DNA from: Fluctibacter halophilus
Lineage (GTDB): Bacteria; Pseudomonadota; Gammaproteobacteria; Enterobacterales; Alteromonadaceae
Assembly (NCBI RefSeq): GCF_020687825.1
Contig: NZ_JAJEWP010000006.1
Coordinates: forward strand, 62,001 to 126,000
Length of the DNA: 64,000 nucleotides
Direction: 5' to 3'
Of this stretch, positions 1 to 64,000 are shown piece after piece; the stretch's first letter is position 1, and each line of letters begins with the position of its first letter. The notes below the pieces were generated by a model, which worked only from the letters and a program-made list of their open reading frames with translations, searched no databases and was not told the origin of the DNA. Position numbers and translations under genes: made by a program.

Positions 1-383
1 CTACGCACCTGCTGGATCGCCGGCAGACAATCCAGCGCCCGTCGGTACAGGCTATCTGCCGAGTCTTCATTCAATTGATGGGCAAACTGGCAGTCGCCAA
101 AATCTTCCAGCAGATAAAAGCCCTGCGCCAGATCACAGGCCAACACTTCCGGCACGGGCACGCCGTTTTGGCGATAGGCTTCGGCAACGGCAATGAACTG
201 CTGACTGTTTTCATGCTCCGGCGGCGCGTCCACGGCAATGACCGTGCGGCCCGACTGGGCAAAGCGGAAATAACGGCGAAAACTGGCATCGCCAAAAATC
301 ATCGTGAGTGACGGGCATTGGAAACCGGGTTGTTGATCGGCCCAGCGTTGCAACGCTTGCTGACGTGTTGTTTTTGTATTCAC
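1..383 (-). CDS. amgK: N-acetylmuramate/N-acetylglucosamine anomeric kinase, N-terminal part (partial)
   Basis: The gene runs off the left edge, so only about the first 127 residues are present. A GTG start at 383-381 has an AAGAGG ribosome-binding site about seven bases upstream. The phosphotransferase-fold N-terminus is recognisable from the motif GDASFRRYFR near residue 32 and from LLEDFGD further on, both typical of AmgK. In the known family AmgK phosphorylates the anomeric carbon of MurNAc/GlcNAc in the cell-wall recycling route that bypasses de novo UDP-MurNAc synthesis. The position divergent from lptD matches Pseudomonas and relatives, where murU follows amgK; murU would lie outside this window. 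Partner and pathway are inferred from that synteny. Confidence 0.88.
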   Translation of the reverse strand, partial: MNTKTTRQQALQRWADQQPGFQCPSLTMIFGDASFRRYFRFAQSGRTVIAVDAPPEHENSQQFIAVAEAYRQNGVPVPEVLACDLAQGFYLLEDFGDCQFAHQLNEDSADSLYRRALDCLPAIQQVR

Positions 384-566
384 AGCATACCTCTTGTTGA
401 GCAACCTAATATACCCAATGCAACCCCCTAATTGAAGCGGCACAACCCAAGGTTACAGACAATTTGGTCTTTTTTTCCAAGTTCGCTGGTAAATCCTGTT
501 GAAAGCCTTAAAATTGGGGCTTTGTAAGCCACTCCGGCACTGCCTTCGAATCAACTCATACGGATC
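384..566. other. Divergent intergenic region between amgK and lptD
   Basis: These 183 bases must hold the promoters of both amgK (leftward) and lptD (rightward). I see no convincing sigma-70 pair, sigma-E pair, riboswitch or small gene. The lptD start codon has only a weak purine-rich stretch (CGGA) upstream. Confidence 0.5.
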
Positions 567-2777
567 ATGCGACAGTCTCTAGCATTCACTCTTCTTCTCA
601 GTGCAGTCAGTCTGCCCGCCAGCGCGGTGGTGGGCGAGTGTCTGGCGCCATTAGCGCCGTTTGAGCCGTTCGACAGCGCCAATCCACGCCAAATCAAGGT
701 GCAGGCCAATCGCGCTGAAATCCAGCAGGACACCGTGGCACAATTCAAAGGCAATGTGGATATCCTCAGTAACGACTCGCACATCCAGGCCGATGAAGCG
801 CGTATCGATAAGGTGGCACAACAGTTACAGGCCCGAGGCAAAGTCAGTTATCGGGATGCCGCAATTCTGGTCAACAGCAACGATGTATCGCTGGATATGG
901 CGTCTGGCCAATTTAATATGCTCAACTCTGACTATCGTCTGAGCGTGTTCAATGGACGGGGCGCTGCCGAGCAGATCCTGCTCGACACCGAGACCGGTAT
1001 CGCGTTGGAAGATGTCAGTTTTACCACCTGCCCGGAAGGCGGTGAAGACTGGAAGATTGTTGCCAGCAGCATCACGCTGGAAAAAGGCAAAGTCTGGGGT
1101 GAGGCGCGCAACACCCGTTTTTATCTCGGCGGCGTACCGGTGTTCTACTTGCCGTATTTTGCCTTTCCGATCTCCGACCAGCGCCAGACCGGCTTGTTGA
1201 TCCCGGAGTTTGACACCTCTTCATCTACGGGTCTGAGTTACGAACAGGCCTTCTACTGGAACATGGCGCCCAACTACGACGCCACCATTGCACCGCGGCT
1301 GATGGCCAACCGGGGCACCCAGCTTAAAGGGGAATTTCGCTATCTGGTCGGGCAGCATTTTGGCCAGCTAAACCTCGAATACCTGGGCAATGACCGTGGC
1401 CTGGGCAGCAATGATGATCGCTATTTCTATCGCTATGTTCACAGCGGAAAGTTGTCGGAAAACTGGCAGATCAGTGCCGATATCAATGGCCTGAGTGACG
1501 ACAATTACCTGGTCGATTTGGGTTCGGACTACTATAACCGGGCTGATACGCACCTGTACCAGACCGTTGGCGTGAACTATTACTCCGACAACCTCGATTT
1601 CCACATGGCATTCCGGGACTTTGAAGTTCTGGGTAATCACCCCTCGACCTACCGTGCACTGCCGGAAATGAAGTTGTTCTATCAGGACAACCCGTTTGGC
1701 GATGTCGAATTCCGGGTCCATTCGGAATTGGCCTACTTTGACAATCGTCAGGCCGACGCGCCACGAGCGACCCGCTTCCATATCGCCCCCAGTCTGGCCT
1801 TTCCTTACCGCAATCAATGGGGCGAGTTTTTGGCCGAGGCCAGCCTGCTATCGACCCACTACCGGCAGCAAAATGTTGAAGGCACCGGCTTGAGCCGTCG
1901 GGTCGAACGTAATCTGGGGCAAGCCAAGCTGTACGGAGCGATCAATTTTGAACGCCAGACCGAATGGTTTTCACGCACGGTGACCCAGACCCTGGAACCG
2001 AAAATCCAATACCTGTACACCAGTTATGAGGATCAGACCGACATCGGGTTGTATGACACCACACGCCTGCTGAACGACTTCTCTGGGTTGTTCCGCGGCC
2101 AGGAATTTACCGGTCTGGATCGGATCAGTGACAACAATCAGCTCACCCTGGGTGTCACGTCACGGATACTCGATAAAAACAATCGGGAACAATTCAAGCT
2201 CAGCTTGGGTCAGATTTTCTATCTCGACGACAATCGGGTACAGGCAGCCAGTAAATCCGATAACCGCTCGGCATTGGCTGCGGAGCTGGATTGGCGGCTG
2301 GGAAGTAAGTGGTTTGCCCATGCGGATGTTCAGGTGTCAACCGCTAACGACAATGTCGAACGCAGCAGTATGTCGCTCGAATACCAGCACGACGATGACA
2401 AAATTGTGCAGTTGAATCATCGCTTTGTCAGGGATTTATCCGGCGAGCGTATTGAGCAGTTGGGTCTTACCGCCAGTTGGCCACTGAGCAGAAACTGGCG
2501 CTGGGTCGGACGTTGGTACAAAGACATTGATTTGCAGCGTACAATCGAGAGCTATACCGGGGTGCAGTACGAATCCTGTTGCTGGTCACTGGCGCTGGTG
2601 GTACAACGCAACCTGATAAACCGTTTCGACATAACCGGGGTGCAGAGCACCAATGAATTCGAGTCGAGTATTAGCCTGCGCTTCAGTTTTAATGGCCTTG
2701 GAAATGGCGCCAGGAATACCCGCAAACTTTTGGAGGATGGCCTGTTTGGCTATCGTCAACCGTATTTGTTGAATTAG
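567..2777 (+). CDS. lptD: LPS-assembly outer membrane protein LptD
   Basis: 736 residues with a cleavable signal peptide (MRQSLAFTLLLSAVSLPASA), an N-terminal OstA/LptA-like beta-jellyroll and a long C-terminal beta-barrel rich in aromatic and acidic strands. The four cysteines that form the inter-domain disulfides in characterised LptD proteins are all visible: Cys25, Cys155 and the adjacent pair Cys671-Cys672 in ESCCWSLALVVQR. LptD with lipoprotein LptE inserts LPS into the outer leaflet of the outer membrane. The E. coli protein is somewhat longer (784 residues). It heads a tight block with surA, pdxA, rsmA, apaG and apaH, and SurA is itself needed for LptD folding. Confidence 0.97.
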   Translation: MRQSLAFTLLLSAVSLPASAVVGECLAPLAPFEPFDSANPRQIKVQANRAEIQQDTVAQFKGNVDILSNDSHIQADEARIDKVAQQLQARGKVSYRDAAILVNSNDVSLDMASGQFNMLNSDYRLSVFNGRGAAEQILLDTETGIALEDVSFTTCPEGGEDWKIVASSITLEKGKVWGEARNTRFYLGGVPVFYLPYFAFPISDQRQTGLLIPEFDTSSSTGLSYEQAFYWNMAPNYDATIAPRLMANRGTQLKGEFRYLVGQHFGQLNLEYLGNDRGLGSNDDRYFYRYVHSGKLSENWQISADINGLSDDNYLVDLGSDYYNRADTHLYQTVGVNYYSDNLDFHMAFRDFEVLGNHPSTYRALPEMKLFYQDNPFGDVEFRVHSELAYFDNRQADAPRATRFHIAPSLAFPYRNQWGEFLAEASLLSTHYRQQNVEGTGLSRRVERNLGQAKLYGAINFERQTEWFSRTVTQTLEPKIQYLYTSYEDQTDIGLYDTTRLLNDFSGLFRGQEFTGLDRISDNNQLTLGVTSRILDKNNREQFKLSLGQIFYLDDNRVQAASKSDNRSALAAELDWRLGSKWFAHADVQVSTANDNVERSSMSLEYQHDDDKIVQLNHRFVRDLSGERIEQLGLTASWPLSRNWRWVGRWYKDIDLQRTIESYTGVQYESCCWSLALVVQRNLINRFDITGVQSTNEFESSISLRFSFNGLGNGARNTRKLLEDGLFGYRQPYLLN

Positions 2778-2814
2778 CCTTCAACACAACTCAGTAGGAA
2801 GTAAAGTAGTTACT

Positions 2815-4116
2815 ATGAACAAAACAACCGTCTTGTCTATGCTGATGTGCTGCATGTTGAGTACGTTCGCATTCGCCAATCCACAACTGCTCGACAAAGT
2901 CGCCGTGGTAGTGGACCAGGGCGTGATCCTGGAAAGTGAAATCGACGCGCTGGTAAACACCGTCAAGCGCAATGCGATCCAAAATAACCAGTCTTTGCCA
3001 TCCGATCAGGCACTGCGCACCCAGGCCATCGAACGCCTGATTGTGACCAACCTGCAAATGCAAATGGCACAGCGGATGGGTATCCAGGTCAGTGACCCGC
3101 AGTTGGAACAGACTATCGACAACATTGCCAAGCAGAACAATGTGTCGGTTGACACACTGCGTGAAGAGTTGCAAAAAACCGGTATCTCGTTCGATGAATA
3201 CCGTGAGAATCTGCGTGAAGAATTGATCACCGGTGAGGTCACCCGTGCCAATGTACGACGCCGGATTTATATCTCACAGGATGAAGTCAACAACCTGATC
3301 TCCCTGCTGGAAGAGCAAGGCGCCGAACAAGCCGAGTACCACCTGGGACACATTCTGATTGGCTTCCCGCCCTCCCCCACTGACGACGACATTGAGTCGG
3401 CCAAATCGCGGGCAGAGAAAGTCCTCGAGCTGCTCAACAACGGTTCTGATTTCAAGAAAATCGCCATTGCCTCTTCTTCAGGTGCCAAAGCACTGGAAGG
3501 CGGCGACATGGGCTGGCTGAACATCAATGCCATGCCAACCCTGTTTGCCGAGGTGGTGCAAGGTAAAGAAAAGGGCGAACTGATTGGTCCGCTACGCAGT
3601 GGCGCGGGTTTCCACATCCTGAAAATCAAAGATTTACGCGGTGTGCAAAACGCCAAAGTGGAAGAGGTCAATGCCCGTCATATCCTGATAAAGCCTTCGG
3701 TGATCCTGAGCGAAGAGCGGGCGCGCAAAATGCTGCAGGACATTAAGCAGCAGGTATTGGACGGTGAGGCCGATTTTGCCGCATTGGCCAAAGAGCACTC
3801 CGAAGATCCCGGCTCCGCTACCCGTGGCGGTGAACTGGGCTGGAACGATCCCAACATCTATGTGCCGGCCTTTAAAGAAGCCCTGGCGAGTCTTGAACCC
3901 GGTGAGTACGCCGACCCGTTCCGCACGGTACACGGCTGGCACCTTGTGCAGCTGCTGGAGCGCCGCGTCAGTGATGCAACCGATAAACTCAAAGAAGACA
4001 AGGCATATCAGCTGCTGTGGAACCGCAAATATGCTGAAGAAACCGATGCCTGGATCCGAGAGATGCGTGACGCCGCCTACATTGAGGTGCTAGCACCTAC
4101 CAATGACGCAGACTGA
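2815..4116 (+). CDS. surA: Periplasmic peptidyl-prolyl isomerase/chaperone SurA
   Basis: 433 residues, close to the usual 430. The signal peptide [21 protein letters not shown] is followed by the SurA N-terminal chaperone domain and then two parvulin (PpiC-type) rotamase domains. The first lies around residues 175-275 ([18 protein letters not shown]) and the second around 285-390 ([25 protein letters not shown]). SurA escorts unfolded outer membrane proteins, including LptD, through the periplasm. The gene starts 37 bases after lptD, and its 3' end overlaps the pdxA start by 14 bases, indicating one transcript. Confidence 0.97.
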
Positions 4117-5101
4117 TATGATCCAACGCATCGCGATTACCCCAGGTGAGCCGGCCGGTATCGGACCCGACCTGATCATCCAGCTCGCCCAGCGTCAATG
4201 GGCTGCCCAGTTGGTGGTTTGTGCCGATCCAGACATGCTTAACGCCCGCGCCGACGCGCTGGGCTTGCCATTAACCCTGTTGCCCTACGATGCCAGCGAA
4301 CGTCGTTTGCAGCACCCCGGCGAATTGTTTGTGCTGGCGGTAAAGGCCCAGGCACAGGTAGTGCCCGGCCAGCTCAACCCGGACAATGGCCCCTATGTGG
4401 TTGAAACCCTGCGCCTCGCCTGTGAAATGAACATGAACGGCGAATGCGATGCGGTGGTGACCGGTCCGGTGCATAAAGGCATTATCAATCAGGCAGGTAT
4501 TTCTTTCAGTGGTCATACCGAGTACTTCGCCCATCAGTCGAATACCTCCGATGTGGTGATGATGCTCGCGACCGAAGGGTTACGTGTGGTGCTGGCGACA
4601 ACCCACATTCCCCTCGCCTATGTGGCCAAGGCCATTACCCGTGAGCGACTGCACAAAGTACTGCACATTGTGCACACCGATCTGACGTTGAAATTCGGCC
4701 TCAAACACCCGCACATTTTCGTCTGTGGCCTGAACCCCCATGCCGGTGAAGACGGCCACCTGGGTCGCGAGGAAATCGACACCATTATCCCGGCCCTTAA
4801 TGAGCTGCGTGAGCAGGGACTGAACCTGACCGGGCCACTGCCCGCAGATACCATGTTTCAACCCAAATACATGCAACAGGCGGATGCAATCCTGGCCATG
4901 TATCATGATCAGGGATTACCGGTACTCAAGCACAAAGGATTTGGTGCATCTGTTAACATTACCCTGGGACTGCCGTTTATTCGCACCTCGGTGGATCACG
5001 GTACTGCCCTGGATTTAGCCGGTAGCGGCAATGCCGACAGCGGCAGTTTTGCCCTGGCCCTGGAACAAGCCATCACCTTAGCGAGCCCGAATGAGCAATA
5101 A
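4103..5101 (+). CDS. pdxA: 4-hydroxythreonine-4-phosphate dehydrogenase PdxA
   Basis: 332 residues if translation starts at 4103; a second ATG at 4118 would give 327. Family hallmarks are [13 protein letters not shown] at the N-terminus, GPVHKGIIN and SGHTEYFA with metal-binding His, [10 protein letters not shown], and [11 protein letters not shown] near the C-terminus. PdxA oxidises 4-phosphohydroxy-L-threonine with NAD in the DXP-dependent pyridoxal phosphate pathway. I prefer 4103 because a GAGGTG sequence lies upstream inside surA, although the 13-base spacing is long. That Shine-Dalgarno sits in a 14-base perfect palindrome (4085-4098). The 3' end overlaps rsmA by 11 bases. Confidence 0.96.
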
Positions 5102-5918
5102 ACAACACCTGGGACACACCGCGCGTAAGCGCTTTGGACAAAACTTTCTGCACGATCCCTTTGTGATCGATGCCATTGTGGACGCCATCAATCCCCAATC
5201 GGGCGAGAACCTGGTCGAAATCGGGCCCGGTCTGGCGGCGTTGACCGAGCCGGTTTGTGAACGGGTCGATGCACTTACGGTCGTTGAATTAGACAGGGAT
5301 CTGGCCGCTCGCCTGCGCAGCCACCCTTTCCTTCAGCAAAAACTGACCGTGGTCGAAGCCGACGCACTCAAGTTCGATTTTTCAACCTTATTCCGCGACG
5401 GGCAGCCACTGCGCGTGTTTGGTAATCTGCCGTACAATATTTCCACCCCATTGATGTTCCACTTGTTCAGCTACGCCGGGCATGTCAAAGACATGCACTT
5501 TATGCTGCAAAAAGAGGTGGTCAATCGTCTCGCAGCGGGCCCTGGCAGCAAGAACTATGGTCGATTGTCCGTGATGGCCCAGTACTATTGCCAGGTAATA
5601 CCAGTGTTGCATGTCCCCCCCGGCGCCTTCAAGCCGCCACCGAAGGTCGACTCTGCAGTGGTTCGCCTGGTCCCCCATGCCAGTCCGGTGGTGGATGTCA
5701 AAGACACTGCCTGTCTGGAACAAATTACCGCCATGGCGTTTAACCAGCGACGTAAAACGATCCGCAATAGTCTCAAAGACGCGCTGACGGAACAGGACAT
5801 TGCCGACTGTGGATTGGCCCCGGACATACGCGCGGAAAAGCTGTCACTGGCCGACTTTGCCCGTCTGGCAAACGCCTTGTTCAGTAAGAAAGAGGGTCAA
5901 GATGCCGAGCAGTCCTGA
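5091..5918 (+). CDS. rsmA: 16S rRNA dimethyladenosine transferase RsmA (KsgA)
   Basis: 275 residues. The N-terminus carries the KsgA signature [11 protein letters not shown], then SAM-binding motif I ([14 protein letters not shown]), the acidic motif II residue in VVELDRDLA, and catalytic motif [10 protein letters not shown]. The C-terminal domain has the conserved [14 protein letters not shown] helix. The enzyme dimethylates two adjacent adenines in helix 45 of 16S rRNA as a late small-subunit checkpoint. It overlaps pdxA by 11 bases and apaG by 17, so its expression is probably translationally coupled to both. Confidence 0.97.
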
Positions 5919-6282
5919 ACAGATCCAGATTGACGTTGAAACCCAGTACCTGGCTGACCGTCTGCCAAAAGAAGAGGATAAGTTTGCATTTGCTTATCAC
6001 ATCGCCATTCACAACCATGGCGCCGATGCAGTGACGTTGCTTAACCGCTATTGGTTGATCACCGATGGTAATGGCAAGAAAACCGAAGTAAAAGGTCCTG
6101 GTGTGGTCGGTGAACAACCGACAATCAAGGCCGGTGAATCCTACCGTTACACCAGTGGCGCAATCCTCGATACCCCGTTTGGCACCATGGAAGGCTATTA
6201 TGAGATGAAAGATGGCAGTGGCGATCTGTTCCGTGCCGCCATTCCGGTGTTTGGCCTTTCCACACCCAACCTGATCAACTAA
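5902..6282 (+). CDS. apaG: ApaG protein (DUF525 beta-sandwich)
   Basis: 126 residues, matching the roughly 125 of E. coli ApaG. The frame is open further upstream, but the ATG at 5902 has a GAGG ribosome-binding site about seven bases ahead and gives the family-standard N-terminus. The body shows the ApaG fibronectin-type fold motifs [45 protein letters not shown] and [18 protein letters not shown]. ApaG is a small cytoplasmic protein that binds divalent cations and nucleotides in some species; its role is not settled. It sits between rsmA (17-base overlap) and apaH as in E. coli. Confidence 0.95.
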
Positions 6283-6292
6283 CCGTTCGCCT

Positions 6293-7111
6293 ATGGCCAA
6301 TTATGTTGTTGGAGACATTCAGGGCTGTTATTCCGGACTGCGACGTCTGCTGGATAAAGTCGACTTCGAGCCATCCAAAGACACCTTGTGGTGTGTGGGA
6401 GACCTGATTGCCCGCGGCCCGGAATCACTCGAAACCCTCGCTTTTCTGCACGACCTTGGCGATAGCTTTGCCACCGTGCTGGGCAATCATGATCTGCACT
6501 TTCTGGCCATCCATAGCGGTCTCAAGCGGGCGAAATCGAGCGACTTGCTCGGCCCGTTGCTGCGCAGTCCTGATGTTGATACCTATGCCTACTGGTTGCG
6601 CCACCAGCCACTGGCCAGACGCATCAATGATAAACTGCTGATCAGCCATGCAGGCTTGTACCCGCGCTGGTCCTTCGATGATGCCATCGCACTGAGTGAC
6701 GAAGTGCACCAGCAGTTGATCCATGAGCACTGGAAAGTACTGTTGCAAGGCATGTACGGTAATGAGCCGGCGCGCTGGCGCTCGTCGCTGGACGGTATGG
6801 ATCGCTGGCGATTCATCATCAATGCCTTCACACGCATGCGCTTTATGACTGATAAAAAGCACCTTGAACTGACCACCAAAACCTCGCCCAGCATGGCGAA
6901 GGCGCCGTTGAAACCATGGTTTTCCTACCCGAATGATAAACTACACAAAGGGCAGCGGGTGGTGTTCGGTCACTGGGCTGCACTGATGGGCGAAACTGGC
7001 AAGAAACGCTATATCGCGCTGGACACCGGATACGTGTGGGGAAACAAGCTATCGATGTTAGATGTTGAGTCAGAAAGAATTTTTCGTGTGTCGGCGGTAA
7101 AGAAACGCTAA
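6293..7111 (+). CDS. apaH: Symmetrical diadenosine tetraphosphatase ApaH
   Basis: 272 residues, near the usual 275-280. The metallophosphoesterase (PPP-type) motifs are intact: GDIQGCYSGL at the N-terminus, GDLIARGPESL, GNHDLHFL, the metal-binding His of LLISHAGLYP and the C-terminal VVFGHWAALMG. ApaH hydrolyses Ap4A to two ADP and also removes Np4 caps from RNA in E. coli. It is the last gene of the lptD block, 10 bases after apaG, and no hairpin terminator is obvious downstream. Confidence 0.96.
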   Translation: MANYVVGDIQGCYSGLRRLLDKVDFEPSKDTLWCVGDLIARGPESLETLAFLHDLGDSFATVLGNHDLHFLAIHSGLKRAKSSDLLGPLLRSPDVDTYAYWLRHQPLARRINDKLLISHAGLYPRWSFDDAIALSDEVHQQLIHEHWKVLLQGMYGNEPARWRSSLDGMDRWRFIINAFTRMRFMTDKKHLELTTKTSPSMAKAPLKPWFSYPNDKLHKGQRVVFGHWAALMGETGKKRYIALDTGYVWGNKLSMLDVESERIFRVSAVKKR

Positions 7112-7300
7112 GCTTAACCGATACCCTCACATAGAGATGTGTGCTTTTTGCACAGGGATTTCCTCTCCGTGATGTTCGCAACCATGCGTTGAATAACGCT
7201 TTTTTACGTGTGTTGTTGCCGCAAATTTGCAACAATGGTGGAGTTGGGTTACAACTTTTGTACCGGCGATAAAACAAACAGGCAGTCTCAGGGGATACCT

Positions 7301-9325
7301 ATGAAAATAACCGTCGCGATGCGGGTCATTGGCGGGTTCGCCATTATTTCGCTGCTGCTGATCATCATCAGCGCATTCTCGCTGCTCAACCTGAACTCAA
7401 TTGGTTCAGCAACGCAAGAGGTCAACAACCTTGCCATTCCTACGGTTAATGGCAGTAATCAGCTTAAAGTGTCCTTCCTCAACATGGGTCGCCTGACGGT
7501 TGAAGGCTTCCATGAAAAAGAGCTTGAGCAATTACAGGTCACCCTGGACAAGTTTCAGACCAGTAAAACCAACTTTGATAAAGAGCTGAGCGCTTTGCGT
7601 AACGTCGTCGGTAGTGATGCCAGTTTCAGTGGCACGTTGGCAACCGTAGACGGTATTTATAAAGAATACCTGGATAACGTGACGGAAATGTTCGACAGTC
7701 GCCGCACGGATCTGGAGTATGGCAGCGCACTGGACAGTGTGGTCGGTGATGTCGAAGACAATGCCGATGACGCCTCCACCCTGATCCTCGACTTTGCCGA
7801 CCTACCCGCAGTCAGCTCAGACAGCCGCCTGCGCCAGGCCTCTGAGATCGGTAGTCGTCTGGAAACCTCACTGTTATCCCTGCTGACCGTGAGTGCCGAT
7901 TACATCAAGACGCAAAATTTGATCCGTGCCGAAACCATCGGAAACGAAGTCAAACTGGTCGTCAACCAGATTGCCGAACAGTTATCAGAAATGCAGCAAC
8001 TGGCTGCCGGCCGCGACAACAGCGGCACCATGGAAGAGATATCTGAACTGGTAACGTCGGTGATCAACATGGTCAATGCCTCCGATGGCTTGCTGGCCAC
8101 CCAGGTCGACCGCCTCAACAAACAGATCCAGGCTCGCCAGGCCCTGACCGATTCCGAAACCAATATCCAGCAGGCCATTGAATCCCTGAACAAACTGCTG
8201 GCCTTAACCGACGAGAAAACAGCAACCATCAAAGAAGATGTCGAAAGTTCTGTCAGCTCCGGCAATGTGCAGGTCATCGTGATTGTGATCATCTCACTGG
8301 GTGCGGCTGTGGCCATCGGCTTTTTCAGTGTGCGCGCAATTGTGGTGCCGCTATCTAAGGTCAATGACGTATTGCATGTGGTCTCATCCGGTGATTTGAC
8401 CAAAAAACTGGACGATACGTCCGACGACGAATTCGGTGAATTGGCGCGCAGCGTTAACAACCTGATCGACAGTCTGAAGCAGCTGATTTCCGGTATCACG
8501 TCCCGCGCTGCGCAGTTGGCGGCCGCGTCTGAAGAGACCTCCGCGGTAACGGCACAGACCACCGACTCGATTCAGAATCAGAAGTCGCAGGTTGCTCAAG
8601 TAGCTACTGCGACCACAGAGATGCACAGCACGTCGCAGATGGTCACCCAAAGTGCCGAAGATACCCTGGCACAGATCAGCCATGCCGATGATGAAGCCGA
8701 GAAAGTGAAAGCCATTTCACTGGAGAACAAGCGCACCATCGAAGTATTGGCACGGGATGTTGAAGAAGCTGCCAATGTTATCAATAAACTGCATCAGGAC
8801 AGTGCTTCCATTGGTGGCATTCTGGATGTTATCCGTGGCGTCGCCGACCAGACCAACCTGCTTGCCCTGAATGCGGCCATTGAGGCTGCACGGGCCGGTG
8901 AGCAGGGCCGTGGTTTTGCCGTGGTTGCCGATGAGGTTCGTACTCTGGCCAGCCGCACTCAGGAATCCACTCAGGAAATCAACGCCATGATTGAAGTCCT
9001 GCAGGCGGGTGCTGAGAAGGCGGTAACGGTGATGAACCAGGGCAAAGAACAAACCACCTTGTGTGTTGAGCAAACCGAAAAAGCCACGCTGGCGCTGGAT
9101 TTGATCACCGAAGCGGTACACCGTGCGCATGACGTCAGCAGCCAGATTGAGCAGTCTGCCCGTGAGCAGAATGTGGTTTCTCAGGAAATCAGCGAGAAAC
9201 TGGAAAACATTGTCGGCATCGCCGAAGAAACTGCCATTGGTGCACAGCAGACCTCCGATTCCAGTCAGGAAGTTGCACGACTGGCCGAAGAGCTGCAGTT
9301 GTCCATCCAACAGTTCAAGGTCTGA
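7301..9325 (+). CDS. Methyl-accepting chemotaxis protein
   Basis: 674 residues from an ATG at 7301, preceded by a CAGGGGA ribosome-binding site. The frame is open upstream but lacks a comparable start. Layout: TM1 at about residues 9-31, a helical periplasmic sensor of about 290 residues with coiled-coil character, TM2 near 325-345 ([18 protein letters not shown]), a HAMP domain, then a long cytoplasmic coiled coil. The signalling tip is unmistakable ([19 protein letters not shown] from about residue 516, followed by [15 protein letters not shown]). The ligand cannot be told from sequence. No che genes are adjacent; a CheW-like protein lies 50 kb away at 59633-60010. A strong terminator follows. 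Confidence 0.95.
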
Positions 9326-9340
9326 TCCTTTCTATGCAAC

Positions 9341-9370
9341 AAAAAAAGCACCCTGATGGGTGCTTTTTTT
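9341..9370. terminator. Bidirectional rho-independent terminator between mcp and lysC
   Basis: A stem GCACCC/GGGTGC with a TGAT loop is flanked by an A-run on the left and a T-run on the right. It can therefore end transcripts arriving from the chemoreceptor gene (plus) and from lysC (minus). Confidence 0.88.
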
Positions 9371-9392
9371 ATGTCCTCAGCAACGTGGAGGC

Positions 9393-10745
9393 TTATTCAA
9401 ACAACGCCCGGTGTAGCACCGTGACGACCTCGCCACTGGTTTTCTCGTCAACCAGAAACGACATATTGTGGGGGTTGGCACCGTAACAAATCATGCGCAG
9501 GTTAAACGCGTTAATGGAGGCAAAAATCTTGCTCGAAACGCCTGCGGCACTGTGCATATTGTTACCGACCACCGTGATCAGATCATAGCCTGACTCCACC
9601 TCAACCTCACAGAATTCACGCAATTCCTGCAAGGTTTCCCGATTCAGTCGCTCCGACACCGAGTTGGCCGGATTGTCCAGCGTAAATGACACCGCAATCT
9701 CAGATGTGGTGACAAGGTCAACACTCAGGTTATGTTTGGCGATAATGGTGAAAACGCTTTGCAGGAAGCCCTGTGCATGCACCATTTGCGGCGTTTTGAC
9801 CGTTACCATCACCTGCTCTTTACGTCGCGTGATGGCGCGATAGGGAGGCTCATGGGTACAGTCCTTCATGATCCAGGTGCCGCCTTTCTCGGGTTCACGG
9901 CTGGAGCCGACAAACACTTTGATGTCCTGACGCAACGCAGGCTCCATGGTTGCCGGATGCAAGACCTTGGCGCCAAAATTGGCCATTTCGGCCGCCTCTT
10001 CAAAGCTCAGTTCCGGTAACGGCCGTGCTGCAGCAGTTATTCTGGGGTCTGTCGTGTAGACACCGACCACGTCGGTCCAAATCTGACACACATCGGCGTG
10101 TAATGCTTCTGCCAGCAAGGCAGCAGTAAAGTCAGAACCGCCACGCCCTAAGGTGGTTGTACGGCCTTGATCATCGGCGCCGACAAACCCTTGGGTGACC
10201 AAAACGGTATCGGCGAGCTCAGGTGTCATCAGTGATTGGGCTGCGTCTGCGATGCTCTGCAGTTGCGGGGCTGCCTGACCAAATTCGCTGTCAGTACGTA
10301 ACACCTTGCGCACATCAAAATTGCGCGCCGTTACACCGCGCTGGTTGAGCACCTCGCTGAACAGCAATGAAGACATACGTTCACCGAGGGACAACAAGGC
10401 ATCTTTTAATTCGCCCTGATGCAGCAGTTCCTCGTGATGAGCCAATTCTTCCAACTGCATCAGCAGCGTATCCAGTTTATCGGCCACATCTTTGGGCTGC
10501 CCCAGATCGGCCAATATGGCGAACTGGATCCCTTTGACCTGTTCAATCAACCCATCGCGCTGTTGTGGAGTCATGGCAGTATGAGCTAACTCAACCAACA
10601 GGTTGGTCACGCCCGCAGAAGCACTCACCACCACCACGCGTATGCCATTGTCGGCCGCCACAATGGCAGCACATTTGGACATGGCATCATGATTTGCAAC
10701 ACTGGTGCCGCCAAACTTGGCGACCGTCAATACTGAATTTTCCAC
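9393..10745 (-). CDS. lysC: Lysine-sensitive-type aspartokinase (LysC, aspartokinase III)
   Basis: 450 residues, the length of E. coli LysC (449). The kinase domain starts with VAKFGGTSVANHDAM and contains VVVSASAGVTNLL, TLGRGGSDFTAALLAEAL, IWTDVVGVYTTDPR and FGAKVLHPAT. Two C-terminal ACT domains follow, with HNLSVDLVTTSEIAVSFTLD as the effector region. It phosphorylates L-aspartate, the first step to lysine, threonine, methionine and diaminopimelate. By family it should be inhibited by lysine through the ACT domains. No L-box lysine riboswitch is visible in the 170 bases upstream; a sigma-70-like promoter is (see 10795-10822). Confidence 0.95.
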   Translation of the reverse strand: MENSVLTVAKFGGTSVANHDAMSKCAAIVAADNGIRVVVVSASAGVTNLLVELAHTAMTPQQRDGLIEQVKGIQFAILADLGQPKDVADKLDTLLMQLEELAHHEELLHQGELKDALLSLGERMSSLLFSEVLNQRGVTARNFDVRKVLRTDSEFGQAAPQLQSIADAAQSLMTPELADTVLVTQGFVGADDQGRTTTLGRGGSDFTAALLAEALHADVCQIWTDVVGVYTTDPRITAAARPLPELSFEEAAEMANFGAKVLHPATMEPALRQDIKVFVGSSREPEKGGTWIMKDCTHEPPYRAITRRKEQVMVTVKTPQMVHAQGFLQSVFTIIAKHNLSVDLVTTSEIAVSFTLDNPANSVSERLNRETLQELREFCEVEVESGYDLITVVGNNMHSAAGVSSKIFASINAFNLRMICYGANPHNMSFLVDEKTSGEVVTVLHRALFE

Positions 10746-10794
10746 CGTGAATATACACCTTTAGCCGTGCACAGAGCGTGCGTAATAGGGACGC

Positions 10795-10822
10795 AGTGTA
10801 GCAGCGCCACTTAAAGAGACAA
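10795..10822 (-). promoter_or_regulatory. Candidate sigma-70 promoter of lysC
   Basis: On the minus strand TTGTCT (10822-10817) and TACACT (10800-10795) are separated by 16 bases, about 50 bases upstream of the lysC start. The -10 element matches the consensus at four of six positions. This is a motif match only. Confidence 0.45.
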
Positions 10823-10915
10823 CTGCAATTTTTGCATAGGTTATGGCCGTTTAACGTTAATAACCACCCAGATATCCGGAATAGTTATTCACCTTTTCAG
10901 GCGAGCGCAGAGGCA

Positions 10916-11359
10916 TTACTCGTGTGGCGAAACCACGTGCACACGATCACCCACGACCACGCCCTGTTGTGCAAACCACCCCTGATTCATTTCCAGGGCG
11001 TAACGGACCGGTTGAGAGGATTGAACCGGCGTCAGGTCTCCGGGTTGCAGCGCCTTGATATCGGTGATCGTGCCATCTTCAAGCACATAGGCAACGTCCA
11101 GCGGCAGGTAGGTGTTTTTCATCCACATGCTGGCGACCCGGTTGGTGTCAAACCGAAACAGCATGCCACAGTGCTCACACAAGGTAGTCCGAAACATGAG
11201 CCCCTGACTGCGCTGCTCAAAGGTTTGCGCATATTCAACGTTCAGCGTCCGTTCCCCCACGACAATGGTGGTGGTGGGAAAGGGCTCACTTGTTGCCGCA
11301 TTTGCAGCGGCGTTAAACAACAACAGGACTGTCGCTGCAGCACCTAATAGCGTTTGCAT
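10916..11359 (-). CDS. Exported DUF192 family protein
   Basis: 147 residues from the ATG at 11359. That start gives a compact signal peptide (MQTLLGAAATVLLLFNAAANA) and overlaps the preceding lipoprotein gene by 16 bases; starts further upstream (11392, 11437) are possible. DUF192 motifs are clear: RSQGLMFR, CGMLFRFD, MWMKNTYLPLDVAYV and the final DRVHVVSP strand. Members are small secreted or periplasmic beta-rich proteins whose function is unknown. The Cys pair in CEHCGMLF is common in the family. It lies in a two-gene unit with the small lipoprotein. Confidence 0.85.
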   Translation of the reverse strand: MQTLLGAAATVLLLFNAAANAATSEPFPTTTIVVGERTLNVEYAQTFEQRSQGLMFRTTLCEHCGMLFRFDTNRVASMWMKNTYLPLDVAYVLEDGTITDIKALQPGDLTPVQSSQPVRYALEMNQGWFAQQGVVVGDRVHVVSPHE

Positions 11360-11565
11360 GAGCACCCTTCGGTGCCATCGCTGGTTTGCCATTGTTGATA
11401 ATCTCCTTCCACACAACGCATCTCGATGGTGGTGCATTGCTGGGCGTTATAACCGACTTTGGTATCGGCGGCACCGGCCACCAGGCTGCCGACCAATTCT
11501 CGTTTTGCGGTGTGGCTACAGGCCGTCAGCGTGATCGTCATTGCCAGGGTAAACAGCAGCTTCAT
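11344..11565 (-). CDS. Small lipoprotein of unknown function
   Basis: 73 residues from the ATG at 11565, chosen because AAGGA lies about ten bases upstream and it gives a proper lipoprotein signal (MKLLFTLAMTITLTAC, lipobox LTAC, lipidated Cys16). The mature part has five further cysteines (QQCTTIEMRC, EGCSCKRY), suggesting disulfides in the periplasm. I do not recognise the family. It overlaps the DUF192 gene, so the two are probably co-translated. Confidence 0.72.
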   Translation of the reverse strand: MKLLFTLAMTITLTACSHTAKRELVGSLVAGAADTKVGYNAQQCTTIEMRCVEGDYQQWQTSDGTEGCSCKRY

Positions 11566-11623
11566 GGTTGCATCATCCTTGGTTAGGGGCACAATTTAGG
11601 CTGTATCACCGCCGCTAAGTTCC

Positions 11624-12832
11624 CTATGCCAACAACGCGGCAATCGCCAGTCCCAGAGGGGTGCCGACAATATACCCTGCAACACCCACCAACACGCCCG
11701 GGGTGACCAGTGCTGGCCACCCTCGCGCCATTGCCAGCGCCGGCGCAGTGGTGGCGCCCAGTATTGCAGCATTGGACGCAATGATCAGTTCCGGCAACGA
11801 CAGCGCCATGCCGGCATCCTGTTTACCCGAAATGCGTATTGCCAATCGACTGATCAAAGCACCACCAACAAACACCACGATGCCATGCACTGCCAGCAAC
11901 AGCAGCACAAACGCCAGCAGGATTGGCGCCGATTCCAATAATTTTGCCACATCAGCGCCTGCCGCGATGGCGGCAAAAAACACAAACGCGAGCACCAGCC
12001 CCAGACTCTGACCGCCGTGCATACGGGCCATGCTGCGCGGGAACAGCGTCGCCGGGATCACGGCAAACACGGTAATGAATACATACCGCAGGCTGCTGGC
12101 GTCAAAGCCTTGCCACATTCCGTTCATGAGTGCCACACAGCCATCCGCCAGCGCCACCACCAGCAGCGCGAAGGTGATCGAGGCGGCCAGACTAAACCCG
12201 CTGACGCCCTGCTCTTTCTGCTGTGGTTGGAGTTCTCCTTCCTGGGTATGGTTGCGCTGGGCGTACTGCCTCATTAACCAGGCCGATGCCGGCATTAGCG
12301 CCAGCCCTGCCAGGAATATCGCGCTCATCAGGTTGTCCACCGCGGTTGCGGCCGAAATAATGTTGCCGTCGTCAAAGCCTGTCGATTGGATCACCGCAGC
12401 ATAGTTCACCGAGCCACCCGTGTAGGTGGCGGTAAAGATGCCCGCCAGATCGGCTTCCCGACTGCCTAAATCCAGTAGCGAAGCGGCAACCCACGCCCCC
12501 ACGGCCGTACCAATACAAGCCAGAATAAAGGCCAGCCCAACCCTGCCACTTTCGCCGATGATACGCCGCACATCCGCATGCATCAGGAACAGTGGAATCA
12601 ACGCCGGCACCAGGTAGGAAAACACGAATCCATAGGCCGGCGCATCTTTGGGAATGATGCCGAGATTGGATGCCAGGATAGCGCCGAGGATGGCCCACAC
12701 AGCGCCGGTGACCAGTTTTCCCCAAGCTTGTCGTTCAGCCCAGAAACCAAACAGGGCAATACCGAACAGAGCCCCGGCTACGGCAAAGGGTTGATCGGCT
12801 GGGATCAAGGACAGGGATGCATCTACGGTCAT
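11624..12832 (-). CDS. DUF819 family integral membrane protein
   Basis: 402 residues from the ATG at 12832, which has AAAAGG upstream; ten codons further upstream are open. About ten hydrophobic segments fill the length. The DUF819 (YjcL-like) signature is the conserved block GIFTATYTGGSVNYAAV near residue 145 and the later SNAAILGATTAPALA. The family resembles secondary transporters of the bile-acid/AT type in its inverted-repeat look, but no substrate is known to me. It is followed downstream only by the lipoprotein and DUF192 genes, and no partner is evident. Confidence 0.82.
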   Translation of the reverse strand: MTVDASLSLIPADQPFAVAGALFGIALFGFWAERQAWGKLVTGAVWAILGAILASNLGIIPKDAPAYGFVFSYLVPALIPLFLMHADVRRIIGESGRVGLAFILACIGTAVGAWVAASLLDLGSREADLAGIFTATYTGGSVNYAAVIQSTGFDDGNIISAATAVDNLMSAIFLAGLALMPASAWLMRQYAQRNHTQEGELQPQQKEQGVSGFSLAASITFALLVVALADGCVALMNGMWQGFDASSLRYVFITVFAVIPATLFPRSMARMHGGQSLGLVLAFVFFAAIAAGADVAKLLESAPILLAFVLLLLAVHGIVVFVGGALISRLAIRISGKQDAGMALSLPELIIASNAAILGATTAPALAMARGWPALVTPGVLVGVAGYIVGTPLGLAIAALLA

Positions 12833-12922
12833 AGCTAAACCTTTTCGGTCAGTATCGGGCAACGCCCGACGGAAGTTAAATCATGAATGGACAGCAAGAG
12901 TACCCATAGGGGCCCATCATGG

Positions 12923-13837
12923 TCAATGGCCAACCACCTGCACGGGCACCGTCAATCCAAATTGACGGTAGATGCTGGTCACTTCGCCAGCTTCGAGCAT
13001 GGCTTGCCAGGCTTTAGCCAACGCTTGTTGAAGTGTCCTGTCAGTAGAGGTCTGACTGATGGCAAAAAATACCGGATGACGGGGAAAGGCAAACAATACC
13101 TGCGCATCCAGTGGTGATAACCTGCCGGTAACAAAATGTCGTTGGGCCACACTGCTTTCTTCGAAAAACGCATCGATGCGGCCAGCCTTGAGCATCTCCA
13201 GCAACTTGTGGTTACTGACAATCGATACCAGCTTGTCCGCTTTCTGCAACGCCTCAGCCAACAAGGTTACCTGTCTATCGTAAAAGGTTCCCTGTGTAAT
13301 GCCCACGATCATCGGCGCCAACAATAGTTCAGTCTGGTTGGTAACCCTGGAAGCGAAGGCCTTATTGCCGAGCATCACCACCCCTTCCATTGCCATCGGA
13401 CCAATAAAACGGGCAAACGCAGCCCGTTGCGGATGTTGGGAAACGTTTGACAACGCATCGACCTCACCGTTGGCCAACAGATGCAATGCGCGGCTCCATG
13501 GTGCATTGACCACCACCACCTGACAACCAATATGTTCGGCCATGCGGGTGAACAGCCGCACTGACAAACCATCCCAGCGACCTTCACTTAACGCGATATG
13601 GTAAGGCGCAAAGCGCTCAGACACGGCAAAACGCAACTGACACCCTTGCTCCTGTGCCACGCTACAAGGACTGGTGAGTAGCACAGAAAACAATGCCAGG
13701 ACCGGTGCAAACAGGGTTAACCAACGTTTACAGATTCGATGCTGCTGAGGAGATGACAGTTTCAATCCAATGCTACCCAAAAACCCAATACGTGCAGGGT
13801 AACAAAGTTTCCCTCGGGTGCACAGCGGACGATACAT
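12923..13837 (-). CDS. Orphan periplasmic solute-binding protein (SBP_bac_3-like), copy A
   Basis: About 304 residues if it begins at the ATG at 13837; the start is uncertain because no good ribosome-binding site is visible. The signal peptide appears to be the hydrophobic stretch LTLFAPVLALFSVLLTS at about residues 40-56. The mature domain has the family-3 binding-protein pattern: LRFAVSERFAPYHI, WDGLSVRLFTRMAEHIGC, VVNAPWSRALHLLANGEVDAL, then GITQGTFY and GRIDAFFEE. Such proteins bind amino acids or small acids. It is paralogous to the gene immediately upstream (13845-14639), seven bases away. No permease or ATPase gene is adjacent. Confidence 0.82.
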   Translation of the reverse strand: MYRPLCTRGKLCYPARIGFLGSIGLKLSSPQQHRICKRWLTLFAPVLALFSVLLTSPCSVAQEQGCQLRFAVSERFAPYHIALSEGRWDGLSVRLFTRMAEHIGCQVVVVNAPWSRALHLLANGEVDALSNVSQHPQRAAFARFIGPMAMEGVVMLGNKAFASRVTNQTELLLAPMIVGITQGTFYDRQVTLLAEALQKADKLVSIVSNHKLLEMLKAGRIDAFFEESSVAQRHFVTGRLSPLDAQVLFAFPRHPVFFAISQTSTDRTLQQALAKAWQAMLEAGEVTSIYRQFGLTVPVQVVGH

Positions 13838-13844
13838 ATAATGC

Positions 13845-14639
13845 TTATTTTTCAGTAAGTTGTGACGGGGCATCAAGGCCATAACGTCGATAGACGGCCT
13901 CAACCGTACGGTTTTGACGCAATTGCTGCCATCCGAGCGTCAGGCGTTCAACCGTCTCCGTTGGAACACTGGCCTTAGACAGTGCAAAAAAAACCGGTTG
14001 CGATGTGAACCGTTGGGCCACTGCAAACTGCTGCGGGTCCAGGATGCCGCTACTCAACAGGTACTGCGCCACCGTCGCATCCTCAAACACAGCATCCACC
14101 CGTCCGGTGGCCAGCATCCCTATACGACTTTGGTTGTGGGCAACACGCACCAGATGTTGGCGTTGCTCCAACGCCGTGGCAATCCGTTCCAACGATTCAC
14201 CGTGAAATGTGCCCTGGGTCTTACCTACAATCCCGTCAAAACCGGCCAGGTCGTCTATCGTCTGCAGTTCGGCCAGCCACTTGCGGTGTGTCAGTAGCAC
14301 CAGTTGTTCGACCGCCATGGGGCCGATGTAGACAGAGAAGCGGTCTCTTTCAGCGGTCGGTGTGTAATAGGACAACATGTCCAGCTCGCCATTTTCGAGC
14401 ATTTGCACGGCCCTGTCCCAGGGCACATTGGCGAGGGTGAACTGGCACTCTGCAACTGCCACCAGCTCCTTCAACAAGTCAACGGCAAGCCCGCCCCATT
14501 GTGTATCGGGAGTTTGAATATGATACGGCGGGAACGCGCCGGACACGGCGAAACGTATCACGCAGTTAGCGAGCAGGGCCGTACTCCATAGCCCACTGAA
14601 AAGTAGCATCCCTATCAACACGGTAATTTGCACGGGCAC
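13845..14639 (-). CDS. Orphan periplasmic solute-binding protein (SBP_bac_3-like), copy B
   Basis: 264 residues from a GTG at 14639; a second GTG at 14633 is equally possible, with AGGTAG upstream of both. The signal peptide is about residues 1-24. The mature domain parallels copy A block by block: IRFAVSGAFPPYHI, WGGLAVDLLKELVAVAEC, LANVPWDRAVQMLENGELDML, IGPMAVEQLVLLTH, GKTQGTFHG and GRVDAVFED. The two are therefore an old tandem duplication with substantial divergence. Without transport partners these may be scavenging or sensory binding proteins; that is inference. Confidence 0.83.
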   Translation of the reverse strand: MPVQITVLIGMLLFSGLWSTALLANCVIRFAVSGAFPPYHIQTPDTQWGGLAVDLLKELVAVAECQFTLANVPWDRAVQMLENGELDMLSYYTPTAERDRFSVYIGPMAVEQLVLLTHRKWLAELQTIDDLAGFDGIVGKTQGTFHGESLERIATALEQRQHLVRVAHNQSRIGMLATGRVDAVFEDATVAQYLLSSGILDPQQFAVAQRFTSQPVFFALSKASVPTETVERLTLGWQQLRQNRTVEAVYRRYGLDAPSQLTEK

Positions 14640-14703
14640 TACCTGTAGAAACGGACTCCCTTACAGCATATCAGATCTTTTTCACAAGGCTGGCGACATG
14701 CAC

Positions 14704-14731
14704 AAAAAAGGCGCCCTGAGGCGCCTTTTTT
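14704..14731. terminator. Rho-independent terminator of acnB
   Basis: A GGCGCC/GGCGCC stem with a CTGA loop is flanked by A6 on the left and T6 on the right, 18 bases beyond the acnB stop codon. It is symmetrical and could act in both directions, but only minus-strand genes lie on either side. Confidence 0.88.
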
Positions 14732-14748
14732 AACATTGTCAGACCCGA

Positions 14749-17361
14749 TTACGCGATGTTCAGCGTCGGAATGATGTTCGCTTTGGCAGCTTGTTCTGCC
14801 TGGGTGAACTCATCCATTCGATCGAAGTTCAGGTAGCGGAAGATGTCACCCGACATGGAGTTGATCTTGCTCGCGTACGCCATGTATTCCTCAGCGGTTG
14901 GGATTTTACCCACAATCGCACCAACCGCAGCCAGCTCGGCAGAGGTCAGGTATACGTTAGCACCATCACCTAAACGGTTGGGGAAGTTACGGGTAGACGT
15001 TGACAGTACAGTTGCTCCGGCTTCAACCCGTGCCTGGTTACCCATACACAGTGAACATCCTGGCATTTCGGTGCGTACACCGGCACGTCCGTAGATGTTG
15101 TAGTAGCCTTCTTCCATCAATTGCGCCTGATCCATCTTGGTCGGCGGGGAAATCCACAGGCGCGTGGTCAACGGATCTTTGTTCTGCTCCAGCAGTTTAC
15201 CCGCAGCACGGAAGTGGCCGATGTTGGTCATGCACGAACCGATGAACACTTCGTCTACTTTGTCGCCGGCAACCTCAGACAGCGTTTTCGCGTCATCAGG
15301 GTCATTCGGGCAGCACACGATAGGCTCTTTGATTTCGTTCAAATCGATTTCCAATACTTCTGCGTATTCCGCATCGCTGTCGGCACGCATCAGCTCAGGA
15401 TTGGCCAGCCACTCTTCCATCTTACGCGCTCGGCGCTCAAGGGTACGAGGGTCGCCATAGCCTTCGTTGATCATCCAGCGCAACATGGTGATGTTGGAAC
15501 GCAGGTATTCGGCAATGGATTCTTCGGACAGCTTGATGGTACAACCGGCAGCCGAACGCTCAGCAGAGGCATCCGACAGTTCGAACGCCTGCTCAACGGT
15601 GAGGTTTTCCAGGCCTTCAATCTCCAGAATGCGACCGGAGAAAGCATTGATTTTGCCTTTCTTGGCCACGGTCAACAGGCCGTTTTTGATCCCGTACAAC
15701 GGAATCGCATGCACCAGGTCACGCAGGGTGATACCGGGTTGCATTTCGCCTTTGAAGCGCACCAATACCGACTCAGGCATGTCCAGCGGCATAACACCGG
15801 TAGCAGCGGCGAATGCAACCAGACCGGAACCTGCCGGGAATGAAATACCAATTGGGAAACGGGTGTGAGAGTCACCACCAGTACCCACGGTATCCGGCAA
15901 TAGCATACGGTTCAGCCAGGAGTGAATGATACCGTCACCAGGACGCAGGGATACACCACCGCGGTTCATGATGAAATCAGGCAGGGTATGCTGGGTATCA
16001 ATGTCTACCGGCTTCGGATACGCTGCCGTGTGACAGAACGACTGCATGGTCAAATCCGCAGTAAAGCCAAGACACGCCAGGTCTTTCAGTTCATCACGGG
16101 TCATCGGACCGGTGGTGTCCTGAGAGCCGACGGTGGTCATTTTAGGCTCGACGTAAGTACCGGGACGCACCCCCTCAACACCGCAGGCCTTACCGACCAT
16201 TTTCTGTGCCAAGGTATAGCCTTTGCCGGTGTCTTTAGGTTGCTCAGGTTTACGGAACAACTCAGACGGCCCCAGACCCAGAGACTCACGGGCCTTTTCG
16301 GTCAGACCACGACCAATGATCAGGTTAATACGACCACCTGCACGCACTTCATCCAGGATCACCTTGGACTTGTAGCTGTACTCGGCCAGGGTTTCGCCGC
16401 TGTCGGCGTTGACGATTTTACCGTCCAGTGGGTAGATGTCGATGACATCGCCCATCTCCATTTTTTCAACATCGGCTTCGAACACCAACGCACCGGCATC
16501 TTCCATGGTGTTGAAGAAAATCGGCGCCACTTTACCGCCGATACAAATACCGCCACCGCGCTTGTTCGGCACACCAGGCAGGTCTTCACCGAAGAACCAC
16601 AATACGGAGTTGGTGGCCGATTTACGGGATGAACCGGTACCGACAACATCACCCACAAACGCAACCGGGTGACCTTTGGCTTTGATCTCTTCAATCTGCT
16701 TCAGCGGACCCACTTCACCGTGACTCTCTGGCTCCAGGCCTTCACGGGTCATTTTGTACATGGCACGGGCATGCAACGGAATATCCGGACGAGACCAGGC
16801 ATCTGGTGCAGGAGACAGGTCATCGGTATTGGTTTCGCCGGTGACCTTGAACACTGTCGCGGTAATTTTTTCCGGCAGTTCACGACGAGAGGTGAACCAC
16901 TCTGCATCGGCCCAGGATTGCATCACGTCTTTAGCATGTGCATTACCGGCTTTGGCCTTGTCTTCAACATCGTGGAATGCGTCAAACATCAGCAGCGTGT
17001 GCTTCAATTCAACCGCCGCCAGTTCAGCCAAATCGCTGTCATCCAGCAGGCTTACCAGGGTTTCGATGTTGTAACCACCGTGCATGTTGCCGAGCAACTT
17101 CACCGCATCTTGTTTGCTGATCAGCGGAGACGTCGCTTCACCTTTTACCAATGCCGTCAGAAAGCCCGCTTTTACGTACGCGGCTTCGTCAACACCGGGA
17201 GGGACACGATCGGAAATCAGTTCCAGCAGGAAGTCTTCTTCGCCTGCCGGTGGGTTTTTCAACAACTCAACCAGATCTGCAACCTGCTCCGGGTTCAGCG
17301 GCTTGGGTGGAACTCCTTCAGCAGCACGTTCTTCCACGTGTTTACGATAGGCTTCTAACAC
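14749..17361 (-). CDS. acnB: Bifunctional aconitate hydratase 2 / 2-methylisocitrate dehydratase
   Basis: 870 residues (E. coli AcnB has 865). The AcnB-specific N-terminal HEAT-like domain precedes the swivel domain, the reverse of the AcnA order. The [4Fe-4S] cluster ligands fall at Cys710 ([14 protein letters not shown]), Cys769 and Cys772 ([14 protein letters not shown]). Other signatures are [16 protein letters not shown] in the swivel domain and [11 protein letters not shown]. The enzyme interconverts citrate and isocitrate in the TCA cycle, and also 2-methylaconitate and 2-methylisocitrate. The N-terminus [16 protein letters not shown] is family standard. It is transcribed alone, with a terminator downstream. 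Confidence 0.98.
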
Positions 17362-17545
17362 AATAAGGTCCTCTTGTTTTAACTCCGAGAATTACGACAC
17401 CGTAATGGAGTATAGAAATGAAACCGCGCAAGTATAAGGGTTATGCGCAGAAATTTAAATTTCTCGTTGGTTTTGTTTGTTTATGGCCGATATTCATCGG
17501 CGCAATGGTTCAACCACTTCACATTTCGCTAACAAATAATTCTTC
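17362..17545. promoter_or_regulatory. acnB upstream region with a 16-base perfect palindrome
   Basis: This 184-base gap carries the acnB promoter on the minus strand. Two TATACT-like -10 candidates occur, with no strong -35 for either. The perfect palindrome AGAAATTTAAATTTCT at 17449-17464 lies about 90 bases upstream of acnB, where a transcription factor could bind. Confidence 0.45.
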
Positions 17546-18652
17546 CTAGGGTTTGTACAAGCGCAATAATTCCGCCTGCTCACCATCTGTTAGCACGTAA
17601 ATGCTGCCGTCAGGGTGTTTTCGCACATCCCGGATCCGTTGTTGTCGGTCTGCCAGCAATGTCTCCTGAGCGACCACATGAAGACCGTCCATCTCAACCC
17701 TGATCAACGCTTTGTCCTTGAGCGCACCGACGAACAAATCGCCTTCCCATTCACGAAACATACTGCCCCAATACACCAATAAGCCCGAAGGGGCTATCGA
17801 CGGCGTCCAGTCCAGTAACGGATCGTTCATGCCGGTATAGGAAGTGAACGGAGAAATGCGTGCCCCGGAATAGTCTCTGCCATGGGTTGCAACCGGCCAA
17901 CCGTAATTCTGTCCGGCGTGAATAACATTGATTTCATCACCACCTGCAGGACCGTGTTCATGGGCGATCAGCACACGGCGTATCGAATCATACGCCAGCC
18001 CCTGCGGGTTTCGGTGCCCGATGCTGAACACCCGTTGCGCCAGTGGCGAGTCTGATGTAGCGAAGGGGTTATCGTCAGGCACGCCCCCGGTATCGGTAAC
18101 ACGCAGGGTTTTACCCAGTTGATTGTCCTGACGCTGCGCATCCTCGCGATAATCAAAGCCATCACCGGTGGTCACAACCAGAGTATTGTCGGGCAGAAAC
18201 GCCATCCGCGCCCCGTAATGTACCGGGGTATCTTTACACGGCATGACACGCAAGACGTCTTGCTGTTGCTGCCATTGATGCTGGTGTATCTGTCCGCGTA
18301 CCACCCGCAGCTGATTGCAGTCTGCGCTACCGGCGGCATAACTCAGATACACCCAACCGTTGTCGGCAAATTTCGGGTGCAACACCACATCGTGCAACCC
18401 ACCCTGTCCGGCCACATAGATGTCATCGGGCAGCCCTTCGATCATCGAGCGCTGACCTTCTTTGATGTGTAAAAGTTGTCCTCCACGCAAGGTGATCAAC
18501 ATGGAAGCGTCGGGCATAAATGCCAACGACCAGGGACGATCCAGTCCTTGCTCCACCGTTTGCAGTGAAAAGTCAGCCGACTTTGCAGGGCTGACTAAGG
18601 TACACAGTATCACTGTCATCATTCCCCACACCCTCGTGCGCAGAAAATTCAT
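17546..18652 (-). CDS. PQQ-dependent aldose sugar dehydrogenase-like protein (YliI/Asd family)
   Basis: 368 residues from the ATG at 18652, which has a GGAG ribosome-binding site and yields the signal peptide ending VSPAKSADF. The mature protein is a six-bladed beta-propeller of the soluble glucose/sorbosone dehydrogenase family. Motifs include LDRPWSLAFMPD, GQGGLHDVVLHPKF, VYLSYAAG, GARMAFLPDNTLVVTTGDG, GHRNPQGLAYD, HEHGPAGGDEIN and NYGWP. Homologues oxidise aldoses in the periplasm using pyrroloquinoline quinone. Whether this cell makes PQQ cannot be seen here. It is divergent from the small membrane protein at 18736. Confidence 0.9.
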   Translation of the reverse strand: MNFLRTRVWGMMTVILCTLVSPAKSADFSLQTVEQGLDRPWSLAFMPDASMLITLRGGQLLHIKEGQRSMIEGLPDDIYVAGQGGLHDVVLHPKFADNGWVYLSYAAGSADCNQLRVVRGQIHQHQWQQQQDVLRVMPCKDTPVHYGARMAFLPDNTLVVTTGDGFDYREDAQRQDNQLGKTLRVTDTGGVPDDNPFATSDSPLAQRVFSIGHRNPQGLAYDSIRRVLIAHEHGPAGGDEINVIHAGQNYGWPVATHGRDYSGARISPFTSYTGMNDPLLDWTPSIAPSGLLVYWGSMFREWEGDLFVGALKDKALIRVEMDGLHVVAQETLLADRQQRIRDVRKHPDGSIYVLTDGEQAELLRLYKP

Positions 18653-18735
18653 GGGCTTTACTCCATCGTCGTTTTCGTCAATCATGCCATTAATTCCCGG
18701 CTGTCGCAGCTACCCAATGTTCAGGAGTGTTTGTT

Positions 18736-19164
18736 ATGTGGCGACGAACCGGCTACTACCTGTTGGCCGTTTGTAGCACCTTCATCCTTGCCTCACTACT
18801 TCACACCCAATTTGTGTTGTACGAGCTGCAACGTCTTAGCATCCCTATCGATGTGGCCACCCGCCTCAGCACCAGCGCCGACGACATGCTCGGCCTGGCG
18901 CCAGGCTACGGCGGTGTGATTGCACTGGCGCTGCTGCTTGGTTTTTTGGTCATTCATGGTGTACGTCACTACCTGCGCTCGGATCATCCGGTGTGGTTCC
19001 CGCTCGCCGGAACCCTTGCCATGCTCAGTGCATTGCTTGCCATGCAGCCGATTCTCGATATCACCCTGATCGCCGGTGCCCGCACCCTGCCGGGCCTGAT
19101 AGCCCAATGCCTGGCCGGTACAATGGGTGGCTGGGTATACGGACAACAATTCGCTCGTCAATAA
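18736..19164 (+). CDS. Small integral membrane protein of unknown function
   Basis: 142 residues from an ATG at 18736 with AGGAG nine bases upstream; a GTG at 18727 overlaps that site and is unlikely. Hydrophobicity suggests four transmembrane helices at about residues 7-25, 58-80, 90-110 and 112-132. A loop around residues 35-55 (STSADDMLGLAPGYGG) is likely extracytoplasmic. I do not recognise the family. It precedes the ArsR operon by 67 bases but has a different codon context, and the arsR promoter sits between them. Confidence 0.7.
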   Translation: MWRRTGYYLLAVCSTFILASLLHTQFVLYELQRLSIPIDVATRLSTSADDMLGLAPGYGGVIALALLLGFLVIHGVRHYLRSDHPVWFPLAGTLAMLSALLAMQPILDITLIAGARTLPGLIAQCLAGTMGGWVYGQQFARQ

Positions 19165-19171
19165 ACCGTAC

Positions 19172-19198
19172 TTGCGCTGCCGACAGAAAGGGTCTAAT
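19172..19198 (+). promoter_or_regulatory. Candidate promoter of the arsR-like operon
   Basis: TTGCGC (19172-19177) and TCTAAT (19193-19198) are 15 bases apart. The -10 matches the consensus at five of six positions, and the spacing is short. The predicted start point near 19205 would lie inside the double palindrome that follows, consistent with repression there. Confidence 0.4.
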
Positions 19199-19227
19199 TT
19201 ACATGTAACCTTTTAGTTACATGTAAA
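19198..19227. promoter_or_regulatory. Double-palindrome operator for the ArsR-family repressor
   Basis: TTTACATGTAAC (19198-19209) and GTTACATGTAAA (19216-19227) form a perfect 12-base inverted repeat with a six-base spacer. Each arm also contains the self-palindrome TTACATGTAA, so two identical 10-mers lie 18 bases apart, one on each side of the predicted transcription start. This geometry fits a dimeric winged-helix repressor binding twice. The assignment to the adjacent ArsR protein is inference from position, ending four bases before its start codon. Confidence 0.75.
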
Positions 19228-19231
19228 GATC

Positions 19232-19579
19232 ATGGATCAAACCTTCACCGCCCTGGCCAACGCACACCGCCGCACCATGCTGGATATTCTCAAAGCCAAG
19301 CCGGGTTTATGTGTCAATGATATCGCAGCCCATTTTGACATGAGCCGGGTAGCGGTTATGAAACACCTGGCGGTACTGGAAGCTGCACAACTGGTGGTGA
19401 CAGAACGGGTCGGCAAGGAAAAGCACCATTACTTTAATGTCATCCCCATCCAACAAATTTACGACCGCTGGACCGATCAATACAGCCGCTTTATGGCCTC
19501 CCGCCTGACCGCTTTTAAAGATCAGGTAGAACAACAGGAATCCGATGATGAGCAATCCCAACAACAGAAGTGTTCATAA
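19232..19579 (+). CDS. ArsR/SmtB-family winged-helix transcriptional regulator
   Basis: 115 residues. The single HTH_20/ArsR domain occupies almost the whole chain: FTALANAHRRTMLDILKAKPG, the recognition helix region MSRVAVMKHLAVLEAAQLV, and the wing ERVGKEKHHYFNV. No Cys-rich metal-binding site of the ArsR/SmtB metal sensors is present (only Cys27 and Cys114), so it is probably the non-metal subgroup that partners SRPBCC proteins. It overlaps the next gene by 32 bases, indicating an operon, and is probably autoregulated through the palindromes directly upstream. Confidence 0.9.
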   Translation: MDQTFTALANAHRRTMLDILKAKPGLCVNDIAAHFDMSRVAVMKHLAVLEAAQLVVTERVGKEKHHYFNVIPIQQIYDRWTDQYSRFMASRLTAFKDQVEQQESDDEQSQQQKCS

Positions 19580-20084
19580 AATTTTCATCGCCGCACCCAT
19601 CGACAAAGTGTGGCAACAGATCACCCAGCGAGACGGCTTGCAGGCACAGTTCTTCAATGCGCGACTGGACACACCGGGACTCGCGCCTGGGGCCCCGATA
19701 CGCATGAGAACCGGTAAGGACGGAAAGTATACGTCTGTGGTTGGCGAGGTACTGACCTACGACCCGCCCCATGAATACAGCCATACCTTCAAGTTCACCA
19801 ACCTTGATGATCCATACTGCACGGTTATCTACCTGTTGAAGGCTGTCGATGGTGGCACCGAATTTACCCTCATCAACGAAGACATGCCGGCGGGCAGTAA
19901 AACCGAGAAATACATGGTTCAGGGTGCCGATTTTATCCTGCAGACGCTGAAGGGGTTGATGGAGTCCGGCAAACCACCGTTTAAATCGCGCCTGTTGTTG
20001 GCCATGATTGGATTATTCGCATTCGCTACCCCGAAACGCTGTCGCTCGGAACACTGGCCCTTTGACCTGCAGGAGGAAGCCTAA
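19548..20084 (+). CDS. SRPBCC / AHSA1-like ligand-binding domain protein
   Basis: 178 residues from the second of two adjacent ATGs (19545, 19548); AGGAA lies seven bases before the latter. The helix-grip fold typical of AHSA1 is recognisable from HKIFIAAPIDKVWQQIT, the acidic turn LTYDPPHEYSHTFKF and the C-terminal helix VQGADFILQTLKGLMESG. A hydrophobic stretch follows at about residues 146-160 (SRLLLAMIGLFAFA). Such proteins bind hydrophobic ligands and are very often encoded directly behind an ArsR regulator, as here with an overlapping start. Its ligand is unknown. Confidence 0.85.
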   Translation: MSNPNNRSVHKIFIAAPIDKVWQQITQRDGLQAQFFNARLDTPGLAPGAPIRMRTGKDGKYTSVVGEVLTYDPPHEYSHTFKFTNLDDPYCTVIYLLKAVDGGTEFTLINEDMPAGSKTEKYMVQGADFILQTLKGLMESGKPPFKSRLLLAMIGLFAFATPKRCRSEHWPFDLQEEA

Positions 20085-20644
20085 TGGCAACGCCCGAGGA
20101 AATGGCCGCCAGTATGATCAACAACCTGGCGGACAAAACCGGCCGCGACCTGCAGCAATGGCTGGACATTGTGTCGCCACAGTTGCCGGCCAAACACGGT
20201 CAGTTGGTGAAATGGTTGAAATCGGAACATGGCGTCAGTCATGGCTTTGCCAACCTGATCGCCCATCAGGCACTGAACCAGGACTCGCCGGCGGCAGAGG
20301 GTGAAGCGCTGATAGACGCCCAATTCCGTGGCAAGGAAAATCTCCGTCCGCTGTACCGGGCCGTGGTGGATTACCTGTTGCAATTGGGCCCAGATGTCGA
20401 GCTGGCGCCCAAAAAAGCCTATGTCAGTGTGCGCCGAAAGACCCAGTTTGCATTGCTGCAACCCTCAACCAAAACCCGCCTGGATGTGGGGATTAAACTA
20501 AAAGGCATGCCCCCTGACGGTAAACTCGAAGCCTCCGGCAGCTTCAATGCCATGGTCACCCATCGTGTGCGGGTGACCGGTATTGACGACATTGATGAGG
20601 CATTGAAAGGTTGGTTGGCAGACGCGTATCAACAGGCTGGCTAA
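20084..20644 (+). CDS. DUF4287 and DUF5655 domain protein
   Basis: 186 residues. The N-terminal 70 residues match the DUF4287 pattern (ASMINNLADKTGRDLQQWLDIV, then HGQLVKWLKSEHGVSHGFANLIAH). The C-terminal half matches DUF5655 (LYRAVVDYLLQLG, VELAPKKAYVSVRRKTQFALLQPSTKTRLDVG, VTGIDDIDEALKGWLADAY), a fold often compared with nuclease-like or nucleic-acid-binding domains. The TAATG overlap with the SRPBCC gene and the GGAGG upstream (20074-20078) show translational coupling. The function is not known to me. Confidence 0.83.
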   Translation: MATPEEMAASMINNLADKTGRDLQQWLDIVSPQLPAKHGQLVKWLKSEHGVSHGFANLIAHQALNQDSPAAEGEALIDAQFRGKENLRPLYRAVVDYLLQLGPDVELAPKKAYVSVRRKTQFALLQPSTKTRLDVGIKLKGMPPDGKLEASGSFNAMVTHRVRVTGIDDIDEALKGWLADAYQQAG

Positions 20645-21846
20645 GACTGATAGTGCAGTCCTATCGCACGGAACAGCGCCAGATGCTTTTTCCGCCATTG
20701 GTGGGACTTGTCATTAAAACGGTGATTGGCCGACAGCTTCACAATCACTAACTGTTGATCAGGGTCGATGTAGATGAATTGATGGTAAATCCCCTGAGCC
20801 ATGAACTCATCGTCGGCGTCGGTGGGGATCCACCATTGATAACCATAGCCATAGGGTGAACTGGACAGAGGGTTGTCAGCCCCTGGCATCAGGTGTGGCG
20901 CATCCGGGGTAACGGAGTCCGTGACCCACTGCTGAGGCACCAGTTGCTGGCCCTGCCAGCGGCCGCCGTTGGCGTATAGCCAACCGAATTTGGCATAATC
21001 CCGCAGTGTCACATTCAAGCCACCCAGCGCCAACTCCATGCCATTGTCATCAGCTAACCAGTAGGCCTCATCCTGCATGCCCAGCGGCTCCCAAATCCTG
21101 CGCTGCAGATACTCGGTCAGGCTGACATCAAGCACCCTATCCAGCACCATACCAAGGACCTGAGTGTCGATGCTGACGTAGTGGTTGTAGGTGCCCGGCG
21201 CTCGCTCCCGGTGCAGACTGGCAGTAAACGCATCCAGTGACGTTCCCAATGCAATTGCGCGGGAGAATCGATTGATATCGGAATTAAAATCCCCGTAGTC
21301 CTCGTTAAACCCAACGCCGGATGACATTTGCAGTACATCCTTGATGCGCACACCATCGTAGCCTGAGCCGCGCAATTCTGGCACATAATCGGTCACCGCG
21401 TCTTCGATACTGGCAATCTTGCCCTCCGCCAACGCCATCCCGAATAACGCCGACACAAACGACTTACCCATCGAAAAAGAAATGTGCTGGGTGGTGGCGG
21501 TTTCGCCCAGGTAGTAGTTTTCCACCCGGGTAACGCCGTCTTTGATCACCATCAACCCGGTGGTACCACTGTCCTGCAAAAAATCGTTCAAGCGCAGTGA
21601 TTGCCCCTCTAAGGCGAACGTATCGGGCAGGGTTCCGGGCGCAGTGGGGAATGCAAAAGGTTGGGAGCTGGCGGGAATCGTTTTGGCATTGAAGCGTGTG
21701 TACATGGAGCGAAAGTTTTCAACAATTTTATCTTCGTCGTACAACGTGACCGCCATGTACAGTCGCTGCAGATTTGACCAATAACTGGCGGTCAGTGTGA
21801 GTACAACCACCAGCACAATCGCGCTAATTCCTTTCCAATGCTTCAT
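20641..21846 (-). CDS. Membrane-anchored serine hydrolase of the beta-lactamase/EstB type
   Basis: 401 residues from the ATG at 21846. A single hydrophobic segment (ISAIVLVVVLTLTASYW, residues 6-22) anchors or exports it. The class C beta-lactamase-like fold is shown by the SxxK motif SMGKSF, DVLQMSSGVGFNEDYGD and a YNHYVSIDTQVL block that supplies the usual catalytic Tyr, then GYGYQWW near the C-terminus. Family members are esterases, amidases or 6-aminohexanoate-dimer-hydrolase-like enzymes rather than true resistance enzymes. The gene converges on the DUF4287 gene with a four-base overlap. Confidence 0.87.
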   Translation of the reverse strand: MKHWKGISAIVLVVVLTLTASYWSNLQRLYMAVTLYDEDKIVENFRSMYTRFNAKTIPASSQPFAFPTAPGTLPDTFALEGQSLRLNDFLQDSGTTGLMVIKDGVTRVENYYLGETATTQHISFSMGKSFVSALFGMALAEGKIASIEDAVTDYVPELRGSGYDGVRIKDVLQMSSGVGFNEDYGDFNSDINRFSRAIALGTSLDAFTASLHRERAPGTYNHYVSIDTQVLGMVLDRVLDVSLTEYLQRRIWEPLGMQDEAYWLADDNGMELALGGLNVTLRDYAKFGWLYANGGRWQGQQLVPQQWVTDSVTPDAPHLMPGADNPLSSSPYGYGYQWWIPTDADDEFMAQGIYHQFIYIDPDQQLVIVKLSANHRFNDKSHQWRKKHLALFRAIGLHYQS

Positions 21847-22005
21847 TTTTTTGCGGCTTCCCAGCGAAAAACAGTGACTCAATGTAGCATGACTCTGTGT
21901 TGTGGGGAATTGCTCACCTGCAGGCTTATAAGTCAGCAACTTTGGACAGACTTTGTGGCGCTGATATCAGTATGATGGGCGTCTGTTTGCAAAATCAATA
22001 ATCTC

Positions 22006-22869
22006 ATGTCCGACGAGCCACATTACACACCACGTATCAGCAATGTTATCGCCCATATTGAACGCCATCTGGATGATGATCTGTCATTACAAACCCTGAG
22101 CCAGGTGGCAGCCTGCTCCAAGTATCATTTTCACCGGGTTTTCAGCGCCGAAACGGGGATGAATGTAACCCAGTTTGTACGATTATTGCGTTTGAAGCGG
22201 GCCTCGTTTCGCCTCGCCTTTGAAGCCGACAAAAGCGTGCTGGAGATAGCCATTGAAGCCGGTTTCGAAACCCCGGAAGCCTTTGCGAAAGCGTTCAGAA
22301 GGATCTTCTCGCAATCCCCCAGTGAGTTTCGTTGCACACCACAGTGGGATCACTGGCATCAGCAAATCGGCAACCCACCAACACTTGTCACAGGAGCCCC
22401 TATGGACATTAATATTGTGGATTTCCCCGCCACCAAGGTAGCAGTGCTTGAACACCACGGAGCACCCACGCAGATTTTACAATCGGTAGGAAGGTTCATT
22501 GCCTGGCGCAAAGCCACCGGTTTGTCACCGCTGCAAAGCGCCATGACCTTTGGCATCCCCTACAGTGATCCGCACACCACGCCAGCCGAGGATTTCCGTT
22601 GGGATGTGTGTGGCAGCGTAGAGCAGGACGTGCCCGACAATGATTTCGGCGTCAAAACAGGCTTAATTCCGGGCGGACGTTGTGCCAGAGTCAGACATCA
22701 GGGCAGTCACGACCGACTGGATGAAAGCATCATCCCGGTGTTTCGGGACTGGTTGCCGGAAAGTGGCCAGCAATTGCGCGACTTCCCCTGCTTTTTTCAT
22801 TACCTGAATTTTATTCATCAGGTCGATGAGTGCGACCTGCTCACCGACATTTATGTGCCCTTGATATGA
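22006..22869 (+). CDS. AraC-family regulator with C-terminal GyrI-like effector domain
   Basis: 287 residues. The AraC HTH comes first (residues 10-108): HLDDDLSLQTLSQVAACSKYHFHRVF and VLEIAIEAGFETPEAFAKAFRR. A GyrI-like/Bacterial effector-binding domain follows from about residue 127 (VDFPATKVAVLEHHGA, GRCARVRHQGSHDRL, DIYVPL at the end). This is the Rob/SoxS-like layout seen in regulators that bind small hydrophobic or drug-like compounds. It is divergent from the serine hydrolase gene, which it may regulate; that is inference. The intergenic 159 bases contain a short CTGATATCAG palindrome at 21961-21970. Confidence 0.92.
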   Translation: MSDEPHYTPRISNVIAHIERHLDDDLSLQTLSQVAACSKYHFHRVFSAETGMNVTQFVRLLRLKRASFRLAFEADKSVLEIAIEAGFETPEAFAKAFRRIFSQSPSEFRCTPQWDHWHQQIGNPPTLVTGAPMDINIVDFPATKVAVLEHHGAPTQILQSVGRFIAWRKATGLSPLQSAMTFGIPYSDPHTTPAEDFRWDVCGSVEQDVPDNDFGVKTGLIPGGRCARVRHQGSHDRLDESIIPVFRDWLPESGQQLRDFPCFFHYLNFIHQVDECDLLTDIYVPLI

Positions 22870-22878
22870 TTGACGCAT

Positions 22879-22904
22879 AAAAAAGGGCGCTAAACAGCGC
22901 CCTT
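22879..22904 (-). terminator. Terminator of the yebC-like gene
   Basis: The stem GGGCGCT/AGCGCCC with an AAAC loop is followed on the minus strand by a run of six T residues, 22 bases beyond the stop codon of the YebC-family gene. On the plus strand only two T residues follow, so it is mainly a minus-strand terminator. Confidence 0.82.
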
Positions 22905-22925
22905 AATGCAAGCTAATTTGAGGGG

Positions 22926-23654
22926 TTACTCGTCCCGCTCAACCACCGCGTTGTGATACACGTTCTGCACGTCATCACAATCATTCAACATGTCCATAAA
23001 CTTGTCGAACATGGGCACGTCATCACCACTAACGGCAGCATCTGTCTGGGGCACAAAGGTAATTTCATCAATATCAAACTCGATGTCACCCAATTGCTCT
23101 GACAGGGCAGTTTTGGCCTTAAAGTACTCGGTATGCGGGGCAAACACCGTGATCGTGCCGTCTTCCAGTTCCACATCGGTAACGTCAACATCGGCTTCCA
23201 TCAGCAGTTCGAGAATGGCATCTTCGTCATCCCCTTTAAAACCAAGAATGGCCTGATGTTCGAACATGTGCGCGACGGCACCGGGTGCGCCAATTTTTGC
23301 ACCGGTTTTAGTGAAACAGTTACGCACGTCTGTGATCGTGCGGTTGGGGTTGTCGGTCAAACAGTCCACAATCACCATACAACCACCGGGGCCAAACCCT
23401 TCGTAACGGGCTGGCGAGAAGTCTTCACCCGCGCCACCGGCCGCTTTATCAATGGCCTTTTCGATTACGTGGCTGGGTACCTGATCTTTTTTGGCTTTAT
23501 CCATCAAACGGCGCAAGGCCAGGTTGGTTTCAGGATCGGGGCCACCGTTTTTGGCACACACGTAAATCTCTTTACCGTACTTGGAATAAACCTTGGTTTT
23601 GGCGCCAGCGGTCTTGGCCATCGCCGCTTTTCTTACTTCAAATGCACGTCCCAT
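22926..23654 (-). CDS. YebC/PmpR-family DNA-binding regulatory protein
   Basis: 242 residues beginning [21 protein letters not shown]. YebC/TACO1 family markers are [62 protein letters not shown] and VYHNA near the end. Members act as transcriptional regulators or as translation factors relieving ribosome pausing. The N-terminus differs from the MAGHSKW- start of canonical YebC and is closer to the YeeN-type branch, so it may be a paralogue. It has its own terminator and is followed upstream by zapE on the same strand, 62 bases apart. Confidence 0.88.
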
Positions 23655-23716
23655 GAAACTTCTCTGCGTTGAATGTTCAAAAATTCGAATGGCGGGATTT
23701 TACCCGCCCCACCCTG

Positions 23717-24823
23717 TCAGGGCAAATGCCGTGTGGCCAGATACTCATGGGACTGCATTTCCTTGAGCCGGCTCAGGCAGCGTTTGAATTCAAAATTCAA
23801 TTGACCGTCGCTGTACAACGCTGCCATGGGGACCGCTGCAGACATGATCAGTTTGACATTGCGCTCATAAAACTCATCCACCATGGCGATAAACCGCCGG
23901 GCGATATCGTCGCTCTGCTGACCCATTTGCTCAACGTTGGCCAGCAGTACGGTGTGGTAACAACGACTGATCTCCATGTAATCGGTCTGACTGCGCGGCC
24001 CATCACACAGGGCACGGAAATCAAACATCACGACACCGTCAGCATCGATAATGGTCTGAATCTGGCGCCCTTCAACCGTAATGGCGCGCCCTTCGCAGCC
24101 CGCTTCCGGTGCCAGCTGATTAAAATAGGTACGTAAATTGACCATCGCCTGCTCGTCCAGCGGGTGATGATAGATCTCGGCTTGCTTTAGCGTACGCAGA
24201 CGATAGTCCACGCCACTGTCCACATTGATCACCCGGGTATTCTGATTGATCAGGTCAATGGCTGGCAGAAAACGCGCACGCTGCAAGCCATTGCGATACA
24301 ACTCGTCAGGAATGATGTTTGACGTCGCCACCAGGACAATACCTCGCGCGAACAACGCTTCCATCAGGGTTCCCAGGATCATGGCATCGGTAATATCGGA
24401 CACAAAAAATTCATCGAAACAGATGATGCGGGCTTCTTTGGCGAAGCGGTCGGCGACAATTTCCAGCGGGTTCTGCTGACCGCCGAGGGTTTTCAGTTCG
24501 CTGTGAACACGGTGCATGAAGCGGTGAAAATGGATGCGCATCTTGCGTTCAAACGGCAGGCACTCGTAAAACGTGTCAACCAGATAGGTCTTTCCCCGGC
24601 CAACCCCCCCCCAGAAGTACAGCCCCTGGATACCGGGTTTCTGCATACCCTTGCCAAACGCCGCCTTGAGCTTCACTCGCCAGGTCAGTTTCTTCTGCGG
24701 TTGAGTTAGCTCGTCATACAGGCGCTGAAGTTCGCGTACCGCGTTCTCCTGCGCAGGGTCATGGTGGAACTCGGGATCTTTGAGATCAGACTGGTATTTT
24801 TGCCAGGGCGTCATCGTTTGCAT
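23717..24823 (-). CDS. zapE: Cell division protein ZapE (AFG1-like ATPase)
   Basis: 368 residues; MTPWQKY at 24814 is an alternative start. The AAA-type ATPase has Walker A GGVGRGKT (about residues 72-79), Walker B IICFDEFFVSD, and sensor region LVATSNIIPDELYRNGLQRARFLPAI. In E. coli ZapE binds FtsZ and is needed for division under stress; mitochondrial AFG1 relatives work on membrane protein turnover. It is divergent from zapG (yhcB), as in many gammaproteobacteria. Confidence 0.95.
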   Translation of the reverse strand: MQTMTPWQKYQSDLKDPEFHHDPAQENAVRELQRLYDELTQPQKKLTWRVKLKAAFGKGMQKPGIQGLYFWGGVGRGKTYLVDTFYECLPFERKMRIHFHRFMHRVHSELKTLGGQQNPLEIVADRFAKEARIICFDEFFVSDITDAMILGTLMEALFARGIVLVATSNIIPDELYRNGLQRARFLPAIDLINQNTRVINVDSGVDYRLRTLKQAEIYHHPLDEQAMVNLRTYFNQLAPEAGCEGRAITVEGRQIQTIIDADGVVMFDFRALCDGPRSQTDYMEISRCYHTVLLANVEQMGQQSDDIARRFIAMVDEFYERNVKLIMSAAVPMAALYSDGQLNFEFKRCLSRLKEMQSHEYLATRHLP

Positions 24824-24925
24824 GCTCGACTTTTTCGTCTCATGAACTTGAATGAAAATAATTTGACCGCATAGTTTGCTTAGGGAGTATCATTAAGTAA
24901 AGCCTAAGCTTAAATTGGAGACGTT

Positions 24926-25366
24926 ATGGATTGGGTGATTGGGATTTTACTGCTGTTAGCCGGTGCCGTCATCGGCTATTTTCTGGCCAGGTTTCAGATG
25001 GACAAAAAGGCAGCAGACGACGCCGAACAATCAGGTGAACAAACCCTGCGTGAAATTATGTTACAGCAAGCCGGCTCACACCTGGATCAGACCCGCCACA
25101 TGGTCAATGCTATCCAGCAACAATGTGAAGCCATGCAGGAACAAATGGATGCTTACGAGCATGTGCTGCATATCGAGTCAGAGCAGGATGGCAAACAGCA
25201 ACTGAGCTATTTCGGCGAGCACGCCACGATGTACATCCGTTCAAAGCAAAAAGCGCCGAAACGGGAGCCAAGCACAACCGACGTTCAGCCACGGGATTTT
25301 TCCAGTGGCAGTTCCGGACTGTTCGACGGCTCGAAAAATCGACAAGTCGTCGACCCGGACGGCTGA
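24926..25366 (+). CDS. zapG: Z-ring associated/envelope protein ZapG (YhcB, DUF1043)
   Basis: 146 residues: one N-terminal transmembrane helix (WVIGILLLLAGAVIGYFLARF), then a coiled coil (residues 30-90) and a low-complexity polar tail ending FSSGSSGLFDGSKNRQVVDPDG. The helix plus cytoplasmic coiled coil is the YhcB/DUF1043 layout. YhcB links division, cell width and LPS/peptidoglycan supply in E. coli. It is divergent from zapE, and degQ follows 95 bases on, the same gene order as E. coli zapE-zapG-degQ-degS. Confidence 0.92.
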   Translation: MDWVIGILLLLAGAVIGYFLARFQMDKKAADDAEQSGEQTLREIMLQQAGSHLDQTRHMVNAIQQQCEAMQEQMDAYEHVLHIESEQDGKQQLSYFGEHATMYIRSKQKAPKREPSTTDVQPRDFSSGSSGLFDGSKNRQVVDPDG

Positions 25367-25370
25367 GCGG

Positions 25371-25399
25371 GGAACTTTCCCATCCCCAGGGGAGTCAAG
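25371..25399 (+). promoter_or_regulatory. Candidate sigma-E promoter upstream of degQ
   Basis: GGAACTT (25371-25377) is a perfect sigma-E -35 element. TCAAG (25395-25399) lies 17 bases on, approximating the sigma-E -10 (TCnAA/TCTGA). It stands about 60 bases before the degQ start, just after the zapG stop codon. Motif match only. Confidence 0.5.
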
Positions 25400-25461
25400 C
25401 ATTGGGTGTCACCTCAGACACCCTCACACACTTGAATGTATATACTGGAGAACAGGTAACG

Positions 25462-26820
25462 ATGAAAAAAGCGGTCAATCGTCTTTTAATTGGTTCCAGT
25501 CTGCTGGTTGCTAGTCTGGGTATGTCCCTGCATGCGACTGCCGGGATTCCGTTTTTCACCGAAGAACAAACCCCTTCCCTTGCTCCCATGCTGGAGCAAA
25601 CCACGCCCGCGATTGTCAGTATCGCCGTTGAAGGTACTCAGGTTCAGCGACAGCGGATCCCGGAAATGTTCCGCCACTTCTTTGGCGGCCCGAATGAGCA
25701 AGTTCAGGAAAGGCCATTTCGAGGGCTCGGTTCTGGCGTCATCATTGACGCGGAGCGGGGCTATGTGGTGACCAATAACCATGTGGTCGACAACGCCGAT
25801 GAAATTGTCGTCAAACTGACCGATGGACGCGAACTGACCGCCAAGAAAATCGGTGCGGATGAACAAAGCGACATTGCACTACTCAAAATCGAGCCTGAAA
25901 ACCTGGTTGCTGTCCCACTGGCAGATTCAGACAAACTGCGGGTCGGCGACTTCGTTGTCGCGATTGGTAACCCCTTTGGACTGAGCCAGACGGTTACCTC
26001 CGGTATCGTCAGTGCGCTGGGTCGCTCAGGACTGAACATCGGCGGTTATGAGGACTACATCCAAACAGATGCGGCGATTAACCGTGGCAACTCCGGTGGT
26101 GCATTGGTCAACCTGCGGGGTGAACTGGTCGGTATCAATACCGCGATTTTTGGTCCCAATGGCGGCAACGTGGGTATTGGCTTTGCCATCCCCAGCAACA
26201 TGATGAAAAGCCTGATTGACCAAATCATCGAGTTTGGCGAAGTCCGCCGCGGACTGTTGGGTATCCTCGGCCAGGACGTGGATGCCGGTCTGTCAGAGGC
26301 CATGAACCTGGGTGCCAATAAGGGCGCTTTCGTCAGTGAAGTCAGTCCTGATTCCGCGGCCGAAAAAGGCGGCATTCAAGCCGGTGATATCATCATTGCA
26401 GTAAACGGTAATGACGTCGCTTCTTTCCAGGAACTGCGAGCCAAAATTGGCACCATGGGTGCTGGAGCTGAGGTCGAACTGACCCTGTTACGCAAGGGTG
26501 ACCGGGTTAATGTTGACGTGGTACTTGACGATGCTACCGGCGCCGTTGTCGCGGCCCAGGAAATCCATCCGGCACTGGAAGGCGCCACCCTGGCAAACGG
26601 CACCACGGAACGGGGCAACAATGGGGTCGAAATTACCGAGCTCGAGGCCCGTTCTCCGGCAGCCCGCATTGGCTTGCAGGAAGGTGATGTGATTGTCGGT
26701 GTTAACCGCAACCGGGTGAATACTGTGACTGAGCTGCGGGCCATGCTCGACGGTGCGAAAGGCGTCATCGCGCTGAATGTACAACGTGGCACCTCATCCC
26801 TGTATCTGGTTATCCGCTAA
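25462..26820 (+). CDS. degQ: Periplasmic serine endoprotease/chaperone of the DegP/DegQ family
   Basis: 452 residues from ATG 25462; an in-frame open stretch upstream is discounted because MKKAVNRLLIGSSLLVASLG starts a normal signal peptide ending LHATAG. The trypsin-like triad is His107 (TNNHVVDNADE), Asp137 (SDIALLK) and Ser211 (NRGNSGGAL). Two PDZ domains follow (about 250-345 and 365-445). The length matches DegQ (455) better than DegP (474), and the short loop LA supports DegQ. It degrades and refolds damaged envelope proteins. A 98-base gap with a strong hairpin separates it from degS. Confidence 0.95.
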   Translation: MKKAVNRLLIGSSLLVASLGMSLHATAGIPFFTEEQTPSLAPMLEQTTPAIVSIAVEGTQVQRQRIPEMFRHFFGGPNEQVQERPFRGLGSGVIIDAERGYVVTNNHVVDNADEIVVKLTDGRELTAKKIGADEQSDIALLKIEPENLVAVPLADSDKLRVGDFVVAIGNPFGLSQTVTSGIVSALGRSGLNIGGYEDYIQTDAAINRGNSGGALVNLRGELVGINTAIFGPNGGNVGIGFAIPSNMMKSLIDQIIEFGEVRRGLLGILGQDVDAGLSEAMNLGANKGAFVSEVSPDSAAEKGGIQAGDIIIAVNGNDVASFQELRAKIGTMGAGAEVELTLLRKGDRVNVDVVLDDATGAVVAAQEIHPALEGATLANGTTERGNNGVEITELEARSPAARIGLQEGDVIVGVNRNRVNTVTELRAMLDGAKGVIALNVQRGTSSLYLVIR

Positions 26821-26829
26821 TCCTCAAAT

Positions 26830-26857
26830 CAGCGACCCGCTTGTGCGCGGGTCGCTG
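26830..26857. terminator. Strong hairpin between degQ and degS lacking a T-run
   Basis: An 11-base-pair GC-rich stem (CAGCGACCCGC with GCGGGTCGCTG) and a six-base loop begin ten bases after the degQ stop codon. No T-tract follows on either strand. It is therefore not a canonical terminator, and may be a stability or attenuation element. Confidence 0.5.
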
Positions 26858-26918
26858 TCATCTCGCTCATTTCGGTGTTATTCTTAGTATTCATTGACTT
26901 AACTCGAATCATACCGTT

Positions 26919-28004
26919 GTGACCAGTCCTTCTTGGCTTCGTTTTTTGCTGAAATCCATTGCGATGGGCCTGATCCTGTCCGTGGTCGTGTTGTTGCTGG
27001 TGCCCGAATTGCGCTATGGCAACGGCGGCTTGTCAGGACTCCTCAGCCGACAACACAACAGCAGCGACAAACTCAGTTACTATCAAGCCGTGAGCCGCGC
27101 AGCCCCTGCGGTGGTGAATATCTACAGCAACAGCATCGATATCCGCAGCAGCATTTTTCGCCGCCAACAAGTTGAACGCACCAGCCTGGGCTCCGGTGTC
27201 GTCATGACCGAAAACGGCTACATCCTGACCTGTCTGCACGTGATCCAGAATGCGGACAGTATTCTGGTAGGAATGCAGGATGGTGAACTGGCGGAAGCCG
27301 AGATTGTTGGACAGGATCGATACACCGATCTGGCGGTACTCAAGATCAATGCTGAAAACCTGCATGTGATCCCACAAATCGAAAATCCGGACATCCGTAT
27401 CGGTGATGTGGTATTGGCTATTGGCAACCCCTACAACCTCGGGCAGACCATTACTCAAGGCATCGTAAGCCGCACCGGACGTAATTTTATCGGACCGAGC
27501 CTGTCAGCCAGTTCAGTGGACTTTATCCAAACTGACGCGGTGCTCAACGAAGGCAACTCCGGTGGCGCGCTGATCGACAGCAATGGCAATTTGATTGGTA
27601 TCAATAACGCCAATTTCAAAACCCTGGACAGCCGTCGGCGCGTGCTCAATGTGGATGGGGTGTTCTTCGCAGTCCCATACACCCTGGCCAAACGGGTCAT
27701 GGATGAAATCATTGCCAAAGGGCGCGCTTCCCATGGCCAGCTAGGCTTCTCCGGCAATACCCTGCAGAATCAGCCTGGCATTCTGGTCGATACCGTTTAT
27801 CCATCGGGCCCGTCAGCGCTGGCAGGATTGCGCGCCGGCGATGTTATCCTTGCCATCAATGGTATTTCTGTAGAGGACGTCAACCAGGCTTTAGACACGG
27901 TCGCGAACAGCGCGCCCGGTACCATCCTGACCCTGTCTGTGATGCGTGGCGAGGAGGCCCTAGAACTGGCCGTTCAGGTCGCAGAACTGGGCGCTGACAG
28001 CTGA
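26919..28004 (+). CDS. degS: Inner-membrane site-1 protease DegS
   Basis: 361 residues from a GTG start at 26919; no ATG gives the anchor, and the ribosome-binding site is weak. A single N-terminal transmembrane helix (AMGLILSVVVLLLVPEL, residues 15-31) holds the protease in the periplasm. The triad is His107 (LTCLHVIQNAD), Asp137 (TDLAVLK) and Ser214 (NEGNSGGAL); one PDZ domain lies at about 265-355. DegS senses misfolded porin C-termini and cuts anti-sigma factor RseA, releasing sigma-E. The LTCLHVI block rather than TNNHVV separates it from DegQ. Confidence 0.95.
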   Translation: MTSPSWLRFLLKSIAMGLILSVVVLLLVPELRYGNGGLSGLLSRQHNSSDKLSYYQAVSRAAPAVVNIYSNSIDIRSSIFRRQQVERTSLGSGVVMTENGYILTCLHVIQNADSILVGMQDGELAEAEIVGQDRYTDLAVLKINAENLHVIPQIENPDIRIGDVVLAIGNPYNLGQTITQGIVSRTGRNFIGPSLSASSVDFIQTDAVLNEGNSGGALIDSNGNLIGINNANFKTLDSRRRVLNVDGVFFAVPYTLAKRVMDEIIAKGRASHGQLGFSGNTLQNQPGILVDTVYPSGPSALAGLRAGDVILAINGISVEDVNQALDTVANSAPGTILTLSVMRGEEALELAVQVAELGADS

Positions 28005-28025
28005 TCAACGCCCGACCGAAGAGAA

Positions 28026-29300
<1,275 letters not shown>

Positions 29301-29558
29301 CTAACCGGGCTGATTGAACAGACGTTCACGCTGCCATTGGGTGGGCGTAAATGTCTTTATCGATAGTGCGTGCATGCTGCCATCGGCGATTTTATCGGCC
29401 AGTGGGGCATAAATCATTTGTTGCTTCTTCACTCGACTCATACCGTCAAACTGTTCACTAACGGCGATGATCTGAAAATGAGAACCGTCACTGGTAACGT
29501 GTACTTCGTCCAGCTCCAGGGTGGTTTTCAAAAGGTCTTCAATGGCTTTTGTATCCAT
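29301..29558 (-). CDS. ibaG: BolA-family protein IbaG (YrbA)
   Basis: 85 residues. The BolA fold is recognisable in LDEVHVTSDGSHFQIIAVSEQFDGMSRVKKQQMIYAPLADKIADG split across its class-II KH-like core; His in DGSHFQ is the conserved residue that ligates iron-sulfur clusters with monothiol glutaredoxins. The C-terminal MHALSIKTFTPTQW is also typical. IbaG is linked to acid resistance and Fe-S handling in E. coli. Its place between mlaB and murA is conserved throughout gammaproteobacteria. Confidence 0.93.
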   Translation of the reverse strand: MDTKAIEDLLKTTLELDEVHVTSDGSHFQIIAVSEQFDGMSRVKKQQMIYAPLADKIADGSMHALSIKTFTPTQWQRERLFNQPG

Positions 29559-29587
29559 GCATCTCTCAGGTGTAACGTATTTTGAGG

Positions 29588-29890
29588 CTATTGTAGCGGC
29601 AAAAGGGTATCAACGTCGCTCAGTTTTGCCAAATTGGCGAGATTTTCGGGGATCCCTTTGAACACAATGCGGATATCATTTTGTTTTAACAAGGCCACCA
29701 ATTGCAGCAAGAAGGCCAGGCCGGCACTGTCGACACGGGACAGATCCGATAAATCCAACACCACGCGGCCATCTTGTTGTGCTTTGCTCAGCGCTTGAAC
29801 CCGATCAGGCCAAAAACCGACAACGGTCTCCCGATCCAGGGTACCGCTAATACGATACCCCTGCTCCAGCGCTTCCACCTGAGTCGGCAT
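29588..29890 (-). CDS. mlaB: STAS-domain protein MlaB of the phospholipid transport complex
   Basis: 100 residues forming one STAS domain: LDRETVVGFWPDRVQAL, then VVLDLSDLSRVDSAGLAFLLQLVAL with the conserved Ser-Ala-Gly turn, and IVFKGIPENLANLAKLSDV. MlaB binds the ATPase MlaF and stabilises the inner-membrane MlaFEDB complex. It starts one base after the mlaC stop codon, consistent with translational coupling. Confidence 0.94.
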   Translation of the reverse strand: MPTQVEALEQGYRISGTLDRETVVGFWPDRVQALSKAQQDGRVVLDLSDLSRVDSAGLAFLLQLVALLKQNDIRIVFKGIPENLANLAKLSDVDTLLPLQ

Positions 29891-29891
29891 A

Positions 29892-30545
29892 TCAATCTGC
29901 CTCGTCGTTTTTCTGCAATGAAATGGGTTGTTTGATTTTCTCTTTCATCAGATCAATCACCACCTGCACGCCCTGTTGACGCAAGATGGATTCGAATTCA
30001 CTTTGCTTGGACGACAACATGCTGATGCCCTCGGCAATCATGTCGTATGCTTTCCACTCATTGGTTTTGGTGTTTTTACGCACCTTAAAAGCGATCTTAA
30101 TGTCGGGTCGGGTTTTGTCTTTGACCACGGCGCGTACCGTGACGCTTTTACGGTCGTCCAAATCGACTTCACCGGTGGGTTCAAAAATCACGTCCTGATC
30201 ATCGTAGTATCCCATGGCAACGGCATACGTGGTGATCAGGTATTCTCTGAACACCTGCACAAATTCCTGCAATTCATCACGGGACAAATTGCGGAAGTGT
30301 TTTCCCAATACCTTGTAGGCAGAAAACTTGTAATCCACATAAGGCAGCAGTTCTTCTTCCATGATGGTACGCAGCAATTCAGGGTTCTGTTTAATCGCCG
30401 CTTGTTCAGTTTTAATCCGTTCAAAGGTGACACTGGCCACATCACGGACCATCTGATACGGATCATCCTGTTGCTGAGCGCCCACCAAACCACTGACCAT
30501 GATCCCCACAATCAGCAGCCAACCACGAAAAAGGGACTTTGTCAT
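29892..30545 (-). CDS. mlaC: Periplasmic phospholipid-binding protein MlaC
   Basis: 217 residues from the ATG at 30545, which has a GAGG site seven bases upstream; an upstream in-frame TTG is discounted. The signal peptide ends at LVGAQQ. The mature MlaC/Ttg2D fold is shown by YQMVRDVASVTFERIKTEQ, LLPYVDYKFSAYKVLGKHFRN, YAVAMGYYDDQ and WKAYDMIAEGISMLSSKQSEF. It ferries phospholipids between the outer-membrane MlaA-porin complex and MlaFEDB. Reading order in the operon is mlaF-E-D-C-B. Confidence 0.95.
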   Translation of the reverse strand: MTKSLFRGWLLIVGIMVSGLVGAQQQDDPYQMVRDVASVTFERIKTEQAAIKQNPELLRTIMEEELLPYVDYKFSAYKVLGKHFRNLSRDELQEFVQVFREYLITTYAVAMGYYDDQDVIFEPTGEVDLDDRKSVTVRAVVKDKTRPDIKIAFKVRKNTKTNEWKAYDMIAEGISMLSSKQSEFESILRQQGVQVVIDLMKEKIKQPISLQKNDEAD

Positions 30546-30572
30546 ATCCAATCCTCTACCTCTGCAGCGCCG

Positions 30573-31040
30573 TTAGTCGCTGCCCTTGTTAAATAAAAAC
30601 TGTCCAATCAGATCCTCGAGCACCAACGCCGACTTGGTGTCTTCGATGTAGTCACCGTCTGCAAGGTTTTCTACGCCATCAATGCTGAATCCTGGCTGAA
30701 AACCGACATATTGCTCGCCCAACAGCCCTGACGTTAGGATGGATACTGAACTGGTCTCTGGAAATTCATTGTAATCAGCAGAAATGCTCAGGGTTACAAC
30801 GGGGGTAAAATCTTGTGGATCAAGGGCGATGTTTTCGACCCGTCCCACCGTGACACCACCGACTTTGACAGCAGAACGGACTTTCAGACCGCCAATATTA
30901 TCAAATTTTGCGTATAGGTTGTATGTTTCACCGTTACCCCGCGCGCCTTGATTGGCAACGTGTAACGCCAGCATCAGCAACGCGGCAATGGCCAGTGCCA
31001 CAAATGCTCCAACCAATACTTCAGTTTTACGTGAATTCAT
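30573..31040 (-). CDS. mlaD: MCE-domain phospholipid transport protein MlaD
   Basis: 155 residues from the ATG at 31040 (a GTG just upstream is less likely), with AGGATAGG ahead. An N-terminal transmembrane helix (VGAFVALAIAALLMLALHVA) is followed by one MCE domain: YNLYAKFDNIGGLKVRSAVKVGGVTVGRV, LLGEQYVGFQPG and the C-terminal ALVLEDLIGQFLF. Compared with E. coli MlaD (183) it lacks the disordered C-terminal tail. MlaD forms the hexameric periplasmic ring of the Mla complex. Confidence 0.95.
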   Translation of the reverse strand: MNSRKTEVLVGAFVALAIAALLMLALHVANQGARGNGETYNLYAKFDNIGGLKVRSAVKVGGVTVGRVENIALDPQDFTPVVTLSISADYNEFPETSSVSILTSGLLGEQYVGFQPGFSIDGVENLADGDYIEDTKSALVLEDLIGQFLFNKGSD

Positions 31041-31051
31041 CACACCTATCC

Positions 31052-31831
31052 TTACTCAATGCCGAACATGATGGCAGTTAATACAAAATCAAGCCCCAAT
31101 ACGGCCAACGACGAATACACCACGGTCTGCGTGGTTGCTTTACTGATCCCTTCGGACGTGGGAACGGCATCATAGCCTTTGAAAATGGCGATCCAGGTAC
31201 ACACAAAAGCAAACACCACACTTTTGATAATGCCGTTCATCACATCTTCATTCCATTCAACCGTGGACTGCATAATCGACCAGTAACTGCCGGCATCAAC
31301 ACCCAGCCAGTCGACGCCGACCAAATGGCCGCCCAGAATACCCACTGCACTGAAGATAATCGCCAACAGTGGCATGGAAATCATTCCAGCCCATAAACGA
31401 GGGGCAACCACCCTGCGCAAAGGGTCTACCGCCATCATTTCCATGCTACTGAGCTGCTCGGTGGCTTTCATAAGGCCAATTTCTGCCGTTAAAGCAGAAC
31501 CGGCGCGCCCGGCAAACAGCAGTGCGGTAACCACCGGACCCAGCTCTCGCAACAGCGACAGCGCCACCATCGGACCTAAACTGCCCTCGGCACCGTAATC
31601 CACCAGAATCGTGTAACCCTGCAGGGCCATTACCATGCCAATGAAGAGTCCTGACACCACGATGATCGATAACGACTGCACGCCCACCACATACATTTGC
31701 TGAATGGTCAGCGGAATGTGTTTCATTGGCTGCGGCTTGGCGATCAACGCGCCGGTCAGCACAAACGTGGCGCGCCCCATGGCACTGAAACGCGCCAGTG
31801 TGGCACTTCCCAGACGGGCTAACCACTCCAT
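31052..31831 (-). CDS. mlaE: Phospholipid transport permease MlaE
   Basis: 259 residues, the family's usual length. The MlaE/Ttg2B permease has five or six membrane segments with the conserved blocks [67 protein letters not shown] (here named only in parts) and [20 protein letters not shown]. It is the membrane dimer of MlaFEDB in the inner membrane. Its ATG overlaps the mlaF stop codon by one base (TAATG). Confidence 0.96.
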
Positions 31832-32628
31832 TACTTCACTCCTTGCAAGGCAGATTCCATCGATGGTGCGGGAAAATGGAACGGCACCGGTCCGTCGGCT
31901 TCCCCGTTTAGGAATTGTTGTACCAGAGGCGAGTCACTTTTGCGGATTTCCTCTGGCGTTCCCTCACCAATAATTTTCTTCTCTGCCAGAATATACACAT
32001 AGTCGGCGATGGACATGACTTCGTTAACATCATGGGTGACCACCACGCTGGTCAGGTTCAACGCATCATTCAATGCTTTGATCAGTTTAACCAATACACC
32101 CATGGAAATGGGGTCTTGTCCGGCAAACGGCTCGTCATACAGGATTAACTCCGGATCCAGTGCAATTGCTCTGGCCAATGCTGCCCGTCGGGCCATACCA
32201 CCGGACAGTTCTGCAGGCATCAAATGTGCAGCGCCGCGCAACCCTACCGCCTGCAACTTCAGCATCACAATGATTTCAATCACCGCTTCACTCAGACGGG
32301 TGTGTTCCCGCAAGGGAAAGGCAATGTTGTCGTACACCGACATATCAGTGAACAATGCGCCGCTTTGGAACAGCATGCTCATCTGACGACGGACATCGAA
32401 CAACCGTCGGCGGCTCATGCCCGGGATCGATTCGCCTTTGAACAACACATCGCCACTGTCAGGTTTCAACTGACCACCTATGAGCTTGAGCAACGTGGTC
32501 TTACCGATCCCACTTGGCCCCATGATCGCAGTGGTTTGCCCTTTACGGATTTGCAGACTAATGTCGTCATAGATCACCCGTTTCTGGCGCCGAAACGTGA
32601 GGTGTTGAATGTCAACGAGGTTATCCAT
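31831..32628 (-). CDS. mlaF: Phospholipid transport ATPase MlaF
   Basis: 265 residues from the ATG at 32628, which aligns the N-terminus ([12 protein letters not shown]) with E. coli MlaF (269). The open frame extends 26 codons upstream without a good ribosome-binding site. ABC ATPase motifs: Walker A GPSGIGKT, signature ELSGGMARR, Walker [14 protein letters not shown] and switch His in [10 protein letters not shown]. The C-terminal extension ending [12 protein letters not shown] is the part that docks MlaB in homologues. It heads the leftward operon and is divergent from yrbG. Confidence 0.95.
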
Positions 32629-32830
32629 AGTGGTGTTAAGCAACTCCATAACAGGGGTGGGATGCAAGCCGGGCAGACTAGATGGGTGCATTGTACCGTT
32701 TTTCAAGCACCGGAGACAAAGTGAAAAAGTAACAAGATATAATCGAAGTTTTCGTTCATTTGCCCATCCTGCGCGTGAAGTGATGCTTTTTTGAGCATTG
32801 TTTTTTGCTGTTTAAACAAGGTTATAGGAA

Positions 32831-32887
32831 ATGCCTCTGGATTTTGCGACAATTACACAAATTTTACCTAGCTATCCCGAATTGTGA
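32831..32887 (+). CDS. Possible 18-residue leader peptide ahead of yrbG
   Basis: An ATG at 32831 follows AGGA (with an AAGG further up) and encodes MPLDFATITQILPSYPEL. Its TGA stop overlaps the GTG start of yrbG in a GTGA junction. The yrbG GTG has no good ribosome-binding site of its own, so translation of this short frame may deliver ribosomes to yrbG. It is too short for coding statistics and is offered as a possibility. Confidence 0.4.
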   Translation: MPLDFATITQILPSYPEL

Positions 32888-33840
32888 TTACAGACATTGT
32901 CATCTTTTTGATTGGACTGGGCCTTCTGAGTTGGGGGGCAGATCGCTTTGTGTATGGCGCCTCAGCGTTGGCAAAGAACATTGGTATATCGCCGATGATG
33001 ATCGGTCTTACCATTGTGGCGATGGGCTCTTCGGCGCCGGAAATCGTCGTCTCTGCCACGGCATCCATGGCCGGCAACCCCAACACCGCGGTCGGTAACG
33101 CATTAGGGTCCAATATCACCAACATCGCCCTGGTGCTGGGTCTGACGGCACTGTTCAAACCCTTGATGGTTAACTCCAGCACATTGCGCCGCGAGATGCC
33201 GGTATTGCTGTTGGTCACATTACTGGCGGTGTATTTTTTGTCTGACAGCTTGTTGTCTTTGGTTGAAGGCAGCACTCTGATTGTGCTGTTTTTTGTTGTG
33301 ATTGGCGGCGTTGCCTGGATCAGCACCAATATCGAGAAAGGCGATCCAATTCTGGCCGAAACGGAAGAAGAAATCCCCTCAGACGTGCCCACATCAAAGG
33401 CGGTGCTGTGGGTCATTGTTGGTTTGATCATGTTGCCCCTGAGTGCCAATCTGATGGTCGACTCAGCGGTCAGTATTGCCCAGTTCTTTGGCCTCAGCGA
33501 ATTGGTCATCGGCCTGACCATTATTGCTATCGGCACCAGTTTGCCCGAATTAGCGGCCAGTATCGCTGGGGTGCTGAAAAACGAAGATGACCTGGCGCTG
33601 GGCAACATCATTGGTTCAAACATTTTTAATTTGCTGGCCGTGCTGGCGATGCCGGGTTTGATTTCGCCCGGGGTCATCGACGAAGCCGCCGCTAACCGCG
33701 ACAGCTATGCCATGCTGGGGCTGACGATATTGTTGATACTGTTCAGTTTTAACCTGCGCGGTACCCGCTGTATCAACCGCTGGGAAGGCGGAGTATTGCT
33801 GGCTTGCTTTGCAGGCTATCAGGTTTTGTTGTTCAGTTAG
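32884..33840 (+). CDS. yrbG: CaCA-family sodium/calcium exchanger-like protein YrbG
   Basis: 318 residues from a GTG start. Two homologous Na/Ca-exchanger repeats are visible: MVIGL-type blocks MIGLTIVAMGSSAPEIVVSATAS with GNALGSNITNIALVLGL, and VIGLTIIAIGTSLPELAASIAGV with GNIIGSNIFNLLAVL. The alpha-repeat Glu and Asn residues are intact in both. About ten transmembrane helices are expected. E. coli YrbG precedes kdsD in the same way. Substrate is inferred from the superfamily only. Confidence 0.93.
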   Translation: MITDIVIFLIGLGLLSWGADRFVYGASALAKNIGISPMMIGLTIVAMGSSAPEIVVSATASMAGNPNTAVGNALGSNITNIALVLGLTALFKPLMVNSSTLRREMPVLLLVTLLAVYFLSDSLLSLVEGSTLIVLFFVVIGGVAWISTNIEKGDPILAETEEEIPSDVPTSKAVLWVIVGLIMLPLSANLMVDSAVSIAQFFGLSELVIGLTIIAIGTSLPELAASIAGVLKNEDDLALGNIIGSNIFNLLAVLAMPGLISPGVIDEAAANRDSYAMLGLTILLILFSFNLRGTRCINRWEGGVLLACFAGYQVLLFS

Positions 33841-33854
33841 GAAACCCTCTGGTC

Positions 33855-34823
33855 ATGACCCACGATTACATCAAATCTGCCAAACGCGTGCTGGACATTG
33901 AGCGTGACGCGATTACACACCTTGCGCATTATTTGGACCAGGGCTTTGAGCAGGCCTGTGAATGCATGCGCCAATGCCGCGGCAAAGTGGTGGTCTGTGG
34001 GATGGGAAAATCGGGCCATATCGGTAACAAAATTGCGGCGACCCTGGCCAGCACAGGTACACCCGCGTTTTTTATGCATCCGGGAGAAGCCAATCACGGT
34101 GATCTGGGCATGCTCAGCGCACAGGATGTGTTACTGACATTATCCAATTCCGGCGAAACAGACGAATTACTGGCACTGATCCCGGTGATCAAACGTCTGC
34201 AGATCCCGATCATTGCCATGACAGGGAATGCCAACAGCACCCTTGCCCAACATGCCGATATTCATATTTGCGTCAAGGTGGAACAAGAAGCCTGCTCACT
34301 GGGGCTTGCGCCCACTGCCAGCACAACCGCGACACTGGTCATGGGTGACGCACTGGCCATCGCACTGCTCGATGCCAATGGCTTCACCCCCGATGATTTC
34401 GCCTTGTCCCATCCAGGCGGCAGCCTTGGACGCAAATTACTGCTGCGCATGGCAGACGTGATGCAATCCGGTGCGCAAATGCCGCTGGTCGATGAACAAC
34501 AAACCATCAGCAATGCCCTGCTGGAAATCTCGGCCAAGGGGCTGGGCATGACCGGTATCGTTGACGCTGATGGCCGTCTGCAAGGCATTTTCACCGACGG
34601 GGATTTACGCCGAGTATTGGATGCGCATATCGATGTGCATACAACGCCGGTGGCGGATGTAATGACCCGCAACGGGGTAACCGTTTCGACCGACACACTG
34701 GCCGTCGAAGTGCTCAACCTGATGGAACAAAAACGCATCAACTCACTGTTTGCCATTGATGACAAAGGCCTGCCTCAAGGGGCTGTTAACATGCATCTTT
34801 TGCTCAAAGCGGGGGTAGTGTAA
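33855..34823 (+). CDS. kdsD: D-arabinose-5-phosphate isomerase KdsD
   Basis: 322 residues from the ATG at 33855 (MTHDYIKSAKRVLDIE). A SIS sugar-isomerase domain comes first, with GMGKSGHIGNKIAATLASTGTPAFF and the active-site His in HPGEANHGDLGM. Two CBS domains follow (about 205-320; TFDGDLRRV-like FTDGDLRRVLD). It converts ribulose-5-phosphate to arabinose-5-phosphate, the first step of KDO synthesis for the LPS inner core. It is 14 bases after yrbG and overlaps kdsC by one base. Confidence 0.96.
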   Translation: MTHDYIKSAKRVLDIERDAITHLAHYLDQGFEQACECMRQCRGKVVVCGMGKSGHIGNKIAATLASTGTPAFFMHPGEANHGDLGMLSAQDVLLTLSNSGETDELLALIPVIKRLQIPIIAMTGNANSTLAQHADIHICVKVEQEACSLGLAPTASTTATLVMGDALAIALLDANGFTPDDFALSHPGGSLGRKLLLRMADVMQSGAQMPLVDEQQTISNALLEISAKGLGMTGIVDADGRLQGIFTDGDLRRVLDAHIDVHTTPVADVMTRNGVTVSTDTLAVEVLNLMEQKRINSLFAIDDKGLPQGAVNMHLLLKAGVV

Positions 34824-35374
34824 TGACCACAACGACCCTTTATGGTGAACTACCGACCGCGCTGTTGGCACGTTTTGCAGACATCCGCTTGTTGGCCCTG
34901 GACGTCGATGGCGTTTTTTCCGATGGACGCATCTATCTGGGCAATCAGGGTGAAGAGCTGAAAGCGTTCCATACTCTGGATGGGTATGGCATTAAGGCCA
35001 TTATGACCCTTGGGGTAGACGTGGCAGTGATCACCGGTCGCCGTTCCAGCCTGGTTGAACAACGCATGCAGGCATTAGGTGTGCGCTACATTATTCAAGG
35101 TGAAGAAGACAAACAACACGCGTTGTCCAAACTCCAGCAACAGCTCGGCTTTTCCGCACAACAGGTCGCCGCAATGGGTGACGACATGCCTGATCTCGGC
35201 ATGTTTGCCTGCGCAGGCTTGTCCATTTCAGTACCCGATGGCCACCCGTTTGTGCAGCAGCAAGCCGACTACATCACCCAGCGAAGTGGCGGGTTTGGTG
35301 CAGTGCGCGAGATCTGTGATCATATTTTGCAGGCCCAGGGCCTCCTCGATGTCATCATGGGGAGCAGCACGTGA
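34823..35374 (+). CDS. kdsC: 3-deoxy-D-manno-octulosonate 8-phosphate phosphatase KdsC
   Basis: 183 residues. The C0-type HAD fold has the nucleophile motif LALDVDGVFSDGR (Asp27, Asp29), VITGRRSSLVEQR, and the metal-binding MGDDMPDLGMF. It removes phosphate from KDO-8-P to release KDO for LPS core synthesis. It is joined to kdsD by TAATG and to lptC by a GTGA overlap. Confidence 0.96.
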   Translation: MTTTTLYGELPTALLARFADIRLLALDVDGVFSDGRIYLGNQGEELKAFHTLDGYGIKAIMTLGVDVAVITGRRSSLVEQRMQALGVRYIIQGEEDKQHALSKLQQQLGFSAQQVAAMGDDMPDLGMFACAGLSISVPDGHPFVQQQADYITQRSGGFGAVREICDHILQAQGLLDVIMGSST

Positions 35375-35931
35375 ATCGCCTGACGGTCAGTATTATCATA
35401 CTGTTTCTGTTAGTGCTGGGCATTTACCTGCAAAGCTGGGTCTCGCAAAAAGCCCCTACTGCGGTACAGCAAACCGAAGAAGCCTGGCAACCAAACTATC
35501 AGGCCCGCAGTATGCGCAGTACCCTCTATGATGAGCAAGGAAAGGTCAGCCACGAGGTGTTCGCGCAGAAGATGGAACATTATCAGTTGCTGGGATTTAC
35601 TTTGTTTCAGCTGCCCCAATATACGATTTATGTGGAGCGCCAGGACCAGCCCTGGCATGTGGTTGCCAAAGAAGGCACCCTGTATGATGACAACCGGATT
35701 CAGTTAGAAACGGATGTCGAAATTCACAGTCAGACAGACGATGGGTTCGTTCGTCGGATCAAAACCAACTTTATTGAGATTAACCTGCTCGACAAGACAT
35801 TGTATTCAGATCAACCGGTAGAAATCATCGGGCGGGATTTTGTGATCAATGCAAACGGATTCAGTGGTAATCTTGCCACACAGACCTATGAGTTTATCGA
35901 CCATGTACAAACGCGTTATGCGCCCAATTAG
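35371..35931 (+). CDS. lptC: LPS export protein LptC
   Basis: 186 residues from a GTG start inside the kdsC stop junction (GTGA). One N-terminal membrane helix (TVSIIILFLLVLGIYLQSWV) is followed by a periplasmic beta-jellyroll: YDEQGKVSHEVFAQKMEHYQ, WHVVAKEGTLYDDNRIQLETDVEI, FIEINLLDKTLYSDQPVEI. LptC accepts LPS from LptB2FG and passes it to LptA. The sequence is weakly conserved in general, but order and length settle the call. Confidence 0.94.
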   Translation: MNRLTVSIIILFLLVLGIYLQSWVSQKAPTAVQQTEEAWQPNYQARSMRSTLYDEQGKVSHEVFAQKMEHYQLLGFTLFQLPQYTIYVERQDQPWHVVAKEGTLYDDNRIQLETDVEIHSQTDDGFVRRIKTNFIEINLLDKTLYSDQPVEIIGRDFVINANGFSGNLATQTYEFIDHVQTRYAPN

Positions 35932-36475
35932 CTTATCTCTCGCCGTGTGTCTGGTGCTAAGCCCGATGACACTGGCTGGCGAGAATGACTTCAAGCAGCC
36001 GATCAAAGTTGATTCAAAGTCACAGTTTGTTGATGGCAAATCCAAGACGTCCATTTTTCGCGAAGACGTTCATATTACGCAGGGCTCACTGAGCATTGAT
36101 GCCGATGAAGTGGAAGTGATCGCCATCGAAGGTGAAGGACGTGAGGTGTTTATTGCTCGTGGACAACCCGCCGTTTATGGGCAAACCATGGACGATGGTA
36201 GTCGCATCAAGGCAGTCGCCAACGAGATCCGCTATCAGGTATCCAATTCTACCCTGACCCTGACCGGTAACGCCGAATTGCAACAAAACAGCAGTAAAGT
36301 CAGTGGCGATTCGATTGTCTTCAATATGGAGCTTGAGCAATTAATCGCTCAGGGAACCGACGATGACGAAGGACGGGTGACCACCATTTTCCAACCTGAT
36401 TCACTGCGTTCGAATGATAAAAAAGAATCGCCTGCCGATCCGCAGCCTGACGACGACAAGGGATCACAACCCTGA
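35903..36475 (+). CDS. lptA: Periplasmic LPS transport protein LptA
   Basis: 190 residues from the ATG at 35903; 35918 is an alternative, and both lie inside the end of lptC. Signal peptide ends SPMTLAGEN. The OstA-fold body contains [46 protein letters not shown] and [17 protein letters not shown]. The C-terminal 25 residues are acidic and charged. LptA polymerises into the periplasmic bridge that carries LPS to LptD. Confidence 0.95.
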
Positions 36476-37200
36476 TGGCGACGTTAAAGGCAACCCAGTT
36501 GGCTAAATCGTATAAATCCCGTCAAGTCGTGCGGGACGTCAGCCTGGAAGTCAGCACCGGTCAGATTGTCGGGTTGCTGGGTCCTAACGGCGCCGGTAAA
36601 ACCACCACCTTTTACATGATCGTAGGTCTGGTCCCTCTGGACAAAGGCGAAATCTTCATCGATCAAACCGAGCTTACCCTGCAGCCAATGCATGTCCGCG
36701 CCCGACAGGGCATTGGCTATTTACCGCAGGAATCTTCGATTTTCCGTAAACTGACCGTGTTCCAGAACCTGATGGCGATATTGCAGACCCGCAAAGAGCT
36801 GTCCAATGAGCAACGGGAACAGGAAGCGGATGCCCTGCTGGATGAATTCAACATTAACCACATCCGCAACAGTCTCGGTATGAGTCTGTCCGGTGGAGAA
36901 CGTCGTCGGGTGGAAATTGCCCGGGCGCTGGCGGCAAACCCTGAGTTTATTTTGCTCGATGAACCCTTTGCCGGTGTTGATCCGATTTCCGTGAATGATA
37001 TAAAAAAGATCATCCAACATTTACGCGACCGCGGTATTGGTGTACTGATCACCGACCACAATGTGCGTGAAACCCTGGATGTGTGTGAAAAAGCTTATAT
37101 CGTTTCCCATGGCGAACTGATTGCGTCCGGAACCGCCGAAGAAGTCCTCAGTAATCAGCAAGTGAGAGATGTATACCTGGGCGAGCAATTCAGGCTATAG
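36475..37200 (+). CDS. lptB: LPS export ABC transporter ATPase LptB
   Basis: 241 residues, identical in length to E. coli LptB. Motifs: Walker [11 protein letters not shown]-loop [14 protein letters not shown], signature [15 protein letters not shown], Walker [17 protein letters not shown] and switch His in [18 protein letters not shown]. The dimer powers LPS extraction from the inner membrane with LptF and LptG, which are not in this window. It is joined to lptA by TGATG. Confidence 0.97.
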
Positions 37201-37263
37201 TAAGCATATGAGAACAGAAACTTTCAACCATGTCCGTGGCTAATTGAGTAGCAGTCAAACTAG

Positions 37264-38730
37264 ATGAAACCCTCATTACAGTTAAAATTTAGCCAACAAC
37301 TTACCATGACACCGCAGTTGCAACAGGCCATTCGCCTGCTGCAGCTTTCCACGCTCGACTTACAGCAGGAAATACAGGAAGCGCTGGACGCCAATCCACT
37401 GCTGGAAGTGGAAGAATCCAGTGAATCTGGCAGTGATGACGGACTGCTCGACAACAATGACAAGTCCGACATCATCGAGAACATCGCCGCTGACAGTATC
37501 GAGTCCAGCGAAGCGTTGGAGAAAAACGACCTCCCCGACGAATTACCCATCGACAGTACCTGGGATGAATACTACAGTGCGTCCTCTGCACCGGCGCCGA
37601 TGTCTGGCGGCGGCGACGACGACATGGTGTTTCAGGGCGAAACCACTGAAAACATCCAGGATCACCTGCTGTGGCAAATGCGCCTGACCCCTTTCAGTGA
37701 AACCGACACTGCCATCGCGATTGCGATTATCGATTCCATCGACGAATCCGGTTATCTGACCATCAGCACCGAAGAAGTGCTGAATGCCCTGGACGATGAT
37801 GAAATTGAATTGGACGAAGTCGAATGTGTGCTCAAGCGCATTCAATTGTTCGACCCCATCGGTTCCGGCTCCCGTACGCCACAAGAATGTCTGACCGTGC
37901 AACTCAACCAGTTTGCCAGTGACACACCCTGGCTGAATGAGGCCCGCATGCTGATCAATGAGTACGCCGAACTGCTGGGCAGTAAGGACTACCGTACTTT
38001 GATGCGCAAGAGCCGTCTCAAAGAAGATGAATTGCGTGAAGCCATGCGCCTGTTGCAGACATTGAATCCGCGTCCCGGCAGTGCGCTGATTACGGGTGAG
38101 CCCGAATACGTCATTCCGGACGTGTCAGTGACCAAGAAGAATGGTCGTTGGGTGGTTGAGCTAAACCCGGATAGCCTGCCTAAACTGAACGTGAATCAGC
38201 AGTATGCGGCCATGAGCCGTAACGCCCGCAACAGTAGCGACAGCCAGTTTATTCGTTCCCATATGCAGGAAGCCAAATGGTTCATCAAAAGCCTGGAAAG
38301 CCGTAACGATACCTTGCTGAAAGTGGCCAACTGTATTGTTCAGCAACAGATCGGTTTTTTCGAGCACGGCCCCGAAATGATGAAACCAATGGTGCTAAAT
38401 GATGTCGCAGAAATGGTGGACATGCACGAATCAACCATTTCACGGGTTACTACACAAAAGTACATGCACACCCCCCGTGGCATTTTTGAGTTGAAATACT
38501 TCTTCTCCAGCCACGTAGCAACGGAATCCGGAGGCGAGTGCTCATCAACCGCCATTCGTGCGTTGATCAAAAAACTGGTGGCGGCGGAGAAACCCAGCAA
38601 GCCTTTAAGCGATAGCAAGATTGCCCAATTGTTGGCCGACCAAGGTATCAAGGTGGCGCGGCGGACAATAGCAAAATACCGGGAGTCTTTGTCGATCCCA
38701 CCGTCTAACCAACGTAAAAGCCTACTGTAG
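37264..38730 (+). CDS. rpoN: RNA polymerase sigma-54 factor RpoN
   Basis: 488 residues. Region I is the Gln/Leu-rich N-terminus ([33 protein letters not shown]), region II is acidic (residues 50-110), and region III has the core- and DNA-binding parts including the [26 protein letters not shown]. The RpoN box [12 protein letters not shown] is at the C-terminus. Sigma-54 needs an AAA+ activator and controls nitrogen, flagellar and other genes. The conserved hpf-ptsN-rapZ-ptsO tail follows. Confidence 0.98.
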
Positions 38731-38756
38731 GCTTCATCCAAGAAGGAAGACGCGAT

Positions 38757-39044
38757 ATGCAAATCAACCTCACTGGTCATCACGTGGAAATTACCGACTC
38801 ACTCAGAGCCTATGTCGACACGAAGTTTACCAAGCTGGAACGGCATTTCGATCACATCAACAACGTTCATGTCATCCTTAATGTCGAAAAATTAAACCAG
38901 AAAGCGGAAGCCACCCTTCATCTCAATGGCGCTGAAGTTTTTGCAACCGCAGAGCACACAGATATGTATGCCGCCATTGATGGTTTGATCGACAAGCTTG
39001 ATCGTCAGGTGATCAAGCACAAGGAAAAGATAAAACGTCACTAA
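38757..39044 (+). CDS. hpf: Short ribosome hibernation promoting factor HPF
   Basis: 95 residues, so the short form that promotes 100S dimers together with RMF. Sequence MQINLTGHHVEITDSLRAYV is the family N-terminus, and the basic C-terminus (LDRQVIKHKEKIKRH) contacts rRNA. AAGGAAG lies about ten bases before the ATG. It sits directly behind rpoN, as in most gammaproteobacteria. Confidence 0.95.
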   Translation: MQINLTGHHVEITDSLRAYVDTKFTKLERHFDHINNVHVILNVEKLNQKAEATLHLNGAEVFATAEHTDMYAAIDGLIDKLDRQVIKHKEKIKRH

Positions 39045-39060
39045 CTTCACTCGTTGATTA

Positions 39061-39504
39061 ATGAACATAACCGACATCCTTAGCCCTGACTGCACACGCT
39101 GTGCAGTTCAGGGAACCAGCAAAAAACGCATCCTAGAAATTATCAGTGAAATTGCCGCTTCTCACATCTCCCAGAGTGACCAGGCAACCATACTTGCCAG
39201 CCTGCTGAACCGGGAAAGAATGGGCAGCACCGGCATTGGCAACGGCATTGCATTGCCCCACGGCCGCCTGGCCGGACTGGACAAAGTCACCGCGATACTG
39301 GTTACCACTGAATCTTCGATTGACTTTGACGCCATAGACAATCAACCTGTCGATGTATTTTTCGCCATTCTGGTGCCTGAAGATCAAGCTCAGGGACACT
39401 TGCAGACCTTGGCGACCGTGGCTGGCTGCCTAAACGATAAACAACGGGTCAAGGAAATGCGCAGTGCGACCCAGAACCAAGAACTGTTTGAAGCGATTGC
39501 CTAA
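39061..39504 (+). CDS. ptsN: Nitrogen-regulatory PTS enzyme IIA (PtsN)
   Basis: 147 residues. The EIIA fold carries the phosphorylatable His67 in GIALPHGRLAGL; RERMGSTGIGNG precedes it. PtsN is the terminal acceptor of the PTS-Ntr phosphorelay (PtsP, NPr, PtsN), which tunes potassium uptake, sigma-E and other outputs. Gene order rpoN-hpf-ptsN-rapZ-ptsO is conserved. rapZ starts at the base immediately after its stop codon. Confidence 0.96.
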   Translation: MNITDILSPDCTRCAVQGTSKKRILEIISEIAASHISQSDQATILASLLNRERMGSTGIGNGIALPHGRLAGLDKVTAILVTTESSIDFDAIDNQPVDVFFAILVPEDQAQGHLQTLATVAGCLNDKQRVKEMRSATQNQELFEAIA

Positions 39505-40350
39505 ATGAAACTCATCATCATCAGCGGACGTTCAGGCTCAGGGAAATCGATTGCCCTGCGCTCGTTGGAAGATCTCGGTTACTATTGTGTTGACAATATT
39601 CCGGTCAACTTGCTTCCTACCCTGACCCACACCGTGGTTGATGAATACGATCAGGTCGCCGTCAGTATCGATGTGCGCAACTTGCCCAAAGATCCGCAGG
39701 AGCTGGTGGAGATACTCGATTATCTGCCCTCTACCTGGGACATGACCATCGTTTACCTGGACGCCAGTGACGACATGTTGCTGAAACGGTTCAGCGAAAC
39801 CCGACGACTTCACCCGCTGTCACGCCAGAACAAGTCGCTTAACGACGCCATTATGGCGGAAAGCCAGATGCTCGCGCCAATCGCCGAGCGTGCCGACCTA
39901 TACCTCGATACAGACAAACTGTCGGTTCACCAGTTGGCAGAACTGGTACGGGAACGTATTCTTGGTAAGAAAAGCTCTCGCCTGGTACTGGTGTTTGAAT
40001 CCTTTGGCTTCAAACACGGCATTCCCAAAGATGCTGACTATGTTTTTGATGCCCGCTTTCTGCCCAATCCCCATTGGGAACCGGATCTCAAACATCTAAC
40101 CGGTCTCGACACGCCGGTAGAAATCTTTCTCGGCTCACAACCCATTGTGACCAAATTTATCTGGCAAATCCAAAACCTGATTTCCACCTGGTTGCCCCAT
40201 CTGGAGCGCAACAATCGCAGTTATGTGACCGTGGCGATTGGTTGTACCGGTGGGCAGCATCGTTCGGTGTATGTGACGGAAATGCTGGCGCGCACCTTCT
40301 CAGCCTCCCATCCCGATGTACAAATTCGTCACCGGGAGTTAAACCGCTAG
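39505..40350 (+). CDS. rapZ: RNase adapter protein RapZ
   Basis: 281 residues. P-loop GRSGSGKSIALRSLEDLGYYCVDN starts at residue 8 (quoted only in part elsewhere), and the C-terminal domain has SFGFKHGIPKDADYVFDARFLPNP and GCTGGQHRSVYVTE. In E. coli RapZ binds glucosamine-6-phosphate and the sRNA GlmZ and guides it to RNase E, which lowers GlmS when amino sugar is plentiful. That links it to the envelope precursor genes upstream. Its TAG overlaps the ptsO GTG. Confidence 0.96.
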   Translation: MKLIIISGRSGSGKSIALRSLEDLGYYCVDNIPVNLLPTLTHTVVDEYDQVAVSIDVRNLPKDPQELVEILDYLPSTWDMTIVYLDASDDMLLKRFSETRRLHPLSRQNKSLNDAIMAESQMLAPIAERADLYLDTDKLSVHQLAELVRERILGKKSSRLVLVFESFGFKHGIPKDADYVFDARFLPNPHWEPDLKHLTGLDTPVEIFLGSQPIVTKFIWQIQNLISTWLPHLERNNRSYVTVAIGCTGGQHRSVYVTEMLARTFSASHPDVQIRHRELNR

Positions 40351-40622
40351 TGCGTATTGAGAAAACACTGACGATCATTAACAAACTGGGACTGCATGCC
40401 AGAGCAGCAACCCAATTGGTCAAGCTAGCACAGCAATATGACGCCGAAATCACTTTGATCCAGGGTGATAAACAGGCCTCAGCGTCCAGTGTGCTGGGTC
40501 TGATGATGCTGGAAAGTCATCAGGGAAAATCCGTCAAGGTGATCAGCGAAGGACCCGACGCAGAACCGGCCATGAGTGCAATTGAAACCCTGATCGTTGA
40601 ACGCTTCAACGAGGATGAATAG
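40350..40622 (+). CDS. ptsO: Phosphocarrier protein NPr (PtsO)
   Basis: 90 residues from a GTG at 40350 that overlaps the rapZ stop (TAGTG); the open frame reaches back into rapZ, but the HPr-fold start is here. The active-site His16 is in KLGLHARAATQLVKLA, with the regulatory-type segment SASSVLGLMMLESHQG later. NPr passes phosphate from PtsP to PtsN. The gene ends two bases before the convergent hybrid-sensor gene. Confidence 0.95.
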   Translation: MRIEKTLTIINKLGLHARAATQLVKLAQQYDAEITLIQGDKQASASSVLGLMMLESHQGKSVKVISEGPDAEPAMSAIETLIVERFNEDE

Positions 40623-40624
40623 CT

Positions 40625-43600
40625 TCACCCCTCTCCCCTCGCCTCCAGTGTCAGTCGGATGTATTCACTGGGACTCATACCAAACGCCTCGCGAAAACAA
40701 TTGGTAAAATAGGTTGGTGAACGGAACCCTACATCATAGGCGACTGTGGTGATTTGCAGCCCCGTCAACAAGCGCTTTTTAGCTTCTTGAAGGCGCTTAT
40801 TGCGCAGGTAATCGTTAAAATTGTAATCCGCCAATGCAGACAGTTTTCGGTTCAGTTGCCGGGTGCTGAAATTCAGCATCTGAGCGGCCTTTTCACGATT
40901 GAATTCAGGATCCGTATAGTGCGCAGCAACGGTAGTTTCAAAGCGTTCAAAAAATTGCCGCTCCCGTCGCTTTTCGAACGTGATAACGCTGTCGCTAACA
41001 ACCTCTTGACTGTCTTGTTGGCTAACTTGCTGATGTAAAGACCTTGCGATAAGCCGTCGCACATCAATCAAACGCCTGACCCTTGCCTCCAGTTCATGCA
41101 TCACAAAGGGCTTGGCAACAAAGTCATCCACATTCTGCTGCCAGCCTTTTATGCGACTATCCCGATCATTTCGGCCCGTGAGCAGGAGCAACGGAATATG
41201 TGATGTTGCATCATTGCTGCGCAGCGCCTCGCACAAGGCCAACCCCGACATCTCTGGCATGACGATGTCACTGATAACAATATCAGGCACGCTTTCGAGT
41301 GCCATCGCCAATGCCCGTCGACCATTGCAGCATGCTTGCACGCGATATTCCTGACTAAAGGTGTTGACCAGAAATGCTCTTAGCTCGGGCTCATCTTCGG
41401 CAATCAGCATGGTCGGCGCGAGCTGGTTGCCGCCCCTGCACTGTTGCGGCTCCCGGATCTCATTCGGTGCGCTCGGTGGCTTGTCAATTCCGGACAACAG
41501 AGCACCTTCTTCGCTGACACGGGTATCCGGTTGGGTCGCCAGTGGCAGCGACACGATAAAGGAGGTGCCACCACTGGACGTCGAGCGGACACTGATCGCC
41601 CCCCGTCCTTTTTCGACCATATCATGCACCACGCTTAACCCCACACCGCGGCCGTGTTGTTCAAGGCCATCCGGCAAACGTACCAGACGCTTAAAAATGC
41701 GTTGCAGCATCGAAGCCGGGATTGTGTGACCGGCATTCTGAACCCGCAACGACAGATGTTGATGGCACTGTTCGCTATAGACCAGAATGCATGAGTTTGG
41801 CGGCGCATATTTGCACGCGTTGGACAGCAGATTGACCACAACCTTATCAAAGCCGTCCACCGGTAAGTGAACAAAACCCTGACACAGATTAAACAGCAGG
41901 ATATTTTGGCCTCTGGAGGCGGCTAGAGGGCGACAGGACTCGACGATGTAGCCGAGGTTTTTATCCACCTGACATAAGGCCAGGATCTGCTCCTGTTCGG
42001 CTTTTTGCGCCAAATCAAGGATCTGGTCAACCAGGGTAATCAACCGTTGTGTACTTCGACTGATCAGACGGTGTTGTTGTTTGGCTTTGCTCGATGTCAG
42101 CAGCTTTTCCAGCACCGACAGCGGACCTGTCAGCAACGTCAGTGGCGTGCGTAATTCATGGCTTATATTGACAAACAACTGTTGTTTTTTGCGCAACATA
42201 TCGGCCACTTTGCGGTGACTCCGTGCCAATTCAATGGTGCGTTGGGAGACACTGTTTTCAAGGTGTTGGTTAAAACGCTGTAGACTCAGCAATCGCAACT
42301 TAAAAAACGCCCAAACCAGCATCACCGCGCACAACCCATACACGGCATAGCCAAAGCCACTGCTGAAAAAGGGTTGTGCGACCGTAAAGGACAGCCGGTG
42401 TATGAGCTGGACGTTATCTGCTTTGGGATTGATCCCCTGATATTCCAACTGGTAATCACCGGGAGCCAGCTTTCCATATCGAATGGTGTCGACACCCTGT
42501 TGAGTGGTCCAGGTCTCATCATAGCCCATCAACCGGTATGCCAGCCCACTGTCAGCCAGACGCCAACCCGGTGGCCGTTCAAAGCGCAGTTGCAAGCCGC
42601 GCATGTCACTGTCCAGTAAGTGGCTCCCCTGTTCATGCTCAATATTGCGATAACAGGCTGTTTCACGGCCTTCCCGTTCGACACAGAATGCGCTAAGCGC
42701 GATATTCACGGAGCGGGCTGCCTTTTGCTGCAGGTATGCAGAATATACCTGGGTGTCCAACCAATAAGTCAGGTGATCGCCGGCCAACAACACATTCTGT
42801 CCGACCTTAAGGGAAGCAGTAAATTCGAAGTCGGTATCATACACCCCGTCACTTTCTCCCAGCGGGATCCAGCGGGAAGTGGAGTTCCGTACCCAGAACG
42901 CACCTTGATTCGACAATACCCAAGCCTGCTGTCCGGTGTGAATCACATCACGCACGAAAAAGCCCGCACTGTGCGTCGTACTTTGCCATTCGCCACTGTC
43001 CAGGGCCAGCCTGCCAAGTCCCTGTCCATGGGTACAGATGGCCACAGCATTGTCTGCAGTAGCGTAGCCACAGGTGGGCACGACCCGCGGAATGGTAAAC
43101 GTCTGTACAATGCCCTTTGGCGCCACCATCAATGCACGTTGATCGCGGCCAATTAACAACGCATTGCCATTGTTGAGGGCTACCGCAACCTCAAAGCTTC
43201 CATCGGTGACTGGGTGTGCGGAAGCGCTCTGCCCTTCTTGCATCTGTAGCCGCACCACCCGAGGTTGTGCGCCTCGTTGAGTCACGTAAAGGTTATCTCC
43301 GACTACCGCCAATGCCGCAATGTCGTCACCGCCAAAGGTGTCTCCACTGACCCGTATCGGATGGGCTGAGAGTGTTTCACCATTCCAGTCGAACACCACC
43401 AAACCTTTGCCGCTAATGGCCGCGATTGCACGGGTATCCGACATGGATACGACGGCATCGACATAACCAATATCATCCAACAGGGGTTGCGCAGACAAGC
43501 TCTTGGGCTCAAACCGATAAATACTGTCACCATGGGCGATGAACACGGCTTGCTCAAGCACGAACGATGCATCGACATTGATCAGCGGTTCTCCGTCAGG

Positions 43601-44614
43601 CCCACTGATCAAACCGATACCATTGCGGGGATGGGGCAAGAATGACATCCCGTTAACGTTGTCCAGAATGGCCAACCCGTCATCATCCACTTCAACCACG
43701 TGAGAAATGGCATGCGTTGCTTGTCGAGTGCCAAAGGGTAAAAACACCTCACCTAATGGGTGCAGGCGGCACAGTCTGTCACCATACGCCAGGGTATGAC
43801 CATTCTTTAGCACCCTGACGCCATGCAGGGTCGTCAAAGGGCATTGTTGCAGACTGATATCGATGGATTGGAATGAACTGGCAGTTTCAGTGGGCGGCGG
43901 ATAGTGCAACAGATGCTCGCCCTCGACATGCCATAACCCGCCGGAATTATCCATAATCAAGGGGCTGGGTTTTTCACTGGCTGATGGTGAACCAACTGGA
44001 TAACAAGACCTTACCTGACCGCTTACCCTGCAGTGTTTGCCTGTCCGGGTCAGGTAGACGACATCTCCGTCGCTGGCGGACACCTGCTGAACATCCTGGG
44101 CTATAGGCTCAATCTCGATCACCTGCTTGCCGATGCCAAAGCGGTAGAGCCCATCACCACACAAGCCGACATATTCACTCCCTTTAACCCGCAACAGCCC
44201 ATGACATTGATTGGAAGACAGCCCCTGACGTTGATCGATCACTTGCACTGTTCGCGTCAAGGGGTTGTACAACATCAATCCGCCACTGAGCGTGGCCAAC
44301 AGGACGGTTTCAGCATCATGTTCTGCCACTCGCCAAACAACATAAGGGAAGCGCTCAGGGTGATAAGCGATATGGGTATTTTTGTCACCATAGCGTAACT
44401 GAGACAGTCCGTTTTCACTGGCCTGCCATAGGGAATCCCGTCCTGGCGACAACGCATACACAATCCCGGACGTCACAGACTGGCTTGGTTGCGCTGGCAA
44501 TACCTGGGTCGGCAGCGCTTGGCGCTCAATGCTGACGGCCTTTGCATCAGGGCCATACAATAGAAAACACAACAGCAGGTAGGTGCTTGCTGAGCAGATG
44601 TCTCGATTTTTCAT
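40625..44614 (-). CDS. Hybrid two-component sensor: periplasmic propeller, histidine kinase, receiver and AraC output in one chain
   Basis: 1329 residues. Order: signal peptide (1-26); periplasmic two-component-propeller-like repeats to about residue 640 (LWQASENGLSQLRYG, GGLWHVEGEHLLHY); a Y_Y_Y-type domain (ITYG/KLAPGDYQLEYQGINPKA); transmembrane helix (GYAVYGLCAVMLVWAFFKL); HisKA with phosphorylatable His819 (NISHELRTPLTLL); HATPase with VVNLLSNACKYAPP and GRGVGLSVVHDMVEKG; a receiver with Asp1074, phosphoacceptor Asp1116 (SDIVMPEMSG) and Lys1168; and a C-terminal AraC HTH (LTGLQITTVAYDVGFRSPTYFTNCFRE). This architecture is the hybrid two-component type best known from Bacteroidetes, where it senses glycan breakdown products. 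No glycan genes adjoin it. All key residues appear intact. Confidence 0.94.
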   Translation of the reverse strand: MKNRDICSASTYLLLCFLLYGPDAKAVSIERQALPTQVLPAQPSQSVTSGIVYALSPGRDSLWQASENGLSQLRYGDKNTHIAYHPERFPYVVWRVAEHDAETVLLATLSGGLMLYNPLTRTVQVIDQRQGLSSNQCHGLLRVKGSEYVGLCGDGLYRFGIGKQVIEIEPIAQDVQQVSASDGDVVYLTRTGKHCRVSGQVRSCYPVGSPSASEKPSPLIMDNSGGLWHVEGEHLLHYPPPTETASSFQSIDISLQQCPLTTLHGVRVLKNGHTLAYGDRLCRLHPLGEVFLPFGTRQATHAISHVVEVDDDGLAILDNVNGMSFLPHPRNGIGLISGPDGEPLINVDASFVLEQAVFIAHGDSIYRFEPKSLSAQPLLDDIGYVDAVVSMSDTRAIAAISGKGLVVFDWNGETLSAHPIRVSGDTFGGDDIAALAVVGDNLYVTQRGAQPRVVRLQMQEGQSASAHPVTDGSFEVAVALNNGNALLIGRDQRALMVAPKGIVQTFTIPRVVPTCGYATADNAVAICTHGQGLGRLALDSGEWQSTTHSAGFFVRDVIHTGQQAWVLSNQGAFWVRNSTSRWIPLGESDGVYDTDFEFTASLKVGQNVLLAGDHLTYWLDTQVYSAYLQQKAARSVNIALSAFCVEREGRETACYRNIEHEQGSHLLDSDMRGLQLRFERPPGWRLADSGLAYRLMGYDETWTTQQGVDTIRYGKLAPGDYQLEYQGINPKADNVQLIHRLSFTVAQPFFSSGFGYAVYGLCAVMLVWAFFKLRLLSLQRFNQHLENSVSQRTIELARSHRKVADMLRKKQQLFVNISHELRTPLTLLTGPLSVLEKLLTSSKAKQQHRLISRSTQRLITLVDQILDLAQKAEQEQILALCQVDKNLGYIVESCRPLAASRGQNILLFNLCQGFVHLPVDGFDKVVVNLLSNACKYAPPNSCILVYSEQCHQHLSLRVQNAGHTIPASMLQRIFKRLVRLPDGLEQHGRGVGLSVVHDMVEKGRGAISVRSTSSGGTSFIVSLPLATQPDTRVSEEGALLSGIDKPPSAPNEIREPQQCRGGNQLAPTMLIAEDEPELRAFLVNTFSQEYRVQACCNGRRALAMALESVPDIVISDIVMPEMSGLALCEALRSNDATSHIPLLLLTGRNDRDSRIKGWQQNVDDFVAKPFVMHELEARVRRLIDVRRLIARSLHQQVSQQDSQEVVSDSVITFEKRRERQFFERFETTVAAHYTDPEFNREKAAQMLNFSTRQLNRKLSALADYNFNDYLRNKRLQEAKKRLLTGLQITTVAYDVGFRSPTYFTNCFREAFGMSPSEYIRLTLEARGEG

Positions 44615-44706
44615 TCACTTGTCCCAATTCATGGGGTGAGATGCCTCACACCTTGCATACTTACTCGTGTTTCGACACACGTTCTATCCTAGAAAGGGAC
44701 AATCAA
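44615..44706. promoter_or_regulatory. Divergent control region between the hybrid sensor and the small peptide gene
   Basis: These 92 bases separate two divergent start codons. A short stem CGTGT-TTCG-ACACG-like element lies near 44667-44680, and a TATCCT -10-like hexamer at 44685-44690 faces the peptide gene, with no good -35. A binding site for the sensor's AraC domain would be expected here; I cannot define one. Confidence 0.35.
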
Positions 44707-44898
44707 ATGCAAGACAGTAAAACAAATAGCAAAAGCAACACCATCAAGCAAATTGATGGCAAATATTTATGCCATATTTACGGTGGCACGCAAAATCACC
44801 AGAGCGTCTCGGACGCATCAGTCTGTCCGCTGCTGCGTGGGGCTGAATCGGCTGATCACAGTACGCCACAAAAGCCCCCCAAACCGATCGGCCTGTAA
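44707..44898 (+). CDS. Small peptide with double-glycine-leader-like N-terminus, unknown function
   Basis: 63 residues from an ATG with AAAGGGA eight to ten bases upstream. Residues 1-27 are polar and end in KYLCHIYGG; relative to the Gly26-Gly27 pair, hydrophobic residues fall at -4 (Ile), -7 (Leu) and -12 (Ile), as in leaders cut by C39-type peptidase exporters. The acidic -8 residue usual in such leaders is Tyr here. The predicted 36-residue mature part has one Cys, many Ser/His and a Pro-rich end (PQKPPKPIGL). I recognise no family. No exporter is adjacent. It is divergent from the hybrid sensor. Alternative reading: an unrelated small cytoplasmic protein. Confidence 0.5.
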   Translation: MQDSKTNSKSNTIKQIDGKYLCHIYGGTQNHQSVSDASVCPLLRGAESADHSTPQKPPKPIGL

Positions 44899-44980
44899 AT
44901 CTGAGTTTCGACGTATCGCTACACCTCCGAGGTCTGTTTAGTTATACTTTCGCTTTTTTATCCTCCGAGACGCTCGTGGT

Positions 44981-45886
44981 ATGTTGAAACAGATCGGTTA
45001 CGCCTTACGTGGCAGTTGCTCAGCGGTGTTGTATGTGCTCAACACCTTGGTATGGGCAACCCCCATATTTATTCTGTCTTTTTTTAAACTCATTCCGGTG
45101 ACTCGCTGGCGCACCGCCATTTCGGGCGTGCTGGATCGCTGTGCCACAGCTTGGATAGGTGGAAACACACTGAACCAGCGGCTGTTCAGTCGAATCAAAT
45201 GGGATGTTCAAGGCATCGAAGGATTAACCCGACAAGACTGGTATCTGGTCATCGCCAATCACCAATCCTGGGTGGATATCCTGGTGTTGCAGCGCCACTT
45301 CAATCGCAAAATTCCGTTCCTGAAGTTTTTTCTAAAGCGTGAATTGATTTGGGTGCCGGTGCTCGGGCTTGCCTGGTGGGCGCTGGATTTTCCCTTTATG
45401 CGCCGTTACAGCAAAGCCTACCTGACCAAACACCCACACCTGAAAGGGAAAGATCTGGAAACCACGCGCAAAGCGTGCGAAAAATTTCGCAATAAGCCGG
45501 TCAGTATCATGAATTTTGTCGAAGGCACCCGGATTACACAGCTAAAGCACAAATTGCAGGATTCACCTTTCCAGCACCTGTTGAAACCCCGCGCAGGGGG
45601 CATGGCTTTCGTGTTAAGCGTAATGGGTTCGCAATTGCACAAATTGCTTGATGTGACGATCAACTATCCTCAGGGGATCCCCAGTTTCTGGGATTTTATC
45701 TGTGGTAAAGTGAAACACGTGCAAGTGCGGGTTAATGTCCACCCTATTGACGAACTGTTACGCAACAACGTATTTTCGATGGATTACTTTGATAATCCAG
45801 AACAACGTGCCCGCTTTCAGGCGTGGCTGAACGAACTCTGGCAACAAAAAGACGCGACCATGACGTCTCTTGCAGCAACCCGGTAG
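44981..45886 (+). CDS. YihG-like 1-acyl-glycerol-3-phosphate acyltransferase, copy 1
   Basis: 301 residues. N-terminal hydrophobic segments (about 15-38) precede the PlsC-type acyltransferase domain with catalytic NHQSWVDILVL (HX4D), the binding motif KFFLKRELIWVPVLGLAWWALDFPFM (shown here only as landmarks) and FVEGTRITQLKH. The family acylates lysophosphatidic acid or cardiolipin/PG-type lysolipids at the inner membrane; YihG prefers particular chain lengths in E. coli. It is followed four bases later by a paralogue with the same layout. Confidence 0.9.
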   Translation: MLKQIGYALRGSCSAVLYVLNTLVWATPIFILSFFKLIPVTRWRTAISGVLDRCATAWIGGNTLNQRLFSRIKWDVQGIEGLTRQDWYLVIANHQSWVDILVLQRHFNRKIPFLKFFLKRELIWVPVLGLAWWALDFPFMRRYSKAYLTKHPHLKGKDLETTRKACEKFRNKPVSIMNFVEGTRITQLKHKLQDSPFQHLLKPRAGGMAFVLSVMGSQLHKLLDVTINYPQGIPSFWDFICGKVKHVQVRVNVHPIDELLRNNVFSMDYFDNPEQRARFQAWLNELWQQKDATMTSLAATR

Positions 45887-45890
45887 TCCT

Positions 45891-46790
45891 ATGTTAAGTT
45901 TTTTACCCGCAATTCTTATTTTCCCCTTACATATGCTGTTGCAAGTGGCCAACCTGGCACTGTGGGGCGGTCTTATCATCCTGTTGGGCCTGGTAAAGGT
46001 AGTACTGCCGATCCCTGCGCTACATAACCTGCTGAATCCGCTGATGAACCGCATGATGCTGTGTTTCGGTGTTTGCAGTGTCGCACTGATCAAGCTAACC
46101 AATCGGGTGGAGTGGGACTGCACCATCAAAGGTGAGCTCAGCAAGGACAACTGGTACCTGATGATGCCCAATCACCTTAGCTGGCTGGACATTATCCTGC
46201 TGATTGAATTGGCCGCCAACCGCTTCCCCGCACCGAAGTTTTTCCTCAAAAAGGAGCTTATATGGGTGCCCTTCGTCGGTCTGGGCGCCTGGGCACTGGA
46301 CATGCCCTTCATGCAGCGTTATAGCCGCGCATTTATCGAAAAATACCCACACCTGAAAGGCAAAGACATTGAAACCACTCGCAAGTCCTGCGAGAAATTC
46401 CGCGAAACCCCCACCACCGTGATTAACTTTGTCGAAGGCAGCCGTTACACGCCGCAGAAACATCGTCAACGTAACAGTCCGTTTCAGTACCTGCTGCCAC
46501 CGAAAGCCGGTGGTGTCGCTTTTACGCTCGCCGCCATGGGCGAACTGTTCACCAATATTCTGGACGTCACATTGCTGTATCCCGACAACGCCAACCATCC
46601 AATGATGGACATGCTCAGTGGCCGCCTCAATCGGGTTGTAGTCCACGTCGAAGTATTACCGGTTGATGAGCGGATGATCGGCGATTACTTCAACGATGAA
46701 ACGTTCAAGATGCGCTTTCAGCAATGGTTGAATGGGTTGTGGGAAAGCAAGGACAAGTTAATTGATCAGTTGATAGGAGCAATGCGTTGA
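45891..46790 (+). CDS. yihG: YihG-like 1-acyl-glycerol-3-phosphate acyltransferase, copy 2
   Basis: 299 residues from the ATG at 45891. The HX4D motif is NHLSWLDIILL, followed by KYPHLKGKDIETTRKSCEKFRE and FVEGSRYTPQKHRQRNSPFQ, which closely track E. coli YihG; the C-terminus QQWLNGLWESKDKLIDQL also matches. Copy 2 is thus the likely YihG orthologue and copy 1 a diverged tandem duplicate (KDLETTRKACEKFRN in the same place). Its stop codon is overlapped by the start of the mechanosensitive channel gene. Confidence 0.9.
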   Translation: MLSFLPAILIFPLHMLLQVANLALWGGLIILLGLVKVVLPIPALHNLLNPLMNRMMLCFGVCSVALIKLTNRVEWDCTIKGELSKDNWYLMMPNHLSWLDIILLIELAANRFPAPKFFLKKELIWVPFVGLGAWALDMPFMQRYSRAFIEKYPHLKGKDIETTRKSCEKFRETPTTVINFVEGSRYTPQKHRQRNSPFQYLLPPKAGGVAFTLAAMGELFTNILDVTLLYPDNANHPMMDMLSGRLNRVVVHVEVLPVDERMIGDYFNDETFKMRFQQWLNGLWESKDKLIDQLIGAMR

Positions 46791-48043
46791 CCGATTTGTC
46801 GACCCTGACCAGCCTGATCCACCAGGCAATGAGCGCTGTGGGTATTTCAACTGAAGCCCACTCCATACTGTATCAGAGTACGGCCTTGGCAATCATGCTT
46901 GTACTGGCACTGGTAACCTTGCTGATTGCCCGTTGGGTCATGCAAAGCGCCGTATCACGGGTGGTAAAACGCAGTCGAAACACCTGGGACGATGAGCTCG
47001 AGAAGCACCGCTTCTTCCGACGCTGTGCCCACGTGGTTCCCGCAGTGCTTATCTACCTTCTGGCACCACAGTTGCTGCAAGCCGAAAGCTTTCTGCTATT
47101 GCTGCTCAACAAGGCAACGGTGATTTACCTTATCCTCGCCATGGTGCTGGCAGGCAGTGCGTTGTTCAACACCGTGGAAGACGTCTACAACACGTCCTCC
47201 ATGGCTCAGCGCGCCCCTATTACCGGTTTTATCCAGGTCGGCAAGTTATTGTTGGTGATAGTGGCAGGCCTGCTGATCATGGCGACCTTACTCGACAAGT
47301 CCCCGCTGTTACTGCTATCCGGACTGGGCGCGGTTACCGCGATTCTGCTGCTGTTATTCAAAGATACCATTCTGGGGTTTGTGGCCGGCATACAGATTGC
47401 CGCCAACCGTATGGTAAACACCGGCGATTGGATAGAGATGCCCAAGTACGGCGCTGACGGGACTGTCCTGCAGGTGGGACTGACAACGGTAAAAGTGCAA
47501 AACTGGGACAACACCATTTCCACCATCCCAACCTATGCCCTGATCAGCGATCCGGTCAAAAACTGGCGAGGCATGTCGGAATCGGGCGGGCGTCGTATAA
47601 AACGGTCTGTGCTGATCGACATTCAAAGCATTCGCTTCTGCACCGAAGAGACGTTGTCGCAGTACAAAAAAATCCGCCACATTAATCGCTATCTGCAAGA
47701 CAAACTGTCCGATCTGCAGGCGTTTCACCAGCAACAGGACATCGATGAGAATGATTTGCTCAATGCCCGCCGCCTCACCAACATCGGAACGTTTCGCGCC
47801 TATATCAGGGCGTATTTACAAGCGCATCCCGGGATCAATCAGGACATGACATTGATGGTACGCCAACTGGCGCCAACCGAAATGGGATTGCCGTTAGAAA
47901 TTTATTGCTTCAGCAATGATAAGAACTGGGTCAATTACGAAGGGATACAGGCCGATATATTCGACCACTTATTGGCCATGTTGCCGTTGTTCGATTTGCG
48001 CGCCTACCAACGGGTCAGTGACCGTGACGCCGCTGAACGCTGA
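46787..48043 (+). CDS. MscS-family mechanosensitive channel of the YbdG (MscM) type
   Basis: 418 residues from a TTG start, supported by AGGAG seven bases upstream (46775-46779) and a TTGA overlap with the preceding stop; the next ATG is 14 codons in. Four or five transmembrane helices cover residues 25-210. The pore-lining TM3 and beta-domain are seen in LLLLSGLGAVTAILLLLFKDTILGF and GDWIEMPKYGADGTVLQVGLTTVKVQNWDNT (landmarks only). Length and the YbdG-specific insertion SGGRRIKRSVLIDIQSI point to YbdG rather than MscS. It protects cells during osmotic downshock. Confidence 0.9.
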   Translation: MTDLSTLTSLIHQAMSAVGISTEAHSILYQSTALAIMLVLALVTLLIARWVMQSAVSRVVKRSRNTWDDELEKHRFFRRCAHVVPAVLIYLLAPQLLQAESFLLLLLNKATVIYLILAMVLAGSALFNTVEDVYNTSSMAQRAPITGFIQVGKLLLVIVAGLLIMATLLDKSPLLLLSGLGAVTAILLLLFKDTILGFVAGIQIAANRMVNTGDWIEMPKYGADGTVLQVGLTTVKVQNWDNTISTIPTYALISDPVKNWRGMSESGGRRIKRSVLIDIQSIRFCTEETLSQYKKIRHINRYLQDKLSDLQAFHQQQDIDENDLLNARRLTNIGTFRAYIRAYLQAHPGINQDMTLMVRQLAPTEMGLPLEIYCFSNDKNWVNYEGIQADIFDHLLAMLPLFDLRAYQRVSDRDAAER

Positions 48044-48101
48044 TTCACATCACACAACAGCAATGGGCACGACACAAGACGCGCGTGCCCTTAGCGGTTG
48101 C

Positions 48102-48299
48102 TTACCAGACCAATGCAACGGTCAGTACGATACCCACAACCAGTGCAGAGATACCGAAAAAGCCGTATTCGACCTTTTCTTTCATGCCACTGCCCGCAGC
48201 GGCAGGCTGAGGCAACAGACCCATGATGATACTGCTAATCCCCAACACGAATGCGACAACCGTCGCGCCGAAAAGAAACGCTTCACCCCAAGCAGCCAT
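48102..48299 (-). CDS. Small two-helix membrane protein of unknown function
   Basis: 65 residues from the ATG at 48299, which has GGGAG five bases upstream; 14 upstream codons are open but unsupported. Two transmembrane helices (about 7-28 and 45-64) flank a short loop with LPQPAAAGSGMKEKVEYG. I recognise no named family. It is convergent with the mechanosensitive channel gene. A GGGCACG/CGTGCCC inverted repeat with a 12-base loop lies between their stops (about 48064-48089), without a T-run. Confidence 0.65.
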   Translation of the reverse strand: MAAWGEAFLFGATVVAFVLGISSIIMGLLPQPAAAGSGMKEKVEYGFFGISALVVGIVLTVALVW

Positions 48300-48585
48300 A
48301 CAGACTCCCAATTGTTTAACCGGATTAAAATCGGCGCCCATTATGCCTCAATCTGACCGGCAAGGGGAATGATCTGCATCAATTTATCTATTTGCGATGC
48401 GCAGTGACCGCGTTAACAATGTGGTGAAAACCACTATTGATTGGCCAATTATCCTACTTCTTCTCTCGTTAGTCCTTTGAAAAATTCCCACGCAAATCAT
48501 CAAATGATTGTTTTTTATGGATATTTCTTGATTGGCGCAGGTATTGCTTTTGGTTGTAAACATCGAGCAATCAGGAATGACACAG
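48300..48585. other. 286-base gap upstream of the yggN-like gene
   Basis: The longest gene-free stretch in the window, between two divergent genes. It holds an AATCAT-CAA-ATGATT inverted repeat near 48496-48510 that could be a regulator site. No convincing RNA gene, riboswitch or open frame with a ribosome-binding site is visible. Confidence 0.5.
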
Positions 48586-49377
48586 ATGAAAAAATTAGCT
48601 TTGGCAATCACACTGGCTTTGGGTACTGGCATGGCTTCGGCCCACGAGAAACATGATGACTGCAATGTGAATGTGGACGGCGAGTGGCAAATTGAAAACG
48701 GCCGCATGATCATCACCACCGAAGACAATGACCGGATCCAGATTGATGCTGATCACACGGTTTGGGTCAATGGCAATACCTTAGCCCTGACCGATGAGCA
48801 GCAACAATGGGTAGCAACCTACTACGACGGTATTTTTCGCGCTGTGCCAGAAGTCGCCGGGCTTGCCAGCGACGGGATCCGCCTTGCCAGTGAGGCCATC
48901 TCTCAGGTATTCGGCGAGATGTTCAACGTCGACGACGATTCAGTGACTGACCTGACAGCAAAACTGGATAAGCTGGGTGACGAAGTGCACTATAACTTCT
49001 ACGCCGAAGACGGCTCTATCCGCCTGACCTCTAAAACCTTTGAAGACGGCGATTTCATGGCCGATCAATGGGAATCAGAGTTTGAACAGGCGATTGAAGA
49101 AGTGGTGGTCAACAGCATGGGCCAGATCCTGGTCTCCATCGGCACGCAGATGATGTTCAGCGGCGGCGACATGGATGCCTTTGAAGCGCGAATGGAAAAC
49201 TTTGCGTCTGATATCGAAACCAAAATTGAAGCCCAGGCGGAAGCACTGGAGTTTCGCGCCGAAGGCCTTTGCTATTCGCTGATCGATGTCGATCGCGCAG
49301 AGAATAAGCTGGCCGCAAACGTGCCAGCGTTGTCCGGCCTCAATACACTGGACGTTGAAGACAACCGCAGTTTGTAA
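48586..49377 (+). CDS. yggN: Periplasmic DUF2884 protein (YggN family)
   Basis: 263 residues from the ATG at 48586; AGGA is nine bases upstream, whereas it abuts the earlier ATG at 48577 too closely. The signal peptide MKKLALAITLALGTGMASA ends at HEKHDD. YggN features are CNVNVDGEWQIENGRMIITTEDNDRIQID, WVATYYDGIFRAVPEVAGLA and EALEFRAEGLCYSLIDVD. The two cysteines (first and last thirds) may pair. The role of YggN is unknown. A terminator hairpin follows 24 bases after the stop codon. Confidence 0.88.
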   Translation: MKKLALAITLALGTGMASAHEKHDDCNVNVDGEWQIENGRMIITTEDNDRIQIDADHTVWVNGNTLALTDEQQQWVATYYDGIFRAVPEVAGLASDGIRLASEAISQVFGEMFNVDDDSVTDLTAKLDKLGDEVHYNFYAEDGSIRLTSKTFEDGDFMADQWESEFEQAIEEVVVNSMGQILVSIGTQMMFSGGDMDAFEARMENFASDIETKIEAQAEALEFRAEGLCYSLIDVDRAENKLAANVPALSGLNTLDVEDNRSL

Positions 49378-49401
49378 ACTCTCACTGCACTCCGCTACAC
49401 T
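49372..49401 (+). promoter_or_regulatory. Candidate promoter of yeeZ embedded before a terminator
   Basis: TTGTAA (49372-49377) and TACACT (49396-49401) are 18 bases apart. The predicted start near 49408 falls inside the left arm of the yggN terminator, so a transcript from here cannot form the hairpin. Motif match only. Confidence 0.45.
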
Positions 49402-49431
49402 GGGCGTCCATTTTTACCGGACGCCCTTTTT
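49402..49431 (+). terminator. Terminator of yggN abutting the yeeZ start codon
   Basis: GGGCGTCC (49402-49409) and GGACGCCC (49419-49426) form an eight-base-pair stem with a nine-base loop, followed by five T residues. The T-run ends directly at the yeeZ ATG (49432), leaving no normal ribosome-binding site. Confidence 0.82.
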
Positions 49432-50253
49432 ATGCAACACACACTGACGTTCTGTGGCTGTGGTTGGCTTGGCCAACATGCCATTGCGCCGTTTCAACAC
49501 AAGGGATTCTCCCTTCGTGGCACCCGGCAGCAACAAACCGACGCCGACGTCCTCTCAGACCACGGCGTGCAAGGCATCACGTTTAGCCTGGAAGCACAGT
49601 GGTCAGCACCTCAACTGCAACGCATCTTAAACGTCGACACCCTGATCCTGAATATTCCCCCGGGTCGCAAACGCAGCGATTGGAATAGCTACATCCGACA
49701 CATGTGCGCATTGATTGATCATTGCCGAAGCACCGATACCCGTGTGCTGTTTGTCAGTACAACTGCCGTTTACGGCGAGATACAAGGAGTCGTGACTGAA
49801 CACAGTCCCAGCCAGCCAGTTACAGCGTCAGGCCAGGCACACGTTGCGATTGAACAACACCTGATGACAACGCTGCCCAACCGGGCAACCGTGTTACGCT
49901 TAAGTGGCCTGACCGGGCCGGACCGCCATCCCGCCCGCTCCCTGAGTGGCAGACACGTGGGCGGCAACCCTGCTCAGGTTGTCAATCTGATCCACAGTGC
50001 CGACGTAATCCGCGCCATGCTGGCGATTGTCGAACAACAATACTGGGGCCATACCCTGCATCTGGCCGCCACACAGCACCCCCGTCGAGATGAGTACTAC
50101 ACCTGGGCCTGCCAGCAGCTCGGCATGCCACTGCCGACCTTTGACCTGGCAGAAGACGCTAAGGCCAGAGGTAAACACATCGATTGCCAGCACACACTGG
50201 AGCAGTTGTCTCTGAACCTGCAATACCCAACGCCGTATGACATGATCGGATAG
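49432..50253 (+). CDS. NAD(P)-dependent epimerase/oxidoreductase-like protein (YeeZ family)
   Basis: 273 residues. The Rossmann N-terminus is CGCGWLGQHAIAPFQHKGF; VLFVSTTAVYGEIQGVVTEHSP carries the Ser-Thr/Tyr active-site region of extended SDRs, and LRLSGLTGPDRHPARSLSGR with VNLIHSADVIRAMLAI continue the match to E. coli YeeZ. C-terminal QYPTPYDMI is also shared. The substrate is unknown. The start lies immediately after a T-run, so initiation is presumably weak or leader-poor; GGACG in the stem is the only nearby purine stretch. Confidence 0.85.
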   Translation: MQHTLTFCGCGWLGQHAIAPFQHKGFSLRGTRQQQTDADVLSDHGVQGITFSLEAQWSAPQLQRILNVDTLILNIPPGRKRSDWNSYIRHMCALIDHCRSTDTRVLFVSTTAVYGEIQGVVTEHSPSQPVTASGQAHVAIEQHLMTTLPNRATVLRLSGLTGPDRHPARSLSGRHVGGNPAQVVNLIHSADVIRAMLAIVEQQYWGHTLHLAATQHPRRDEYYTWACQQLGMPLPTFDLAEDAKARGKHIDCQHTLEQLSLNLQYPTPYDMIG

Positions 50254-50260
50254 CAGGCAT

Positions 50261-50286
50261 AAAAAAAGCCGCTATCGCGGCTTTTT
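50261..50286. terminator. Bidirectional terminator between yeeZ and the NSS transporter gene
   Basis: GCCGC/GCGGC with a TATC loop, flanked by A7 and T5, lies between two convergent stop codons and can serve both. Confidence 0.88.
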
Positions 50287-50301
50287 CGTTGTCCGTACAG
50301 A

Positions 50302-51723
50302 CTATCCAAACAAGGCCTGGCCAAAGTACTTCAGGGCCACGGTGTTAACAAAAACCACCAGCAACGTCAGCGGGATAAAGGTGCCCAAGGCAAAATCCAC
50401 ATAACGTTCAAACAAACTCGATTTGTAGGAAGGCGCGCCTTTATCGAGTTCGGCATTAAAGTTGGCTTTCTTCCAGCGATAAATCACGAACAGACAGATC
50501 AGCAAACCATTGAGTGGCAATATGGTGTCGTAAAACACATCCACAATGACGTCGAACACCGATTTGGTTGCCCCTGCATAACTGACAAATTCAGTCACTG
50601 CCGGGATCATACCAAAGGACGTAGAGGCTATAATGGACATGATGATAAGCAGAGCCCCAAGAATGGTCAGCGCCTTACGACGACTCACCCCTTTCTCGTC
50701 CATCAACGCCGCCACCGGCACTTCGAAAATCGATACCAATGACGTGATTGCGGCGAAAAACACCAACAAGAAAAACACACTGGCAACGATGCTGGCCCCG
50801 GTATAGCCAATGGTGGCTTGTAGCGCCAGGAAGATTTTAGGTAAGAATGTGAAGATCATACTGACCGACGAGTCACTCAGCTCGGCAGTGTTGGTATTGG
50901 GATTGAAGGAAAACACGGCTGGCAATATCAACAAACCCGCAATAAATGCAACCGCAGTATCGGTTAACGCCACCAGCTTGGCGGATCCAGGAACATCCGC
51001 CTGACTGTCGATGTAGGAGCCGTAGGTGATCATGATCCCCATGCCCAATGACAATGAGAAAAAAGCCTGTGACAACGCGGCACTGATCACACCGGCATTG
51101 ATTTTTGAGAAATCAGGGACCAGGTAGTACTCAACCCCGGCAAATGCATTATCAAGGGTAAGCACAAAGGCCACCAGGGCGATCAACATGACGAACAGGG
51201 TGGGCATCATCACCTTAGCCGCTTTTTCGATGCCCTGCTTAACGCCACCTTGCAGGATCAGGTATACCACCGCCAATACGGCGACCATATAGATAAACAA
51301 GGTTTTGGAGTTTACAAATTCACCGAAGGTTGCCGGATCAGCCAACTGGGTTAAATTGCCGGTCACCGACATGTACAGATAGCCGAAAATCCATACCGTG
51401 ATGACCAGATAAAACACGGCAATCATGAAAGGGGTCACAATCGATAACCAACCGGCCAACTTCCAGTGCTTCTCACCGCCAGTGAGACTGTTGTAGGCAC
51501 CCAGCGGGTCTTTGCGACTATGACGACCAACCGACATTTCGGCCAGCATCACCGGCAGGCAGATAAAAAACACAAACAACGCGTAGATCAGCAGGAATGC
51601 GCCACCACCATTTTTGGTCGCCGCGACAGGAAAGCCCACCATGTTGCCAATACCGACTGCCGAGCCGGCAGCAGCGAGAATAAATCCGAGACGAGAACCA
51701 AACTGTTCGCGACCAGCACTCAT
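50302..51723 (-). CDS. Sodium-dependent transporter of the NSS/SNF family
   Basis: 473 residues with about twelve transmembrane helices. TM1 holds the sodium- and substrate-site signature FILAAAGSAVGIGNMVGFPVAATKNGGGAFLLIY (landmarks: GSAVGIGN, NGGGAFL). SFFSLSLGMGIMITYGSY is TM6-like. The loop EMSVGRHSRKDPLGAYN is typical of bacterial NSS proteins such as MhsT/TnaT, which import amino acids with sodium. The ligand here is unknown. It is monocistronic, with a terminator downstream. Confidence 0.94.
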   Translation of the reverse strand: MSAGREQFGSRLGFILAAAGSAVGIGNMVGFPVAATKNGGGAFLLIYALFVFFICLPVMLAEMSVGRHSRKDPLGAYNSLTGGEKHWKLAGWLSIVTPFMIAVFYLVITVWIFGYLYMSVTGNLTQLADPATFGEFVNSKTLFIYMVAVLAVVYLILQGGVKQGIEKAAKVMMPTLFVMLIALVAFVLTLDNAFAGVEYYLVPDFSKINAGVISAALSQAFFSLSLGMGIMITYGSYIDSQADVPGSAKLVALTDTAVAFIAGLLILPAVFSFNPNTNTAELSDSSVSMIFTFLPKIFLALQATIGYTGASIVASVFFLLVFFAAITSLVSIFEVPVAALMDEKGVSRRKALTILGALLIIMSIIASTSFGMIPAVTEFVSYAGATKSVFDVIVDVFYDTILPLNGLLICLFVIYRWKKANFNAELDKGAPSYKSSLFERYVDFALGTFIPLTLLVVFVNTVALKYFGQALFG

Positions 51724-51830
51724 ATCCTATCCCTTTATTGTTGTTATATTCGACAGCGGATGTTAACAGGCTGATCTGGAAAAGTCTCTGCCCTTGTGTT
51801 CAGTGGCTAGGATGACGGCGTAAGCAGAAA

Positions 51831-52571
51831 TTACCAGGGGATCGGTTTACCCTGCCAGTCGACGAAAAACGGCCCTTCCTGTGCCTTTAGTGTGGGGATG
51901 ATGGATAACAGCTGGCGCGCGGTAAATTCAGGCTCGAACAATTTATGCGGCGCAACGTTGCGTTGAAACGGTGCCGAGAGTGGTGAGTCTACGGTACCCG
52001 GATGATAGGCCAGCAGGGCGACATGAGGGGCACGACGTTGCATTTCAACCTGCGCGGTTTTCAACACCATATTCAATGCCGCTTTACTGGCCCGATAACT
52101 GTACCAACCGCCGAGACGGTTATCACTGATACTGCCAACACGGGCTGACAAAGCCACAAAAGCGGCAGCGGGAGCATCCTCCATCAGCGCCAGTGAGTGT
52201 TTGAGCCACAGTGCCGGTAGTACAGTGTTGACCAGAAAACTCGCTTGCAATCCATCCGCTGTCAGCGACTCCAGACGCTTTTCCGGCAGACCCTTGAATT
52301 GCTGATTGTGCAGCATGCCGGTGGCGACAATAACCCGGCCAAAGGGTCCTTTTTCGAGTAATGCGTCACACACTGCCGCCACATTGTCTTCCTGCTCATC
52401 GCAGTCCAGCCGTTGCACGCCTTCGGGTACGGTCACCGGGCTGCGAGTCACGGCATAGACGGCGGATACCCCATCCTCTTCAACCAACGCCTGACACAGT
52501 GCGCGGCCGATGGCGCCGCTGCCGCCGACCACCAGGGCTGCAAGCCTATCCGTCACGGTCACAGACCTCAC
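51831..52571 (-). CDS. Short-chain dehydrogenase (C-factor/CsgA-like)
   Basis: 246 residues if the GTG at 52571 is used; GTGs at 52562 and 52556 are also possible, and all lie within the end of the DUF393 gene. The nucleotide-binding glycine motif is VVGGSGAIGRALC; the active-site Tyr and Lys are in WYSYRASKAALNMVLKT (YxxxK); FVALSARVGSISDN supplies Ser. LLAYHPGTVDSPLSAPF follows the fold's usual PG turn. The substrate is unknown. A 26-base overlap with the upstream gene indicates translational coupling. Confidence 0.88.
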   Translation of the reverse strand: MRSVTVTDRLAALVVGGSGAIGRALCQALVEEDGVSAVYAVTRSPVTVPEGVQRLDCDEQEDNVAAVCDALLEKGPFGRVIVATGMLHNQQFKGLPEKRLESLTADGLQASFLVNTVLPALWLKHSLALMEDAPAAAFVALSARVGSISDNRLGGWYSYRASKAALNMVLKTAQVEMQRRAPHVALLAYHPGTVDSPLSAPFQRNVAPHKLFEPEFTARQLLSIIPTLKAQEGPFFVDWQGKPIPW

Positions 52572-52941
52572 AGCGCTCCAGGCGCGCTTTACCGGTTAAC
52601 CAACGGGACAGGGTATACCGGTTGCGCGCAAACCAGCCGTAAAACCGATCCGCTATCGGACGGATCAGCGGCCAGCGCATCCAGCCATACAGCCAGCCCC
52701 GTCCGACCAACTGCCACGCGGCATGGGTGGCATCAAGGCCACTGACCCAGCGGCCGTCTGCCCACTGGGCATGAATGCGCGCGTTCAACGCCTGCCAATC
52801 GAGGTGTGAATAGTCGCGCTGAAACTCCGCGCTCTGGATGTCGACAAACCGCAAGTGTCCAGTGCCGTTGCGCGAACGCAGGGACTTCATCTCAGCTGCG
52901 CATAATGGACATAAGCCATCATAAAAAAGGGTTAGTTGCAT
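52546..52941 (-). CDS. DUF393 thiol-disulfide oxidoreductase-like protein
   Basis: 131 residues from the ATG at 52941; an ATG seven codons upstream is possible. The family motif LFYDGLCPLCAAEM at the N-terminus has a CxxC pair like thioredoxin-fold proteins, followed by FVDIQSAEFQRDY and DATHAAWQLVGRGWLYG; C-terminal YGWFARNRYTLSRWL is also typical. Two more cysteines (CEVC) end the chain. DUF393 proteins are predicted redox proteins with no settled function. It overlaps the SDR gene. Confidence 0.87.
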   Translation of the reverse strand: MQLTLFYDGLCPLCAAEMKSLRSRNGTGHLRFVDIQSAEFQRDYSHLDWQALNARIHAQWADGRWVSGLDATHAAWQLVGRGWLYGWMRWPLIRPIADRFYGWFARNRYTLSRWLTGKARLERCEVCDRDG

Positions 52942-53084
52942 AGTGTTACCGTTATTGCTCATTGTCGTGTATACGAACAACCGGCCATTTTAGATTGATT
53001 CTGTGTCGGGACTTGAAGATAAGCAATTAATCGCCACAATGATCGGTCTGACCTATCAGTATCCAGTCTACTACAGGAGCCAGC

Positions 53085-53624
53085 ATGGCCAATCTTCAAC
53101 AAGCCACCCTTGCAGGTGGATGTTTCTGGTGCATCGAGTCGGCGTTTAACAGCGTCAATGGTGTGGTTTCAGCCTTTTCCGGTTACGCCGGTGGTCATAC
53201 CGATGCGCCGAGTTACGAGCAGGTGTGCAAGGGTGATACCGGTCACGCCGAAGTGGTACGTGTCACATTTGACGCCGACGTTATCGCTTTTCGGGATATT
53301 CTGGAAATCTTTTTCGCCCTGCATAACCCTACCCAGTTAAATCGACAGGGCAACGACATTGGCAGCCAGTATCGCAGTGCGGTCTTCTATCACGATGAAG
53401 CGCAAAAAGCCGCTGCAGAAGCGATCATTGCGGAAATCACTGATGCCGAAATCTGGCCGGACCCAGTGGTCACTGAGGTTGTGCCGGTCAATAACTATTC
53501 ACAGGCTGAAGACTATCACCAGGATTACTTCCGCAATAACCCGCAAAACCAGTACTGCAATATGGTCGTCGCGCCCAAACTGGCCAAGTTCAAAAAGAAT
53601 TTTGCCCAGCGACTGAAATCATAA
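53085..53624 (+). CDS. msrA: Peptide methionine sulfoxide reductase MsrA
   Basis: 179 residues. The catalytic Cys13 is in AGGCFWCIES; SGYAGGHTDAPSYEQVCKGDTGHAEVV and IFFALHNPTQLNRQGNDIGSQYRS are signature blocks, and QAEDYHQDYFRNNPQN precedes a C-terminal Cys. It reduces the S-epimer of methionine sulfoxide in proteins with thioredoxin. AGGAG lies about ten bases before the ATG. It overlaps the end of the convergent lipoprotein gene by six bases. Confidence 0.97.
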   Translation: MANLQQATLAGGCFWCIESAFNSVNGVVSAFSGYAGGHTDAPSYEQVCKGDTGHAEVVRVTFDADVIAFRDILEIFFALHNPTQLNRQGNDIGSQYRSAVFYHDEAQKAAAEAIIAEITDAEIWPDPVVTEVVPVNNYSQAEDYHQDYFRNNPQNQYCNMVVAPKLAKFKKNFAQRLKS

Positions 53625-54743
53625 CGAAGTCCCCTGGAACCAGGCTGGATCCAGGGGCATATTGAACAATAACGGGGCCATGCGCTCGAAACGGGCGCGG
53701 TTTCCTTCGCATTGGACGTTTTTGAGGTAGTTCACTTTCCAGGGATCATTGATAAGCCATACCCTGCCGTCGACCACCGCCACCCCTTCCAACGAAGCAT
53801 TGTCCATCATTTGGGCACTGATACATCCCTGCTCCGGATGGGGTGGTGTCATAAACTGCAGGTTGATCCGTTGCACGGTTTGACGTTTTTGAATATCCAC
53901 CAGCCACAGCTCATCATCGTTGCGCGCGACAGCGAGTAAGTACTCACGCCCCTGATAAGCAAAGTGTTCCAGTCCATTGATGGGGTGGCGACCGCCGTTG
54001 AAGGATGGCAACACGAAACCGGGATCCTGCACCGCGATAAAATCGCTGGATTGCCAGAATTGTGGGTCCATCGGCACGGACAATATCCTCGCATTGCCGT
54101 GGGCGTCCTTTTCAAGCCCCAGGTACAGCGTACGATCCGGCCCCATGGCGAGCCCTTCGATACCGTCATTGGGAAAATCGCCGATCGCCAGTTGTGGGGC
54201 AAAATACAGTGGCCTGACATGGGTCAGGCTGACCTTTTGACGACTTTCATCCACCTGCAGTCTTACCAGCAGAGTGGGATAATCGGTAGAACCGGTATCA
54301 CCAAAGCGCTCTGCACACTCACCGCTGAGCGGCGTGGTGCGGGAAGCATCTTCGGTGACGAGGTAAAAAACCCGATCATCGTCAGGGTCGACCACAATCG
54401 CTTCGTAATCCGGCTCTGTGGTCAGGTACTCACGAAAACAACTTGTCTCCACAGCGGGCTGCATGTCGAACACCCATTTTTGCGCTTCAACCGCTGCACT
54501 GCCCGGCAACAACCGTAACCACCGGCGCTGTTGACTGATATCGGCACTGCCATCTGCAATGGTCAGCAGATACCCGCGCCAATGGCTCAATCCGGATGTC
54601 TGTGGATCAAGCATCACCTGACCATTCGCTTCAACCACCCATTGGCCTTGCAGTGCGTACGGAGCAGGTGTTACCACAGCACGACTGCTACAGCCGGGTA
54701 ACAAAATGAAAAACAAAAAAGACAGTACTGCGCTACGGGTCAT
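53619..54743 (-). CDS. Lipoprotein with predicted beta-propeller, unknown function
   Basis: 374 residues. The lipoprotein signal MTRSAVLSFLFFILLPGC has the lipobox LPGC (Cys18). The mature part is rich in short beta blocks such as YEAIVVDPDDDRVFYLVTED, DGIEGLAMGPDRTLYLGLEKD and LEGVAVVDGRVWLINDPWK, a pattern seen in SdiA-regulated/phytase-like propeller proteins. Five cysteines suggest disulfides (TSCF, GECAE, QGCIS, VQCEG). No family is named with certainty. It is divergent from the PhoD-like phosphatase gene, which may hint at phosphate-ester metabolism; that is speculative. Confidence 0.75.
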   Translation of the reverse strand: MTRSAVLSFLFFILLPGCSSRAVVTPAPYALQGQWVVEANGQVMLDPQTSGLSHWRGYLLTIADGSADISQQRRWLRLLPGSAAVEAQKWVFDMQPAVETSCFREYLTTEPDYEAIVVDPDDDRVFYLVTEDASRTTPLSGECAERFGDTGSTDYPTLLVRLQVDESRQKVSLTHVRPLYFAPQLAIGDFPNDGIEGLAMGPDRTLYLGLEKDAHGNARILSVPMDPQFWQSSDFIAVQDPGFVLPSFNGGRHPINGLEHFAYQGREYLLAVARNDDELWLVDIQKRQTVQRINLQFMTPPHPEQGCISAQMMDNASLEGVAVVDGRVWLINDPWKVNYLKNVQCEGNRARFERMAPLLFNMPLDPAWFQGTSL

Positions 54744-54868
54744 TTGTCAGGACATCCTTGATTGTGCTAGAAAAGCGGTTATACGGCCTCGCACTAACAA
54801 GGTCAAGGATCGGAGGCGACCAGCTCTTTGGCAACGGTCGTTAACTCGCTAACTCGATAGGCATTAAT

Positions 54869-56758
54869 TTGACTTCAGACGTTTCCCTCAGGGATGTTCC
54901 GGTTCCCGCACTGTTGTCGGGCCCTATTCTCAGACATGTCTCACACAACATCCTGACGGTGTGGATTGCTACCCGCGAACCGATGGATTGGCACCTCACC
55001 GTAACAGCAGATGATCAATCCACGGTCGTTGACGGTCAATTAGGCGACGACTGCGTCAATGCATTGCAGATTGGTCAACGGGCGTGGGTCTATTTGCTTC
55101 AGCCCCGTGATCTGTCACTACCCAGTGATCAGGAGCTGCACTATCGACTCCGCTACAGGCCCACTGAAACAACAACCTGGCACAGCATTGAAGGCATTTC
55201 CTATGCCGAAGATGACACGGCACGGTTTCGTGTTCCCACGACGTTGAACAATGTACTGCACGGTTCCTGTCGCAAGCCCCATCATGACAGCGATGATGGT
55301 TTGTTGCAGGTTGATCGACGATTGCAACAAGCCCACAACCAGCAGGTTGCTTTTCCGGATCTGTTGATGATGTCGGGTGATCAGGTTTACGCCGACGATG
55401 TGGCAGGACCGATGTTGTGGGCCATACAGCAAACCATAGACATGCTAGGTTTGTTTGAGGAGCAATTTGAAGGCGCCATTGTCAGCGACAGTCAGGCGCT
55501 GCGTCAGCACCCACACTCGTTTTACCAGCGACATCTGATGTTGCCGAAGACCGCGGCGATGAAACACGTTTACCGCACCTTCTTTGCCGCCAAGCGAAAG
55601 CCCGTATTCACCTCCGTAAATGCCAACAATCACCTGGTTTCGTTCAGTGAAATGATGGCCTTGTACCTGTTGTCATGGTCCCCTAACGTGTGGCAATGTC
55701 TGCCTGATTCGAATCCCGATATCGGCCCTGCATTTCAAGCCCAGTACGACAAAGAAGCCAAGCTCATCAACGGATTCCGCCAAGGCCTGGCAGAGGTACG
55801 CCGGGCGTTGGCCAACATTCCCTGCTATATGATTTTTGACGATCACGACGTCACCGATGACTGGAACCTGACCCGCGGCTGGGAAGAAGCCGTTTATCAA
55901 CAGCCCTTTGCCCGGCGCATCGTCGGCAATGCATTGGCCGCCTACTGGGTATGTCAGGGCTGGGGGAATCCAGGCGGTAATACAGACGCGTTAAAAAACA
56001 GTGCACGACAGGCATTGTCTGCACCACTGGGTAGTGAACAGGATGCCTGGATAGATACCTTACTGGATTGGGATGAATGGGATTATCACCTGGATACCAC
56101 GCCCAAAATGATCGTGCTGGATACTCGCACCCAACGGTGGCGTTCAGAGTCAAGCCTGACCAAGCCTTCGGGATTGATGGACTGGGAAAAGCTGTGTGAT
56201 CTTCAACAGCAACTCATCGGTCAGCCATCCGTTATCCTGGTTAGCGCAGCACCCATTTTCGGGGTTAAGCTGATTGAGACCATCCAACGCATTTTCACTT
56301 TTTTTGGCAAAGCCCTGACCGTTGATGCCGAAAATTGGATGGCGCACAAAGGCACCGCCAGCGTGATGCTGAATATTTTCCGCCACCAGAAAACCCCACC
56401 GCACTTTATTATCCTGTCTGGGGATGTGCACTATTCTTTTGTGTACGACATCAGTTTGCGATTTCGCCGTAACAGCCCCCGCATCACACAGATCACCAGC
56501 TCGGGGATCAAAAACACCTTCCCTCACGGTCTGTTGCGCTGGTTAGATAGGTTAAACCGGGTGCTGTACCACCGGCGTTCCCCGTTAAACTGGTTTACCC
56601 AGCGTCGTCGTATGGTCGTACGTCACCGTCATCCCGATGATCATCCAACCCGGACCTTGCTGAATAGATCCGGCATCGGCTTGTTGAGTCTGTCGGAGAA
56701 AAACAATAAAGTTGGCGCCGAGTCGCTGACGTCAAGCGGTACTGTCCGGTTCAAATAA
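54869..56758 (+). CDS. PhoD-like alkaline phosphatase-family metallophosphoesterase
   Basis: 629 residues from a TTG start at 54869: an in-frame stop lies nine codons upstream, AGG sits eight bases ahead, and the first ATG is 39 codons in. No signal peptide is evident, unlike the Tat-exported PhoD enzymes. The N-terminal 110 residues form a Fn3-like domain. Metal-binding motifs follow: LLMMSGDQVYADDVAGP, MIFDDHDVTDDWNLTRGW and FIILSGDVHYSFVYDISLRFRR (landmarks). The substrate is probably a phosphodiester or monoester. The gene converges on a TauE-type permease with an 11-base gap. Confidence 0.88.
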   Translation: MTSDVSLRDVPVPALLSGPILRHVSHNILTVWIATREPMDWHLTVTADDQSTVVDGQLGDDCVNALQIGQRAWVYLLQPRDLSLPSDQELHYRLRYRPTETTTWHSIEGISYAEDDTARFRVPTTLNNVLHGSCRKPHHDSDDGLLQVDRRLQQAHNQQVAFPDLLMMSGDQVYADDVAGPMLWAIQQTIDMLGLFEEQFEGAIVSDSQALRQHPHSFYQRHLMLPKTAAMKHVYRTFFAAKRKPVFTSVNANNHLVSFSEMMALYLLSWSPNVWQCLPDSNPDIGPAFQAQYDKEAKLINGFRQGLAEVRRALANIPCYMIFDDHDVTDDWNLTRGWEEAVYQQPFARRIVGNALAAYWVCQGWGNPGGNTDALKNSARQALSAPLGSEQDAWIDTLLDWDEWDYHLDTTPKMIVLDTRTQRWRSESSLTKPSGLMDWEKLCDLQQQLIGQPSVILVSAAPIFGVKLIETIQRIFTFFGKALTVDAENWMAHKGTASVMLNIFRHQKTPPHFIILSGDVHYSFVYDISLRFRRNSPRITQITSSGIKNTFPHGLLRWLDRLNRVLYHRRSPLNWFTQRRRMVVRHRHPDDHPTRTLLNRSGIGLLSLSEKNNKVGAESLTSSGTVRFK

Positions 56759-56769
56759 CCCGGTTGCGA

Positions 56770-57498
56770 CTAACTGACCACCAGCTTGTAAAAGTGGGTG
56801 GTCACCAAATACAGGGCCATCGCCGTCAACAGACCGCTTAGCACCCGTTTGAACACGCGCTGGGGCACGTGTTGCCGCAACCGGGTGCCTGCCCATGAGC
56901 CCACAATGGCCCCCAACGCCATCGCCAGCAAGGGGATCCACCAGTGCAGAAAATCAAAACCAATCACTACAAACAAGCCCAGCTTGATGCCATGGGTTAA
57001 CCACATCAGCAGCGCATTGTTGGCAATTACGGCATCACGCTGAATCAGCCGGTGCTGCAACAAAGCCAGTGTGAGAGGGCCCGTCGCACCGACCACCAGA
57101 CCGAGACCGGTTTGTACAAAGCCGGCGACATACAGGTTGTTGACCCGCTGCAGGGTGCGGATAAAACCCGGCCACCACTGCATTGCCAGAATGTACAACC
57201 CAATCAAAAAGGGGATCCCATCGGCAGACAGCTGTTGCACAAACAGCCAGCCAACACCTATCCCCAGCACAGAACCGATCACAAAAGGTGGCAACAAGCG
57301 AGGCTGAACGTCTGGGACGGCAAACAATACCCGACTACCATTGCTGACCCATTGAATCGCGGCGTGCAAGGGGATAATGACCTGCGCGGGAAAAAACGCT
57401 GGCATCACCGCGATTAACAACATGCCACCGCCCAATCCCACCACCGCAGCCAGCAATGATGTAAGGCAGGCAACCAGCCCCAGTATCAACTCTGACAT
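56770..57498 (-). CDS. TauE/SafE-family (TSUP) permease
   Basis: 242 residues from the ATG at 57498 (GGGAGAGAAA upstream). About seven transmembrane helices; the repeated TSUP motif is visible as VVGLGGGMLLIAVMPAFFP near the N-terminus and GLVVGATGPLTLALLQHR mid-chain. The family exports or imports sulfite, sulfoacetate or related anions. Substrate unknown. It is divergent from fldB with 171 bases between start codons. Confidence 0.88.
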   Translation of the reverse strand: MSELILGLVACLTSLLAAVVGLGGGMLLIAVMPAFFPAQVIIPLHAAIQWVSNGSRVLFAVPDVQPRLLPPFVIGSVLGIGVGWLFVQQLSADGIPFLIGLYILAMQWWPGFIRTLQRVNNLYVAGFVQTGLGLVVGATGPLTLALLQHRLIQRDAVIANNALLMWLTHGIKLGLFVVIGFDFLHWWIPLLAMALGAIVGSWAGTRLRQHVPQRVFKRVLSGLLTAMALYLVTTHFYKLVVS

Positions 57499-57669
57499 TT
57501 TCTCTCCCACGCCCATGATCTGACAACAGACTAGTCATCAAACACGCAACTGTCCCATCTATCATCGCAATGTTGGTCATATACAACGATGAATAAAACC
57601 CGTGCTGCGGGTAGAACCCGGACGCACAAACCCCCATAATAACGCCATTCAAATTAACACAGGCTCGGC

Positions 57670-58203
57670 ATGACACACGGCAACTTTCGTATCGGACTGT
57701 TTTACGGCTCCACCACCTGCTACACAGAGATGGCAGCAGAGAAAATCAAAGCGTCACTGGATGCCCTTTTTGAAGAGGATGTGGTGCACCTGCACAACAT
57801 CAAGGATACCCCGTTGTCCGACACAACCCACTACGACGTGCTGATTTTCGGCATCTCAACCTGGGACTTTGGCGAACTGCAGGAAGACTGGGAATCTCAC
57901 TGGGACGATGTGGCAACCCTCGACCTGAACGGCAAGACCATTGCGCTGTATGGCCTGGGCGATCAAATGGGCTACGCGGAATGGTTTCAGGATGCGTTGG
58001 GTATGTTGCACGACCTGATCCTGCCTGCGGGCTGTCGGATCATTGGCGCCTGGCCCAATCAGGGCTACGAATTTTCCGCCTCCAAAGCACTGACCGCCGA
58101 CCAGCAACATTTCGTCGGATTGTCGCTGGACGATGAAAACCAATATGACCTTACCGATCAGCGCATCGCCCAATGGTGTCACCAATTGGTGGATGAACTC
58201 TGA
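57670..58203 (+). CDS. fldB: Flavodoxin FldB
   Basis: 177 residues. FMN-binding phosphate loop GLFYGSTTCYTEMAAEKI, then DVLIFGISTWDFGELQEDWESHWDD and ALYGLGDQMGYAEWFQDALGML, which track E. coli FldB closely (CYTEMAAEKI rather than the GNTE of FldA). FldB is a stress-induced flavodoxin for which few partners are known. A GTG-start gene follows three bases after the stop codon, indicating an operon. Confidence 0.94.
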   Translation: MTHGNFRIGLFYGSTTCYTEMAAEKIKASLDALFEEDVVHLHNIKDTPLSDTTHYDVLIFGISTWDFGELQEDWESHWDDVATLDLNGKTIALYGLGDQMGYAEWFQDALGMLHDLILPAGCRIIGAWPNQGYEFSASKALTADQQHFVGLSLDDENQYDLTDQRIAQWCHQLVDEL

Positions 58204-58206
58204 ACC

Positions 58207-58989
58207 GTGGATCAGCTTTCCCGCCTGCATCGCCCATACTACCGTAACGGTCCACCGCACAGAGACGGCGCAGATGTCAGTTTTGCTGACGTGCGCAAGT
58301 TGTTCTCGTTTCGCAGTATACAGATTGGTCGCTGGGTAACGGCTCAGGAGCAGCAACTCGCTGCGAATCTGTTTTTTGATGCCTTGTGCGACCTGATGGA
58401 TATCCTTCAGGTGCCGGAACAGGTGATTTCGCTCAACGGCACTCTCGCGCTGGCCTTTGGTACCGGCGGCCAGAAATACAGTGCGGCCCACTATGCACCT
58501 GGCCAGCGCATGCTGGCAATGGCCAAGAATGCCGGAGGTGGCGCCCTGGCGCACGAATGGTTTCATGCCTTTGACCACTATATCTGTACCCGCATGTATG
58601 CCGATTGCAGCGCTGATCTGTTTGCCTCCCAGGCCTTTTTACAAGACAAGGTTCTGGTACCACACCCGCTCAATCAGCGGCTACAACAATGCTTTCAATA
58701 CTTGTTCGTGGCCGATGATGGGGAACAACCCACACCTTACGTCATGAACAGCGCCAAAGCGGACAAGGTATTGGGCGCATTTTACTATGCCCAGCCGCAG
58801 GAAATGGCCGCCCGTGCGTTTGAGGCTGTCGTCCAGGATAACCCACGTAAAAACGCCTTTCTGGTCCAGGGCACCAAACAAAGTACGGAAGCAAACATCG
58901 GCATATACCCTAAAGGCCAGCACCTGGCCCGCCTAACCCAGGCATTTCATCGCTATTTTGTGGCGCTGGGCGATGCGCTGGACGGATGA
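58207..58989 (+). CDS. CLCA_X-type HExxH protein downstream of fldB
   Basis: 260 residues from a GTG start. The core carries LAHEWFHAFDHYICTRM with the zinc-metalloprotease signature His116-Glu117-xx-His120, preceded by a repeated-glycine stretch (AKNAGGGA) and followed 70-90 residues later by AQPQEMAARAFEAVV, whose Glu could be the third ligand. No signal peptide is seen, so it is cytoplasmic. I associate this domain arrangement with proteins annotated CLCA_X in Alteromonadales, whose function is not established; this name is from memory. It is three bases after fldB. Confidence 0.7.
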   Translation: MDQLSRLHRPYYRNGPPHRDGADVSFADVRKLFSFRSIQIGRWVTAQEQQLAANLFFDALCDLMDILQVPEQVISLNGTLALAFGTGGQKYSAAHYAPGQRMLAMAKNAGGGALAHEWFHAFDHYICTRMYADCSADLFASQAFLQDKVLVPHPLNQRLQQCFQYLFVADDGEQPTPYVMNSAKADKVLGAFYYAQPQEMAARAFEAVVQDNPRKNAFLVQGTKQSTEANIGIYPKGQHLARLTQAFHRYFVALGDALDG

Positions 58990-59128
58990 GGACTGACCAC
59001 TGGTCATAATTGTTGATTTTTTGTTCATCAGTGCAGGTTTTTGTGAATAAAAAACCGCAACGCATTTACTCCGGGGGGCAACTGCTTCTATACTAGGCGA
59101 CTAAGAAAAATTAAGGCTGGTTTGTAAT

Positions 59129-59539
59129 ATGAGAAAAAAGAAGCACGGCTCGGCAGATGACGAAGCCCAAATCGACATGACGCCGATGTTGGATATCGTG
59201 TTCATCATGCTGATATTCTTCATTGTTACTACGTCTTTCGTGAAGGAAAAGGGCATGGAAGTGAATCGCCCTGAACCGAACAACACGCCACCGCCTCAGA
59301 CCAACAAAAAATCGTTGGCTATCCGCATTGATGAAACCGGTCGGATTGTGATGAACAACCGCGAAGTGGATATTCGTCGCGTAGTGGCAAACGTTCAGAC
59401 GTTTTTAGCAGAAAACCCTTCCGATTCAGCGGGTATTCTGGCTCACCCCAAAACCAAGCACGGTGTTGTGGTGGAAGTGATGGACCAGGTCAAAGAAGCA
59501 GGCATCGACAAAGTGTCGGTACTGGTACAAGACCAGTAA
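59129..59539 (+). CDS. ExbD/TolR-family biopolymer transport protein (orphan)
   Basis: 136 residues. Short basic cytoplasmic N-terminus (MRKKKHG), then the single transmembrane helix MTPMLDIVFIMLIFFIVTTSF, in which Asp17 or Asp21 at the start of the helix supplies the proton-carrying carboxylate (ExbD Asp25 type). The periplasmic domain VNRPEPNNTPPPQTNKKSLAIRID and VEVMDQVKEAGIDKVSVLVQDQ completes the fold. ExbD works with ExbB and TonB; neither is encoded nearby. It is transcribed alone and ends at a strong terminator. Confidence 0.93.
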   Translation: MRKKKHGSADDEAQIDMTPMLDIVFIMLIFFIVTTSFVKEKGMEVNRPEPNNTPPPQTNKKSLAIRIDETGRIVMNNREVDIRRVVANVQTFLAENPSDSAGILAHPKTKHGVVVEVMDQVKEAGIDKVSVLVQDQ

Positions 59540-59558
59540 CATCATCAAGCGATTACAG

Positions 59559-59590
59559 AAAAGCCCCGGTCACTGACCGGGGCTTTTTTT
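59559..59590 (+). terminator. Terminator downstream of exbD-like gene
   Basis: A long near-perfect inverted repeat (AAAAGCCCCGGTCA with TGACCGGGGCTTTT) is followed by a T7 run. It starts 20 bases after the stop codon; the A-rich left flank makes it usable from the minus strand as well. Confidence 0.92.
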
Positions 59591-59632
59591 GTTTGTCCCC
59601 TGCAGTCGCTTAACCGCAGAATGTCATCGGCA

Positions 59633-60010
59633 TCACACAAACGGCGCGACCAATTGTGATACCCGGGGATGATCGGCGCGCAAGCGCGCCTGTTGATTCA
59701 CATAATCAGCAGGATAGGCATACAGGCCGAACCGGTTGCCTTTGCAATGACTGACCACCACGGCATACGCGGGTTGCTCGTCAAGCGTTCCCTGCAGCGG
59801 ATCCACCAGCGGTACCCAATAGCGTTTAAGTTTCATCAAACCTATGCGTTTTCCGTCGCGAAACATATAACGCTGGCATACCGGGTTAGGGATAACCGAA
59901 TAGATGGCAAATCGGGGCAGCTGAAATGCCACACCATGCCAGGTGATATGAGCGATCTGCAGATGCTCCACCAAGGGTTGTAGATTGTCGGGTAAATCGA
60001 GCTCTCGCAT
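59633..60010 (-). CDS. Stand-alone CheW-like domain protein
   Basis: 125 residues from the ATG at 60010, which has a perfect GGAGG five bases upstream; longer frames above it overlap trmN6 without a ribosome-binding site. The pattern VAFQLPRFAIYSVIPN, WVPLVDPLQGTLDEQPAYAVVVSHCKGNRFGLYAYPADYV (landmarks) resembles the beta-barrel of CheW, with the VPLVD block and GLYAD-like strand. CheW couples chemoreceptors to CheA. It is a weak match, so a divergent CheW-fold adaptor is the better phrase. It is 77 bases downstream of trmN6. Confidence 0.55.
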   Translation of the reverse strand: MRELDLPDNLQPLVEHLQIAHITWHGVAFQLPRFAIYSVIPNPVCQRYMFRDGKRIGLMKLKRYWVPLVDPLQGTLDEQPAYAVVVSHCKGNRFGLYAYPADYVNQQARLRADHPRVSQLVAPFV

Positions 60011-60087
60011 ACACCCTCCAGACGCGCGCAACCAACATGCTGTTAGTCTAACTATAGTCAGTGAGATTTGATCCTGCGAGCCATCGA

Positions 60088-60822
60088 TCAGAAATGCAGA
60101 TAGTAGTCTCGACACAGGTCGCGGTACGCTGGGGTGTAATCACCGTTTTCATCACGGATAACCAGGGTCTGTGAGCGGGCCTCACTCGCCACACGAGACA
60201 GGCGTAGACAGGTACGTAGCGGCTCCCCGCCAGCGGCATGAAAAATCGTCAGCCTATCCTCACAAAACCAGCCTCGTGCAGCTGCCAGCGCTTCAAGATG
60301 ATGGCTTTCTTCAGTAGGGAGAACCAGTGCCAGAGAACCACTCTCGGTAAGTAGGCGCTCACTAGCAATCAGTAGTTCTGCATGGCTTAGCGTGTGCTGC
60401 TGGCGCGCCGCAAAGCGCATTTTTGCCTGTGGGGTGGCACGGTTCGATGCGCCCCCAAGACCGGCATTAAAGTACGGGGGGTTGGACACCAGCAAATCAA
60501 ACCCCTGCTCGTCTTCGAAATCGAGTACCGACTGGAGCACAAACGTCAGTTGTTGTGGCCACGGACTGTTGCGACCGTTCAGGGTTGCCTGTTGTATTGC
60601 ATCGGGGTCTATATCAATCCCGGTGATGTGGGTGTCGGCGCTACAGCGTTGCGCCAGCATGATCGCGAGCAATCCACTGCCCGTACCCACATCAAGAATG
60701 CGCCCGGCACCTTGAGGCGACAACCAGCTACCTAACACAATACTGTCAGTACCCACTTTCATTGCACACTGATCGTGCGCAATGACAAATTGCTTAAACG
60801 TAAAGCCTGCTTTGCTGCTCAT
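60088..60822 (-). CDS. trmN6: tRNA1(Val) adenine-37 N6-methyltransferase TrmN6 (YfiC)
   Basis: 244 residues. FKQFVIAHDQCAMKVGTDSIVLGSWL is the family N-terminus. SAM-binding motif I is ILDVGTGSGLLAIMLAQRC, the acidic ligand is in GIDIDPDAIQQA, and the catalytic N6-adenine motif is LLVSNPPYF. YfiC methylates A37 of the valine tRNA. It overlaps the upstream oxidoreductase gene by four bases (ATGA), so the two form an operon. Confidence 0.94.
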   Translation of the reverse strand: MSSKAGFTFKQFVIAHDQCAMKVGTDSIVLGSWLSPQGAGRILDVGTGSGLLAIMLAQRCSADTHITGIDIDPDAIQQATLNGRNSPWPQQLTFVLQSVLDFEDEQGFDLLVSNPPYFNAGLGGASNRATPQAKMRFAARQQHTLSHAELLIASERLLTESGSLALVLPTEESHHLEALAAARGWFCEDRLTIFHAAGGEPLRTCLRLSRVASEARSQTLVIRDENGDYTPAYRDLCRDYYLHF

Positions 60823-61454
60823 GCGCGAAATTCCTGCAAAGCAATCATCTGACCGGCAACGTCTTCACCTCGAACCGGCCGCCATTTAGCCAGCGGCCCG
60901 ACACACAGCGGCGCGATCAGGGGAGCGACGAGCTGACCAATGGCTTCAGCCGGCCTGCTATCTTCTCGCGCGCCTAACAACAACGAAGGGTTTACATGCC
61001 GTATGGGGGTTTGTCCCGACAATCGGGCCAGTTGATCTTCCACCTCACCTTTGGTGCGTAAGTAAAGGTTTCTGCTGCCAGCATTTGCTCCGACCGAGGA
61101 AATCCACACTACACTGATGGCCTGCTGCGTTACAGCTTCCCTTGCCACCGCAATCACCAAATCGTGATCAATGGCCCGAAAAGCGGATGCTGAACCGGCT
61201 GTTTTCAATGTGGTGCCCAGACAAATATACACATGCACGGGTTTGTCCCATACCGGCAACCTGTCCAGGTGTTTGAAATCGGTACAATGCTGTATGACGT
61301 TTGTGTTCCCGGCAGCAAGTTCATTTAGCGCCCCTTCGCGGCGTACCAGGCAATGCACACGGCGGTAGCGGCTGTCGTTGCTCAATTGTTTTACCAGTGC
61401 CTGTCCGACCAATCCTGTCGCTCCCGCGACCAGTGCCTGCAAAGGGGGTGTCAT
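60819..61454 (-). CDS. NAD(P)H-binding oxidoreductase-like protein (HTATIP2/YfcH-like)
   Basis: 211 residues from the ATG at 61454. The Rossmann start is LVAGATGLVGQALVKQL; HVYICLGTTLKTAGSASAFRAIDHDLVIAVAREA and WISSVGANAGSRNLYLRTKGEVEDQL carry the Ser and Tyr/Lys-type region of atypical SDRs. Closely related bacterial proteins are annotated as NAD(P)H-binding or HTATIP2-like. Substrate unknown. It is coupled to trmN6 and divergent from the S9 peptidase gene, with 53 bases between start codons. Confidence 0.86.
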   Translation of the reverse strand: MTPPLQALVAGATGLVGQALVKQLSNDSRYRRVHCLVRREGALNELAAGNTNVIQHCTDFKHLDRLPVWDKPVHVYICLGTTLKTAGSASAFRAIDHDLVIAVAREAVTQQAISVVWISSVGANAGSRNLYLRTKGEVEDQLARLSGQTPIRHVNPSLLLGAREDSRPAEAIGQLVAPLIAPLCVGPLAKWRPVRGEDVAGQMIALQEFRA

Positions 61455-61507
61455 GTTGGGTCCATTACTCTTACAATGTTGCGTCTTTTGGCAACAGCAT
61501 ACTGAGA

Positions 61508-63718
61508 ATGATGAAAAAAATCCTCTACCTAATGGCATGCCTGCTCCCTACCAGCGCCATGGCGGCCGAAACACCGCTAAGCATCGATCGCATTTTTCAA
61601 TCACCGGCACTTGAGGGCGCGGCTCCCAAAAGCCTGAAGATTTCTCCCGACGGCAAACGCGTGACCTTCCTGCGCGGCAAAGTCACCGACTATGAGCGCT
61701 ACGACTTGTGGGAGTATGACATTGCATCGGGCAAAACCCGTATGCTGGTTAATTCAGATGATCTACATCAGGGTGAAGAGCAGCTTTCTGACGAAGAAAA
61801 GGCCAGACGAGAGCGCATGCGTGTACACGGCAGTGGGATCATGGAATACCACTGGTCTGATGATGGTACAGCGCTACTGTTCCCCCTGGCCGGCGATGCC
61901 TACTACTACAAATTAAGTGACAAGCGGGTCATCCCCCTGTTGCAAACCGACGCGTTTGAGACCGATATCCGCTTTTCACCCAAAGGCAATTACATTTCCT
62001 ACGTACGGGCACAAAATCTGTACGTAAAACACATCGCCACTGGCACCGAAACAGCGCTGAGCAAAGACGGCGGTGGCCTCATTAAATACGGCATGGCCGA
62101 GTTCGTCGCTCAGGAGGAAATGGGCCGCATGACCGGCTATTGGTGGTCACCGGATGAATCAAAAGTCGCCTTTACCCGAGTCGACGAATCGCCGGTTGAA
62201 GTGATCACCCGCAGTGAGATTTACGCTGACAGTATTGAGATGATCGAACAGCGTTATCCCAGGGCCGGCACCCCGAACGTCGATATTGCCCTGGCGGTCA
62301 GCGATGTAAGCGGTAAGCACACCGACTGGATTGACCTGGGTATCGACAAAGACATCTATCTGGCACGGGCCAAATGGATGCGCGACAGCACAACACTGAC
62401 CTATCAGTGGCAGAGCCGCGATCAGCAACAGTTGGAATTACGCGCCTACAACACCCAGACCAAACAGCAGAAGGTGTTGATCAAAGAGAGCAGCAACACC
62501 TGGGTAAACCTGCACGATGACCTGTATTTCCTGACCTCGAAGGACCAGTTTATCTGGGCGTCTGAGCGCAGCGGCTTCAAGCACCTCTACCTGTATGATC
62601 TGAATGGCAAGATGCTCCGTCCTCTGACGCAAGGCCAATGGGTGGTGGATAATCTGGAGGCCGTGAATGAAAACAGTGGAGAGGTGTTCTTTACCGGTCG
62701 CAAAGATACCCCCATCGAAAAACACCTCTACCGCGTGTCCCTCAATGGTGAGGCCGTTGCGCGGGTCAGCCAGCGTGAAGGCTACCATGACATTACCTTT
62801 GGTGAAGACGCATCAGTCTACGTCGACAAATACTCAACCATTAACACACCTTTCCAGGTCAGTCTGCACAAGGCCAATGGTGAACAACTCACCTGGCTGG
62901 AAGAGAATGTGGTTGACGATGATCACCCGCTGGCCCCTTATCAACAACAATGGGTAAAACCCAGCTTTGGCACCCTGCAAACCGCCGACGGCGCGACGTT
63001 GCACTACCGTCTGTTTACACCGCAAAAACGGCAGGGCAAACACCCGGTTATCGTGTTTGTTTACGGCGGCCCACATGCGCAAATTGTCACCAACAAGTGG
63101 TACGGCAACCGCGGCCTTTTGATGCAGCATTGGGTCAATAAAGGTTACGTGGTGTTCACGCTGGACAACCGGGGCTCGAACTACCGTGGCAAAGCATTTG
63201 AGGAACCTATCTACCAGAAGATGGGCAGTGTGGAAGTACGGGACCAGGTCGAAGGGGTTAAATTCCTGCGTGGCCTGGATTATGTGGATCCAGAGCGCAT
63301 TGGCATCTATGGCCACAGTTACGGTGGCTATATGGCCCTGATGACCATGTTTAAAGCCGGTGACTACTTCGCCGCGGGTGTGGCTGGCGCACCGGTCACT
63401 GATTGGCGCTTGTATGACACCCACTACACCGAACGCTATATGGGCAACCCGAAACAGGTGGATGACGCCTACACGGCTTCATCGGTGTTCCCCTATGCTG
63501 ATGGCCTGAAGGGTGACTTGCTGATTTACCACGGCATGGCTGATGATAACGTTCTGTTTACCCACAGTACCAAACTGTATAAACACCTGCAGGACATCGC
63601 CAAGCCCTTTGAAGTGATGGACTATCCCGGTAAAAAACACAGCATTCGTGGCAAACAGACGGGTATTCACCTGTACAACACGATCACGCGGTTTTTTGAC
63701 CGCCACCTGGACAACTAA
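61508..63718 (+). CDS. Secreted S9-family peptidase (dipeptidyl-peptidase IV type)
   Basis: 736 residues from the first of two adjacent ATGs (61508, 61511). Signal peptide MMKKILYLMACLLPTSAMA ends at AETP. The DPP4 N-terminal beta-propeller spans about residues 20-470 and includes the EEMGRMTGYWWSPD helix that holds the Glu pair of this family. The alpha/beta-hydrolase domain follows with Ser604 in GHSYGGYMALM, Asp in DDNVL (679-683) and His711 in GKKHSIRG. It trims X-Pro or X-Ala dipeptides from peptides in the periplasm. An open frame reaches upstream but opposes another gene. Confidence 0.93.
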   Translation: MMKKILYLMACLLPTSAMAAETPLSIDRIFQSPALEGAAPKSLKISPDGKRVTFLRGKVTDYERYDLWEYDIASGKTRMLVNSDDLHQGEEQLSDEEKARRERMRVHGSGIMEYHWSDDGTALLFPLAGDAYYYKLSDKRVIPLLQTDAFETDIRFSPKGNYISYVRAQNLYVKHIATGTETALSKDGGGLIKYGMAEFVAQEEMGRMTGYWWSPDESKVAFTRVDESPVEVITRSEIYADSIEMIEQRYPRAGTPNVDIALAVSDVSGKHTDWIDLGIDKDIYLARAKWMRDSTTLTYQWQSRDQQQLELRAYNTQTKQQKVLIKESSNTWVNLHDDLYFLTSKDQFIWASERSGFKHLYLYDLNGKMLRPLTQGQWVVDNLEAVNENSGEVFFTGRKDTPIEKHLYRVSLNGEAVARVSQREGYHDITFGEDASVYVDKYSTINTPFQVSLHKANGEQLTWLEENVVDDDHPLAPYQQQWVKPSFGTLQTADGATLHYRLFTPQKRQGKHPVIVFVYGGPHAQIVTNKWYGNRGLLMQHWVNKGYVVFTLDNRGSNYRGKAFEEPIYQKMGSVEVRDQVEGVKFLRGLDYVDPERIGIYGHSYGGYMALMTMFKAGDYFAAGVAGAPVTDWRLYDTHYTERYMGNPKQVDDAYTASSVFPYADGLKGDLLIYHGMADDNVLFTHSTKLYKHLQDIAKPFEVMDYPGKKHSIRGKQTGIHLYNTITRFFDRHLDN

Positions 63719-63725
63719 CCCCTGG

Positions 63726-63757
63726 CTGGCGCACAACCCCGTCGGGATGTGCGCCAC
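63726..63757. terminator. Hairpin between convergent genes at 63718 and 63765
   Basis: TGGCGCACA (63727-63735) pairs with TGTGCGCCA (63748-63756), with an inner CCC/GGG extension. No T-run follows on either strand, so its action as a terminator is uncertain, but its position between two stop codons suits that role. Confidence 0.5.
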
Positions 63758-63764
63758 TCATGAT

Positions 63765-64000
63765 TCAGGGCAGGAATGTCGCCAGGGTCTGCTGGATCCC
63801 GACCACCGTGTCCTTTTTCAATTCCTTCTCAATCGGCTCGGATTGACCCGACACCCAAATCTTCAACTCGGCATCTAAATCAAAATGCCCGGCGGTTTCC
63901 AGTTTGAACTGCACAATCGCTTTGTACGGTATGCTGTGATAATCCACTTTTTTGCCGGTGAGCCCCTGCTTATCAATCAGAATAAGCCGCTTACTGGTGA
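63765..64000 (-). CDS. Bacterial PH-domain protein, C-terminal part (partial)
   Basis: The reading frame runs past the right edge; only the last 77 or so codons are visible. The sequence SKRLILIDKQGLTGKKVDYHSIPY followed by AIVQFKLETAGHFDLDAELKIWVSG is the bPH_1 (bacterial pleckstrin-homology) pattern with its LDxxxGLTGKKV strand and the acidic ETAGxFDLDAE turn. Such proteins are soluble homo-oligomers of unknown role. An internal GTG at 63947 is probably not the start, because the domain begins further upstream. Confidence 0.85.
   Translation of the reverse strand, partial: TSKRLILIDKQGLTGKKVDYHSIPYKAIVQFKLETAGHFDLDAELKIWVSGQSEPIEKELKKDTVVGIQQTLATFLP

Follow-up and report, generated by a model that had tools for sequence, protein, structure and literature searches.

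Double-glycine peptide signalling is a textbook theme of Gram-positive bacteria, exemplified by the induction-peptide three-component systems of lactic acid bacteria and streptococci (ComC-ComD-ComE, BlpC-BlpH-BlpR and PlnA-PlnB-PlnC/D). In these systems a small peptide with a double-glycine (GG) leader is encoded with a polytopic sensor kinase (HPK10-type) and a separate LytTR regulator, and there is a link to peptide-antimicrobial genes. The streptococcal systems have been reviewed (PMC5295010). The existence of GG peptides and C39 exporters in Gram-negative bacteria was predicted two decades ago (Dirix, 2004, as cited in PMC4997328), and the nearest functional Gram-negative case that we found is that of the cyanobacterial EbfG1-4 and PteB (PMC4997328), in which small GG-leader proteins undergo C39 processing and have a regulatory, non-bacteriocin role. 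A search of the text of PMC4997328 found no partner sensor for these proteins, whereas the peptide described here is paired with one. Searches of the open-licence literature returned no Gram-negative example of a GG peptide with a sensor kinase or hybrid sensor as its partner, which is weak evidence of novelty.

The window analysed here, a stretch of 64,000 nucleotides from the genome of the marine-type bacterium Fluctibacter halophilus, contains a small GG-leader peptide gene (P0001) that is divergent from the gene of a hybrid sensor. The locus resembles ComCDE, Blp and Pln in that the gene of such a peptide accompanies that of a sensor kinase, the genome has C39-ABC exporters, there is a link to peptide-antimicrobial genes, and both the mature peptide and the input domain of the sensor are variable. 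It falls outside that class in that the kinase is a propeller hybrid with a fused receiver and an AraC output; moreover, the hosts are Gram-negative, the exporter is usually unlinked and the role of the peptide as a ligand is putative. By analogy, the best explanation would be that the peptide, signalling through its partner sensor, is a Gram-negative counterpart of the lactic-acid-bacterial induction peptides. With moderate confidence, we propose that P0001 encodes a secreted signalling peptide which is the partner of the adjacent hybrid sensor and controls RiPP genes.

The peptide gene and its predicted product

The features of the peptide locus are as follows.

44707–44898, plus strand: double-glycine leader peptide gene P0001, 63 amino acids (from sequence; an automatic rule finds identically placed counterparts at 24 other sensors)
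44707–44787, plus strand: leader, residues 1–27, ending ...IDGKYLCHIYGG (from sequence, a consensus of 27 leaders and hhalign)
44788–44895, plus strand: predicted mature peptide, 36 amino acids, with a Pro/Lys-rich C-terminus, TPQKPPKPIGL (from sequence and similar C-termini in relatives)
44693–44699, plus strand: ribosome-binding site AAAGGGA, 5' of the ATG (from sequence)
44615–44706, no strand: divergent regulatory region of 92 bp between the start codons of sensor and peptide (from sequence)

The translation consists of a leader, MQDSKTNSKSNTIKQIDGKYLCHIYGG, followed by the predicted mature peptide TQNHQSVSDASVCPLLRGAESADHSTPQKPPKPIGL, which starts TQNHQSVSD. The leader ends in Gly26-Gly27 with Ile at −4, Leu at −7, Tyr at −8 and Ile at −12, and thus has the features of C39-exported double-glycine peptides (a GG, GA or AG end and hydrophobic residues at −4 and −12, often also at −7). 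The frame length, these leader residues, a good ribosome-binding site and a polar Ser/His/Pro-rich mature part of 36 residues had all been given in the preliminary description and agree with the sequence. P0001 has no Pfam or NCBIfam matches, and a search with the 63-residue sequence against 99 relatives, GTDB contigs, viral contigs and plasmids gave no homologues. Its relatives are reachable only through the sensor because the mature part evolves too fast. The acyltransferase gene downstream is conserved and its upstream neighbours are not; synteny of this gene did not reveal a similar peptide, a weak negative because the orientation was wrong for roughly half of the loci examined. Two other identities were rejected. 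A frameshifted graspetide precursor was discarded because the other frames downstream lack a GEEGG-like segment, and a class II bacteriocin precursor because the mature part is polar (Ser/His/Pro) and the nearest neighbours include no exporter or immunity genes.

The partner sensor

40625–44614, minus strand: hybrid sensor of 1329 amino acids with a double propeller, Y_Y_Y, transmembrane segment, HisKA, HATPase, receiver and AraC-type HTH (from Pfam and the predicted structure)

Pfam identifies HisKA, HATPase, receiver, Y_Y_Y and AraC domains in the sensor, the start codon of which lies 92 bp from that of the divergent P0001. Residues 1–780 were modelled with AlphaFold (pLDDT 78) as an all-β two-propeller region followed by Y_Y_Y and a transmembrane helix. 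The best PDB matches of the predicted structure are the Bacteroides HTCS proteins BT4663 and BT3049 (TM-score up to 0.73, E values of 2e-28 to 5e-28), which share with it the two propellers, Y_Y_Y, HisKA, HATPase, receiver and AraC HTH as well as the fold. With all of these domains in a single chain by Pfam and predicted fold, the protein belongs to the HTCS type of periplasmic sensor. Propeller hybrid sensors with a known role, such as BT4663, bind glycans, which counts against a peptide ligand. Known HTCS members are tied to glycan use; in the present clade, by contrast, the gene conserved next to the sensor encodes a GG-leader peptide, and RiPP export is what accompanies the sensor in the genome.

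Variation in the sensor is greatest in the first half of the propeller region, where mean identity is 18% compared with 31% in the second half; between two Alteromonas strains the identity is 36% in the N-terminal half, 57% in the C-terminal half and 70% in the kinase part. This variability fits a varying ligand and is not proof of one, and sensor domains in general often diverge fast at the N-terminus, which counts against the ligand reading.

Recurrence of the peptide–sensor pairing

A query of 297 family genomes with the single sensor retrieved only two relatives (27–28% identity), both with a divergent GG-leader frame, about 62 codons long, directly upstream. Sensor profiles retrieved orthologues in one genus, Aliiglaciecola, and a wider profile retrieved more across the family. 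Distant orthologues with a divergent, directly upstream GG-leader frame of 50–80 residues occur in Aliiglaciecola, Alteromonas, Salinimonas and other Alteromonadaceae; among strains with public genomes, the pair is present in Aliiglaciecola lipolytica, Alteromonas aquimaris, A. salexigens, A. arenosi and Salinimonas chungwhensis.

By one automatic rule, a GG-leader ORF lies divergently upstream of 25 of the 36 clade sensors, a set that includes the window's own (22 with a strict GG), or of 20 of 31 when five borderline sensors are left out that came from the control batch and joined the clade, partly after inspection, by their length of about 1300 residues or an ATP-grasp gene in the genome. 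The same rule finds such an ORF at none of 15 longer propeller hybrid sensors, at six of 292 other genes in the fetched loci and in 25 of 2160 dinucleotide shuffles (1.2%). G230 and G211, near-identical with eight differences in 4005 nt, count as one. The counterpart peptides were also read individually, and the rule misses a GG leader with one extra residue (G168) and leaves a short leader (G043) uncounted. The GG ORF is absent at some clade sensors (those of G147, G034, G122, G040, G120 and G012 and both copies in G047).

It is very improbable that P0001 is a chance ORF in the divergent promoter region, as its complete lack of detectable sequence homologues might suggest, because position, architecture and leader consensus recur at the clade sensors far above the ∼1–2% expected; this explanation was rejected. 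The frame is accepted as a real gene by virtue of this recurrent position and not in isolation. The link between a double-glycine peptide and the neighbouring propeller sensor, drawn in the preliminary description from one locus, is borne out by these counts, and the pairing is well supported. The expectation that the gene accompanies the sensor in relatives held through the sensor orthologues and failed through direct homology search with the peptide.

In G034 and G122 (loci L174 and L175), a different divergent frame of 73–77 residues lies directly upstream of the sensor, with a KCxxxxxxCD-like motif and no canonical GG leader, and is possibly another type of partner peptide. At L060:4028-4213, in G010, the peptide frame runs at its 3' end into a decayed sequence resembling tRNA-Thr, and tRNA-Thr adjoins the locus in G058 and apparently also in G191, which hints at insertion at a tRNA.

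Leaders and mature parts

The consensus of 27 leaders, [MIL]-x-E-L-[ST]-x-x-E-[LY]-x-x-V-x-G-G, has the C39 pattern and stands before rapidly varying mature parts. The leader of P0001 agrees with it at Ile −4, Leu −7 and Ile −12. Counterpart leaders end in GG, GA or AG with hydrophobic residues at −4 and −12, as had been anticipated; examples, given as leader and mature part, are MKSNKVERSKEIRELSSFELIQVTGG and SASLSFNSSQEVIERDVRTMKGDLIPHKPRIPPVGSLIAD, MNIEQKTNMQELKEEEYTKVYGG and VNPIDTSCIWPSLHPLGPIKPKRPTEKDLDI, and MNKTQKNFTSKVLREIKGKELDKVSGG and DFDIPVDDYNINPEKPTPVKRKPKRS. Tyr in place of an acidic residue at −8, initially held against a C39 leader, is normal in this set (Tyr in three of 27, Glu in 19). 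Most mature parts end in a Pro/Lys-rich segment, and C-termini resembling that of P0001 include PHKPRIPPVGSL, GPIKPKRPTEKD and GPPKPPKRPVKK. Among seven Alteromonas-group leaders the differences are concentrated at third codon positions (72/110/168 at positions one to three), and the frame of P0001 is not decayed.

The leaders of the sensor-linked peptides resemble those of graspetide precursors (hhalign Prob 88.9, E 2.4e-6). Graspetides are ATP-grasp RiPPs (PMC8939145), and their clusters in this and related genomes have a GG precursor, an ATP-grasp maturase, HlyD and a C39-ABC exporter. The leader likeness, together with Pro/Lys motifs such as TPIK, which are common to both groups and in graspetide precursors stand just before the TMAIGEEGG core, raises the question whether P0001 is a relative of graspetide precursors that lacks the acceptor core and serves as an accessory substrate, a competitor or a leader decoy for the maturase or exporter, with no signal involved. 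We consider this improbable: the likeness is expected of any cargo sharing one exporter, the gene sits with the sensor and not with the maturase, and it is kept in genomes for which the search gave no ATP-grasp gene. Unlike graspetide precursors, the window peptide has no GEEGG core and does not adjoin the maturase; a TxAxGEEGG-type core is absent from P0001 and its counterparts, and the ATP-grasp gene of this genome is on another contig (C13).

Exporters and RiPP clusters

Two C39-ABC exporters in the genome score above the PF03412 cut-off (C13:34171 and C11:209142), and at least one C39 exporter is present in each of the 33 other sensor-bearing genomes searched. A search for an exporter elsewhere in the genome had been proposed in the preliminary description, and its caveat that none is adjacent to P0001 holds here, with one 102 kb away (C11) and the other on a different contig (C13).

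The C13 exporter sits in a graspetide-like cluster (C13:30856-35955; L024:2857-7956) with HlyD, a small LuxR-type HTH gene, a GG precursor ending GSTMAMGEEGGFRYPYE and an ATP-grasp maturase, called with TIGR04187 at 125.6 bits, which is under the model cut-off of 350. The precursor core is GSTMAMGEEGG, and the cluster is conserved in Aliiglaciecola with similar flanks. The C11 exporter belongs to a class II bacteriocin cluster (L025:5424-10270), in which it is accompanied by two GG bacteriocin precursors (MRELSVNEIKQVNGG... and MRELSSKEIKAVQGG...), HlyD and a protease of the CPBP family.

Each of the eight Aliiglaciecola-group genomes with the sensor has its graspetide-cluster C39 gene on the sensor contig, about 13–46 kb away from the sensor. 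Across 297 genomes, the ATP-grasp maturase gene is present in 26 of 35 sensor genomes and in 11 of 262 others (p = 2.7e-21), a statistic inflated by shared ancestry and only partly corrected by the test at genus level (8/11 versus 5/41, p = 2e-4). One clade sensor (G047) is divergent from an operon of LuxR-type HTH, HlyD and C39 genes, and a related sensor (G040) is divergent from a LanM gene (DUF4135 and LANC_like), a GG precursor, C39-ABC and HlyD. The latter locus (L285:5793-16980) is a class II lanthipeptide cluster divergent from a related propeller hybrid sensor. G025 and G291 keep the HlyD–C39 pair, the GG peptide and the sensor, and no ATP-grasp gene was found in them. In G337 a second GG-leader peptide (LSALNKEQLAQVSGG...; L292:14232-14405) lies near a LuxR-HTH gene and a C39 exporter cluster. 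The regulators that the graspetide survey (PMC8939145) lists in the vicinity of ATP-grasp genes are others than this one, and no mention of Alteromonas turned up when its text was searched.

These associations would also be compatible with P0001 being an exported effector, antimicrobial or otherwise, that is only a regulated target, with the sensor reading another cue such as a glycan and switching on peptide and RiPP genes together. The glycan sensor BT4663 is among the solved structural relatives of the sensor, a regulator and its target are typically divergent, and such exporters carry other GG cargo, for example bacteriocins and graspetides. We nevertheless hold this reading to be rather unlikely, since one small peptide per sensor follows the sensor, whereas the ATP-grasp gene may be missing (G025, G291, G337 and G104), and the mature parts, with their polar, Pro/Lys-rich composition, differ from the hydrophobic bacteriocin precursors of this genome.

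A candidate operator

44630–44645, plus strand: candidate operator CATGGGGTGAGATGCC (from a post hoc exact-match search of the genome)
44615–44706 of the window and C13 around 32189–32204: regions where, under the shared-operator idea, the AraC domain would bind at CATGGGGTGAGA

The pattern CATGGGGTGAGANNCC, with 14 fixed bases, has exactly two mismatch-free matches in the 4.03-Mb genome. One is in the gap between peptide and sensor genes and the other (C13:32189-32204) falls within the 137 bp that precede the gene of the graspetide precursor. Comparison of the peptide/sensor gap with exporter or precursor promoters in nine genomes gave no consistent shared motif, the striking match being confined to the window genome. 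Because the match emerged post hoc and lacks consistent counterparts in the other genomes, we take it as suggestive only.

Proposed mechanism and significance

Returning to the signalling-peptide reading, the 63-residue precursor would be synthesized and its leader recognized by a C39-ABC exporter, which would cleave after Gly27 and export the 36-residue peptide; such export is likely. The exporter would be encoded elsewhere, most probably in the C13 graspetide cluster and possibly in the C11 bacteriocin cluster. The double-propeller periplasmic domain of the sensor would then detect the mature peptide, and phosphotransfer to the fused receiver would switch the AraC domain, which may act on the divergent promoter region and on RiPP and exporter genes. 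We infer cleavage and export of this peptide, its binding by the sensor, control of graspetide genes and positive feedback. Counting against the scheme, a 36-residue peptide that had passed the outer membrane would have to return to the periplasm before it could reach the sensor, except if its release took place in the periplasm.

For the family as a whole, we judge the chances to be evenly balanced that these loci represent a Gram-negative pheromone family, in which a C39-exported GG peptide is the ligand of a propeller hybrid sensor with AraC output and controls the production and export of RiPPs (graspetides or lanthipeptides). If true, the sensor would be the first HTCS-type receptor for a GG-peptide pheromone. 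The peptide–sensor pairs of many species offer material for asking whether propeller hybrid sensors, a type familiar from glycan sensing, read peptides as well, and they also bear on what switches on graspetide clusters.
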